Source of the DNA: Apophysomyces variabilis
Taxonomy: Eukaryota > Mucoromycota > Mucoromycetes > Mucorales > Mucoraceae
Direction of reading: 5' to 3'
DNA length: 64,000 nucleotides
NCBI GenBank assembly: GCA_002749535.1
Contig: MZZL01000401.1
Span: 107,639 to 171,638, forward strand
Shown: positions 1-64,000 of the stretch, piece after piece
Layout of the letters: each line of letters begins with the position of its first letter
Numbering within the stretch: position 1 is the first letter of the stretch
Notes under the pieces: model-generated
Told to the model about the DNA's origin: nothing
Databases searched by the model: none
Seen by the model: only the letters and a program-made list of their open reading frames with translations
Program-made: the position numbers and the translations under genes

Positions 1-1537
<1,537 letters not shown>

Positions 1538-4500
1538 ATGTCAAGCAACTCAAATAACTATCGTGGATTTGGCCCGGGCCGTGGTCGTGGTTTTGGTCGT
1601 GGTTTTGGTACTGGTAGTGGCAGGGGTAACAATCACGGTGCCGGTCGTGGTCGTGGACAAGCTGCTTTGACAGCAAACTGGAGAAACAAGAATAATACTG
1701 CTGGCTCTACCCAACAGGTTCCTAGCGGATCGTCAAAAAAGCATGCTGGCACTGATCTGAAGAGCGTTGAAAACTTCATTCATAAGCTGAAAAGGATTCA
1801 AGAAGGCAAAGATTTCTCTGATATGGTTCGGCGAAACGAAGAGCAATGGAATCTTTGCTGGGAAAGCGTAGATTATTTATCGCCGGTTGCCTTGAAGTAC
1901 CTACTTTCCAATTTGGCACGCATTCCTTTTTCAAATGTATTACCACCTCCAGCGATCTATTCTGTTTCAAAGGCGGCGGATAGGATGTTCAAGGGCTTCA
2001 AAAACCAGCCTTCGCGTGATGATACCCTCGACAATGTCGAGATAGTCATCAATGCTGTTAAGGTTAGTTGATATCGACTCTTGTGGAACAAAGAAAAAAA
2101 CTTTACTTCGTAAAACTAACCAACACCGTATAGAAACTCTTAGAATATTTTTGGAGTCCCCATGAAAAGGATACTGTAAAGGAATGTATACAGTCGATTC
2201 TATGCAGTGCGTTAGACTCTCTCGATATGAGAGTGCCAGATCACCGGAAGGCGCAGAAAAAAATAACTGACGTGCTTGATAGCCTTGATAAACCATGGAC
2301 TGTTAAAACTGGAAAATCAAGGTCAGCTACTGGTTTGGACGGCAACGATTCGAATAGAGACACGGAGAATAGCGTTTCCGAAATATCAAGTAAAGACAAA
2401 CCAAACTGGAAGCAACCAACCGTTGGGTGGCTATGCGATGTGAAGCAATTTCAGCCCCCGCACCTCCCGGTCATGAAAACGCCTGGGGATAACAGAAGCA
2501 ATGGCGTCTATAGCTCTCCTGAAGAGTACTTTGATACTGTTCTTCCACTTTGGGTGGCTATGACATTTTGTGATGGTAGCAACGCTTTAAGTCCTAAATG
2601 TCTTTTCAAAGAACGAGATAAAGTCTGTGGAAACGTCCTGTGGTTAACGCCTGCTGATAAGGTTACATCTGTGCGCTGTCGAACAAATCAATGCCCCAAT
2701 TTCGCATCTCTTATTTGCTCAAATAGCCGTCATAACCAAGGTTTGTGCTTGAGCTGTGCACAAAAAGTGGTTGCGAAGCTTTGCGGGCCGCCAGGGCAAA
2801 ATGCATCTACACACTTGTACGATGCAACAGTGACCCGAGTTGATCACGATGACCACGTCTATATTCATGGATTCGAGTGTCGAAGACCACCTCCAAACCC
2901 CATTCATTGGAGAACTTCTAGCAGGCTGGCAGCGCCGAATCTTGTGGGGCTGGTCAAAGTACCTGGCAGAGGATCGCCCTTGTACCCACAGAATCGCATC
3001 ATATGGGGTGAGCTAAAGCAGGGAGGAAAGGCCGACGAAAGACAAAACGGAAAATTAGTTGTGTCTTTGTTAAATACGCTAGACAACGATAACGAGGGAG
3101 TCCAGTTTGAGAAGAACGACAGTATTGTTATCATAGACTGTCAGACGTTTGTGCCAGAATTTATTCCCGTCCTGAAAGTCTTGGAGAAGCAAAAGGAATC
3201 TTTACTCCCGTTTGACAATGGTGCGCTAATCAATGTCTCAGCGGAGACAAGTACGGAAACATCTCGATTTTTAGCCGATTGCCATGAGGACGCAAGAAAA
3301 ATAGAGACAGACTCTTCCCTTTCCGGAAATGCCGTTCAGGACGTCATGACAGAACTTATAGACAAAAGTAATATGGACCCAATTGTTCAAATCCGTGGTC
3401 ACCACGAAGAGCGCATGGAGCTCCATACAGAGCTTTGCGAGCTTGTCCAAAGTGCTACCTTAGACCCGAATCAATTGGTGAGCTTCTTAGAGGCACTCTA
3501 CTGCCCTGTCCATTTAATCCAAGGTCCTCCTGGAACGGGCAAATCGTATGTCGGCGTGGTAATCACACGCGCTCTTCTCGTCATTCGAAGGCTATGGATC
3601 AAAGTAAACCGTTCGGTTGGACAACCTCCCATTCTCGTATTGTCGTACAAGAATCATGCCATTGATGAATTTTTGTGTGATTTGATTAAGGCCAATAACA
3701 AGAACTACCGTTCGCTTTCGCTGGTCAGAATAGGAGGAAACTGCAATGATCCAATGCTGCAACGGTACTCTGAGCAACATCTTTATTCCAGTCAGACTTT
3801 TGTGCGACAAGCTCGCTCCAAATTAATCGAAGTTACTGACAGTCTTCGACGGATACATTTAGTCCGAAAATCGGCCACGCAACTGATTGGTTTCAAAGTG
3901 GACATGGAAAATCAAGAAAATGACGAAAAGGAAATCAAAAAGGCGTCGTACAGTGCGGCTACGCTATTGGGAAACGCCATAGCCTACTTGGAGGTTATAC
4001 TGCCGAGAATGACGGATTCCGTTCGCCAACAGCTCCTTGAAGCAACCTTTAATAACCCAGACCAAGACCTTTTTTCTTCCACTGATGATATCGATCCCAT
4101 CCTGACCGAGATCTCATCTCAAGAAAACGATATCACTCTCGAAGGTTACCAAATGGTCGGGAACCTTTACGAAGGAATCAGCCATCATGATCCTGCTATA
4201 CAACCGGTGGAGATAATATGGAGATGGATTACTGGATTTGTTCCCCAACCACGGTGTGCATTTATTGCTCTGGATGTCGACACAAACCAATGCGTGTCTA
4301 TTGCTACGGAAGGATCGCTTTTATGCTCTATGCATCGCTGTAATTTCAGCCAGCTTGTCGATAGCAAGCAGGAGAGATGCTCGGAAGCTATAGTTCCAGG
4401 GAAAAGGTGTTGTAGATCTCATATCTGCAGTATCCCTGGTTGCTTAAAAGCAGGACTTCCTCGTCCACAGATCTATTGTGATATTCATGCCTGCAGAATA

Positions 4501-7500
4501 TGTTTGGAGAGAGGTGCTATTGCTCGTCTCGCTGGTGATGCTCCTCCACGAAATGCGTGCGATCAACATAGGCTTTGTTGCGCCTTTGACCATTCAAGCA
4601 AAAAGTTTTGCTGTAGAGAAGTCTCTAGCGCAGCTGATATCTACTGCCAGATTCATAGGATAAAGATCTGCGAAGCAATTACAAGAAAGGGAAATCCATG
4701 CAAAGCAATTGCAATTTCGCTCAGCTTCCCCTTTTGCAAAGATCATGCGGAAGCATTTCGCTTATCAGGAAATCCGTTCTTACAGGTGGAGCAGCCGTGT
4801 GATCCCAATAATCTTCAGTCCATTGACAATAACAACGGGAGCAACGGAAAGGTGTCCTGCCAAGGAATAAAAAAGAAGGGAAAGCCGTGCAAATCGACCA
4901 CACTTTTACCTGGTATCCCTTACTGTCGAGACCATGCTTCGCAGTCATCTTCATCTAAAGGAGTGAAAGAAAATGCGCGTTTAGACGCTCTCTTCGAGCA
5001 GCATCAAGAAAACTGGCCAGCCATTGATGCGTAAGTTGATATCACAAGCATAAATGGATCTGACTAAAACGTGAATCCGCTCGATAGGCTTGATATTAAA
5101 GATAATGAGCAGGCTGATATCACTGAAGATACAGCCCTGGTAGCTGCAGAAAAGACCGATGAGACAGAATTAAACGATAATTATGTGAATGACCTTATAG
5201 ATCTTTCTGAAGAAACTTATTATGACGTACCCGAAGAAAAGTCTATCTATGACAACGCCGATGAAATGGAAGAACCAGAATCATTGCAACATTTGCGTGA
5301 AGTATTTATGGTCAATAATGAAGAAAATGATGAGGAGATTATGCAGATAGAGCAGTCATTAAATACTATGATGGATGAAGAAAAAAATCAAGAACCGTCA
5401 ACGGCGACGACGGCCGTATCATCATGGGTGCATCCGACCAAATGGACCTGGGATATTGCTCCAGCTGACCGTTGGCAGCTTGGGCAAGCGTTATTAGACG
5501 TGCTCGATATTATCTTTACGAAGATAGCAAAAATAGTTGAGCTAAAGGCAACTGCAGCAAAGAAGGATTATCACGATGCCAAAGTCAAGGCAAACGCCAG
5601 TCTGTATGAAGGAAAGGCAGTTATTGGTGGTACTATCGTTGGTTGTGTCTCTCGTCTGGAAGCCATTATGGCCACACGACCGTTTGCTATTGTCGTGGAG
5701 GAAGCGTCAGAGGTGCTTGAACCGTTATTGTTTGCATGCTTGGGTTCTAGTGCGTGCAAGTTGGAACTTGTTGGCGACCATTTGCAGTTGAAGCCTTCTA
5801 TGATGTCCAAATTTGACTTCGAGAGGATCAACCGCGTGAATATATCGTTATTTGAGCGACTGATCTGTGCCTCAGGTGCCCACGAAGTGCCATCAACGGT
5901 ACTCTCCATTCAAAGACGAATGAGAACAGGAATCTGTGATTTGACGAGATCCTACTATCGCGAGATTGTTACCATTAAGGATCATGAACTTTGTAACACG
6001 CGTTTGATCGGTAAAGACTGCGTTTCTCCGCCGACAAAATTGTTATCGAGCGCGACCGGTGGAATGAAAGTTCCTGGAATTCTACCACAGATATTCTTTT
6101 GGACGCATACCGGCGTGCAGACTCGAGCAAGTGTGGGACTTTCGAAAGTGAATTCATTGGAAGCTGAAATGGTCTGCAAACTTGCAAATTATCTTGTGAA
6201 AGACTGTGGAGTTCCCAAAAAGTCCATCGCCGTCCTGACGCCTTACAAAGGACAGCTCATGTTAATTCGCAAAATGCTGAAGACTGGCGCAGATCCGCTT
6301 CTGCAGGATTGGCCGAAAACAAATAATAATGATTCTGTGACCATTTCAACTGTGGATCGCTTCCAAGGAGATGAGGCCGATATCGTTATCGCTTCGCTTG
6401 TTACAGATTCTCGTTCGAATACGCCGTTTGTCCGGTTAGTCAATCGTATGATTGTCCTGCTAAGCCGTCCTAGGATTGGCCTGTATATCATTGGGAACTT
6501 TGGATATTTTGAACAACGAAAGGTAGAGCACTGGGATAATACCTTTGATATATTGCGAAGGCCAGAAACGCAAATCAACGATGATACGGAGGATGTCCAA
6601 TCTGATTGTACGCGTGAGGAGGCTGTTGTCAGTCGAATTGGGCCACAAATACCGCTATGTTGCCCGCAGCACCGAAACATAAAACATGTGGTATCAAATC
6701 CGGATCAGCTACAGTTAGGGTTTTGCCCAGAACTTTGCACTCATGTTCTTCGATGCTCGCATTTATGTAACTTAAAATGCCATTGGAAAGACTTGCATCA
6801 ACACAATACGAACTGTAAGGAGGAAGTGGATTCTCCTTGCGTAAGACATCCGCAAAAAATCACATGTGAAGACGTGAAGTCAAACGTCGGATATCGAGCT
6901 AACTTGAGCATTGACGAAATGTTACCTCATTATCGCTGTGATACGCAAGTGACAGTGGAACTTCCATGTATGCACCATACCTCTTTTACTTGTGCTGACG
7001 AACGCGACTATGTCAGTGGGATTAAACCATGGCCAAAATGTCAGCAAGAGGCGCATGCCCTTTATATGCGCGCTGATTGCAAACACCTAGTCAAATGCAA
7101 GTGTTTCGAGTATCAAATGTATTCGCAGGATAGCTCGTTGCTTGGAAGGTGCAATGAAAAAGTGGAGTACGACCCACCTTGTGGCCATTCCAAGACAGTG
7201 AATTGCTATATGAAACAGACCTACGATAGCAACAGCAACAATTATGTATGCCCACAGCAGGTTACTGTCAATTTACCTCGATGCAGTCATGCCTGCACTG
7301 TGCCATGCAAAGTGGCAATTGAGCTGCAATCATGGACAGGAACTCGTTGTTCACCGGTTGGCATTGTCACAGAAGGACAGAGCATTGGACCAAAAGATTA
7401 TACGTGCTCTGAGCTGGTAACGTTTATTCGTAAATGCGGTCATCGAGTACAGCTTCCATGCGAAAAGGCATGTAACTATGCATCAACTAAAAGCATTTGT

Positions 7501-10500
7501 ACCGAGAAAGAAGCAATTATTCATCCGGATTGCGGTCATGAATGCAAGGTCAATTGCCAACAGAAACAACAGCTTGGCACCTACACAGTTCCAGCACAAT
7601 TAACCGAACTTAAGGAAGGTCAAAGAGTGTCGAGTCGCGCAAATCATATACAGTGTGATGCTCTAGTGCAGTTGCACCGCAAATGCGGCCACACAGCTAC
7701 CGTACCATGTAGCAAAGCACGAGGAATTGGAACCATGGGACAAGAGCAATGTGATGAGTATGTAGAAACATCAAGTCCTCTATGTGGTCACCAAAAGAAA
7801 ATCCATTGTCATGTACTACAGAGCAGGCAGTGGTATCCTTGGGGTTCAAACACAAGTGTCAGCAGCATTATCAAAGATGGAATCTTGAACGACAACATTG
7901 ATCCTCCTGAAAAGACACCAAGAGAACTTGAAAAGTACTTTGATGGTTGCAAACAAAACATCTACATACAAAGAATCTCTACTTGCGGTCACCGATTGAA
8001 GATTTCTTGTGTGGAGGCCATGAATTACCTGCGAAACAAAAAGCAATTGCCAGATTGTATGGAAGAGATAAGGCTGGCTTTGCCTTGCGGCCATTACCGT
8101 AATGCCAGATGTCATGAAGAAAAAGAATTCCAAGTCAATCCAGCCAAATTCTCCTGCGAAACAATGATAGAAGTGAAGTGTTGGAATCATGATATCTGCT
8201 CTCAGACAGTTGCCATTCTATGTAGCTCTACAAGTGTCTATCGGTGCCAGACAAAATCCCTCTGGAACTGTAAAAAGGGCCATTCCTTCGAGATTGCGCA
8301 GTGCTATGATGGTATCCCCAATGAATGCCCAACTTGCTCTCAGGAAGAGTTGGATCGAGAAATCACGCGAACGAATTCACATTTGGCTGAAGAAGAGGAT
8401 ATATCTACGGACCTGACGTTGCGGTCTATACCATCCGTTTTTACAAATATTCCACAGTTGATAAGTGGTGAATTGGAACCTAAAGCGGCGAAGATTGACG
8501 ACTTTTGTCGGGCAAAGGCATCTCTACTGGAAAAGTACAAATCGCGGATCGAGACTCTACCTATATGGAAACGACCAGTGTTTTGCCCAAGGTATACTTT
8601 TGGCTTTGTGGCTTCGAACAACCCCGGCCTTACTGACACATTTGATCTCGGACGACTTGCGAATTCCGCAACGTTGAATGGCATCGAGATCAAGATATGG
8701 TCTGCAAAAAATTTGAAGGAGCTATCGGCAAGTCTGATGGGTAAATCGGTGACGCTTTTATGCGGGTTCGGATACACATGCCACGTTCTAGTAAATCCTG
8801 GCCAACTGACTGCTCGAGGCAAAGGGAAGAAGAGTTCAAAAACACAGAAGTTGTTGACGAAATATCACCAGGAAGGCTATGACAGTGTTTTCTTTTCAAG
8901 AGATAAGGGGGATTCGCTGATATTTTGGCAGCCATATGCTCTCTTCCTTACTCACAAAGTGACCTTGACTAAGGAGGTGTTAGACAACATTTGTAGTCAA
9001 GTCGAACGTGACGAAGCCTCTCAGGAAATGGAAGATATGGCACAGTCATTGGCTCCAAAGAAAATCAATCGTGTACAGGCTCAACCCGATCAAAAGAGAG
9101 ACCAACAGACCTCTGCAGTTCGAAACCAGCTGCGTCAGCGTCTGAAATTAGCGATGGCAAGCCTGCAAGGAACTCGCATTGAAACGATAATCTTACCACT
9201 GCAATGGGATACAGAAACGCTAATAAGATCGGGAACCGCATCATTAGCAATCGAGCAAAATCTAAGACAGAAATTGTTGTTTGTGCCTACTACTGACAAC
9301 AAGAAACTAGACTCGGCATTTGGAGGAGCTAAATATCTGAGATCCTTGTCGAAATCGGAGCCCTTCATAGATTTGGAACTGTTTACGTCTCTCGAGCTGC
9401 TAAAACTAAACGATCCGGGTTCAGCTGAAGATTATTTCGAGTCGTATATTCGCCAGTCGCAAACAGCAGGATCCGAAGCGCACCCGCTTGTACTACTTGC
9501 TCATGCAAGGTTACTAAAAGTACTAAATGACGGCACCAACACGTTGAACGAACAAAAAGCTTGTCTTAACGCGTTTGTGGATATGTATCCCGGGGCAGAA
9601 GAGAAATGGCTGACAGATGATGAAAAAGCAATGATTAATAGATCTACTGGAGAGTCAGCACATGAACAAACCAGTGTTGGAGCAGACGCTGACAGCCCAA
9701 CGAAACGATGGAATGAATTGAAGCAAAAGCACGGCTGCGCTTCCAAAGCTATGGAAGATTTACTACAGCTTATAGGGCTAAAGAAGGTCAAAGTTTTTGC
9801 TGTTGAAATGTTCAAAACTGCTCTAAAGTTGAAACACAATCCCGAAGCAAGAAAGGCAAACTTGTTCAGTTTCAATTATTGTTATATGGGAAATCCTGGC
9901 ACGGGAAAGACGACAGTGGCTCGGCTGTTTGCAGAAATTCTTTGCGATGCTGGAATAAGGGAGAACCGAAAGCTGTTCGAATGCAGCGCACAAAAGCTCA
10001 AAGACGATGGGGCGGCTGAGTTCCGAAAACTAGCTGATCAAGCGAAAAACGGTGTCATATTCATTGATGAAGCTTATGACCTGGATCCAAAGAATGATAA
10101 CAAAGGGAAACCTATTGTTTCTGAGCTATTGACACTTTCAGAGAACAAACGAGATGAGTTATCGATCATATTGGCTGGCTACGAAGATGACATATCCACA
10201 AAACTCTTCTCTTATAACGATGGTCTACAAAGCCGATTCCACTCAGTTACATTCGATGACTTTGATGAAAAGGAGCTCCGACTGGTTTGGCAAGGCATGG
10301 TTGAAAAAACCAAGCTTGACAGTAATAGCAAGATCGACAACATCGTAGCGAAGCGCTTGTCGAAAGCAGCCAATAGAAAAGGATTTGGAAATGCACGAGA
10401 TGCCAGGAAGATGTTGGAGAGAGCCATAATCCGTGCGTTTCAACGAGAAGCGGACTATGTCGATGAAAGGTTGCAACTCATAGTGGAAGATGTCATCGGA

Positions 10501-12600
10501 GAAAATCCTTTAAAAAATCCGAAGATAAAGGAAATATTACGAGAGATTGATGGCAAGACGGGCTGGAAATCTATAAAAAAAACTGTTCGAGACCTGATCG
10601 AACTCTGTGCGAAAAATTACGAACGTGAACTTAATGGACACGCTCCTCTGCCAGTACATCTGAATCGACTACTTTTGGGAAATCCTGGTACCGGTAAAAC
10701 AACTTGTGCTGCACTCTTTGGAAAGCTATTGAAACAACTGAACTACCTGTCGAATGGAGACGTTGTTATGAAGAGTGCAAGCGACTTTATTGCAGGATAT
10801 GTCGGACAGTCGCAAACCAAAGCCGCTGAGATCACAAAGCTAGCTCGTGGAAAGGTGCTAGTTATCGATGAAGCATATAACCTTGATGATAATATGTACG
10901 GCAAGCAAGTTTTGGATGTTCTTGTCGAAAAGGTCCAAAATTCGGAGACCGACGACATGGTAGTTCTCTTACTGGGCTATGAGGAACCTATGCTTAAAAT
11001 GCTACGCAACCAAAATCCTGGCTTGGCACGTCGATTTCCTAGAGAATACGCATTTGTCTTTGAAGATTACAACGAAATGGAATTGCTCGAAATATTTAAC
11101 AATGGCTGTAAGAGGAAGAATGTGGTCGCATCGCACATGGTTGCTGAAAGAGCAATGAGGGCCTTGTCTCTGCAAAAATCTTTCGCGAACTTTGGTAACG
11201 CTGGAGCTGTGAACACGTTGTTAGATGCGGCCATTGCCAAAGCCAGTACAAGACCACATCCTGGAGGAGTGTTTCATTTACTGCCGGAGGACATCGAGTT
11301 GAAAGAAGATAGCCAAGAGGATCCATTTGCTCCCTTGAAATCACTGTATCGTGTGGATAATATCAGGAACGAGTTACAACGTCTATACGACAGATTCAAG
11401 GTAGCAGAATCACAGGGTGATCCTCTGCCTGAAATTGGACACTTTGTGTTCCGAGGATCGCCAGGGACCGGAAAGACGACGGTAGCGAGAGTGATGGCCA
11501 AAATTCTCGCGCAATTCGGCATACTTGCAAGTGACAATCTCGTACAAACATCTGGACTGGAGCTCACTGGAGAGTACGTCGGACAAACAAAGAAGAGGGT
11601 TGAAGAATACCTCGATCGGGCTAAAGGAAGTCTGCTGTTTATTGACGAAGCATATGAGTTGGGTGTAGGCCACTTTGGCCAAGAAGCCATGACAGCGCTC
11701 GTGGCGGCTATGACAGACCCAAAATACAAAGGTCTTGTGATTATTATCGCTGGATATGAGAAAGATATCGATCAGATGCTCGATCGCAATGTTGGTCTGA
11801 AAAGTCGGTTTACTCGCTTCATCGATTTCTTGGACTGGGAGACGTCGGACTGCTTGAAGTTTTTGGAGGGTTTTATTAAAAAGGAAGGTTACAATATTGA
11901 AGAGGTCGCTTTTAAACAACTAGAATCTGGCTTTAACTCAGTACGTTCTTTACCTGGATGGGGAAACGCTCGTGACGTTATGAAGATTTGGGAAATGATT
12001 TTGGAAGCGCGTGCAGATCGTTTGATCGGTTCTGACGATGTCAAGAGAAAAATAGTTCTCTCTGATGTTCAACAAGCCATTGAGAAAATGCTATATGCAA
12101 GAAAAACCACGCCTGGCCCCAAAGAACCCGATCGTCGAATTTTTCCGTATCCCACGCAGCTGCCATTTGTAGATAATGTCCAACAACAAAGACCTGCACA
12201 GCAGGAACAGCAGCAGCAGATGGAACAAACGCATTGGTCCGAAGAGCAAGATAAGGCGTTGAAACCGGAATCACAAGAAGAATCCGATGAAAATGCTAGT
12301 GACGATGATGACGATGATGATGATGAAGACGTTCAAAGAGACGCTGGCGTTCCGGACGAGCAGTGGGAAGAGCTTAAGCAGGCGAAGTTAAAGCAGAAAC
12401 GAGACAGTAAGAAGAAGAAGGATGAAGAGAGACAAAAGGAAATACGTCGACGCCAAGAAACAATGGAAAACATCCGAAGGATCTGCCCGTGCCCTATGGG
12501 CTATCAATGGTTCAAAGTGGGCGGTGGTTGGCGATGCGCAGGTGGAGCCCATTATGTAAGCGATGAACAACTGCAACGCATGTATACTCGTTCAGATTAA
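1538..12600 (+). CDS. Giant ZNFX1-type SF1 helicase fused to three CbbX/SpoVK-like AAA+ domains
   Basis: Three exons, 1538-2062, 2134-5030 and 5088-12600, join in frame to 3,644 residues. The N-terminus is Arg/Gly-rich (residues 8-45), as in RNA-binding tails. Helicase motif I GPPGTGKS is near residue 640. Motif II (VVEEASE) is only near 1342, motif V (DRFQGDEADI) near 1563 and motif VI (LLSRPRIG) near 1597, so about 700 residues are inserted between motifs I and II; part of this is a Cys/His array (about 880-1117). Residues 1660-2220 carry repeated CGH...C zinc-binding units like NFX1-type fingers. Three AAA+ modules follow, with Walker A GNPGTGKTT (about 2742), GNPGTGKTT (3005) and GSPGTGKTT (3264), each with a FIDEAY-type Walker B. 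An acidic/basic coiled stretch and a Cys-containing tail end the protein. ZNFX1 relatives act in RNA surveillance and small-RNA inheritance; CbbX/SpoVK-like AAA+ proteins remodel other proteins. The exact role here is unknown. Confidence 0.85.
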
Positions 12601-12748
12601 GTTTCTATTGAGAAGAACGTTCGTATTATAAAGAGAACTGTTTATCGATCAGTGCAAAATACTTTGAAAAAGACGTAAATGGTCATGCAAACAGCTGTAT
12701 TTCTATGGTGTAATCTAATGGGGATTAGGGTTCTATAAGTTTATAATT

Positions 12749-13463
12749 CTATTTCGTTAGTGTAGCAGGTTTTCTGTAGACCTTCTCGCATTGATCGACA
12801 AATGCCTTCATCATCAAATCTGCTACTTTGTGGAAAAAGGCATTACCTGCCTGTGCGTGCAGGGGTGATGCGAACTCAAACTTGATATCAAACTCCACCA
12901 GACATGAAGATGCATACCGAGGTTGAGCAACTTGCTTGGACATAGGCACGTTAGGGGAGATTGTCCAGGTAGTCACCATTTGCTTAAATATGGATGCATC
13001 GGCCGCAACAGCCTATAGATAGGTGAAAATGAAAATAAGTTGATTGCTTGCAACGACCCTAATCACTGGTACCTTGACAACGCGTGGCTCTTCCAAAGTG
13101 ACATCAGACATATACTTCTCTTGAAACATACCAAATCCTACTTCCAACTCTGCTTTCTGCACGGTCACGGAATCGCTAACCTTTTTGGAAGTATACACCT
13201 GCGAACGCGTACAGAATGGAAGGAACTTATAATAATTGTCTACGTTCGATATGATAGCGTATGCTTCTTGTTGTGAACAGCTATGAAGTGGTATCGATTG
13301 GGTACTTGTCTAATAATACGGTCTCCACCTACTTCAGTACTTTGCGTTCCTTATGGGTTTTCTGACTCAACCCTTGAATAGAGAAGAAGGATCGTTTCAC
13401 CAGTAGAACAGAAGGATGTTGTGGGCATCGAGGCAATGCTGTTAAGATTCGTAATGATGCCAT
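12749..13463 (-). CDS. COQ10: Coenzyme Q-binding protein COQ10 (mitochondrial START-like)
   Basis: Exons 13463-13333, 13280-13073 and 13012-12749 give 200 residues. The introns have donors GTAGGT and GTACCA and TAG acceptors, and their phases match. The first about 35 residues are Arg/Ser/Leu-rich without acids, as in a mitochondrial presequence. The rest matches the COQ10/polyketide-cyclase fold: NVDNYYKFLPFC, then VGFGMFQEKYMSDVTLEEP, TTWTISPN, and the C-terminal VEFDIKFEFASPLHAQAGN followed by FFHKVADLMMKAF. Family knowledge: COQ10 binds ubiquinone in the inner membrane and supports respiration. It converges on the helicase-AAA+ gene with 148 nt between stops. Exon 1 lies inside an open frame of another phase on the same strand (separate entry); because the family homology starts at the end of exon 1, the COQ10 reading is the safer one. 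Confidence 0.88.
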
Positions 13464-13736
13464 TGTGGGTCCTTGTGAAGTAGCAGTCAAGAGGGGGATA
13501 CATTGAAGTATTTTTGGGAAGGGACACAATTTTTTTCAGTGATACGTCAACCAATTTCGGACATTGACCTGATCCAGCTTCACAATAAGAAAAAAAGGTA
13601 AAGAGTATTAACTGATACTTATCGTGCTTCCAGAGGTCGCTCTAGCATCCATAAGTTGGATGCCACCGTAAGCCATTGCTGCTTGCACCGTGAAGCCTTG
13701 ACCCTGAATTGCAATCCCCTCATGGAGGCCTGACAT
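13351..13736 (-). CDS. Possible 114-residue protein overlapping COQ10 exon 1 in another frame
   Basis: An ATG at 13736 opens a frame starting MSGLHEGIAIQGQGFTVQAA. A donor GTATCA after 13619 and an acceptor GTGAAG before 13577 join it in phase to a second open segment (13577-13351) that includes KLVDVSLKKIVSLPKNTSMY and ends YSRVESENP. Total 345 nt, 114 residues. No domain is recognised. The second exon overlaps COQ10 exon 1 (13463-13333) on the same strand in a different frame, so either the mRNA carries two reading frames, this is an upstream ORF exon pair in the COQ10 5' leader, or the match is chance. The amino-acid pattern looks protein-like, which is why it is listed, but the evidence is only phase and composition. 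Confidence 0.35.
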
Positions 13737-14558
13737 AACTTATAACTCCGATAATTTTTCGTATCTATGAACCTGGAGCAACTACGTTCATACTGCAAGT
13801 CTATGTAAGGGTCGTGGCGGCAGTGTCGTATTATGTTATTCTATGTACGAGGCTGGTTCACATTGGCTGAAACAGAAAACTACTTTTCTACTAGGGTTCT
13901 GTTCAGCTGTTCCCTGTTGAAGATATGCTGTCTCCCCTTCATAAAGCATCAGTACGTTTTCACTGCAGAGTTTGTTCGGATGAACTGGGATTACGACTAC
14001 AAGTGTATCGACTGCCTATAATAGCACCCGTATTGTCTGTAGGCATCTCGTTGAATACTGTCATGCTGAAAAGCAATATCCATTGTTGATTATATCACGC
14101 ATAGTCAACACATGAAATAAGCGTTTAGACTTGTACTTAGAAGATTTCCTCTTGTCCACACCAAATCGAATACATGTTGGAACCATCTGGTCATGGGACA
14201 ATTGCATGCCATGATGACTTCGAGGTGGATAAAACGAATTATCACCACTGTAATGCAACATGGAAATGAAAGCGTCTAATGACTATGAGTTGCTTAAGAA
14301 CTGGCAAAGGATGCTGACTCTCCAGAACAAAGTTCATGGCTGGCTTTATTGTGCTGTTTAAACGATACGATAGTCTGCATCAAGATAAACAATAAGGAGA
14401 AAGAGCAAATGTCCTTTGTGACACAGGAAAGTGTGGAGACTGTTTTCAGACTTTTTGGAGGGCAAATGCCGCAGACACTGGGGCGTTTCCTTTTTTTCTC
14501 TCTCTCTCTCTCTTTCTCTTTTCCCTCATCTTCTCGCATCACTTTCTAAGTCTGAGAC
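13737..14558. other. Intergenic spacer with CT tract ahead of the arrestin gene
   Basis: Divergent region between the COQ10 side (minus) and the arrestin gene (plus). Short ORFs on both strands have no family features. A pyrimidine tract of T8 followed by (CT)n at about 14489-14525 lies 30-70 nt before the arrestin ATG. Such CT-rich tracts are common near fungal transcription starts. Confidence 0.45.
14489..14525 (+). repeat. T/CT pyrimidine tract before the arrestin gene
   Basis: T8 followed by (CT)n and short TTTC/TTTTCCC runs, ending about 33 nt before the ATG at 14559. It may mark the transcription start region. Confidence 0.55.
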
Positions 14559-16580
14559 ATGTTCTTGACAGCGAGAAGGCAAAATGACTTCTACATCGAA
14601 CTGAATGAGGACCGCTTTTATTACTCTGGAGAGGTCATCAAGGGTACGCTGTATCTTTATGGATCCTATCATGCTAAATTTTTCCTTTAATACAAAGGCA
14701 ATGTTATACTCGATTTAGCTAAACCGACAAAGACAAACCACGTTAGAATTGCGTTCACAGGAGAAGTACAATCCGAATCAAGCAGTCTCCAATTGTTCAA
14801 TAAGATTCTATATCTGGCTAACCCGCCGGATGATGAAAAGTCCCATGTTTTGGAAGCACAGACGCATTGCTTCCCGTTTGAATTCAAGATCCCTGGTGAA
14901 GATGGCGAAATACCAAGTAGTACACAGGTAAAAGGAAGATGCAACTTTGATGTTTTTTAACTTATCGCATCTTGTCCAGCTACCCAATTTAGGGGGAGTC
15001 AAATACTTATTAACAGCTTTACATGATAAGCCGTTCGTACCCGATTCATTGTCGCCTCAAACAAAGAAAGAAATCTCCATTCTGGAAAGAATTGACGTGA
15101 CATTGCCAGAGTACTGCATGAAAGGGAACTTTAACGAGCAAATTCAATTGGTCGGTTCTGATGATCCACGACAAATCCGTGTATCAATGACACTTCCAAA
15201 ATTTGGCATTGTCCGAGGTAACCTTGATATTTTTCCATACTCATTGGTCTCATTTCGGATGGCAGGTGATATTTTGCCTGTAACTATCCAAATCAAGCAT
15301 TTCCACGAGTTAATACGAGAAAAAGCCATCAAAGTACAACTAATCAGACGGTCCTTCTTTGGAAAATCAAAGTGTGTATTGCTTTATCTATTTGCAGGCG
15401 TAGCTTATCCTTATCTTCTTTCAGAGGGCAATTATCAGAAAAGAAGATCATCAAGTCGAATGTCCTAGACATCGATATCACCGGTCCACTTGATTTCACG
15501 CAAACATCGGTCGTCAAAATGCTATTCCCCACTTCTACACCACCAACTATTGGAGAAAGCGGAAAGATTGTCAGCATTGAATACTGGATCCGAGCTGAAA
15601 TCAATTTGAACGAAATTTCCCCAGATAATCCAGAACCAGAACATCCAAAGAACATAGTCTACATGGAAGCGAATGTTGTTGTCGGAACATTTCCGAAGCC
15701 CGAGCTCGCAATAGATGACGAAGACGACGAGGAAGAAATGGATGAGGGACTCTTGACTGCATCTTTGAATCAACTAAGTCTGGACGATCACACAGCAAAG
15801 AAAGAATCTTTGGAACCTGCTGAGGAAACAGCTGAGCGAACCCCTGATAATCCTGCCAACGAAATTAGCAAAGATGGTGTTGCTGGGGAAACAACCGCTT
15901 CGATCCATTCGGCTGATGAAAGCCACGTGGATGCCAAACCCAGCCATAATCAATCACCGCACTCCAGAAATAGTTCAGTTTCCAGGCACTCCATACAATC
16001 AAACATTCACAGTGATCCACCAACGGTTGCCACCCCATTACCAGTTTCCTCGCCAACGCCATCCCAAGAACAAAAGCCATATGTTGCTATGCCTGATGTA
16101 GGAAAGTATCTGCCACAGAACCCGCCAGCGATTCCTCCGAAGCCCGTTCAATCTGAATCATCGCCTGCTGTCACAAGTCGTCTCAATCCTTATTATCAAC
16201 AACCATATGATGACTACGGAAGTCAAGGCGACAAAGGTAGTTATGCTTCTTCATTTCCTATCGCAATGCCTATGCCACAACACCAGGCTTCGATCTCCAC
16301 TCCTTCTCTGTCAACCTCACCTTACTTGAGACCTTCGCCTTCTCCAACATTTCCTATTGCGGGATTACCTTCCCCAACGTTTCCTATGGCAGGATCGCCT
16401 TCTGCCCCTGTCTCTTTTCCGCTAGGCTACTATCCATCTCCCATCATGTCGGAAAGACCGCCTCATGGTTATGGCGAACCTGACGGCACACCTGCACCGA
16501 ACAACTACTGGATGCCACCATCACCTAATTATCCTCCTCCTCCCCCTCCAGCAACCCAGACATACCCTCATTGGTCATAG
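14559..16580 (+). CDS. Arrestin-fold (ART/alpha-arrestin-like) protein
   Basis: Exons 14559-14643, 14698-14927, 14980-15371 and 15425-16580 give 620 residues. The last intron could use an acceptor 27 nt earlier, but that would leave a 26-nt intron, so the 53-nt version is preferred. The N-terminal arrestin sandwich covers residues 8 to about 150 (FYIELNEDRFYYSGEVIKGN, then HCFPFEFKIP). The C-terminal sandwich runs to about 330 (LPEYCMKGNF, LPVTIQIKH, IEYWIRAEI). The tail (about 350-620) is disordered and rich in Pro, Ser and Tyr, with SPTFP(I/M)AG repeats, an SH3-ligand-like PAIPPKP and a poly-Pro end. Fungal ART adaptors recruit Rsp5-type ubiquitin ligases through PPxY to cargo at the plasma membrane; no PPxY is present here. 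It may therefore be a different arrestin subgroup or use a variant motif. Confidence 0.8.
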
Positions 16581-17167
16581 AATGTTTTAGCCTGTCCTAG
16601 TTTATTCTTGTATACAGTGAAAATCTAGAAGAGTGGAACTAAAACGAATCCACAAACACCCAAAGAAGAAAGTTGGATTTAGTATGCAAGGCTAAGCAGT
16701 CTTTCGTTTTTAGAAATCTGTCCAGTAAGGGCGCGCTGACAAAGAAAGCTGTGTCACCAACTGTGCTAAAATCATACGACTTCTTTTTTTCTTCTCGTTT
16801 GTTTCCGTCAGGCAATCCCTGTCTTTGTGACTACCTTTGTTTCCATCTGATATCCCAGGTGGATCAATTCACATCTTGCCGAATAACAGATGTATTCATT
16901 TTCGTAGATCGAACATGAAGTGAAGGTGAACGTGCGGGTAAAACGCACAAACAATCTGATTTGATCGGAGCAAACCGAAATGCCTACTGTGTTTTTCTGT
17001 TGATATACCGGATGAAAGAATTGGATAATTGTACCGGGGCAGGGACGACCCGCCAACTCCGCGGTGCAACCATGTCTCGCCGATAAATGTTTAAAAATGT
17101 TGGACCTTGTTCATCATTTTGCCCCTCGTTCTTGGATTATATTCTTTTTTCTTGTTAAACAGCAACA
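16581..17167. other. Intergenic spacer
   Basis: Arrestin 3' flank and promoter of the small membrane-protein gene, both on the plus strand. AT-rich; the short ORFs here look like chance. A T-rich stretch (17140-17157) immediately precedes the next start codon. Confidence 0.4.
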
Positions 17168-17569
17168 ATGAGAGTTATCACTGAAACGGATAAAGAAAAT
17201 GCTGCGGCCTACAGTATGAAAGGTTTTTACAGGGGTATGGCGCAATGGGGAGCCGTCGGTTTGGCTGTCTCTGGTATTCTTTATGCCTTCTCTCCTTGGT
17301 ACCGTAAGACACAAACTGTGAACAAGGTAGGGATCAGTCAAAATGGACAAGGGAAGATGAGGAGTACTGATGTGAGGATGAATATTTAGTTTTACATTGT
17401 TATGTGTTTCGCCATGGGTGGTGCCGCACACAAATCTGATCGATACATGGTTCAGTTCGAACGTCGTGGTCGTGCCGAACTCTTGAACGAGGCAGTTAGA
17501 AAGAGAGACGAGATTCTATACGGTGACTACAAGGAGGAGCCCAAGAAAGTGATGTTGAACGAAGCATAA
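17168..17569 (+). CDS. Small two-helix membrane protein of unknown function
   Basis: Exons 17168-17326 and 17390-17569 join in frame through a 63-nt GT-AG intron to give 112 residues. Residues 26-43 (AQWGAVGLAVSGILYAF) and about 54-67 (FYIVMCFAMGGAA) form two hydrophobic segments joined by a short basic loop (YRKTQTVNK). A charged C-terminal tail follows (RYMVQFERRGRAELLNEAVR and beyond). The size and hairpin topology resemble small mitochondrial inner-membrane proteins such as HIG1-type assembly factors, but I do not see the HIG1 signature and do not assign a family. The start is the first ATG after a T-rich leader. It lies between the arrestin and EEP genes on the same strand. Confidence 0.65.
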
Positions 17570-17892
17570 ATTCCCTTCCACAGCATACATTTCTTTTCTA
17601 TTGTACAGCCCGAAATGACCCTACGATCCAAAACAGAAAAGAAAGAACAAAGCATAAAACAACACACTTTGTCCCTATTTCCCTTATTCAACCTATAAAC
17701 ATATACGACGACAAACATCCCTTCACACTTACCACACCAGTCGATAAAATAAAACCGACCATTTTTTCTTGTTAAACAAACATTTAAATTGATGCAATGA
17801 AAGCCAGCCACTAAGCTTCTTTTCCTCTTTCCCATTTCTTTCTGCGCACCTAAAAAGAGAAAATCCCTTTTTCTCTCTTTGCTATTGTCGAC
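17570..17892. other. Short intergenic spacer
   Basis: Spacer of 323 nt between two plus-strand genes. Pyrimidine-rich (CCTTCC, TTTTTCTCTCTTTG) just ahead of the EEP start codon; nothing else recognised. Confidence 0.4.
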
Positions 17893-19182
17893 ATGCAGAC
17901 ACCATTGAAGCTCTTGACTTTTAATGTTCGCTATGACCAACAAACTGATTCTCCTACACAACCATTTGCGGCTCCGCCCAAAAGTCCTACTCTGAAGCAT
18001 GAGCAGGCTTGGGCTATTCGCAAATGGAAAATTGCAGACACCGTATTGATATACGAACCCGATATCGTCGCCTTTCAGGTAAACAGGCATCAGTCAACAA
18101 ATAGGACGTGCTTTTATATATCCTAAACTCTATTGTTTCCAGGAAGCTGTTTATCATCAAGTCGTTGACCTGGAAGCGTTATTAGTTGACTACGATTGGG
18201 TCGGTGCAGGACGGGACGATGGAGCACAGAGGGGAGAATACTGCGCCGTATTTTACAAAAGGTATGTAAGTTTCTGTTTATATATCAGTCTTATCAAAAA
18301 CTACTTAATAGGGACAAACTAACAGTGAGCCACTGGAAAACAATATGGCTATCAGAGGTGAGAAAGGGCAAAGCGATGTAGGATCGTTGAACTGACAGAC
18401 ACCCCGCTTAGACACCAGATATAGTTGGTAGCAAAGGCTGGGATGCCAACAATGTCCGTATCGCTACTATAGTTCAGTACGTAATTTATATGTTATTGCT
18501 GTATGGATTGACATAACCAACGATACATAGGTTTAAGAGAGAGGATGGCCATATATTTACAGTGATAAACACTCACTTCGATCATCGCGGTATCGAATCC
18601 CGCCAGAACTCTGCAACATTGTTGCTAGAGCAAGCAAAAAACATAGAAGGCGTTGTAATCCTCGTCGGCGATCTGAACTCTCCCGAAGACGATCCCGCGT
18701 ATCTTACCCTGACGGCTGCGCGATATCAGGGCCACAAGGACGAGAATGCAACCTTACGTCATCTGGACTCATTGAACGATAAAGCAGCGGCCGCATACGC
18801 CCAGAAGACGGGCCATCCAGTGCGAACAGGAGAAAACAACATCACCTTGCCTACACATCGCGTTCTTCGACGACCCTTTATCGGGCATCAGCAAGAACAA
18901 CAAGAAGAAAGCCAGCCAGCGTCATTTTTGGATGCGCGCTATGAACTTATCACCCGACTAAAAGATGGCAAAGGTCTAAGTGGACCATATGGTTACAGTG
19001 ACACATTCACAAGTTTCGGGGAAGGTGAGGATGCAGAAAAAGCTCCGTTGCGTTTGGACTATATCTTGCACTACTCTTCCACCCCTGTGAATGTACTTCA
19101 ATTTGGCGTTTTGTGCAACCAATATGACGACGGACTTTACATCAGCGACCATCGTCCTGTGATCGCGAAATTAGCCTGGTGA
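17893..19182 (+). CDS. Endonuclease/exonuclease/phosphatase (EEP) family hydrolase
   Basis: Five exons, 17893-18078, 18143-18261, 18312-18357, 18412-18476 and 18531-19182, give 355 residues. EEP-fold hallmarks are all present: TFNVRYD near the N-terminus; the metal-binding Glu at the start of exon 2 (DIVAFQ-EAV, E63); INTHFDHRG; GDLNSPEDDPAY; LRLDYIL; and the terminal SDHRPVIAKL with the catalytic Asp-His. The family cleaves phosphodiester or phosphomonoester bonds with Mg2+. Members act on nucleic acids, inositol phosphates or sphingomyelin, and this sequence does not decide the substrate. No signal peptide or membrane segment is seen, so it is probably cytosolic. It converges on the Prm10-like gene with 55 nt between stop codons. 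Confidence 0.85.
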
Positions 19183-19237
19183 GGGAAGCGAAACAATCAA
19201 TAATTATATTTTTTTTTGTACATGAGAAAAAACATAA

Positions 19238-21671
19238 TTAAAAGTTCATGAGAGGCGTGTGCTGAGTTCCCTTGGGGTATACAATCAGAGTAGCGAGGAA
19301 AAGGCCAACAGTGATCCCTATGCGTTGTAATTGTTATTCAATAATCAAGCTAGAAACGCATGAATGCTATATTTCCAATTTTACCTATGGACGATTCAAT
19401 CATGGCCAGGGCAAATCCAGCTCCCTGCGTACCATATTCTGAAGTGGTACCAAATAGACCTAGCGCTGCTTTGATACCTATTTTTTTTTAATCAAACGAT
19501 TAATGGTACGGCACGCTAAAGTAGATCTAGTTCACAAACCTAATATGCTCGGAACAAGATAAAAAATCTATGGCGAAGAGGGAACGGTTGAGCTAAACGT
19601 TCTCATGGTTCAATGACAGCTTACTCCCAAGATAGTCGCATCGACGGATGTAGTCCCTGTAAACTTTGTCAACAAGTTACCTATTAGGCCTACGCCAAAG
19701 GCTGGGACCACTTGTAGAATCTGCGGAGGAGCTTTTGCCAGACATGACAGGGTATAATTAATAGCATAAGTCACCGCACCGACCACGATCATGATGGGCC
19801 AACGCGGCGGTCGGGCCCGTAGATAAATGCAATAAGCCAGACCGAATAAGGGGACGAGTAAAATATTCCATAACTGATTTTCATTAGCGACACAGGTGGA
19901 TGCGTTAGCGGCGAGTGTGCACTCCGGTAACTTCTCTTGTACTGCTGATTTATCCATTGTGTTGTATAGCTCGGAACCCATACTGATACCGTAACCAAGA
20001 AGAAACGAATATAGAATAGCGTATACCATTCGAACCACACCGCTGACGAGTTGACGCGATACCAACTCAATAATGGCTACAGCCATTGGGTATCCTGGAA
20101 GGATAATGATAAAGGCCGAGAACGCAATTGGCGTAAAACAAAATTTGTACTTCTGGAGCGCTATGTCCACAAAAAAAGGTTTCATACTTTAAGCATTGCA
20201 TGCTGTTGTTTCTGCTTATCATCCTTACCTTCGGCAACAAAACCAATAAGAATACAGACCGTAATCTCCCAAATTGGTTGGAAACTTAACAGTCTTCCGG
20301 AAAAGGTCTCATACATGGCAAATACCACTAAAAAAAGGTGAGATATAACAAAAAGAGTTTAGTGCCTGGTAACAGGTGGAAGGGAAACCTAATCGATCTT
20401 TTTTTTTCTTGCACTTACTAGCCAAAGCTGCCGCGACCCCGCCTTCTTTCCATCGGCCACCAAAGAACATGACACATCCAGTAAAACTGGCTAAAGCATA
20501 TACAAATGGTTTCAGCCATCGAGGATAAATGGACGGTTCGTCCATGACTTGATCGATAAATTCCAATGCCTCGTCTACGGATACCTCACCATAGGCCACC
20601 AACTTTTCCAAGCGGTAGATCTCGCTTAGTTTGTACATCTCAAATGTCTGTGGTTGCCGAATAAAATGGGTTTCTGTGGTATGCGTTGCTTGATCGAAAA
20701 AGGTCAAGAACATGACGTTGGGCATATAGACATATTCGCCGTCGACGCCCAAGGTGCGTGACACCTGACGCATAGCGTATTCGATCCGATGAGCCGGGCA
20801 GCCGTACAACATCAACGATTTAGCCAGTTTACGCAGAAACTCCTGTTTTTGCAGGATATTCGCAATTTCAAATGTAATTCGAATCCGATCTTCAAGCGTA
20901 ATAGGTTCAAATTGGGAGGCGGTTGTGAAAGCACTATCGGCCGAGTTACGTCGCGAGACTGAATGTGCTCCGGTTTTTTTGCGCTTTTCCAATCGTGGAA
21001 CGAGATGCTGGCTTGAAGTCATTGCTGAGAGCCAACTGGAAGACCGGTTACCCATCGTAGGGCGTTTCGCCTGCTTATTAGGATCATTCAACGTAAGACT
21101 GGAAGCAGAAATAGACTTGGATAATCGACTCTTTTTCGAAGCCTTCAAAGAAAATAAATCATAATGACTCTTTTCGTTCTTACTTTAACTAGAAATAAAA
21201 AACAAAACTAACCTTTTTATCGGATGGCCTGTTGGCTGGCGTTTGTCTCCGCTGGGCTTCTAACTTCATCAGGCTGGCCAATACGCTTCCGCCATACTGA
21301 GGGTCGATTTCTTCTCGAGCTTCTTCTTCTTCACCAAAAAGTTCGCTTCCGTTCTCGCTAGCACTATGACGTGATGGATGTTGACGTAAACTCAACATAC
21401 GATTAACCAGCGCGGCAGACTCGACGACATGATCCTGGAAACGAATATGACGAGTTTTGGTATCGACTTGGTCCAACGCTGCTTCTACTAGTGTATTATC
21501 TGAATCTCTGTGTTGAATTGAGGGAGCATCTTCATTCACTCGTTTTGTATCTGCTTCATGTGCCTCTATCTTTTCCACATCATCTTCGCATGCGCTTGTG
21601 CTTAAATGAATTTCTGGTAAACTCGTTGTCGAAAGTGATCTTAATCGCGTTTTGGTATCATTGACTTCCAT
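19238..21671 (-). CDS. ThrE/Prm10-like membrane transporter (DUF1212 family)
   Basis: Seven exons, 21671-21213, 21142-20419, 20327-20229, 20160-19625, 19567-19540, 19477-19385 and 19317-19238, stay in frame to give 672 residues. The N-terminal about 180 residues are hydrophilic and Ser/Glu-rich, probably cytosolic. The conserved N-half starts near residue 190 (FEIANILQKQEFLRKLAKSL, then MLYGCPAHRIE). Multiple membrane helices follow (FVYALASFTGCVMFFGG, FSAFIIILPGYPMAVAIIEL, FGLAYCIYL, VGLIGNL, GITVGLFLATLIVYP). This matches the bacterial threonine/serine exporter ThrE and yeast pheromone-regulated Prm10. Transport substrate in fungi is not established. One 28-nt exon (19567-19540) was placed to complete the FYLVPSILGI segment seen in the family. 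Confidence 0.85.
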
Positions 21672-22490
21672 ATTTATAAGACAAAGAAAGAAAAACGGCA
21701 GAGAAGGGATGATAAAGAGAAAGAAGAAACGAGAAAAGCGAGACTAGAACCCGATCGGCATCAAATGGGATTAAAACTTGAGACTTCGGATTTGTTATGG
21801 ATCTTAAACCAACCGGAATTTTTTATTTTCCGTCGACCCATTTTAGTTTAGGGTCGCCCACGTACTGCTAAAAAGATGCATTGACCCGACATAGATGATT
21901 TGCTATCTGTTTCCGAGAATATGAAATCAAAGAACGGCATGAGCGTTGTATGAACTTGGGCATCATTTATTTGTGTAGCAATGAACAAATGGAAACCAGC
22001 AGTTGGATAGAGCAATCGTTATCGGTTTCTAATCTGGATGCAGAAAAAATAAAATACCATTCCGCCTGCAGGGGTAACAACATCAGATCAATGTAAAGAC
22101 AGGTCCTACTTCTTGACACCTCGATTCATCCTCACATGTGGTACAATCAAGCAATAGCACATGAGGTACGTGGCACAACACAGCCTATCCAAGTAAAAAT
22201 AGGAACAATAGCCAGTCGAGTGTTTGACATGTTCATTCAATTGAAGATGAACAAAGCCAAAGGGGATCATTGACATAAGCCCCGAGATAAACGATCGGCA
22301 GAAACACGTCATTTTATTTGTTCCACTTTGGAATCCCATTCCCTTAAGAAAGCACCTGAGAGATTTTTCAACTGAATAAAAAAAAAAACTTTTGGGGCGG
22401 AGTCGCAACAGACCCTAATGAAACTAGGGTCGTCCAACCTATCTGTTCCGACTCTTCTTCTTTTTCGGTTCCTTTCTTTTTCTAATCAGG
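21672..22490. other. Divergent promoter region
   Basis: Spacer of 819 nt between two divergent genes (Prm10-like minus, seven-helix protein plus). ORFs of up to about 100 codons appear but have low-complexity or random composition. No motif stands out. Confidence 0.4.
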
Positions 22491-23762
22491 ATGGCCAGCA
22501 GTCCCATCCTGCTTACCACGGTCGCTTGTCTCGGTGCTGTCATAGCTGTCTCGTTTGAGCTGTCTCTTCGCTATCTGTTCCGAAGAAATGACAAGGCCAT
22601 CTATATTCGTTTCTACAAGATCGTCCTGGGCCTGGCGATGGGCCTAAAATCTATCCTTTTTCTCACGTTGTTAACAGAGTATGTCTCAGTTCACTTTTTT
22701 GGATTTTATCTTAATTGCTTCTTACTGACAGAGTTGGATCTCGAAAGTTTACAGGATGCTTGCTATGCGACCAGTAGAGTGGCTGATCTCTTTTTCCATA
22801 TTGCCATGGTTGCAGGAACATTGGTCCTACTCGGCAGAGTCCAGTCGATTGTTGCACCACAAGATCGAAAGAAAATGAGGATTCTCCATATCTCTTTGGC
22901 TGTTCTTCGCGCGATTATTGGTATAGTGGACGTCGCACTCATCAAGCTAGGCGTGGCCGCAGATGGACAGTGTCTGTATGCCGACACGCTCTATGTAAGC
23001 AAACATTCATAGAAAATGAACTGGCGTAATTAAGCGAAGAAACCGAAATCAATCCTAATTTTTGTTACAGTGGGGACCTGTTTATACTCTTTACGACACC
23101 GTTATCGATCTGTACGTTACTGTCATGATCACCTACATCCTCGTCAAACACATTCGTCGTCTCCAGACGGCTCAAATGCATCCCAACACTACATTGTACT
23201 TTGCGGTTGTTTGCAGTAACGTTGTCCGCACACTTGCTTTAACTGTTGTGAACTTCATTTCAGCAATCTTCATTATCATGGTAAAAACGTTTGCATGATG
23301 CTGTCAGCTTTTCTTTTGTTCTTCATTGATCCTGACGACAAGCGTTGATAGGAACACGATAGTAAGATCATTATGCTTTTATGGCCTGTGATCAACTTCT
23401 TTTTTATCGCGTTGGTCGGATACGACGCCGATGTTACGAAAGCCCTTCGGAGACTACGACAGGCTTATCGACGAACTGTCGCTGTCAGCATCGCGGAATC
23501 AGGACAACGACCTCCGACAAAAACGCCTTCGACTCCGGATATGCACCGATCTTTTGGATTGGGTAGTTTCGAGTGTGAGCTCAGTCTAATGGAAACGAAG
23601 CATGATGAGGATGAAAAGGACCAGCCAAGCGATACAACCAATTCCCTGAAACCAAAACAAGAGTATCCAGCGGAAACTGGTCTTACACCTCCGCCAAGGA
23701 CACACCACGTTTTATCCAAACGATCATCGCTAATGGATATTTTACGCTCCGGAACAAACTAA
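22491..23762 (+). CDS. Orphan seven-transmembrane protein
   Basis: Exons 22491-22994, 23071-23280 and 23352-23762 give 374 residues. Seven hydrophobic segments are visible: ILLTTVACLGAVIAVSFELS; VLGLAMGLKSILFLTLL; a segment around LFFHIAMVAGTLVLLG; SLAVLRAIIGIVDVALIKL; LYVTVMITYILV; LALTVVNFISAIFIIM; and MLLWPVINFFFIALVGY. A charged cytosolic tail of about 100 residues with several SP/TP sites follows. The order is GPCR-like in topology, but no known receptor motif is recognised. Within exon 1, positions 22679-22731 look like a 53-nt intron (GTATGT...TGACAG) flanked by ACAGAG repeats, yet removing it shifts the frame. I keep it as coding; an assembly indel is possible. Confidence 0.7.
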
Positions 23763-24370
23763 CTGTAGATAGACCTATAATTTGCCCATTTATTTATTTT
23801 TTTCCTTTTTTGCATTGAAGCATACAACACTAGAATACTCATACAAAATTAATGTAAAATGTACTTTAAGCAAATGCATACAGTAATTGAACAGCAGTAA
23901 TGTATGTAAAGCTTCCTGGCCGTCTGCGTCTGCCCGATTAAGCCATTCTTCGTTTTCGGACCTTGGAATGAACGTATGTATATGCACAAGAATATTGAAG
24001 CGGTTTCCTAGGAGCATCCGCTGCCTGCGCCTCTTTTTTTCAGGGGACGCATCGCTTTAACAGGTCATGATACTGTTTACTACGCTGTAACTTTTCATAG
24101 TTGATTGCTCTCATATATATGATGCATGGAAGAATTGTGCGATTTGATGAAGGGCTTTGTATCACCCTTTGGACCGTCGCACTCTTTTTTCGTAAATGTC
24201 CCCACTACTCTCGGACTTTAAAAGCATTGAGGCTCTGTTACAGAATGAAGATGACAATATGAGTGGGATTTCAACCCGATTTAGAGGATGTTCCATGACG
24301 AAGAGTCGCTTGCTCATTCTATTCTTTCCATTACTGATTGATTGGTTTCGTATGAAAGCAGATATATAAT
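23763..24370. other. Intergenic spacer between convergent genes
   Basis: 3' flanks of the seven-helix gene (plus) and the small multi-exon gene (minus). AT-rich, short ORFs only, nothing recognised. Confidence 0.4.
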
Positions 24371-25117
24371 CTATATACAGTAGAAATATGATTGGAAGTT
24401 GTCGGACATAAGACGTAGGACGAGTTTTTGTTTATTGCACGCACGGACTGCCTACAACACGAAAATACTTCGCTGATCATTGCCCTTTTTTGAAGCTCAC
24501 TCAATCTTGGATAATCTCCTTACCGGCTTGTCTTGTTCATTGAACGTGGCACAGTCGTCAACATCATCCTACATGTGTATTGGAATCAGAATATAACGTT
24601 TGCCTCGGATGATGTCGGATCCGTAGCAACGTGTTGTAGAAACAAGCTTTTATTTAAACGGACAACAATACAAATAAAATGTAGTATACTAAAAATATGT
24701 AGACAAACTACTCACGACTATAACAATTGACTAGCAAATAATGGAATCAATCCTCTTGTAAGGATATGACTTACCGGTCTGGACTTTGGAGCATCCAATC
24801 CCAACAGTTCGATTTGGTGAGGTAAAGTGAACAGTAGCAGGGGAAACACAAGAGCGGCTTCTGCGAACGGAAAAAGAAGAGCACTAACTTACCAAGGTAA
24901 TGCAAGTATACACCATGGACCATACGATGGGTGTCGCGCTCGGTACCTATTATTTTCTATGCTACTTAAAACTATTTGATCTCACATCTACTAACTATAT
25001 ACTGATTTCTTTTCTATCTCTTATAGTATCTCTAATCTATTTCCTAATGCATGCCGTTCCCTATATGAGAGCCATGAGATAAAACTGATAAAGACAGATG
25101 TCAAACTTACTTCTCAT
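24371..25117 (-). CDS. Small multi-exon protein gene, 90 residues, unknown function
   Basis: Five short segments each have a consensus acceptor and/or a GTAAG donor: 25136-25111, 24946-24893, 24860-24775, 24568-24524 and 24451-24371. Reading from an ATG at 25117 in the first segment gives one open frame of 91 codons that crosses four introns in phase and ends with TAG at 24371. The protein begins MRSTERDTHRMVHGVYLHYL, continues with a hydrophobic stretch (EAALVFPLLLFTLPHQIELL) and ends with a hydrophilic tail (DDVDDCATFNEQDKP, then AVRACNKQKLVLRLM). No family is recognised. A further probable 5' exon ends at 25191 (donor GTAGGA) and contains its own ATG frame, which would be an upstream ORF. 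It could instead be a spliced non-coding RNA. Confidence 0.45.
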
Positions 25118-27717
25118 TGGGGAATCTAATCGTTCCCTGCAAACAAGGGCGAGTTACAGACCATTAGAAAAAAAAAAGCGTGTATCCTACCTCTTTCGGG
25201 AAGTTGCTGTTCACAGGACACAGAAGAGAAGACCTAGTCATCCAAAAGGTTAAATCATTGCAAGCCATTATTTTCATGGATAGAAAGACGATTTAACCAG
25301 GACCCCATTATATGGACGGTAGACAGTTCGATTGCGACTAAAATGAAATAAAATGCAAGAGTATATGAAAGATACGATATGAGTGAACAATTTTCCTATA
25401 GAGATGCAGAAAAACCGCTCTTGTGGAAAAGAAAGGAAGAGAATAAGAGAAAAAAAATGAAAGAGACGTTGACAGCACAATCGTTCAGTTGATGCGTTAT
25501 TTATATGGACTTTATTCTAGATTGCTTGTCTATCTCTCCAAGAGATCACCTGATCAAACAAGACAAGCACACAACATCAGAACCATGAAGAACACAGTCT
25601 ATACTTTGTTCTTCTTACTGTCCGTTTAATAAATGGAATGATCCAAGTAATGTGTTGACGCAGTTCATTGCTTCCTCTCTTTCTTTTTTTTACTGCGGTA
25701 AGATGACAAGGGATGGATTAGCATAAACTAATCAACGCAAATTCCATGTATGGAAAGACGTGATAAAAGGGTAATGGCTTTCAGATTGTTCAAAAGAAAG
25801 CAGTAACAAAATGAGCGCTTGCTTACACGTACCACGAATGATGCGCTAACTCGACTTACCCCTCTCAGTGTACGTAAAAATATATGTATACGTGTGTCCG
25901 TGTATTATGTGTGCTTGAAGGAAATAGGGAAATCGTTTAACAAAGAGAACAATCGTTCGTCTGACAGTAATATTTCATTGCTATCAATGTAAACAAAGTG
26001 TCCCATGATATGAGATTCCGCGGATCCTGCTTTCCTCTTTTACAAAATGATCGGCACAATTGATCATTACTCCCAAAACATGTAACTGTCAGTGTATATC
26101 GCATGTATCCATGCACTGTTCTCTAACAAACTAAGAGGATTACTTATTTCATATGGAAAGTAAATGGGATACAAGGACAAAAGACAAGTTGAACCCGGTT
26201 AAAGCGACCCTTATCATGGACCAATCAGGTTATAGAGGAACACGGGCTTCGAGGGATAAACGCGCTTACTACAAAAGGTATATTCCTCTAAGACATGCGC
26301 AAAAGAGCGTACGATCTTATTTAAATGATTGTGTTAATACCAACAATTAGGAACTGCTGTCCAATATAATCTTCAAGGTAAGTCCTGTGAGTATATAAGG
26401 TCATCTGAGAGGGAAGTATAAAAGGGATGAAGAAATCTCATACAATGGATTTGCATTGAGGAATAAGGAAACACAAACACTGGCCAAGAAGAGCCATACA
26501 ATCCAAATCGGTCAATGATGCTTCTCTCTGAAACAACGGATGCCAGGAGTACAGTAAATTTTGGTGCAAAAATCTTCACTCCCACACTGTACACTGTATC
26601 GACATATGATTCTCCTAATGAATCGATGACTGGGAAGCTCTTCACCCAAAGCTTCTGCTTCCGTGAACTATGACAAAGTGAAAAATAATGAAGTCTATGC
26701 AACCGAGCGGTTTTCCTGGTTTAACATACTACAAAGGACAGAAAGTGTCCTAGTATTCATGACATTGGGTGCAAGTATCTGAATCACTTCAACCAACGTG
26801 TGGTCCATCTATAACTGAAACAAGAAGGTTTTTTATCGGCACTAGCTTTTTTTGCCCAGTCGAAATTCTCAGCATTAATCACAGCTTAACTGACGTTGCT
26901 TATTCAAAACCAACAAATGACTTTCCAGTAGAGGTCACGCTTCCTTCTGAAGAAGTAACGTCATCCATCAACACACACCCCTATTATGAATTGATTGTGC
27001 AAATAGATGAAGCTTTCCATCGTTCTCATAATATCCTATATACGCATGATCCCGTTCAATGACAGCTAGCCTTTCGCCGGATGACATGAAGACCATCGTT
27101 TCAATTTTCAAAAGATGCCTGGACTGGAAAATGGATTTGGTATATATAACCCATCTTTGTTTCCTATATCCTCTTTTTGTGGAATCCCTTGTTTTTCTTT
27201 GAATCATTTCAATGCATCAACGGATATGCCGAATTAACTATGCTATATTTCTCTTCTTGCCTACCTTACCTGTATTTGTCAGGTCGTCCCAGTTTGATTA
27301 ATCAATCGGATGCCTTGAATAGCGCCCAAATCTTAACCAATGTTTTTACGGCGTTCGTATCGTCCCTCAACGTAACGTGAGGCACCTGTCGTACTCCGAT
27401 GCTTCATTATGAAGAAGGTTGTGAAACCAAAGGTATGACTGGAGTCAAAAGGGTTTGGCACCTCGGATTTCGGAGGATCGCTGTTTCACAAAGACTGGAT
27501 TGAGCTCCGATTGCCTTTCTCGCCTTTTGTGTTCTGTCCTTCGACCTTCGTTTTACACTTTTCTTTTTGACCGATCCTTGTGGGACTGAACCACCTGCGT
27601 CACAGTGTTGGTTTGTATTCCGAGTCTCACACAGAGTTAACTAAAAGTAATGTAGCCATACAATACCGAAAAAAAAGACAAACCTGAATCGTCCTAAGCG
27701 ATCAAACACAGTTGCAA
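25118..27717. other. Long spacer with unresolved ORFs on both strands
   Basis: Includes the probable 5' leader and promoter of the small minus-strand gene (to about 25.6 kb) and the promoter of the B56 gene. Between 26.3 and 27.4 kb, medium ORFs are open on both strands (for example 26769-27062 plus and 26968-27207 minus) with protein-like composition. They exclude one another, and I could not build a consistent spliced model. No RNA gene or repeat is recognised. Confidence 0.35.
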
Positions 27718-30467
27718 ATGATGAAAGGCCTGAAAGGAGTTGTATCCTTTTCATTACCAAAACGACTATATTTGTATCTACTTGCTATTATTCCTTTAAC
27801 CATTGATGTTTCAGCTTTCCAGAAACAGACCTTCGACAATAACAACAAATGAGAAGCAATCTCAGCCCCAAGAAACAATCATCCAACCGGAACAGAAGGA
27901 ATCAGTACCCAAGGGTCTAAATTCCCTTTCACCTTCTCTTAACACAACTACAGCATCGCTTTTATCTTCGCAGACTGCTCCGATGCCAATGACCCATCAT
28001 GACATGCCCGCAATCAGTATCGACGTGGTATGCCGCGCTTTCCCAATGATTTACTTGGTTTCATAGCTAAAGTGAGGAATCGGTAAATTCGTTTGTTATC
28101 TAGTCAAAGTCGCCTCGTGCTACCTCACATGGACCATCGGTTTCTTTTTCGCATAAACCTACTGAGCGTGATATACCTAAGACCGGTGCGTTGAGTCGAC
28201 TAAAAAATGCCCCAAAAGATCAAATCCCGATCAGCAAAGCACCGCGAAGACAAAAATCATCCCGATTTTATGTCACAGAAAAGGTGCAAATGGAAAAGTC
28301 CCCCGGATTTCATGGTAAATATGAGGAAGACATGATCTGGAAGCAATTGAAGATTGACTTATGGTCCAATTTCTTCTCGCTATATCCAACAAATCCAAAA
28401 AGAGGTTCCGCCCCATCTGCGACAAGACTTGTTCATACAAAAGATACGTCAATGTATGGTACTATTTGATTTTAGTGACGCAGCTTCGGAATTGAGAGAG
28501 AAAGAAATTAAGCGTCAGACATTGCAAGAAATTTTGGAATACGTCTCGAGAAATCGTGGCGTGTTAGCAGATGCAGTCTATCCCGAAGTGGTGCAGATGG
28601 TTAGCCTCATGCTGCAAAAGCGATCTGTAGATAATCTGATCGATTCGCACACTAGTTTTCGGTCAATCTATTTCGAACTATCCCTCCTCAAGTGAATCCT
28701 GTTGGAGATGCTTTTGATCCCGAAGAAGATGAACCGGTTTTAGAGCTGGCCTGGCCCCATTTGCAGATTGTCTACGAATTCTTCCTGCGTTTCTTAGAGT
28801 CGCCTGATTTTAATGTTAATTGTGCTAAAAGGCACATAGACCAAAGGTTTATCCTTCAGGTAAGCAGGACATAATTCGTTTCGAAGACTGAATGAGTTAT
28901 CAGTTGTTGGATCTATTTGACAGTGAGGATCCTCGTGAACGGGATTTCCTAAAAACCACGCTCCATCGTATCTACGGGAAGTTCCTTAATCTACGGGCTT
29001 TCATCCGTCGATCCATCAACAACATCTTCTTCCAGTTTATATACGAAACTGAACACCACAATGGTGTTTCAGAACTATTGGAGATCCTCGGCAGTATTAT
29101 TAATGGATTCGCATTGCCTCTCAAGGAAGAGCATAAACTATTTTTGATGCGCGTACTGATCCCACTTCATAAAGTCAAGCCATTAGTCCTATATCACCCT
29201 CAGCTTTCGTATTGCGTAGTTCAATTCCTTGAAAAAGATCCAACGTTAGCACATGAGGTATTCCAAGAGAGTTTTGGCCCTTACCAACCTGACATGACGA
29301 TATAGGTGATGACAAGGCTTTTGAGATATTGGCCAAAGGTCAATAGTCCTAAGGAAGTGATGTTCTTGAACGAATTTGAAGAGATACTTGATGTTATTGA
29401 TAGCTATGAGTTTCAACAGATCATGGTCCCCTTGTTTGTCAAACTGGGACAATGTATTGCAAGTCCTCATTTTCAGGTAAGTACTTTCTAGGATTAACTT
29501 GGCTAATCACCATCCGATTCAAGGTTGCAGAGCGTGCATTGTATTACTGGAACAATGAATATCTTGTCAGTTTGATGGCACAGAATATCAACATTATAAT
29601 GCCAATCATTTTCCCCACGCTGTACAGGACTTCTAAAACGCACTGGAATAAGTAGGCTACTTTTACTTTCGTTTCAGTAGCAATACTAAATCTGGATCTA
29701 GAACGATCCTTGGACTTGTGTACAATGCACTAAAATTGTGTATGGATATTGATCCACCTTTGTTTGACGAATGTGCCAACCACTATAAGCAACAGCGCCA
29801 ACTGTAAGGCATCGAAAGAAGAAGAATACAGGGATTTATCATTCTTTATAACAATATCTATAGGGAACGTAAGCGTCAAAAGGAGCGCGAAGACAACTGG
29901 AAAGCATTGAAGCAGAAGGTGGACATGAATCATCATGTTATGCCATTCGAGGATAGCCAAGCCGTTCTTGGTGACTATTCGTTCCCACCAAAACATGGTA
30001 CGTGTAGTAGTTGTTGATGTCATTCCACGTGCGGATGCAAATGTATAACCATAGCGTCAGTCGAATGTGATATAGAAGATGAGGACGATGCAATGACCGA
30101 GGAGGAAACGGATGCCGATGATTCGGATAATATAGCAGAGGAGAACACCGATCAAATCCACCCAGATATGGTGAGTGATTAGGTATACTATTGTTTTGGT
30201 TAGCTAAATTATGTTCAACAGCAACAATTTGAGCCTGCCCCGCAGCAATTCCAACAATTTAGACGCAAGTCGATTATACCCGTAGATGAAACCGTTAGTA
30301 ATGCTTTTTAGCTGTGCAACTGTGTCCTTACGAAATCCCAATTGATTTATTAGGTATTCAACGAATTATCCCGTCATGTGAGCTTAGACGAAGTTTTGAA
30401 CCATGCTCCAAGTACTTCGACAGACGTGGATATGCAATCCATGGATGGATCGTCCACTGGACAGTAG
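27718..30467 (+). CDS. RTS1: Protein phosphatase 2A regulatory subunit B56 (B')
   Basis: Thirteen exons: 27718-27738, 27815-28027, 28104-28314, 28403-28599, 28656-28859, 28904-29257, 29306-29476, 29524-29651, 29702-29803, 29864-29997, 30055-30170, 30222-30293 and 30354-30467. They join in phase to 678 residues. A Ser/Pro/Gln-rich N-terminus (about 1-140) precedes the HEAT-like B56 core (about 149-560). Hallmarks include [85 protein letters not shown] and [16 protein letters not shown]. An acidic C-terminal tail ([16 protein letters not shown]) ends it. B56 subunits direct PP2A to substrates in stress response and chromosome segregation (Rts1 in budding yeast, Par1 in fission yeast). Exon 1 has two successive ATGs; the second (27721) is an equally possible start. 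The first donor (GTTGTA) is weaker than the others. Confidence 0.92.
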
Positions 30468-31853
30468 AAGACGAAAACTATAATAGAACAAAGAAACAGC
30501 GATGGTTTAAGTGACAGTGGTAACTGATAAGGTTTGAAATCTCTTTCTCTTAATTGTAATAAAAATCGTAGAGGGGCTTACGATTTGTTGAATATATCAC
30601 AAATGGTTTTCGAAAGAGAAAGAGCTTACAACATGAAATCTCCGCTAAAAATCGCGGCAATCAGTTAGAACTTCGCCGCGCGTCCCTGTGCCCCACAGCT
30701 CGGCGGCATGCTCTTCGCCGAATAGCGGGAATTATACATCCTTTGTTTCCATAGATGAAATCGGCACGCTTGTTACTGGCCGGTTATCCATTTTCCTGTG
30801 GGACAATACCGCTCGCGTCCTAAAACGCCCTTTCCTGCCGATTCCCCGTTCATCACTGTAAATTAGCTTCATTCTTATTTCCCTCGCGTTTCTATCACTA
30901 ACTTTTTCTGTAGTAGATTATGACGATCCCATCAGTTGGCGAAGGGCTTATTGGTTAAGCAAATAGATAAACTTTTCTGCGGGTCAATCTGTCTTTTCTT
31001 TGTCTCCTATCGTTTAGTATAAACAGAATGTGAGAACAATGTTCGTTTGATAAAGAGCCTAAGATGGACAATAATATCAGCGTGTGTATGCATATGACCT
31101 CTGTACATCGTTGTAAATGGAGTCTGGACAATCACACTTTTCAGGAGCAAGTTTTTGTGTTTGACGATCTGAAGACCTACTATCGAGCCGGATAGGTTGC
31201 CTACTTCGGTTAGTAAGCAAGCACAACAATTAGGATTTTATCTTAAAAGAGCAAAAGGTGAGAGAAAAACAATTGTGAGTATAGAAACTCAGTTGCTCAA
31301 AGACATTGTGGCTGAAAGACTAAGGTTAGGGTGGCCCCATAGGCGTTTTATTCCCCGAACCTAACACTGACTGCCATTATGCCAAGTCCAAAATTAGTAA
31401 CATGCAATTCAAATTAAGCAAACTGGAAACTTTTTTCCTTTCTCTTTTTTCCCTTCCTGTTTGTTCAGAAGAGTTCTTTATTCAATATCGAAATGACTGT
31501 GAAATATTGAAAGAAAGAGTCATTGTTTGCCATAATGACTTACAAGTTATACAATGTGGCACATTGTCAACCTATGTAGCACAAGACCAAGCCTGGATAC
31601 TTGGAATGTTGGGATAAGTGATTTGAGTTTCACGAAGTACGGGTTCAGATACGGTCTCTTTATAGCTCGGCAGCTTGATCTAGTTTGGATGTGTGTGTGG
31701 CTCCGTCTTTAGTAGGAAAGAGACTCGCAAAACGCCGGCATTTTTTTGGGACGCTATCGGGACAAGGAAGTCACAGAGTAAACCTTAAAGTATATTTGCT
31801 TTAAATACGGCATGTGGAAAATTTCAAAAGGGAAACAATCCATCCTTTTTTTT
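30468..31853. other. Intergenic spacer
   Basis: 3' flank of the B56 gene and promoter of the MACPF-like gene. A short GC-rich segment near 30660-30730 holds an inverted repeat (TCGGCG...CGCCGA, about 30700-30722) able to form a hairpin. An ORF at 31402-31617 has no family features. Confidence 0.4.
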
Positions 31854-34800
31854 ATGACTCAACCGTCAGACGAAACCGAACATACATATAATGTAAGCGA
31901 TCATTCCCCGTCAAACGACTTGCACGTCAATCATTAACCCATATCGCAGTCCATCTCGGATGTCTCTGCCGACTGGGTACAAGGCGTCCAAATTAACGGA
32001 AAGAAAGCAGAAAAGAACGCAGTCGAAATAGACAGAAACGGGACGATTTATTGCTTTCCTGACCATGGAACACTCAGTATTTCAGACGGAAAGATAGGCG
32101 AACCAGAGAATATCGGAAAACCAAAAGACGATTGTATGGGATTCGTGCCAGATAAACTACCCTTTCCAGGAACGCCAGAGTTCAAACATGCTGCCAGGAA
32201 TGCAGTTGACATATTGAACAAACAGCTGCATGATGAAGAGCCTATGTTGGAGATCCACGTACCCCGACGATACGTTAGTGCGCTGAGCAAGAAAAACCAT
32301 TTGACAAACCGCTGATGTGACACATGTCATCATAATAGATACTTTTACCTCCAGCCACCTTACGACCGACTGAAGGATACCAACAAGCGATTGACTATGC
32401 TTTACGATTGTCCGACGACCATGCTAAATTTGCGGAGCTACAAAACATTTTCAAAGCATTTGGGTATTTTTATCCGTATTGGATCGCCACAGGTAAAGAA
32501 GAATGCATGAGCGACTCTACGTGCAGGCCTAAATAAGTTTTTCTGCAGGTGGCAAATTTGTACATAAATCCTCCAAGGACACCAGCTTCGATATGGATAC
32601 GAGGAATAGGATCAGGGCTGTTGTAGAGCAACAGTTGGAATGGCAAGCATTTGGTATGGTACTCCCTATGATTTTCTGCAGGATCTAATCTATTGTCGGC
32701 AGGTGGTGACTTAAACCGATTACGGAAACCCATAGACGTTGAAGGCTGGTTGGAGAGCACGACAAAGCATCAGGCATTGATCATGCCATTGGACATAAAC
32801 CCAATATATAATCTTCTTGATAATTCTATTAGTTCGGAAATACAACGAATATACAAGGTACAATATTTGCAAGCACCACTACCACTTTCCGATCCATTAT
32901 TGCAAACTTCTTCTACCACTCCCGATGCTTCTCTTTCGCAAATGAGGTCTCGTATTGGCACCGCGAAAGGAGTTCATTTGGGGGGACGTTTATCCAAGGA
33001 GGATGCAGTCGAACTCATCAACGAAAACCTATTTGGAAAACTGCTGAGAGATGCAACTGTGGCAGGGAAACCACGCATAGAGTGTAGTGTGCGAAGAACA
33101 ATGCTTGGCAGCGATGTCAGTACTCATGCTATCCTCCGTACTGAATTTCCGGAACATTCACCAGAAAATATGGGATTCGTGAAAGGTGCCATAGATTCCT
33201 ATTTGAGTAAAATTGGCTGTAGTGTGCAACCTACTACGCGTGGGATTGATTACTTTGTTATGTATGTCATTTATGGAGAGGTCAGTAAACTGAAGTGTAA
33301 AAAAATTTTGCCCTATATATTGATCGTAATGATATAGTTAACGTTTGATCCAGAAATAATTAAGGTCACTGACAAATTAAAAGAAGCTGTGCAACAAGCT
33401 TTGGCTGTGAGCAAAGACTGTGAAAAATATCGAGCACTACAAGAAGTGTTTTCCAAGTTTGGTTATTACTACCCGTCAGCTATATCTCTAGGTAAGATTC
33501 CTGCGTAGCTTCGTTAAGTTGAACTTTGTTTTATTGTAGGCGGGCGGGCGTTATACAAGATCAACCAGAATGATCCACCGAAAGATTGGCTGGAAAAGAA
33601 CGGAATAGCAGCGATCAACCGAGCATTCAAGCGAAACATTTATGTGGAAACCACGCGAGTGGAGACCATCGGTAAGCAGATATGTGACGCAGATAAGGGC
33701 CAACAAGAGAAATTATTCAAATGGGCTATTCAGGTGGCAGTACTGAATTCACGGATTGTCGAGATTGGATAAATTCTATCAAAACCAATCAGACACGCAT
33801 ACAGTTTAAGTCCATGAAGCCTATTTACGAACTATTTGACGAAGATTTGAGATCGCAAATAAGGATTGTATACGACAAACATTACGATTACATCGATGAC
33901 TTTCCGCGGTTGACAAACGGAATACATTTTGACGGCGTGGAAGCAGACCAACAGGCAGTTACTCTTACCAAACACGATCCTTTCTCGAAATCTTTAATGC
34001 TGAAGAGATACACCAACGTAGTCAGTCGAGAGCGCATTCAATTATATACATCGACCAAGCCTAGTTTCATGAAATATTCATCTCTGGACATTGAAATATA
34101 CGATGAATTACCAGGAAGTGCTGGATTTAGAGCAGGTGCAGAGGCAATTTACAGGGAGCGATCCAATATCGGGCGGAAAACTCCCATCACTCCCCAGAAA
34201 CCTTATCATACAATGTATATAACGTATACAGAGGTAATTTAGTGGAAGCTATGCTTCATGATCCATTACTGACACGTGTGTTTTTGCGTTTCCCTAGTTA
34301 CATTTATATGATGAACTCATCCAAGCCAGTGAGAGTTTCAAGAAAGCGATTGACGAAGCATTACAAGTGAACCCAGCGGATCACGGGAGATATTACGCGT
34401 TACAGAACGTTTTCCAGCGATTTGGCTTTTACTATCCGTCCACCATCATATTTGGTAAGTAGCGCTCTTGAAAAGTATCATGAAACTTAACTTGAGATTA
34501 GGAGGCCGAATTGTTCGGAAAGCCGGGGATGATATTGAACAAGAACGGCGGAATGGTAGGGTGAAATAGGTACCCAGAAGATTTGATGAACCTTCGATGT
34601 TGTTATAGATAATGGTCCGCTTATAACCGAGATTGGCGAAAATAACAAACCTGGTAAAGAAGGTGATAGTATAATTGCTTCTCTTAAAGCATCACTTGAG
34701 GAAGGTGAGCTGTGGGAGACAGTTGGTATGTTGAATTAGTATCATAATGGTGAACGTCACTGAAAACGCTTCCTAACTTCAGGTGGTGATGGGCACTTGT

Positions 34801-37081
34801 TGCTTTGGCGCGATATCGACAATTGGATAGAAAGTATACAATCTAATCAAGTCGCTATACAACACAAGGGTTTGAAACCGCTTTACGAGTTGTTGGATAA
34901 GGATCAACGGCGCCAAGTCCAACAAATCTACGAAGATATCATCTTAGACGACGATTATGTAGCGTATAATTACACACTGGAAACAAAAGTATGCGGGCAA
35001 TTTCTGAGAGCTCGGCAACGGAATTCTTCCAGGAAAATAACTGTATTGGTAGGTGTAGTTTATTGTGGTAAGGATACTAAAGCTATCATAGATGAGGGAA
35101 CTATCGCAAGATTTATTGAAGAAATGCTTTTCCGATAGTAGCAGCGCAATTGAGTACTGTCAGCGTGCATGTTCTGAACTTGGATTTCCTGTTCTTGATG
35201 ACAAGGTTACGAGTAAGGTATATAATTTTAATTACTGATAATCTGATATCTAACTTCCCGACAAGGTGATCCGCATTTACTGCTCGTTTAACAGCTTAGC
35301 ACAAAATAAGCGGCAGCGTTACCCATCGGTCAGTTCAAAGGAAAAGGAGCCTTGCCAATGGTGCATGTATCTTTTTAAGAACGACAACGATCAGTGGCAA
35401 TTTGACGAGGAGGAATCTCAGCATAGTCACCCCCTGGAGATACCGAAAGGTAACAGAAATATTCCAACGAGTAAATTAATTTGATATTCTAGAAACCGGC
35501 TATGACGAGGACCTCATACCGGCCATGATCATCAAGCTAATCCCGGATCAAGTGTGTCGCGAAGGGGAAGAACCTTCGAAGTTCGTGCGGTACGGTGATG
35601 TGGTTCGGTTGAAATATATACAACAAGATGACGGTTCAGTTACTCCTGGAATGGGCCTAATTCAAGCAAGTGCACTCCGAGTATTTGATGGGTCAAAGCC
35701 TTTTCCTAAAGGAAATTCGCCATTTGACAAAGATACTTCGAACAAGGGCAAAGACGTTGACTTCCAATGGTATAAAAGGGAAACCACTCGGTTTTGTATA
35801 AAATATATTTATGAGAAGCTTAGGAAAATTGTTGCCTGTTCAGCCTTTGCAGACTTTTCTGCCAGCGATGAAAGTGAGTCGGAATGCCATGACAATATTG
35901 AGGTTGCAAGTAAGTAATGTTGCTCGTTGGACGCAGCTAATAACTTACACACCGTTCAAGGTCAACACTCAATACCTGAGGACTTGAATAATATACTGAA
36001 GAACCATAATCATGTCCAAAACAATGCTGCGATCTTATTCGAAAGCTTGATAACTGTAGATGGAAACAAGAAGCTATATTTAGATGGTCGCACAGGTCGC
36101 TTCTCTCTCCGTCTGCAGAAATACGCGTCGGAGCCTATCTCTGACACGATTGCATGGTATGTTCGAACGGTCAACGAATGCGAGATTTTGTGGAAGCTAG
36201 AAAATTTCGATACTGGAAAATCCAAAGAAGAGAAGGAGTTCGACACTTTCAAGAAAAAGGCTGAAAACAACGATCCAAACTATCAGTATCTTGTCGGTCA
36301 CTCATTGCTTTATGGTCTTCGGGGCCAAATGGTTGACAGGCAAGGTGCAGTGCACTATCTGGAAAGGGCCATAAACCAAGGGCATCATCAAGCACATTTT
36401 GAACTTGGCAAATTATGGTGGACTACGGGCAAATATACTGAAGCTATGGATTTATTCAAGCGAGCGGTATACCTGCCTGTTATTGAGACATGCCGTCAAT
36501 TGGGAGATATATACCACGCAGGGCTTTCACTACCTCAAAAGCTCGGTAACTACAATATTCCAAAAGACCGAAAAAAAGCATTTATGTACTATGCTATCGG
36601 AGGCATATTTGGTGATTCTAAGGCGGCGCTCATAGCGGGCTCCTACCTCGAGCAAGGGTATCATGAAGATCTTGGGATCGACTACGAGAAAGCAATGCGC
36701 TGGTACGAGTATGTCAGACAGAAATACGACGGCCCTCATGCCGAGCTGAGAATCGGTAAATTGAAGCATCTTTTGGCGAGCAAAACCAAGGATCCTTTGG
36801 AAGCTGAGAAGTTCCAAAAACAAGCGTACAGTTCTTTTGAAGCAGCAGCAGTGTCAGATCCTTCGGCAAAATTTATGGTGGCAGCATACCATCTGTATGG
36901 CTTAGGTGGACATAAAAAGGATCTAGCGCTCGGATATCACATATTAGCGAGTCTTACAGAGTCTGGCTTTCTCCCGGCCCTAGCTGGATTAGCTGAATGT
37001 TATGCCAAAGGCATGGGTGTTGAGCAAGACCCCGAAATGGAAGCCATGTTTTTAAAGCTTTCAGGTCGTAAAACTACGTAG
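31854..37081 (+). CDS. MACPF-like/FAR1-type zinc finger/Sel1-repeat fusion protein
   Basis: Sixteen exons: 31854-31892, 31950-32273, 32339-32492, 32549-32653, 32703-33280, 33338-33491, 33540-33671, 33734-34233, 34298-34454, 34502-34555, 34609-34725, 34783-35048, 35092-35217, 35266-35449, 35493-35909 and 35961-37081. They join in phase to 1,475 residues. After an N-terminal segment (1-121), one module occurs three times (about 122-400, 401-662, 663-860). Each has LQ.VF..FGYYYP..I.LGGR, the MACPF-like signature, then DWINSIKTNQ-type and KPIYELFDEDLR-type segments. Residues about 865-960 fit a FAR1-type WRKY-GCM1 zinc finger (C908, C932/C935, HSH at 955-957). Residues about 964-1103 contain a possible MIR-like VRYGDVVRLK. 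Residues 1110-1475 are Sel1-like helical repeats. No signal peptide or kinase domain. Sel1 repeats are protein scaffolds; MACPF-like units might bind membranes. The role is unknown. Confidence 0.75.
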
Positions 37082-37324
37082 AAGGTAAATTTTTTGAATA
37101 ACTATGAAACCGATATATGACTTGATAGCAAGACGCTCTCTACGCCTCCTACAAATATGCCCAATTTATGTTTTTGTTCCACATGAAGAATTTGTATCCT
37201 TCCAAATAAATTCTATTTAGAGGTTTGTTTGCAATACTAAGCATGGTACCCGGTATATTTAGTACTAACCAGACTTTATTAGTGATTCGGTGAGACCGGC
37301 ATCCTTCCCGTACAACAATCAATC

Positions 37325-37725
37325 ATGGGCATATTTCAAAGGCAAGATAGCAAATGGGTGGTTTGTAATGTATTCAGAATTACTAACCCACTGTACGTTC
37401 TTTTAAAAACAGGAACCCTTCCAGTATGATGTCGCAGATCGAAATCCCAACCTGTAAGAAACAGATATGGTATGGTGAACGCCTATCTATGTGGAGGATA
37501 TAAACTTTTTATTGTAGGTACATAAATACAAACCTTGCCAGAGAATCTAAGCAAGCGTATTCCGGTGACCTTATGTCCGTAATGGATACCAACTGTTCAG
37601 CTTATCTGGGGAGTTCTGCAGCAACTACCTTGATAGCAAACATTTTTCCGGCGGTAGAAACTCAGAGACTTGCCATGTCCGTTCTTACTTTTAGGTTCAA
37701 TAACCTCATTTGCATTGCATACTAA
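37325..37725 (+). CDS. Possible small three-exon gene (94 residues)
   Basis: Exons 37325-37360, 37413-37453 and 37518-37725 join in phase. Donors are GTTTGT and GTAAGA; acceptors are AACAG and TGTAG. The product starts MGIFQRQDSKWV, continues EPFQYDVADRNPNLYINTNL, and is open through SAYLGSSAATTLIANIFPAV to a TAA at 37725. No domain is recognised. It lies 243 nt after the MACPF-like gene on the same strand. The support is only phase, splice consensus and composition; it could also be a remnant or chance. Confidence 0.35.
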
Positions 37726-39514
37726 AACAGCCGATCGAGGAATGATCACAAAAGTATTGCAAAAGTTGTAGTTGATGATACCAAACATAGTCTTTGTACC
37801 AATAAATACCAGTCTCTATAGCTTTGAACGTGTTAGCGGAACACAATACATGAAGGATAAAGCATTACATGGTACATATAATTTGCAATCATAGTCTTAG
37901 AAGTTTTCTGGCATAGAAAATAATGTCATGCAAGTCAATGATTAATTGATGCGTAGCCGCATCACTACTAGGCGACTGCCCCTCAGTCCGGAACCTTGGA
38001 GATGTTACGCGAACGGCCAACTTAATCGCACTAACAATTTCTATAATTCAAAGGCAATCAATTATATTCAAAAAGCGATGACTCTTGTTATGGGCTACTA
38101 GTTGATAATCCTGGGATACTCAAGATTCATCGGAAATTGCATAATTTCGCTGTATCGCCGCCTGCTCCATGGAATAGCTATTACTATCCACAATACAATC
38201 TAAACTATGTGAAGCATGAAACATTACCAGTACTTTGATATCCCTTGAAATACAAAAAACTTTGCTTTACATAGTAAGAGCAGGCTTTGAGTTTACTCGG
38301 ACGACAGTCGTGATTAGGCTCCCTGGAGATGTCTTTACCTGATCGAAACTCAGACGTTTGCATTCTTGCCCCGGAACTTCTGCATATGTGCACGACGATC
38401 AAGCAATAGAGTTAAGATCTCTAACTTTATCGTCACTGGCTTTCACGGAAGATATTATTTTCATTACCTATTGAATGTGATACTTGGTAACATGTTAGAT
38501 TGTAGAAATGCTACGGATGACGAAATGATTCCGTCAACTGTGTCCTGATCTTCGGTATTAGTATACGCCAAAATATCAATCGTATACAGAGTATATGGCA
38601 CGTGGTAAACATTATGAGATGATTAAACTGAGCGTTCCCTGGCGCCGGAGTGTTCAGGTAAAAAGCGGCGAACGCTTACTGTGGAACGTCAGATTTTTCT
38701 ACCTTAAACACATGGACGATCGCTTAAGACTTGCCATTTTGATTTCAGATCTCGTTGTCGAGTAGTACCATCGCAATAACCGACTGACAACATATACAGC
38801 AGACGTTGGAAAATGCGGAATGGTACAAACAGGATAACACCTATAGAGAATCACTTTCTAAAAGCGGTTACCAGACTTTTACCCTCATTGATGGATTAAT
38901 GATCGCACATGGCATAGTCCCTATAGTGATCGAGTGCACCGTTACACAATAAATATTGAAAATATTGCGCGTCATGAGAACAAAATGGAGTCAATCATTA
39001 TGAGAAAATTTTTTTGAAAGGGAGCTTCAGACGTGATGGAACACAAAATTATTTCGCAACGAGTCGCGGCCATTGAGCCTTTTGGGAGATGATCGGGCTC
39101 CATTGATCGCACGTACTTTGATTCTTTCATCTATGCTCCATTGATTTGTAAGCCGAAAGCTGTAAAAATAAAGAGCAATAGCCAAATCATTAGATGCAGG
39201 TAGAGATGACCGTGGTTGGATATGCAACTGAGGTTAACTTGGTTTGCAGATGAATGAATTAATGGGTTTGGATCTCTAGGTTTCCGATACGAAAAAAGGG
39301 ACCATCTCTGAGTTCGTTATTGCAACATGGGCATCCCACATTTCGTGCTACCGATCCTTTATCGACTATGGTCGTACAGACGAAATTAGCGGAGGTGCTT
39401 TAGCCATCGCGCAACATATAAAAGCATTCAAAAGCAAGAAGCAAAGAACATCATCAACCAAACAACGCATCTCATCTTCTCTCTTGCCTTCCTTCTCATT
39501 TTGTCTGCCAAATA
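37726..39514. other. Intergenic spacer upstream of the CAP gene
   Basis: About 1.8 kb of AT-rich sequence with short ORFs only and no recognised element apart from the TATA box of the CAP gene near its right end. The long 5' region may hold regulatory sites for the CAP gene. Confidence 0.4.
39417..39424 (+). promoter_or_regulatory. TATA box of the CAP/PR-1 gene
   Basis: TATAAAAG lies 91 nt before the ATG at 39515 in an otherwise mixed context. A strong TATA box fits a highly regulated secreted-protein gene. Most other genes in the window lack one this clear. Confidence 0.6.
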
Positions 39515-40432
39515 ATGGTCTCCTACACTTTCCTTGCTGCTCCTGCCATTGCGGTCCTGGCGATCGCTACTCAACTTGTCGAGGCTAGTCCTTACGAATA
39601 CTACTACTACTATGGTGAGGGCAATCAGGTCCAAACTCACCGTGGTCAACCCCATCATGGAAACAACGGTAACCACGGAAACCATTACGGTAATCACGAA
39701 AACCGTGGTCAAACCCACCGTGGCCAGAAAAAGCCTAGCCAGAAGAAGAAACCCAGCCAGAAGAAACCTAACCAGGAGAAACCTAACCAGAAGAAACCTA
39801 ACCAGAAAAACCGTGGCCACAATAACGGCTACTACAACGGCGGTTACTATGACGGTGGCTACTACGACGGCGGTTATGACAATGGCGGCTACTACGACGG
39901 CGGCTATGACAACGGCGGCTATGACAACGGCGGTTATAATAACGGTGGCGGCTATAACAACGGTGGCCAGAACAACGGTGGCGGCCATAACAACGGCGGT
40001 CAGAATACCGGTTCCCAAAAGGGTTCTGCTACAACGGATAGCCAAGCCATCGTGCAGATCCACAACCAAATGCGTGCTCAACACTCTGCCCCTCCTCTCA
40101 AGTGGAGCAGCACCTTGGCCGATTACGCTCAAAACTGGTCCAATGGCTGCCGCTTCGAGCACAGCCACGGAGACTATGGTGAGAACCTTGCTTACGGTTA
40201 TCCCAGCTGGAACGCATCGATCACTGCCTGGTACGACGAATACAAGCAGTACAACTACAACAACCCTGGATTCAGCGGACAAACTGGTCACTTCACCCAG
40301 GTCGTTTGGAAGGGCACCACAGAAATCGGTTGTGGTGTGACCAACTGCCCTAACCTCGGCCCCCTCTACACCTGCTCTTACAACCCTCCTGGAAATGTCC
40401 AGGGACAATTCCAGCAGAACGTCTTGCCATAA
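39515..40432 (+). CDS. Secreted CAP/PR-1 (SCP/TAPS) domain protein with Gly-Tyr-Asn repeat linker
   Basis: Single-exon gene of 305 residues. Residues 1-25 form a signal peptide (hydrophobic AAPAIAVLAIAT, cleavage near VEAS). A YYYYYGEG segment, a His/Gly/Asn stretch and Lys-Pro repeats of the NQKKP type (about 70-95) follow. Then comes a GGYYDGGYDNGG-like repeat (about 105-165). The CAP domain covers about 178-305, with HNQMRAQHSAPPLKWSSTLA, YGENLAYGY, GHFTQVVWKGTTEIGCGV and the disulphide-linked YTCSYNPPGN end. Family knowledge: secreted PR-1-like proteins of fungi bind sterols or fatty acids in the wall or medium. The linker DNA is a coding minisatellite, which also opens long spurious frames on the other phase and strand. 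A polyadenylation signal AATAAA lies at 40443-40448. Confidence 0.9.
   Translation: MVSYTFLAAPAIAVLAIATQLVEASPYEYYYYYGEGNQVQTHRGQPHHGNNGNHGNHYGNHENRGQTHRGQKKPSQKKKPSQKKPNQEKPNQKKPNQKNRGHNNGYYNGGYYDGGYYDGGYDNGGYYDGGYDNGGYDNGGYNNGGGYNNGGQNNGGGHNNGGQNTGSQKGSATTDSQAIVQIHNQMRAQHSAPPLKWSSTLADYAQNWSNGCRFEHSHGDYGENLAYGYPSWNASITAWYDEYKQYNYNNPGFSGQTGHFTQVVWKGTTEIGCGVTNCPNLGPLYTCSYNPPGNVQGQFQQNVLP
39820..40010 (+). repeat. Coding minisatellite in the CAP gene linker
   Basis: Tandem imperfect units such as GGCGGTTATGACAACGGC encode GGY(Y/D)(D/N)GG repeats. Differences between units are mostly at third bases or D/N swaps. Length change between strains is likely at this kind of array. Confidence 0.7.
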
Positions 40433-41962
40433 ATTGAAATTAAATAAAGCAATTTTTCTCTTTGTTTGATCGTCGTGTGCACTTGACGTGTGCTCGCATC
40501 AAACTTTGTACCACAATCAGTATAATGACGTCGTCCACAGGTGAAAATAAGAATTTTTTAGTTTCCCTAATTGCGCGTTTCACAAAGGAGGCCCATGCTC
40601 AGATTGAGCTTCCCACGAGGAGAAACCTTACCAATGTCTCCACAGCAAAAGCAAAGCTTATTCCTAAAACGGCAATAGTTGAATAGATATAAGATTTGTC
40701 ACAACCACAGCGTGAAGGGTCGTGTAGGTTCAAAAATAGAGCAGATGAGTGTTATCAGAAAAACAAGGACCTCTGATAAGAACATGTCAACCACCCCTCA
40801 AAAGCTATCTGAAGTACGTCAATAATTAAGCTTTTGTTGCCAATTGCTCCTTTCAAAGATGACATGATGGATAAATTAGGCTAGCCAAAATTTTTTGCTG
40901 TCCTATTCTTTTTGGTCTCAGTAATCAAGGTCAAGATAGTGTGCGACATTAGCTATACATAAGTTAACGACGTCCCCTTAAATCTACCCCGGTCCAGATT
41001 GACTGTCCAGCGAGCCCGAGATGTAATGATTTCCCACGTATGCAATAAGCTGGGTAACTTATGCTTTAGAAATGAACAAACACTTTATAAAGTTAATCTC
41101 TGCTATTGGCCTGGTTTACAACATAGTAAACAAGACTTACAAGGGAATAGAATATGCAGTACTTACCATTGGGATGTCGTGCATTGTCTGTTAGCACTAG
41201 AACTGCGATCAAGCATGATGTTTGCGTACGAGCTGTAAGTTAAATCAAACCGTTGAAAGATCATTATCAAAGAGTAGACTTAATTGCTTTCAAGTTATTT
41301 TCGGTATCATCTCTCTAAATTGTATGACCTCGCTTTTGTACAATGTTACCCATTTTTCAGAGATGTAAACAGATGATCGTATGATCCAGTATTATCATTA
41401 ATGGCCTCCTTTTTCTTTCTTTGCGTAAAAGTTAGATAGTAGGGATCCCAGCATCGACGAACCATCAGCACGTTTGTCCAGTTTCTCTAATTACTTTCTT
41501 TTCAACATGTGGATTTCTATGAAGAATTAGGTGCCACGCAAAGGTTTACAGCTTCCGATACTATTTTTACGTCGAGTAGTAGTGCAAACTTGAACTTTGC
41601 CGAATATGCGTTTGTAGCATCGAAGAATAGCGTAGAGTTATGAGCAGGTTGGACAAAGTTAAGCTCTTGAAGTATTATTGTAGCATCACCGGCAGCATTT
41701 ATAGACTGGGAAAAACCAATTTCTCTTTTAAAGCCTCCATGATGGTCATCTCTCGAAAATAAATTCCAGGATACATTGCAGCGCGAAAATGGACAAAGCT
41801 TCTCATTTAGAATATGAATTATCACTGCTTCAAACAAGTTTGCCACTGTTTATAGATGTTTTAATACGGTTGCTCAAATTTGTAGACTGGTTAATAAGTA
41901 AGAGTTGCTTGATACGGTTTATTTTCATATCCAGCCAAGGCTGGATAAACTTGCGGGAAATT
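40433..41962. other. Intergenic spacer between CAP and TOR 3' ends
   Basis: 3' flanks of two convergent genes. ORF 41846-41517 (minus, 109 codons, starting with a non-ATG codon) has moderately protein-like composition (for example ILQELNFVQPAHNSTLFFDA) but no recognised family and no clear splice partner, so it is not annotated as a gene. Confidence 0.35.
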
Positions 41963-44900
41963 CTACCAAAATGCACACCTAACAACGAATAGGCTGTGAG
42001 ATTGACTGCTTGCACAAATGAACAAACAAAATTACCATCCAATGTAACATTGACATAGATTCTCGAGAGACATTGCTTGGTCAATTAATTTTTCTACTTG
42101 GGTAGGTACGTCTAATGTCACACGAGGGTTAAAATCGCGACCTGTTAGTTTGTTCGATACGCGGTTGACTACAGCCACCGCACGAGTATTAAGGACTTCA
42201 GGTCCTTGGGCATTTTCTATAGTTGATATGAGTCTATCGCGTTATAATCCAACCTTAATTATATTACCGTTTTCCACGGTCTCAGCTTCAACACGATTCA
42301 CTCTTCTGCTAACAGAGAAATTGCGATGACTTTCCTCTGGCATGTCTTCATGGATTATCCGTTCGATACCGCGGACACGTTCATCTATCAATCTCAGTTA
42401 TGCTTCTGAGGTTCATATATCTAACATTATACCTCTATTTTGTCCTGGACTGGGGTTGGGGTTGGGATTGTTAAGCAATCTCCAATTGATCAATGGATCG
42501 TACACGAATGCCTCCAATACTGCCATTAAACTCTCTTTGTTGTCCCGTAGTACACGCATGACGTGTTCACAAGTAGTACGGAAATTGCCTTCAATACCAC
42601 TAACTTCCATCGCCTTCACAAGCATTCGTGTAAGACGGAAAGGAATCTTTTCAGGGAATTTTTCACGATGCATTGCCACCTAAGAATTGGGAAATTAAGT
42701 TGAAAAATCGCGCTACATATAACTTTTGCTTACTTCGAAACAATCACCAAAATCAATATGAATCACTTTTCCTGTTACCCGGTGTAACATCAAATTGGAA
42801 GGATGTCGATCGCCAAGACCGAGGATATAGCCAACCATAGACATTACCGCCAAAGATCGAGTATAATTGGTTCGACGATCGAGCCATGCCTCAGAGTTTC
42901 GACTCTTTAACCAAAGAACACGGTAGAGATCTTGACCAGTGGTCTTTCCAAACGCAAATTGGAACACTTCTACCTTCTGCATAACCGTCAAATTATCATA
43001 ATCAGGTGCCATCTAATGACACAGCGTGAGTTATCTCATCCATGTAATCCTTCAATGAACTCTTACCTGAAGCATGAGACGATGCTCGAGATTAAGCATG
43101 ATCTTGCAACTGTCACGATAATCACGGATAAGCGTGTGTAGTGTGTCTGTGTCAGGAAGCCAGCCAATAAGACCAGAATTGGGTGACAAAGGCACGACAT
43201 GGTATCGCTCAATACTGAGATGACGCTTGAACGTTTCCGCATCATTCTTAAGCAAGGTGTTGACGAGACCAAAAAGTTGCATGACTCGCTCATCCTGTCG
43301 AAGATCTTCATGACCCTTAAGTAAATACATATAGTCCTTGCCGTCGCTGCCGACCATAGTCAACTTTCTCGGACGTTGTTTCGAAGCAATCACAGATAAA
43401 CTAGGATTAAACCGGGAGATTCGAACGATGGGCTCTCCACTGCGATAGTAACCGGGAACACATAACTCAAGATTGCGCGCGTCAAGTAACCGTGGTGAGA
43501 TGTACTGAAGTTCGAGACTTGTCAACTGTGGCAACTGCCGGGTGATACGTCTAAACACTTGTCCGTAAAGCTCCCATGCCTGGTTCAAATTGTTAAGGTC
43601 CCTGTTCTCTTGGTAACGACGACACCACTCCTGTGCCTCTTGCAAATCACGGCCAAACGCCTGAACAAATGATTCTTCTCTCATGGTTTCTGGGCCTCTA
43701 TCAAGCATTTGATGCAACGGTTCCAAAATCGCAAACATGCCGTCGACGTTGCGGTCACCAAAGAACATACGGGATGCCTCTTCCAAGCCTTCGTGCCACA
43801 TTTCATGCCAAAGAATAGCAACACGAATCAGTTCTTGACTTACCATCAAAGCCTATACATATGCATTAGCTAAGCATATGAGTACGTAATGCAATCGATT
43901 ATCATACCTGATCGACTAATGTTGCACTGTGGATACGCATTTGGTCCATAATGGCGAAAGTAGCAGTCCTTCGTGATGAACTCTGCGATTTGGAGGCAAC
44001 TGTCAAGGAATACACCAAAGCTTGAGGATGCTCCCGGCCAATATCTGCTAGCAGCTGGTGGATCAGATTTCGGACGCTAGGGTTAGGTGCATGGATACGT
44101 GCGATCAGCTGTGGGATGACTTGTAACCATACATCAATGCTGATGGTTCCAAAGCCTTCACTGATAGCAGCGCTAACTTCCCCATGGTAGGCATATTTGA
44201 ACCACAAAGTCAGTAAACGTAGGGTATCTTGCAGAGAGTTTTCTTTGGACAGTGCAATGGAACGGAAAAATCCTTGGATGGCTGGGACAATGTGATGGCC
44301 GAACATTTCAGGCGGTAACTGATCCGGATGAAGTCTTTCATGATGGTCAATGATATCAAAGTTCGCTAAAGCCCAAGCATGCCAGGCTTTGTACCAGTTC
44401 TGATCAAATCGTGTGGCCAGTAAGAACGAACGCAAGATATCAGGAATCGTCTCTTCAGTAAGTTCTTCTGATAACCCACGATGCCATTCACCCTGACGCA
44501 AGTAGCATCGACTAAGTAAACGAGTGTATTCAGCAACATCGTCGGCGATACGGGCAGGGTCAATGGGCATGCTGACTGCCATTTCATCTGGATTCAGACC
44601 AAGATCCTGCATCTTTTGTGCGGTGAAGTCGCGAAGAATATTCAAGGCTCTCGTTCTAATCGCATGCGCTCGATCACCAGTAGCTTGCGACGCTGAGTCC
44701 CACATGTGTTTCAAATGAGCGTAGACAATCTTTGGATGAGGATTGCCAGCCGTTCCATCCACATCCATCAGGTTGCGTAAGGTGGATTCTGACAACGAGA
44801 AACGACCGCTCTTTCGGCATAGATTGGCGAATTTGATCCACATTTCCATATCATCTTGTGGAGATATTACCATAGCGCGCACACGTAAAATGCGTTGCCA

Positions 44901-47900
44901 TACTTCGACATTGCGTTCACAGCCCTCTAGTCGCTTCATCCACGTTCGACGAATGGCATTCTGTCGTTCAACATCGTTCGTAGATTGCTTATAAATTATC
45001 ATCTCCTCTAATTCTGCTAGCATTTGTACTCTCACGACTGTCATGTATGCACGGTTGTAACTTTCACCCAATAAAGCAGTTAACTCAGTATTCAACAGAT
45101 CTCGTGTCTTGCTAATGAATTTCTCTGCCTCTGCATAACGGTTGCGATGCATTGCCAAAAGAGCACGGAAGAAGGTGCGATCCGGACTTTCTGGTTTCAG
45201 CAACGCAATGTATTCCTCCATTTGCTCCCATTGACCCAAGCCCCAAGCTGCAGCTGCAGCATACTGAGCCATGTCTTTACGATCCTTAGGTGAGGCATGT
45301 ATCCATTTTTCTTGGGCCAATGCCGACAATTGATCCCATTCTCCAAGTGCGTGTAAACATCGCATACGACCCAATGTAATGTCCAAGGAATTAGGATGTT
45401 CCTTTTGCTGCTCTTCATAGGCGTCTAATGCATCCTGATATCTATGAAGTTTCTCGTACCATGAAACTCTGCGCTCCAAACCCAGAGAATCTTGTGCAAA
45501 TGTCAGGATACCGACAGCAGCATCCGGCTGCTGTAGCAGATTATTGAGAGACATGAGCATTTCAACAGTCTCAAACGATTGTTCGAGGTGAAACTCGGCT
45601 TCTTTATAGTGAAGAGCCTTTGCATAAGCGTGGCAATTTTGTGCGTAATTTGCCAAGTTTCGAATATGAATCGGGAGGACCTTGCTGTCGTGCTCCATGA
45701 ACTCGGCAAGGTGCAGAAGTATTTGTATGATCTCGGGAGGGATATTGGGCGCCTTAAGTGCAACTTTCAGTGACCGCACCAATTCATCTTGATATTGGTC
45801 AAACAATTCATTCCAACAGGACACAAAGGCAGCGTTGAATAACTCGCCAGCGAGCGGGGAATAGCGACTTGCCAATGTGACACATGCTCGAAGCGCATGT
45901 GAAGGTGATTGTTTAAGTAGTTCGAGACTAAGTCTGCGTATCCATTCCATCCAATCCTCCTTCGTCGACCGATGAGAAACTTCCCAGGCTTTCTTTAGGA
46001 GTTGCTGATTCACAGGTTGCTTTTTAGTTGCGCTCAAGTCAGCTGATGGTGCTTCATCCCCTCTAGAGTCTCTGTATCTGTATATCAGTCTAAGGTCAAA
46101 TACTACCAGTAGCAAACCTATTGTCCAATGCCCTTCCTAGCTCTTGGGGCAGGTTTTCTCCTTTAAGTAACTTGCCGACAAGAAGCTCGTAATTGGCGTG
46201 AGTAATTTTATGCCTTGTTAAAACCTATGCACTTCTGTCAATCCCTGCCATAGAGATGAAGTCAACGTTACCTTGTTAATGACGGGAATGAACTTTGCAT
46301 AATCTGTGCCTAGCTGAAAAATCAGTGCGCAAAGAAGGTCCATCGCAGCATTTCTGGCTTCGATGGGCAGAACGGGCAAAACTCGTGCTAAAGGATGGAT
46401 GATTCGTGACGCGTAATCGAACATATTGACTTTTTTGCATAGATCCGTAATGGTTGTGATAGCTTGTCGGCGAACGGACACTGGGGCGTCCGGTTTTTCG
46501 AAAAATTTGACAACTGCAGGAATCACCAGATGCATATATTCTTCAATGTTGGACCCAAATACAACGAATGCAACAAGTACTCTGTTGGTCGGGCGGCGAT
46601 CGGACGTATCGCTGTCAAAGATCTGGAGCATGTGCGGAAGTAACCTCGGGAGATAGACTTTCAATTCTCCATCCAAGGCTTTGGCGATGTTTTCGATTAG
46701 GGATATGATGGTGATCTGGATGGATGGCAGAGAGGTCCAGTGATCATCGATTAAATCAAAGATATCCTTGAGATAATTACGAATGTGCTGCTTCACGATA
46801 GAGACCAGGTCACTGAGCTTATGGAAATAAAACTCCAGGACACCTGTAGTACAAGGGCGCATCAGTGACAAGAAGCCTGGAATAACCAACGGCAGGAACT
46901 GGACAACTTTAAGGCCCAATGTCTTAAAGATAATCATGATAGCTTCAATGACATAGTAATGATGTTGACTCAGTGATGGATCTCTGAGGATCTTCATCAG
47001 AGAATGCATCACTACTTGTGGATAGTAGTCTTCAGACGATGGACCAATTCCCATCATAAGTAATGTGACATCGTTGCTGGCGAGCTTTGGATCGGCTAAT
47101 GCTTCACTCGGATTACCAATAGCATTCATCTATAAGTAAAATACGGAGGAAAAAGAGAATGAGCTTTGAATTATGAGCATGTATCGTAACTTACCTTGTG
47201 TCTGTAAGGATCTAATGCACCCAAAATACCCATCAGCTTCACGGTCTCACGCCGAATGGTCACATCCTGTTCCGTCTTCAAAATACTAATCAAAATATTG
47301 AATAAAGCAGGATATTTGATGTAGGGCTCAATGACGAAGCCAGTGTTACTAGCTAACTGGCCTAAGGTTCTTAGTGCTGCATCACGTTTAGCGCTCGAAC
47401 TCTGGTCTTGCAACGTTTCCATGATCAACGGCATCAATTCATCCAGATGTGGGATCATATCTTCGCCGCTAACCGTTGCTAATTCACCCAGCGCGCCGAG
47501 TACAGCCGAAACAACGCCTGGAGAAGAATCGCGAGCTCTTGGTAACAGAACCTTTAGAACGGGTTCAATGTAGGGTTTCGTAAGTCGCTGTGCTGATCCC
47601 ACCAAAAGAGATACTAATCGAGCCGAATCTTCCTTTTGGCGACTGACTACTGAATATTCTAGTTCTGTAAGAAGCTGGATCAACGTCTTTCTCAGCGATG
47701 GCATGACATAAGCCGGGTTATATGTTGTCAAGCGACCAATAATCGTAATGGCGATCATTCGGATATCAAACACTTCGTCATTTAGCGCAATAAATAATGA
47801 ACGCACGTTATCAGCCTGCGCAAGATGTCGATCAAATCTCACATCCAAAGAGGATAATACAGTTTTTCGTATGATCGGGTCAGGATCTGCAATACCAACA

Positions 47901-49932
47901 GTAAGCAGTTTCTCTAAAACTTCACCAACCACCTTGATTGCATGCGCGCTAGTCTGGTTACAGATGGGATCTCGAACAAACAGCTGACAGCATGTTACTG
48001 CGGCCGCTTTTCGGATCTCGGGTGAGTCGTCATCTAGGTAATTTACGATACAGCTGCGCACAAATTCATTGAGGACATGGTTAGAGAAATCGAAAGATCC
48101 AAGTGTTTCCAAGGCGAGAACAATGATCGCGCTGTCTTTCGCATCGACGACACCACCTTCACGGAAAGGACGTTCAACCGTCTGGATGACATGACGATTA
48201 GCAGGTGCTCCAGGTTGTTTGTACGGTTGTCCACTTAGTATCATAGAGATAACGTTCAGAAGACGGTCTAAAACGAAGTTGGGATTTCATCAGATCTGAT
48301 AAAACTGTTACCTTGGATAACTGGCGACAATGGCTTGATCCGACTAGAAATGTTATCCAGTGCAGACACCAGCGGTTCGGACAGCTCGCAACTGAACATT
48401 AGATCAAGAAGATCATGCACGTATTTTGTCATTGCTTGGCCCACTGCTGTTGCTAATTTGCTAATGCATAGGAAGACTGGTGTTTCTACTTCTTTCCGTT
48501 GTCGTCTATGCGAACAGTAAGCATTCACAATGAAAATTACATCATCAAAGCTCACCCTTTCACTGATAATGCCTCCTTAATACATGTTAATGTTGCATCC
48601 AAATAGGGTCCCATATTGCTCTTCACTTCAATCGCCACCTGACCAATGGTGATAAGTGCTACACCAAACAGATGTTAGACTTGATAGCACAAATCAATAA
48701 AAGTATCTACCATCTCGCTTGTCCCTGTCTTTTCGCAAAAGGTTTAACAGATGGGTCATAGATTTGCGAAGATAAAGCTCAGCAAACGTAGGTGGGTCAT
48801 AACTCGCTAATGTGGGAATAATGGCAACAACTGTTTTCCTGATCAAAGCATCGCGCGAATCTTTTAAGCTGAGGGTAATCTCACATACGTCTTTGTACAT
48901 GTCCGTCATAAACTTGACAAGAGAATAAAACGTTAATCTCCTTGAACAATTATCGTGAAGTCCTGATCCATTACCATGCCCGCGTGTAATAACAATTCTC
49001 TCATTGCTAACAAACTTCCGTGTGTCGCTTCTGCACTACCCATACGCATTCCTCGATCGGCTTCCGTCCAGATTCGGGCATACCATGTCTTTCTTGTTGG
49101 TGTCTCACGTTGTTGCACAATTTCTAGACATTGACTCAGACAGTCAGCTGCGTTTTCTCGGATAAGATTTCTCGAATCGCGCAAAGCGGACCATATGAGA
49201 TCCAGGATACGAGGTACGTAGGCATAAATCAGTGTGGGAGCCATGACGGCAAATTCGCGTAAGACGAGCACTGCACCTAGACGACTTCGGTCATTCTGTA
49301 ACCATTCCAGAGCCTGCTCAACTTGCGCATCCACCCGATCTGCTGTTAATGTTGATGAACTGACGGCCAACTTGCCCAATGCCCGTGCCGCAGGTATCAT
49401 CACCTGAGGGTCATGATAGGGTAAAAGCTGCCATAAGTAATTGTAGAATCGCAGTGCATTGCCTTCAGGTTCCAGATCAATTAATCGCTCTAATATATCA
49501 GAAGAGATTAGAGATTGGATACTTGTCTCAGTAAGCATATGATTGCTCACCAACGGCTAAAATAGCACCGAGCTTTTCGTTGTTATCGTTTCCATGGGAC
49601 ATTTCGAAAATGCGTCTGCTGATATTATTTGTAAATCGTACCAGGTTTTCATCGGACAGTTCTCGTGAAGCCAATGTTGCCTATCAAATAGTTTGACAAG
49701 CATTAGCCATAGCAAAGAGATGAAACAGTTCGGGGCTTGCCGTTTCGTGCAGTTCGTCCGCTGCTTTCTGTCTTCGGTCGTCATGTCTATGCACTTAAAG
49801 TGAGTGTTGGGAACGAAGAGATATATCCTATTTCACCGTGAATTAAAAGTAATAGGGAACTCACTTTGACTTCAAATCGTTAAATATCCTTGTCAGGTTT
49901 TCTTCACTATTCAGCGTAGCAACGAGCGCCAT
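41963..49932 (-). CDS. TOR: Target of rapamycin (TOR) kinase
   Basis: Seventeen exons: 49932-49865, 49786-49741, 49680-49551, 49489-48975, 48912-48711, 48658-48556, 48505-48312, 48267-47195, 47129-46272, 46224-46118, 46077-43908, 43852-43067, 43012-42734, 42679-42433, 42384-42268, 42216-42036 and 41978-41963. They join in phase to 2,363 residues, the usual TOR length. Order: HEAT repeats (to about 1100), FAT domain (exon 11), FRB (about 1826-1925, [20 protein letters not shown]), kinase domain ([15 protein letters not shown]; catalytic GLGDRHPSN with D2152; DFG at 2171) and FATC ([10 protein letters not shown] then CAFW). TOR is the nutrient-sensing Ser/Thr kinase at the vacuole that drives growth. 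FRB Ser1849 and Trp1915 match the human rapamycin contacts S2035 and W2101. Intron 2 is GC-AG, and the last exon is only 16 nt. A single TOR-type gene is seen here; TOR1 versus TOR2 cannot be told. Confidence 0.95.
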
Positions 49933-50204
49933 CTTTTCTCTCGAATAATGTTATTCTGCTTAAAATGCGGGAAAAAGGGTATGTGCGCCGGTCACAACAC
50001 CTTGAACGGAATTGACTGCTGGCAAATAAAAGTTCAGCGTGAACGAATGGCTTCGTTTCGTTTATTAACGGGATTTCTTTGACTGGACTCCCGTTCGCAG
50101 TGGGGGCACCAGACAGTTCGAATTAAGCAAGAAAAAGTCACAAATGACGTATCCTTGGTAAGGTGAAGGAGCGATGCAGGTTCGATTCGCAGGCTATTCC
50201 AGGT
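49933..50204. other. TOR promoter region
   Basis: Spacer upstream of the TOR start codon. No clear TATA box; nothing else recognised. Confidence 0.4.
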
Positions 50205-50417
50205 CTAAATGCCGTCAGTATGGGTTGGCTTGATCCAGATATATTTCGGCCTTTGGCTTTGATCCAGTGAAACAATAAGCTTCTTCAAATATAACCAATC
50301 TGTCTCGCTACTTTTTATTTCCAAAAGTTCGTACTCGCTGCCTGTCCTTGCCTTTTTCCGAAATGGGCAATTTAGCCGTAAGGAACGAACCACTCTCTTA
50401 ATGCTATTGTATACCAT
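50205..50417 (-). CDS. Possible small protein, 70 residues
   Basis: An ATG at 50417 opens 70 codons to TAG, starting MVYNSIKRVVRSLRLNCPF and ending SQRPKYIWIKPTHTDGI. Basic and hydrophilic, no signal peptide, membrane helix or recognised domain. It lies about 270 nt from the TOR start on the same strand, so it would sit in the TOR upstream region. Composition is protein-like, but the length is within what chance allows. Confidence 0.25.
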   Translation of the reverse strand: MVYNSIKRVVRSLRLNCPFRKKARTGSEYELLEIKSSETDWLYLKKLIVSLDQSQRPKYIWIKPTHTDGI

Positions 50418-51710
50418 TGCAGCAGCTTGACCTCAACTAAAATTGACGTTGTGCATGTCCAGACTAACTTGTTTTTTTTCCAAAGTTTCTTTGGAAGATG
50501 TCCTACACGAAGAATAATATGCAGTAGAAGTATCAGGCCATGAGATGCTTCGTTTAGAAGATATTCGTGTTTAAAGTCTACAAAATTTTCCCTTTACGTT
50601 AGGTACCGATCATTCCCAAAGACATTCTACCTACAAACTGTTGTTGGTGAGAAGCGCCTGAATAACAAAGGTACCCTTCTTTACCCGCTAAAAGGTTTTC
50701 AAATAACTTGCTATGGAGCCTTACAAGCTTAAGGTCAAAAACTCTGCGCTTTAAATACAACCCCATTAGTGTAAAAGCATATCAGTATCAGCACGGCAGA
50801 ATTAACAAGACAGCTTGTTAACTCAAACATCTCACCTGTCAATGCTGAGCTCGCCTTCTTTTTTTTTTTCTGCTGAGTTTGTTCTACAAAAGCCTTGGTA
50901 TCACAAAGCGTCCGAAGAGAAATCAAGTAACACTAAAACAAAGTGAGGTGTACAAGATGCAATAGTAGGTAAATCATATCATCATCGTATAACGGGAGGC
51001 CTAATTGATGGTCCCGATTTAAAGCCAACAATTAAAGGTCAGTGTGGCAAAAAGAAAAAGAAAAAAGAAAGAAGGTCTGACTGTCACAAGTAGTTTTAGC
51101 CACAAGAGAAGTGATATGGTTTGTGTATAAAGTTTTTTTAGCAGTTGAAGCTTCTTTTGCCTGTATTGGATAAGGGGGGGAAAGGGAAGGAATGACAGAA
51201 AATCATCGTTTGTGTGCTGCATGGTTTATTTGGAGAGTTTTGTTTTTTTTTGGGGGGAAGGATGAGCGCGCAACTAAAGGATAATCTATGTTTGTATGTT
51301 GTACGATGTTTGAGTTGTTCCTGTTTCCCATCGTCTATAGAAAATATTGGTATTGCGCCCTTCTTCTAATGTGGCTCGGTGTATGGATCTCAAAAAGAGG
51401 GAGTGGAGGGATTCAAAGGCAGAGAAGATGAAAGCCAACCTTAATTTCACAGTGAGACTTTATTTTTAGTATTTTTACAAGGCAGAGTTCTGTCTCCGCT
51501 GCTGACACACTCTAACTTCTCTAGAACAAAAAGGAGCCAAAAACTGTGTACGACGCCGTCACATGGAAGGCAACATCCCAGTGTAACTTCCAAAGGTCAC
51601 TCAAACATGCATCTAAAAATACCTGACGCTTCCTTCATAAAAGAGTCCAAAGTCCTGGGTTTCTCGCTTCTTTCTCCTCTGTAATTCATCGTTTTTCGTT
51701 ATTTTCCTTC
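50418..51710. other. Intergenic spacer upstream of the Crz1-like gene
   Basis: About 1.3 kb with A/T homopolymer and G-rich runs (for example TTTTTTTTTGGGGGGAAGG near 51245). A TATA-like CATAAAAG lies at 51636-51643, about 70 nt before the ATG. Only short, low-complexity ORFs are present. Confidence 0.4.
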
Positions 51711-52787
51711 ATGGAGTACCCAAACCATCCATTCCAATCTTCTACTACTTCTTCTTCTTCCTCTTTCCATTGGCCTGAATGGGATCCACAAGAACATCAA
51801 AACAATCAATATCCTCATCCTCCTTCTACTCATCATCATTATCATCATGAATTACCCTTGACGGCCTATCCGCCTATCGTTGATCCCGCCGTCCTGGATC
51901 AGTTCTCCACTGAATCTTCCGCTTCATCCGTCAACTATCCAACCCCAGGAGATCCCCATGTTATTCCATCAGAACCTTTCGAACTGGAACCGATGGCGCT
52001 GGTATCGCCCTTAGCTGGTCTTGCGGTAGAGCCCACGATGGCCCATCCAGTCGACTTGTCAGTGTCTCGGACACAACTCCAGCCACTGGTAGCACCCCTG
52101 AATTTGGATATCCAGCCTTTTATCTCCATTACCGAACCGACTCCGATCAGGCGGACAGCTCCCGAACTGTCCTATGTCGACCAATTCATCGCACATCACG
52201 GGGCCGAACTGGAGCAATCCCTCCTCCTGGACTCCCTTCTCCAACCACAGAATAACACCACCGACTGGCTGAGCTGGACACCGTTAGGTGGTGCCTCCCC
52301 CATCTCATCGCCAGACCTTACAACAGACATCGCCTCCGTCTTTGTGCCCTCTCCTGAACCCCAATTCAATGAGCCAGCTGGCCTGGAAGCTCCAACATCA
52401 CGAGGCAGGCCTCGTCGGGTGTCTGAACCCCCCAAACCCACCAAGTACGACTCGGCGCCAAAATCCCCTCGCCGCCACAGTAGTGAACGCCGCGCGTCTC
52501 GCACAAGTCCCTCTGTCTTCCATTGCCAACACCCAGGATGCGGAAAATCGTTCACTCGCCAATATAACCTTACCTCCCACATGCGAACCCATACCTCTGA
52601 AAGACCCTATGCCTGCACGCATTGCGGTAGACGTTTTGCACGTCAACATGACCGAAACAGACATGAGAAATTACATTGGGGTGTCAAGCCCTACGCATGT
52701 CCTCATTGTCAAAAACCATTTGCTCGTCAAGACGCCCTCAATCGCCATCTTCGAGTGGACAAAGGCTGCAGCAGTGCTGCCGTCTAA
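51711..52787 (+). CDS. C2H2 zinc-finger transcription factor, Crz1/Prz1-like (calcineurin target)
   Basis: Single-exon gene of 358 residues. A disordered Ser/His/Pro-rich N-terminus precedes three zinc fingers at about 272-355: finger 1 CX4CX12HX3H (FTRQYNLTSHMRTH), finger 2 CX2C (FARQHDRNRHEKLH) and finger 3 CX2C (FARQDALNRH) with the last ligand probably Cys after HLRVDKG. The spacing and the FTR.YNL / FARQHDR.RHE / FAR.DAL.RH signatures are those of Crz1-type fungal factors. PFISIT (residues 136-141) is an exact PxIxIT calcineurin docking motif. A basic segment (231-264, with RRxS and SPRR sites) probably holds the nuclear localisation signal. By family knowledge, calcineurin dephosphorylates such factors so that they enter the nucleus under Ca2+ stress. 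The orthology is inferred. Confidence 0.82.
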   Translation: MEYPNHPFQSSTTSSSSSFHWPEWDPQEHQNNQYPHPPSTHHHYHHELPLTAYPPIVDPAVLDQFSTESSASSVNYPTPGDPHVIPSEPFELEPMALVSPLAGLAVEPTMAHPVDLSVSRTQLQPLVAPLNLDIQPFISITEPTPIRRTAPELSYVDQFIAHHGAELEQSLLLDSLLQPQNNTTDWLSWTPLGGASPISSPDLTTDIASVFVPSPEPQFNEPAGLEAPTSRGRPRRVSEPPKPTKYDSAPKSPRRHSSERRASRTSPSVFHCQHPGCGKSFTRQYNLTSHMRTHTSERPYACTHCGRRFARQHDRNRHEKLHWGVKPYACPHCQKPFARQDALNRHLRVDKGCSSAAV

Positions 52788-54064
52788 AAAAAATGAAACA
52801 AAGAAAGAAAAAACTTCGTTGTCTATACATTTTCCTCCATTCCCTTATCTATTTTACATATATCCCTCCTTTTCTTTATCCATTTATCTATTTTTATAAA
52901 TACCAGTATCATTTAAACTTTCATCTCAACTGTGTACATGGGCATCGTCAGAATAAAAATGATCTATCTCACGTCATAGCATGGTTGTACCAAATCTTTA
53001 ATCTGCCGTAAGGCACAGCTCCAATTCAGTGTCCGAATGTGCAATTTTTGATCTGCTTTGGACGGGAGTCGAACCTTAAGTGTAAAAATAATTCATCGAT
53101 CGGCAGGTCATCCGTCGAGCGATCGTATACACCTGGCGAAATTCATCCTTGTTTGCCAGCTGACGGTGCCACCAAACAAATATCTGTATTGCCTGACACA
53201 CTTAATCCTCAAACTTTGTGATCCCAAAGCAAAACATTCATAATTTAGTCATAAATTTGATAATCAGTTACATTTACACCAGTTCCTAGAATATTAACCG
53301 CATGGTCCAATCATCACAGGTCATACCCTCCTATTTTCAGATCAAAGCGAGACAACTTGCCTTCGATTAGAAATCGAATTAGATCTACATCGAAAAATGC
53401 AAATGTTACCAATGTCAATAGGATCACGCCCGCTTGTAAAAGCGTTCCGACAAAGTTGGTTTGAAAGACAACAAATTACCATGCAAACCTGATAATTGTA
53501 ACCATGGGAACCACAACAAGCAGGTCTCGTTCCAAAGATCTTACGCTTGAGTAACTCCCGAGTTGACACTTGAACATGGCGTTCTTCAACCAGTGCCAAA
53601 GTTTACGGACTTTCTGATTAGTGAACAATGCGCCTGATGTTTTAGGGAAAAAGTGTAAAAGTACGCCAATTTCGAAACTTGCTCAGGTCATACTCATAGT
53701 ATCCAATAGATTTAAGCGTTGAAAATATTTCCTCTTAAAAAGCATTCACAACACAAGTCCGATCATTGCTTCTATAGAACGTTACCTTCATAAATAAGTG
53801 CTACGGCATGACACTCTCTCTTTCATACATAGAAGCACTTCTTTAGTTTGGATTGCCAACAATCGCTATTGTTTGTTTTGTTTTGTTATTCTTTTACTAC
53901 ACTTTGATTATCATTTTTGTTTTACCCTTTATCCGTTTGAAAATAAATAGTAACAAGAATGACGATGATCTTTCCATTCGGCGCAGGCGAACTTTGTTTG
54001 CTCCAGCCATCCCGTCATAGTTCCCGAAACGGATGAGATAGATAGAACAACTCCGTGTATCATC
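52788..54064. other. Intergenic spacer between convergent genes
   Basis: 3' flanks of the Crz1-like gene (plus) and the HAUS8-like gene (minus). T-rich 3' region at 52800-52900; short overlapping ORFs only. A GGGAGTCGAACC string at 53064-53075 resembles a tRNA T-loop, but the flanks do not fold. Confidence 0.4.
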
Positions 54065-55245
54065 TCATGTCTGATTCCCGTCATTGTTTAAAATAAGTAA
54101 CATATTCCGTAGTTCCATTTCGGCTGTAACCATTTCCTCCATCAACTGTTGGCACCTGATTAGAATGTTTTTGTCAATGGTTGAAGAAAACTAAACAGGA
54201 ATTAAAAAATAATTGATATCCTAGGCATCTTTACTTACTTCTGGATTTTCTTCCAACTTTCCACTGATAGCAGATAAAGAACTGCTAATTGCACTAATAC
54301 GCCTATCTGTCGAAAAGTTGCGGCCGTGTATTCATATGCTATATACTTACAAAGTGATATCCCTGGATAGTCGCTACTTTCTATGAACTTTTCCAAATCC
54401 TCCACTTCATTAGAGAGTGCTTGCCACTCTTTTTCGATTTTAGAAACGGCTTCCGACTGTTTGCTATCGGTAAGATTTCTATCAGATTTGGTGTTGTAAT
54501 CCACCTGATAATCTTGGCCTTGGTAAGCATGTGATGTTTCATTCTTCTCCTCTTTCTGTTTCGTCTGGAGATGATCTAACCAAAGCAGGCCCTGTACAGT
54601 TTCTGGGCTTTGGTACACATGTCACCTTTTTTTTTTAATTCTCCCAACAACATACTTGTGTAGACTGGGTATTTTTAGCAGACTCCTTTTTTGTTTTCCT
54701 TGACAAGAATTGCAACTGAAGATATCGCCCGTGCAGTTCCAAGATAGCGTTGTCTTCAGATGTAGACATTCCTGAGGAACTATCAAATGTCGCTGTAGAG
54801 CAAGTAGATGGGCGCCTTGCATAAGCATAACTTCGTTTGTACGCGCTATCTCCTGCGGCAGTTTGCGATTTTCCAGTATCTGCTATGCCTCGAGAAGAGG
54901 GAGCGGCAAACGAGCCGATATGATTTCCTGAATTGTATCCATAACGAAGCATGGGCGTGCCCGAAACTGTATCCAGTTTATGTATCCTATGCATACTGCT
55001 GGTAGCAGAAGATGACCACCTCTCCTCTGGTCTCTCTACTCTGCGGGCCTTCCCATAGATCCGAACCTTACCATAATCAGAAGGGAGTGTCTTTTGTTTA
55101 GCAACTGGAACGCGAGCTGCCGACGTTATCACTAAGCGCGGAAACGTCTGCACTCCTGCCTCTCCACCTAGGGAGTAATCCACTGCAGGCTTGTGTTTGT
55201 ATTGCGTGAATGAACCATGCTACCCACCTTTCGATTCCTGGGCAT
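54065..55245 (-). CDS. HAUS8/augmin-like coiled-coil protein (tentative)
   Basis: Exons 55245-55224, 55182-54656, 54591-54351, 54306-54239 and 54145-54065 join in phase to 312 residues. The N-terminal half is basic and Ser/Arg-rich (VRIYGKARRVERPEERWSSS), as in microtubule-binding tails. A segment ILELHGRYLQLQFLSRKTKK near residue 160 resembles the conserved ARYLQW-type motif of HAUS8. It is followed by a helical, acidic coiled-coil-like region (KIEKEWQALSNEVEDLEKFI) and a short C-terminal helix (LMEEMVTAEMELRNMLLIL). Augmin nucleates branching microtubules in spindles. The assignment rests on one motif and layout; another microtubule-associated protein is possible. Exon joins are supported only by phase and splice consensus. 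Confidence 0.45.
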
Positions 55246-55312
55246 CTCCGGACGAACCTTGTCTAAAGTCAGCTTGGTAAACGGCGATGCTTATAAACTA
55301 CTATGCATGCCC

Positions 55313-55654
55313 TTACTGAAGATCGCTATCGTCGTTACGCACTGACTGATCAATGGCTGCTATACGCTGTCTCACACTGACGGGTAAAGCGGTATTGTCC
55401 ATTTGTCGCCGCAAGAGTAGTACCAGACACTTTACGTCGGCCAAAGAAAACAGGACGATGGCGGAGTTTTTGGAGTATGGCTTCTGTGTCGTCCTTAATG
55501 CTGAAAATAGCATCAAATGCACACGCCACACTCCATTGATCAGCATAGGCATTGACCAACGACAGCACAGTAGCGTGTGAATTGCTGTGGTAGAGGTATC
55601 CAAAATGGATGAAGAAATTTGAGAAGATGAAGATGGTTCGTTACAAGCTACCAT
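55313..55654 (-). CDS. Short ORF upstream of the HAUS8-like gene, unknown
   Basis: ATG at 55654 opens 113 codons to TAA at 55313, beginning MVACNEPSSSSQISSSILDT and ending SVRQRIAAIDQSVRNDDSDL. A second open frame (about 55568-55350, with DQWSVACAFDAIFSIKDD) overlaps it, so the true product could be a spliced mix of both. The stop lies only 67 nt before the next start on the same strand, which is tight for separate fungal genes. No domain recognised. Confidence 0.35.
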   Translation of the reverse strand: MVACNEPSSSSQISSSILDTSTTAIHTLLCCRWSMPMLINGVWRVHLMLFSALRTTQKPYSKNSAIVLFSLADVKCLVLLLRRQMDNTALPVSVRQRIAAIDQSVRNDDSDLQ

Positions 55655-55999
55655 TTCTTCCGTTTCCGATTAGATAGGAATCACTGTAACTTGATTGACG
55701 TAGTGTCAATCATTATTAATGGTCTTCCTTTCTTTGCTTGCCTGTAGCACCATTTTAAAACGGAAACAACGTAATATAGCTTCTTTCCTTTTGGAAAAAA
55801 GCGAAGTTGGATTATGGTACAATTAATGCTTATGCTTAAAATTTCACTTTTTCCTTGCTTGACTGCATATTGATGCGAAAATTGGGAATTCAGATTTCGA
55901 GACTTCAGATATTGAACAAATGCGTTACTATGTAATGAATAGTTTTATACTTGGGTGTGTTGTCGAACAACAGTATTAACATAATGATCCATGCTATTG
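55655..55999. other. Short intergenic spacer
   Basis: About 345 nt between two minus-strand genes. AT-rich, no recognised element. Confidence 0.35.
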
Positions 56000-57422
56000 T
56001 TACAGTTCCCAGATGAGATCGTCTGATACATAATTATCCTTTCGGAACTGTTTGATGTCTTCATCCACCAAGGCATCCTGGATCTCAGGCTTTCGAATTT
56101 GCCCGTATGTACCAGCCTCCAATTCCTTCTTTGCTTGAGCAAGTACCTTTGGATTTACGAAATAAGGACGCACAACAGTCGCTCTGAGGAAGTGGTAGGA
56201 TAAACGAGGGCTGTGTTCATCGGAAGAAGGTTGATTTCCGATGGGAGAACGTACAGGTGCGCGATAGTGGGGAAGAACAACGATATCTTTGCCAAGCGGG
56301 AAATCAGCAAATGGATCTTCAAATGACTTTGGTGATGATGATTGTTTGGTGTTTGGGTCGATATTTTCCTTGTCATCAGATAGGGAGAAATCTGTTTTTG
56401 ATACCTCAATTTTCTCTTCGGCAGTCTCTTGCTTTTCAATAAGGTTCTTTCTGGATTTGAGTAACCGTGAAGGAATGTCGTGATCGACGTCCGTTTCACT
56501 GTTTCGTCTTTTCGCAGTACGAGAGAAAGGGTTCGATATGGGCCATAGAGGGGTCGTTTTTCGGCTCGTTTTGCGTGGTTCAAGCCAGAAAGCCTCTTCT
56601 TCTGACATAGTGATGGGTTGAGAAGACGTAACCTTTTCTTCCTTTGGCACGTCATTCCAGAACGCATCCTGTTCGGTTACACCGGCGTGGTATGAGAGGG
56701 ACTTGGTAATTAGAGAGGGCTTAGGCTGAGTATTCGAGGCCTTCCTTTCGCTTTTCGTAGGCTCGATCAATTTCTTATCGTCTGTAGCATTATCCTCTGG
56801 TGGCGCTGACGTAGGTGATGGTGTATGGATAAGGTCAGTGGCAGTGTTGGAAACGGCGTCGGTATTGGTGTTGTTAAAGTCGTCAGAAGAATGCATGATC
56901 GGCTGAGAGCTAGACACAGGCTCGCTAGCATGTATACGTGTCGGCTCAGGCTCAGCCTGCGAACTAGCCTGTTTCAAGGAACTTGAAGATTGCCTTCCTG
57001 TTTTCCTCTCCAAATAGGCTTTAAGTCCTTTGTAGTCTTTGTACAATTGTTCTATAATATCAAAGATAAACGTAAAGTGTGTATATTGTCTAATGTCCCT
57101 TACCGATCTCTGGGAACTTTTTGAGGTCATCCATAGTTCGATCACGTTTATGAGTATCCCTAAATGTTTTCTCCCACTTGATTAGCTTTCTTGCCAAGCG
57201 TGCTTTTTGCTCTTGAAGCCTTGCAAGTTTCTCCGCCGGAGAAACAGAACTTCTAGATCTTGATGTGGATGATTTTTCCGCCAGTACTTCAGAAGGCTGC
57301 TTGCTGGTCTTGGTAGCATTGGTTGCCTTCACAGTATCAGCTTCATGTTTGGGATCAGATGAGACAAGCGGATCAGAAATCTCAGAGCATTGTGAAGAGA
57401 TCTCTGTCTTTTTTGATGCCAT
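56000..57422 (-). CDS. SLD2: DNA replication regulator Sld2/DRC1-like
   Basis: Exons 57422-57104 and 57051-56000 join through a 52-nt intron to give 456 residues. The conserved N-terminal block lies at about 64-120: LQEQKARLARKLIKWEKTFR, then the DLKKFPEIEQLYKDYKGLKA segment that in Sld2 and the RecQL4 N-terminus binds the replication initiation machinery. The remainder is disordered with many CDK-type S/TP sites (TPSPTSAPP, SSPKS, RSPIG, HSPRL), a basic patch (KRRN, LLKSRKNL) and a C-terminal FRKDNYVSDDLIWEL. Family knowledge: CDK-phosphorylated Sld2 helps load GINS and DNA polymerase epsilon at origins. There is no helicase domain, so this is the stand-alone Sld2 type. Confidence 0.72.
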
Positions 57423-58069
57423 TGTTTCTTAAGAGAGTGACACTCTCTTCCACTTATCTCCCACCTAGACAAACGTGCAAAATGGAAGAACCCAAGCGCC
57501 AGGTCAAAGACCAAGGTCAGCTGCAAATGTTTGTTCCCTGGAATTGTTGAAACTCAGCTTTCGATCCATGCCTTCCTTGGACGCAGATTCGTTCAGAAAC
57601 TGTTCAATAAACATGGTTTCATTGGCTGCCGATATAGCATGTAGCTTGAGCTACTGCTGTTAAATAGGATTTACTAAGCTTATTAGGGGTTGTCCGTACG
57701 TGCTACTGAGTACATAGTAGTATTTGAACGACACGTTACGTTATTTCAAACTATATCCTGATTCAGGGCAAAAAGAACGTGTCTGCGCTAAAAAGCGAAT
57801 CATAAATTAAATAAACAGTTTCGACTTTAGGAACAACTGCAATTATCATACAATGCGTAGGTACACTTGGTTGTGGTGCGCCTTAGAGTTCCGATGTGAC
57901 ATGCAATAAAAAGCAGGCCAAGAGCGGGTCTTTGTGACTTTGTTATGGTTGTCCGAAGGGGCAATTGCTTTTCTGGCCCCGGAGCTGCTCTGTCAGAGGA
58001 AAAAAAAATTAGTTTGGAACCGCCACCCTTGGTTGTTACTTTTTACGGGATAGCAAAAAGTCGTCCAAC
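57423..58069. other. Divergent promoter region
   Basis: Region of 647 nt between the Sld2-like gene (minus) and the PPR gene (plus), so it should hold both promoters. Nothing beyond short ORFs recognised. Confidence 0.4.
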
Positions 58070-59847
58070 ATGCAAAGGGTGCCAATTGTTAGGTTGCAGC
58101 GCTCTACCCTGACCAATGCGGTCCATCGCAAGCTTGTCAAGTCTCATGGAGCAGGTAAGAAAGGAGCCATGGTTAGTGACTTGCTTTATGAAGACTTCTA
58201 AACTTGTTGTATAGTGCTTGCTCGTTCCAACTACACCTCGGCCGCTGCCCCTACTACTGAAAGCGAGAAAACCAACTTCATTACTTTCAGTCATCCCATC
58301 AACCCTTTGGCCACCTTTAACCAAAGGCTAGCTCAAAAACTTCGTCAGCGTGGCGGCAACGCAAGACGTATTTTGGACGACGTGAAGGATATCGTCAAAG
58401 AAATCGAGAGCAAAGGTCTTAAGTTTGATATAAACACGTATAACGGTGTTATATCAGCCTATGCTAAGGTCCGAGATTACAATGCCTTGCTGAAGACTAT
58501 GGACAAGATGGAAAAGGATGGCATTAAACCGTCCCTGGACACATACAACATCATTGCCGAGGTAAACGGGCACTACATGCATAAGCTTGCTTTATTTAAC
58601 AGATGCTCCAGTCAGTGGCTCAACGAGGTGAATTTCGAATGATGCGAAGAGTTATCGATTCCATGGAGAAGAATAATGTAGAACCGTCGGCGTCGACATA
58701 CCAGCAAATTTTACGATGCCTCTGTAATAACGATCAATTGGAACAAGCGATAGAAACATTAGAATTGATGAAGGAAAAGGATTTGGGACCCAACATCGCA
58801 TCGTATGGCACAGTTATTGCGTGTTGTCTCAAGTTGTCTGATGCTACCACTGCATACAAACTCTTAAAGGAAGCTGAAGACGCTAATTTGCTTGTGGAAT
58901 CGCAACCGAATATCTATATGGATGTGATGCGTGCAGCGGCACTGAATGATCAGGTACGCTTTAGGTACAAAGAAAAAATGCTTGAATTGAATCTAACTGA
59001 AAAGGTTTTCATGGGTTAGTATAAAGCGACCGAGTACTGTTGGAATGCGACCGTGGAGAAGTATAATATTCGTCCTGATGAGGGTGCATGTCTGGAAGTG
59101 TTGCGTGTAGCTGCAAAAGCGGGTGATACCAAATTGGTCACGGACGTCATTCGAAAATTGAGCACGAGCGGATATCCTTACAAAGAACACTATTTTACGC
59201 CCTTGATGGAAGCTTTCCTCTCTAAAAACGACCTGAAAAGCGCGTTTAACGTACTAGATATCATGCGCGTGTCTGGCATTGCCTTGGACATGCGGTCCAC
59301 TCTACCCATCCAGGAGAAGCTGTCTAAGAATATGAAGGCAATTGACAAGGCCTACTTTTTGCTTGAGGAGCTCAAACAAGAAGGCAAGGCTGTGGACATT
59401 ACAGCTTTCAATGTGGTAGTGAAGGCATGTGCACAAGCTGGTGATGTTCATCGTACGGTAGCAACATATCGCGAAGCAGCAAATTTGGGCGTCAAGCCTG
59501 ACGTAGATACCTACAATGCTGTTCTGGAAGTGTGTGTCGAAACAGCAATGCAGGGAATGGGCGATGTTGTTATTCAAGAGATGAAGAAAGCTGATGTGGC
59601 ACCCAATGTGGAGACCTACAGCAGGATGATTGCGCTCGCTTGCACGCAGAAGAACTACGAAAATGCATTTACGTATCTGGAGGAAATGAAGAGCTACGGT
59701 GTCATTCCGCCTGAGACGACATATGCTATTCTGCTTAAAAAGCTAGCGCAAGAAAGAGACCCACGTTTCCATCTTGCATTGGAAGAGGTTGAAACGTTCG
59801 GATATAATGTGTCACCGAAATTAAGGGGATTATGGAGGAAAAAATGA
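58070..59847 (+). CDS. Mitochondrial pentatricopeptide-repeat (PPR) protein
   Basis: Exons 58070-58154, 58215-58561, 58603-58953 and 59020-59847 give 536 residues. The N-terminus (MQRVPIVRLQRSTLTNAVHR) is basic and free of acids, as in a mitochondrial presequence. PPR units of about 35 residues are visible from residue 100 on: DINTYNGVISAYAKVRDYNA, PSLDTYNIIAE, PSASTYQQILRCLCNNDQLE, PNIASYGTVIACC, DITAFNVVVKACAQAGDVHR, PDVDTYNAVLEVC, PNVETYSRMIALACTQKNYE and PPETTYAILLKKLAQE. PPR proteins bind organellar RNA and act in mitochondrial RNA stability, processing or translation. The RNA target is unknown. It ends with a basic RGLWRKK tail. Confidence 0.88.
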
Positions 59848-62798
59848 TACCGAGATGCCCGTTTTGTGATCGCGCACCAGGAACAAGGGAGCTGACATGC
59901 AACGCAGTGTCCGAAATCTGGAACTGTTTTCGCTACATTTTTCCAGGTGTCATCCAACATTTACAACCTCCCTTAAAATAACGTTTTGCCATTTTCCTAA
60001 TTAAAGCGTACAGAGACAAAAGAAAAATCCCCAATAGACCGAGCAATGAAATAAAATTATTTTATTATCATAGAGCACGCAATCGAAGATTTCTCTTTAA
60101 CAAAATGTTTCCAGTTGTGGTATCGTAACAATAGGTATTCTATTGTATTTAGGCATCTCGATGCTACAGACGACAGCCTGGTGCTATATCCCACCGCTTA
60201 TGGTCCACCAATTGAATCAGTCAACAAGGTTTATCTCTTTCGTGACATCTTTCTTTTACGCGCAAACATAATTGTTTGTGATCGTGTATTGCATCTTGTC
60301 GATGAGCATTGCATTACTGTAGTGTTAAGTTCATAAAACCCATATCGGTCATCAGAAACTTTGGAGGGATCAGATAATTGTAGTGCGATACAAGTAAGTA
60401 TATACCTACTTATCACCACCAACTGCATTTAGATATAAACTTTGTGGGATTCAATAAAGCAACCTGTCAATGTGTACGACCAGCTCAGGAGTCCACACAG
60501 AGAATACGTAAGCACGCAGCCGTTTGCAAAAGTAGCACGCGTCTCTATCCCAAAAGCGTTAATAGTAAGTTGGAAAAATACATATAGGAGAACATAGCCG
60601 ACAACTTGGAGAAGCTTATGCTTATATGCTATGTGGAAATATCCATGTTGATCTGTAACCAATACACGGAACTGCTTGCAGCTTGCTAGCTTCTTGGGGT
60701 GTCAATGACTTGCAACGACTTAAAATCTAGCAACATCGAGTGTAGGATATCTTTGATAGTTGGGCAGTTTAGGAAAAGATAAGCCGATCTTTGGTTAATA
60801 TCTCAGTTTTTTCACGTTTGGCGATTTCCTTAAGCGGAAAGAATAGTATTACTGCGCGAAGAGCATTGCCGCCAATAACCGAATTTGATGTGCTAGCCAC
60901 CAAAAAGCTCGAATCATTCTATTAAGAAACAGTTCATGAATAAAGGAAGTTAGACCGATTTTCCGTCTGAAGACGTCAACCCCGCCTAAGAAGACAGGTC
61001 AAGCATACGTTGGCATAATGTGTAACATGCTACTATTCTGTAAACCGCGTACTAGCCAACTGCTATGGAACGCAAATGTATGCTCCCGTTCACAGATTGC
61101 TTCTATGCTTCCCACGCATGGGAATATGGAATCGTTGTTTGATACGGCCATACTGTCTCGATTATAAAGCAAGGCTGTGCTTGCTTTGTTGCAATATGTC
61201 CGCATCGGTATGGATATTCCAGCCTCTCCGACCTCGTGCGTGTTTTCCTTTTTTCTTTTTGCACTGTATTAACTTTCAAGGCTACCAGAATTGAGGTCAA
61301 TAAGCTATGCGAACAAAAAATCCCCTTTCAAAGATTCAAGTCAGCCACAGTTACTGAAAATCTGTAAACTGCTGCTCTGTTTCGTTATCTGCCTTTCGCG
61401 GCTTCATGCTTTGTTTCTTTCTTTGTGGCATTAAGAACAACCTAATTTTCGTAACAAATAATGGTCTGTTTGGCATCTCATGAGACACATGATCAGCTGG
61501 CGAAAAGTATGGATGTTCGAATCACTAGGCTTGGTTATTTACACCGACAGTTGTTACTCCCACGCAGTAACCTTAGCAAATCCACTTACTGCCTTTTGCA
61601 TTCTACTGTACCACTTGAATATCGACTCGTTAACTGTAGGAAAAGGCAAGGATATCATGTTCATTATGGAATACGTCTGCTAAAAAGCTGATTTTTGAGT
61701 AGAAACGTCAAATGACTGTAATCAGCTTGATATGGTTGCATCTCCTCGAGAAATCAAGCTTTGTGCGGTGCTTAACTGTGTTTACATGCGTTGCTTTTTA
61801 TAACATGTTTATATCTTCGTCAATAAGTGTTTGCTTCTATAAGAAAAGTATTGCCGTTACTTAGAGAGAATAATTCGGAGTCATGATTTTTTATTTTCAA
61901 TTATGCTTGATTGTTAAAGCAAGCAGATCACTTTTCTAATTCGAGATATGCCCGGCAAAACATAGAGTTGTAATGGATCGTGCACCATCACTTCTATTTT
62001 CTTTCTGTATCTTTTAGTCTGCGTATACTCTATTCCAATGCTCATGACGTTGGAGATGTGGCAGTCGATAAGCAAAAAGTGTTGGATTATATGTATGGTT
62101 TTCAGGCTTTTTGTCAGTGATATACCTTTCCTTTACAACCGTGCGGGAGCCCTGCTGCGGTAAACAAGACTATAACAAAAGGCACCTGTCATTTACTGAC
62201 CATGGACATGATTTTATGCCTGGTCCAGTAAACGGTTGCATGCACTGCAAGGAGCAAGATTACTTGGGCGAGATGTGTTCTTCTATATCACTTAGGAATA
62301 GAATGATGTGTATTTTCTTTTCCTTTTGTTTTCTAAGAGCGAATTTGCATCTTCCGACATGAAGATCAGACTTATCCTAAGTAGGATGAGATCGGATCGA
62401 ATAACACTTTATGTTGCACAAGACAACATTGCTGGTGGTCAAGATGTTGGTCGGAGCATGTTGCAGCAAGTTGCGTACTAATGCTTTCCTGCAGGTAACA
62501 CCAACCGCAAAAGTCATGTAGGAGATGAGGAGAAATCGCTAACTAAAAGATGAGCCGATCTGAAAATAACTTTTGTATTCTTTATGTTGACGGACTAAAC
62601 TTTTCCCCGTCCATGATAGATTGAAGTAATAAAAACAGTCATATTATGATCTTGTTCAGCTTTTTAGCCATCTGTAAGAGTGAAGCAATCATGAAGCTAG
62701 GGTAAAACAAATTTTCATTATCCGTCTGGAATGAAAAGTTACGACCGTCTTTTCATACATGATTGGTGCATGAGAGTGATTTAAACTCTGTAGTATAA
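59848..62798. other. Long spacer with scattered short ORFs
   Basis: About 3 kb, AT-rich. Around 60.13-60.46 kb an exon-like segment (HLDATDDSLVLYPTAYGPPI then ESVNK) is followed in phase by a second one (KLWRDQIIVVRYK) with splice consensus, but no 5' exon was found. Other ORFs (61461-61691, 62111-62362) have no family features. No RNA gene recognised. Confidence 0.35.
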
Positions 62799-62935
62799 CT
62801 TTCTTACAAGACAAAAATGTAAAAAAAAAAAAAAGACAGAGACAGAGACAGAGAGAGGGAGATCGTNCTTTCTTACAAGACAAAAATGTAAAAAAAAAAA
62901 AAAGACAGAGACAGAGACAGAGAGAGGGAGAAGGA
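62799..62935. repeat. 69-bp direct duplication on both sides of an N (likely assembly join)
   Basis: The segment from 62799 (CTTTCTTACAAGACAAAAATG, poly-A, GACAGA repeats, GAGAGAGGGAGA) is repeated almost exactly from 62868. The only ambiguous base of the window (N at 62867) separates the copies, and the poly-A run differs by one base. This is the pattern left when two contig ends overlap but were joined by a placeholder, so the true locus probably has one copy. Confidence 0.75.
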
Positions 62936-63900
62936 GAGTTACGTGGATAAGTACGAATAAGGATTGGTTATGCAGCAATGCGGCGAAGCGATGGCCAGAG
63001 AGCTCTCTCTTTTTATTGACCGTTGTTTGAATCACCACGTGGAAGCAAGCAATATGTTTCGTGCAACGCACGTAGCACCCTGCCTACTAAACAATGCATT
63101 CAATAAATAAAACGTAACCCCACATTGATCGTGAGCGTAGCACTACCCTGACCAGATTCATAAATCAAGATGGCCCGGCCGCGGCATGGCTCAAGCGCAC
63201 ATAAACACATTCTATTCAAACAAAGGCCATTGTCTGTCGGGAGCCAAAAAAGAAAAAATAGAAAAAAGTAAAGAGCACCAGCTGTTGTCCATATCCGTCT
63301 TTCTTTCCGCTTGGGGACATCGTGCTCTATAAGTTGGGTGGAACAGACGGAGCTAATAACCGGGAAAGAGAGAGTGAGTGAGAAACAGAGAAAAGAGAGA
63401 GAAAGAAAAAAGCCATGTGTTGTCTTCTTTTTTTTTTCTCACCATGACTTGAAAATAGGTATTGATTGTCACTTCTTTATTTTACTTTTTTTCTGTTCTG
63501 ATGACTTGCTCTATGTATGCAAAGGATGGGAGAGATAAGGCATGAATAAGGAAGCCCAAGTTGTGTATTTGCGATGTTTTGTATTATGTAAAATAATAAG
63601 GGGGGAAGGGAATCTATACGTGTCTCTACAGTAGGAGGTGAGGTGAGTTGAGATGAGATTATGTGATACGACGGGGACTGTAACACATTGAGAGAGGGCA
63701 CTAAAAAATTCAATACCAAGTGGGAAAGTATTCGGGTTTATCGATTGGATATCTAGAACATAGATCATGCTCATAAAAGAGCGATACTGTCTTTTTTTTT
63801 TAGGTGAAGCCTTTATATGACCCCTTTGTAATCCGACGATTTGAAAAAGAATCTCCCTTTCTTGTCAATCCTTACTTTACACTCCTTCAACACATACACT
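62936..63900. other. Intergenic spacer, purine-rich
   Basis: Contains A/G-rich tracts (about 63230-63420), T-rich runs and short low-complexity ORFs. No gene is recognised; it may be the flank of a gene outside the window. Confidence 0.35.
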
Positions 63901-63906
63901 CCATTT

Positions 63907-63944
63907 CCACACACACACCTCTCTCTCTCTCTGTCTCTCTTATA

Positions 63945-63998
<54 letters not shown>
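63907..63998. repeat. CA/CT microsatellite cluster at the right edge
   Basis: (CA)n at 63909-63918, (CT)n at 63919-63940, a longer (CT)n at about 63949-63986, and (CA)n to 63998. Compound dinucleotide repeats such as these vary in length and often cause assembly breaks. Confidence 0.85.
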
Positions 63999-64000
63999 TA

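Follow-up and report, generated by a model that had tools for sequence, protein, structure and literature searches.

The 64,000-nucleotide stretch of Apophysomyces variabilis DNA analysed here (the window) contains on its forward strand a gene at 31854..37081 for which a GT-AG model of 17 exons encodes 1457 amino acids with no internal stops. The exons lie at 31854-31892, 31950-32273, 32339-32492, 32549-32653, 32703-33280 and 33338-33491 (exons 1-6), 33540-33671, 33734-34233, 34298-34454, 34502-34555, 34609-34725 and 34783-35048 (exons 7-12), and 35092-35217, 35266-35449, 35493-35769, 35824-35909 and 35961-37081 (exons 13-17), all on the + strand, as are the features that follow. An N-terminal segment and three MACPF-like units occupy 31950..35048, as judged from Pfam, motif scans and a match to pleurotolysin B on the relative P0033. 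Exon 13 (35092..35217; 126 nt, phase 0-0) encodes the helix and first strand of a FAR1-like domain, and exon 14 (35266..35449) its zinc-ligand part, C-x23-C-x22-H-x-H, assigned by ligand conservation. The main part of a beta-trefoil of the MIR/RyR/CSL-like kind comes next at 35493..36113, its limits being approximate because they were placed from VIA rows on P0033, and a Sel1 repeat block at 36186..37078 completes the protein. Together the two GT-AG exons 35092-35217 and 35266-35449 provide residues 861-963 and continue the reading frame of the preceding MACPF-like modules into the Sel1 part beyond, and they encode all of the peptides quoted when the finger was first proposed (FSDSSSAIEYCQRACSELGF, IYCSF, RYPSVSS, PCQWCMYL, QWQF and QHSH). 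The two exons of the initial annotation hold. Comparison with the annotated A. ossiformis protein P0001 reveals a further intron in the C-terminal part (35770-35823), so that the product has 1457 residues rather than 1475. Over its length the window protein shares 94% identity with P0001. The two models differ at the exon 12 donor, where P0002 supports the window model and P0003 does so partly; the database gene model of P0001 (A. ossiformis EC973_002405) omits the end of exon 12, which is kept in P0002 and partly in P0003.

This single reading frame has to be weighed against a division into two genes, the first ending after exon 12 and the second beginning at the ATG of exon 13. Exon 13 does open with ATG in both the window and P0001, and 3 of 30 annotated proteins (P0026, P0029 and P0030) stop near the exon 12/13 border. 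However, 26 of the 30 continue through it, joining MACPF-like units, finger and Sel1 in one gene as had been claimed, and methionine is the first residue of exon 13 in 2 of 18 paralogue models (and lies within three residues of that place in 4 of 18). In addition, a phase-0 intron occupies the border, measuring 45-51 nt in 13 of 18 loci and 43 nt in the window gene, leaving little room for a promoter between exons 12 and 13. A two-gene arrangement at the window locus is disfavoured to the point of being scarcely credible.

The proposed partners of the finger are borne out by Pfam scores above the curated cut-offs. MACPF_1 matches the window protein in three stretches (3.2e-16; 60.3 bits vs a cut-off of 27.5), MACPF matches at 7e-11 (43.1 vs 21.5 bits) and Sel1 at 6.2e-10 (39.7 vs 30.7 bits). 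A signature-like FGxxY-x6-GG occurs at residues 162, 441 and 704, and in each of the three units the GG is followed by a W. The published MACPF signature is Y(F)-G-T(S)-H-X7-G-G (PMC5483515); a motif scan for this canonical form gave no hit in 18 gene models or in 33 proteins. Of the 18 models, 10 have three occurrences of the FGxxY-x6-GG form, 6 have two and 2 have one; a wider pattern is found three times in 15 of 18. We therefore use the label MACPF-like, as the Pfam and fold matches stand and the canonical signature is absent. The fold match of this part, obtained with the relative P0033, is to pleurotolysin B. With that protein and the fungal MACPF-like domain PF22693 the window protein shares the Pfam score, the fold match, the glycine pattern of the signature and the GG-then-W feature, whereas it differs in having three units per chain, in the replacement of the signature Thr/His and in the absence of a hydrophobic N-terminus.

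The earlier domain layout contained no beta-trefoil, and here it needs amending, as one seems to surround the finger. VIA on the AlphaFold model of P0033 (mean pLDDT 65) gave 13 beta-trefoil rows that start at residues 340-346 and end at residues 682-689, and the first strand of the trefoil is predicted ahead of the FAR1-like insert, close to the end of exon 12. This model suggests that the FAR1-like domain is inserted within the trefoil. The trefoil assignment is a fold match, with no Pfam MIR match to the region at E<=1; it differs from MIR/RyR/CSL beta-trefoils in this respect, and also in that the FAR1-like domain appears to interrupt it after the first strand.

Is the inserted domain really of FAR1 type? 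The FAR1 DNA-binding domain (PF03101) belongs to the WRKY-GCM1 class. Pfam FAR1 matches exons 13-14 with E=0.0027 and 18.8 bits, under the curated cut-off of 28.1 bits, and the whole window protein with E=0.016. Of 20 family copies scanned, 6 give a FAR1 match at E<=0.1, the best with E 0.0033 and 18.6 bits, and none reaches the cut-off. A convergent CCHH domain, unrelated to FAR1 by descent, could account for such sub-threshold scores, and also for the few copies whose matches to other zinc families are slightly stronger than the best FAR1 match among the 20 (zf-C2H2_2 at E 0.0013 in 2 of 20 copies, BIR at E 0.0019 in 1 of 20, vs 0.0033). Convergence would likewise sit easily with the fold search on an exon-14 fragment model (pLDDT 69), which was uninformative in that it returned unrelated proteins; PDB sequence searches with the domain gave no match below E 0.6. 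Against convergence, a 20-copy family profile (17 loci, the window, P0002 and P0003) aligns by hhalign at 99.7% over 107 columns, the whole domain, to L019, a stand-alone gene of the same genome whose FAR1 domain scores 30.5 bits and is thus above the Pfam cut-off. The profile score for L019 is 148.5, compared with 18.1 for the best of 100 shuffles of its domain. Ligands, aromatic residues, exon length and an intron position match as well. We consider convergence very improbable, and call the domain FAR1-like: homologous to FAR1 via L019 but, because the family copies fall under the cut-off, not a Pfam member.

Conservation within the family agrees with the CCHH order of FAR1/WRKY-GCM1 type read from the DNA at the outset. 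All four ligands are intact in 36 of 45 aligned copies, rows that were taken without selecting for complete domains, and in 37 after correction of one extraction (L020, where re-reading the DNA finds HNH present). Among the nine incomplete rows, the first Cys falls in a gap of the annotated model in four (P0007, P0018, P0023 and P0028), L027 is a fragment, and L028, L033 and P0025 have altered ligands. A 21-row alignment, for which 20 proteins with a complete domain were selected, shows no variation at two Cys, two His, two Trp and one Phe. The rows are not independent, P0017 and P0022 having their FAR segment in common and several proteins and loci being orthologs. In the P0033 model the domain has a helix (393-406) and strands at 410-417, 420-427, 448-456 and 462-466, followed by the His pair, with block pLDDT 71-90 outside the loop 429-446 and a drop to 57 at the His pair; we take this predicted series of a helix and four strands to be the WRKY-GCM1 order, of which the exon-14 fold search gave no confirmation. 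The family shares with PF03101 the predicted helix/strand order, the C-C-H-x-H ligands, the W-x-F strand and the GF before the first strand. It differs in scoring under the Pfam cut-off, in being acidic on average, and in that a domain that usually heads a transposase or regulator is here nested in a cytosolic-looking scaffold protein.

The initial annotation took the fusion for a capture in one protein. The fusion is real, but it is a property of a whole expanded family. When the 103-residue domain was searched against this genome, 32 matches had E<=1. Twenty stretches were read as DNA, of which 18 have MACPF-like modules and a FAR1-like part in the same order; a Sel1 block follows in 17 of these 18 (for L023 as judged from the rows listed). 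Spliced alignment yields near-full-length models of 1309-1454 residues with no stops for 17 of the 18 MACPF-bearing paralogue loci, the exception being the fragment L027. Counted across the genome, a FAR1-like match (E<=1) lies between the third MACPF-like unit (M3) and Sel1 in 19 of 20 loci; some of the 19 matches are weak, with E up to 0.33, and 18 of the 19 were also read as DNA. The M3, FAR and Sel1 matches were paired by hand, and all counts for the genome are minimum values. The locus with M3 and Sel1 lacking a FAR1-like match is on contig C59 near 653-655 kb. About ten more MACPF-like places, on contigs C75, C91, C94, C95 and C108, have no Sel1 or FAR1-like matches nearby and perhaps constitute a second, FAR-less MACPF group.

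The same domain order was also sought in annotated proteins. The profile search yielded 30 proteins, all from Apophysomyces. FAR lies between M3 and the trefoil and Sel1 in 26 of them; in four of these 26 it is present in part, and some of the 26 are missing N-terminal parts. The remaining four are the three truncated proteins mentioned above, which end near the start of the domain, and P0027, in which trefoil and Sel1 are present and FAR is absent. All 33 proteins found are from Apophysomyces (A. ossiformis; strains BC1015, BC1021 and BC1034), a restriction that holds within relatives having exact short words in common, the kind that the protein searches detect. The combination was described as unfamiliar at the outset, and the literature searches turned up no MACPF-like/FAR1/Sel1 fusion.

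A midpoint-rooted tree of 36 rows, based on the N-terminal 880 residues of 18 of the 33 proteins, 17 of the 18 loci and the window, contains nine pairs at 100/100 that each consist of one gene of the window genome and one A. ossiformis gene. These pairs indicate that much of the family expansion is older than the split from A. ossiformis. Eight of them are 78-94% identical and the ninth, L014-P0003, is 58% identical. Over 8 ortholog pairs, with columns gapped in a model excluded, identity is 87% in FAR, 91-93% in the MACPF units, 91% in Sel1 and 83% in the trefoil; lying between the trefoil and the MACPF and Sel1 parts, the FAR domain is evidently constrained, yet is not the slowest part of the protein. 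P0027 pairs with L024 (90/88) inside an eight-member group (100/99) whose other members carry the FAR domain, which makes loss of the domain likelier than ancestral absence. The ligand-altered L028, L033 and P0025 belong to the same group of eight, and in the branch of these and P0027 the domain has perhaps decayed stepwise.

Where did the domain come from? Two earlier papers describe FAR1 heads in MULE transposases and in transcription factors domesticated from them (PMC6446971, PMC10027918). The closest relatives found are two stand-alone FAR1 genes of the same genome, L019 (contig C75 near 798 kb) and L030 (C95 near 3.04 Mb; 24.6 bits, below the Pfam cut-off). Both have a FAR1 head, a further segment in common and Q/P/S/H-rich tails, and Pfam scans covering 262 residues of one and 277 of the other gave FAR1 and no other domain; we infer that they are regulators, possibly uncharacterised ones of this mould. 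In common with the family they have a 126-nt exon, a phase-0 intron after it and two helix cysteines, in addition to the whole-domain profile match of L019. The residue at which this intron lies is the same in all 18 of 18 loci, in the window gene and in both L019 and L030. The exon length in L030 was taken partly by eye, starting from the acceptor, and the start of the L019 exon is either an acceptor or a start codon. The two genes differ from the family in being basic and in having the conserved segment and Q/P/S/H-rich tails, with no match to MACPF or Sel1 modules at their loci. For the intron upstream of the 126-nt exon, residue and phase agree in 13 of 18 loci, whereas in the other five the aligner put it elsewhere or did not place it. 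Exon shuffling would be expected to leave just such an exon, symmetrical (0-0) and constant in length.

These data run counter to the earlier idea that the finger came from the head of a MULE transposase. The MULE family has no Pfam match in the window protein at E<=1, and a DDE transposase domain is found in L002, which has a FAR1/AFT-type head with the CCHH ligands and overall layout of the family. Compared by profile, this one MULE head aligns with the family by hhalign at 92.8% over 95 columns, and its score of 49.0 exceeds all 100 shuffles (best 23.4), but is far under the 148.5 of L019. Moreover, the L002 head lacks both the intron and the pair of helix cysteines common to the family, L019 and L030, and a MULE domain comes after it. 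Direct capture from a MULE head seems improbable, although L019 and L030 might in turn descend from old MULEs. That exons 13-14 are a true FAR1-type zinc domain originating in a host FAR1 gene, identity and origin being taken as one claim, we regard as likely. As for the capture itself, we infer that a host FAR1 gene resembling L019 and L030 would have passed the domain to the family ancestor one exon at a time. The captured exons may have landed in a beta-trefoil loop between the three MACPF-like units and the Sel1 scaffold, and the family would then have expanded to about 20 loci, much of this before the split from A. ossiformis.

The first strand contacts DNA in the WRKY class, and the charge of the family domain is informative in this regard. 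Its net charge averages -6.6 over 36 rows (range -16 to +2; P0005, P0007, P0018, P0023, P0025, P0028, L020, L027 and L033 of the 45 rows are excluded), vs +8, +7, +6 and +12 in near-complete FAR1 heads of the same genome and +3 in a 63-residue piece, a set without L004. The mean charge of the first strand is -1.5 (43 of 45 rows; range -5 to +4), vs +1, +1 and +2 in FAR1 heads. An acidic domain with an acidic first strand favours a protein-contact or structural role over DNA binding. The alternative, that the domain still binds nucleic acid and the protein is a sensor or nuclear adaptor, is nonetheless in keeping with the four ligands and aromatic core being intact in most copies, with a basic first strand in some (P0023 +4, P0002 +3), with nearest relatives that look like gene regulators, and with the window copy being only mildly acidic (net charge -2, first strand 0; its ortholog is net 0). 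The charge argument is indeed weakest for the window gene itself. We know of no role in transcription for the other parts of the family. Given the mean charges, of which that of the domain lies far from the +3 to +12 of the five FAR1 heads, DNA binding by the family domain appears unlikely on sequence grounds, and we also think the sensor or nuclear adaptor unlikely. The initial annotation had offered a sensor or adaptor with nucleic-acid binding and a protein-binding use of the fold as equally open; charge opposes the first option and favours the second.

In the window protein the N-terminus is not hydrophobic, and hydropathy stays at or below 1.2 in every 19-residue stretch. With no hydrophobic start and no membrane helix by hydropathy, it is presumably cytosolic. 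Our preferred reading, to which we assign a probability of roughly 0.68, is that a host FAR1 domain, captured as exons, has been put to a new use in protein contact or structure within a cytosolic scaffold protein. Without its former basic face, the domain may act as a zinc-stabilised protein-contact or structural knob; a protein-contact role of this putative zinc domain is, taken on its own, slightly short of an even bet. Partner binding might then fall to the trefoil, FAR1 knob and Sel1 repeats, and assembly or action on membranes to the MACPF-like array. The domain is kept across a gene family and the symmetrical 126-nt exon looks like the unit of capture. If the reuse reading is right, exon shuffling moved the zinc domain of a regulator into a MACPF-Sel1 scaffold, after which its charge changed. 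Proteins that the source databases name hypothetical, uncharacterized, MACPF-like or MACPF domain-containing would also gain named and testable parts.

A bolder proposal, which we consider improbable, is that Apophysomyces possesses about 20 diversified, lineage-specific intracellular recognition proteins in which the Sel1 repeats, together with the trefoil and the FAR1 knob captured in it, would read a cue, perhaps non-self, and switch the triple MACPF-like array. If true, these proteins would correspond, in a mould, to sensor-executor immune proteins, and a domesticated DNA-binding domain would serve as their recognition surface. Elsewhere in the window, an open frame at 28892-29302 (+) encodes part of a PP2A B56 regulatory subunit (PF01603, 4.3e-61), and an ORF at 39512-40429 (+) has a hydrophobic start and a long Gly/Asn/Tyr-rich repeat stretch followed by a CAP (cysteine-rich secretory protein) domain (Pfam PF00188, 7.1e-21).
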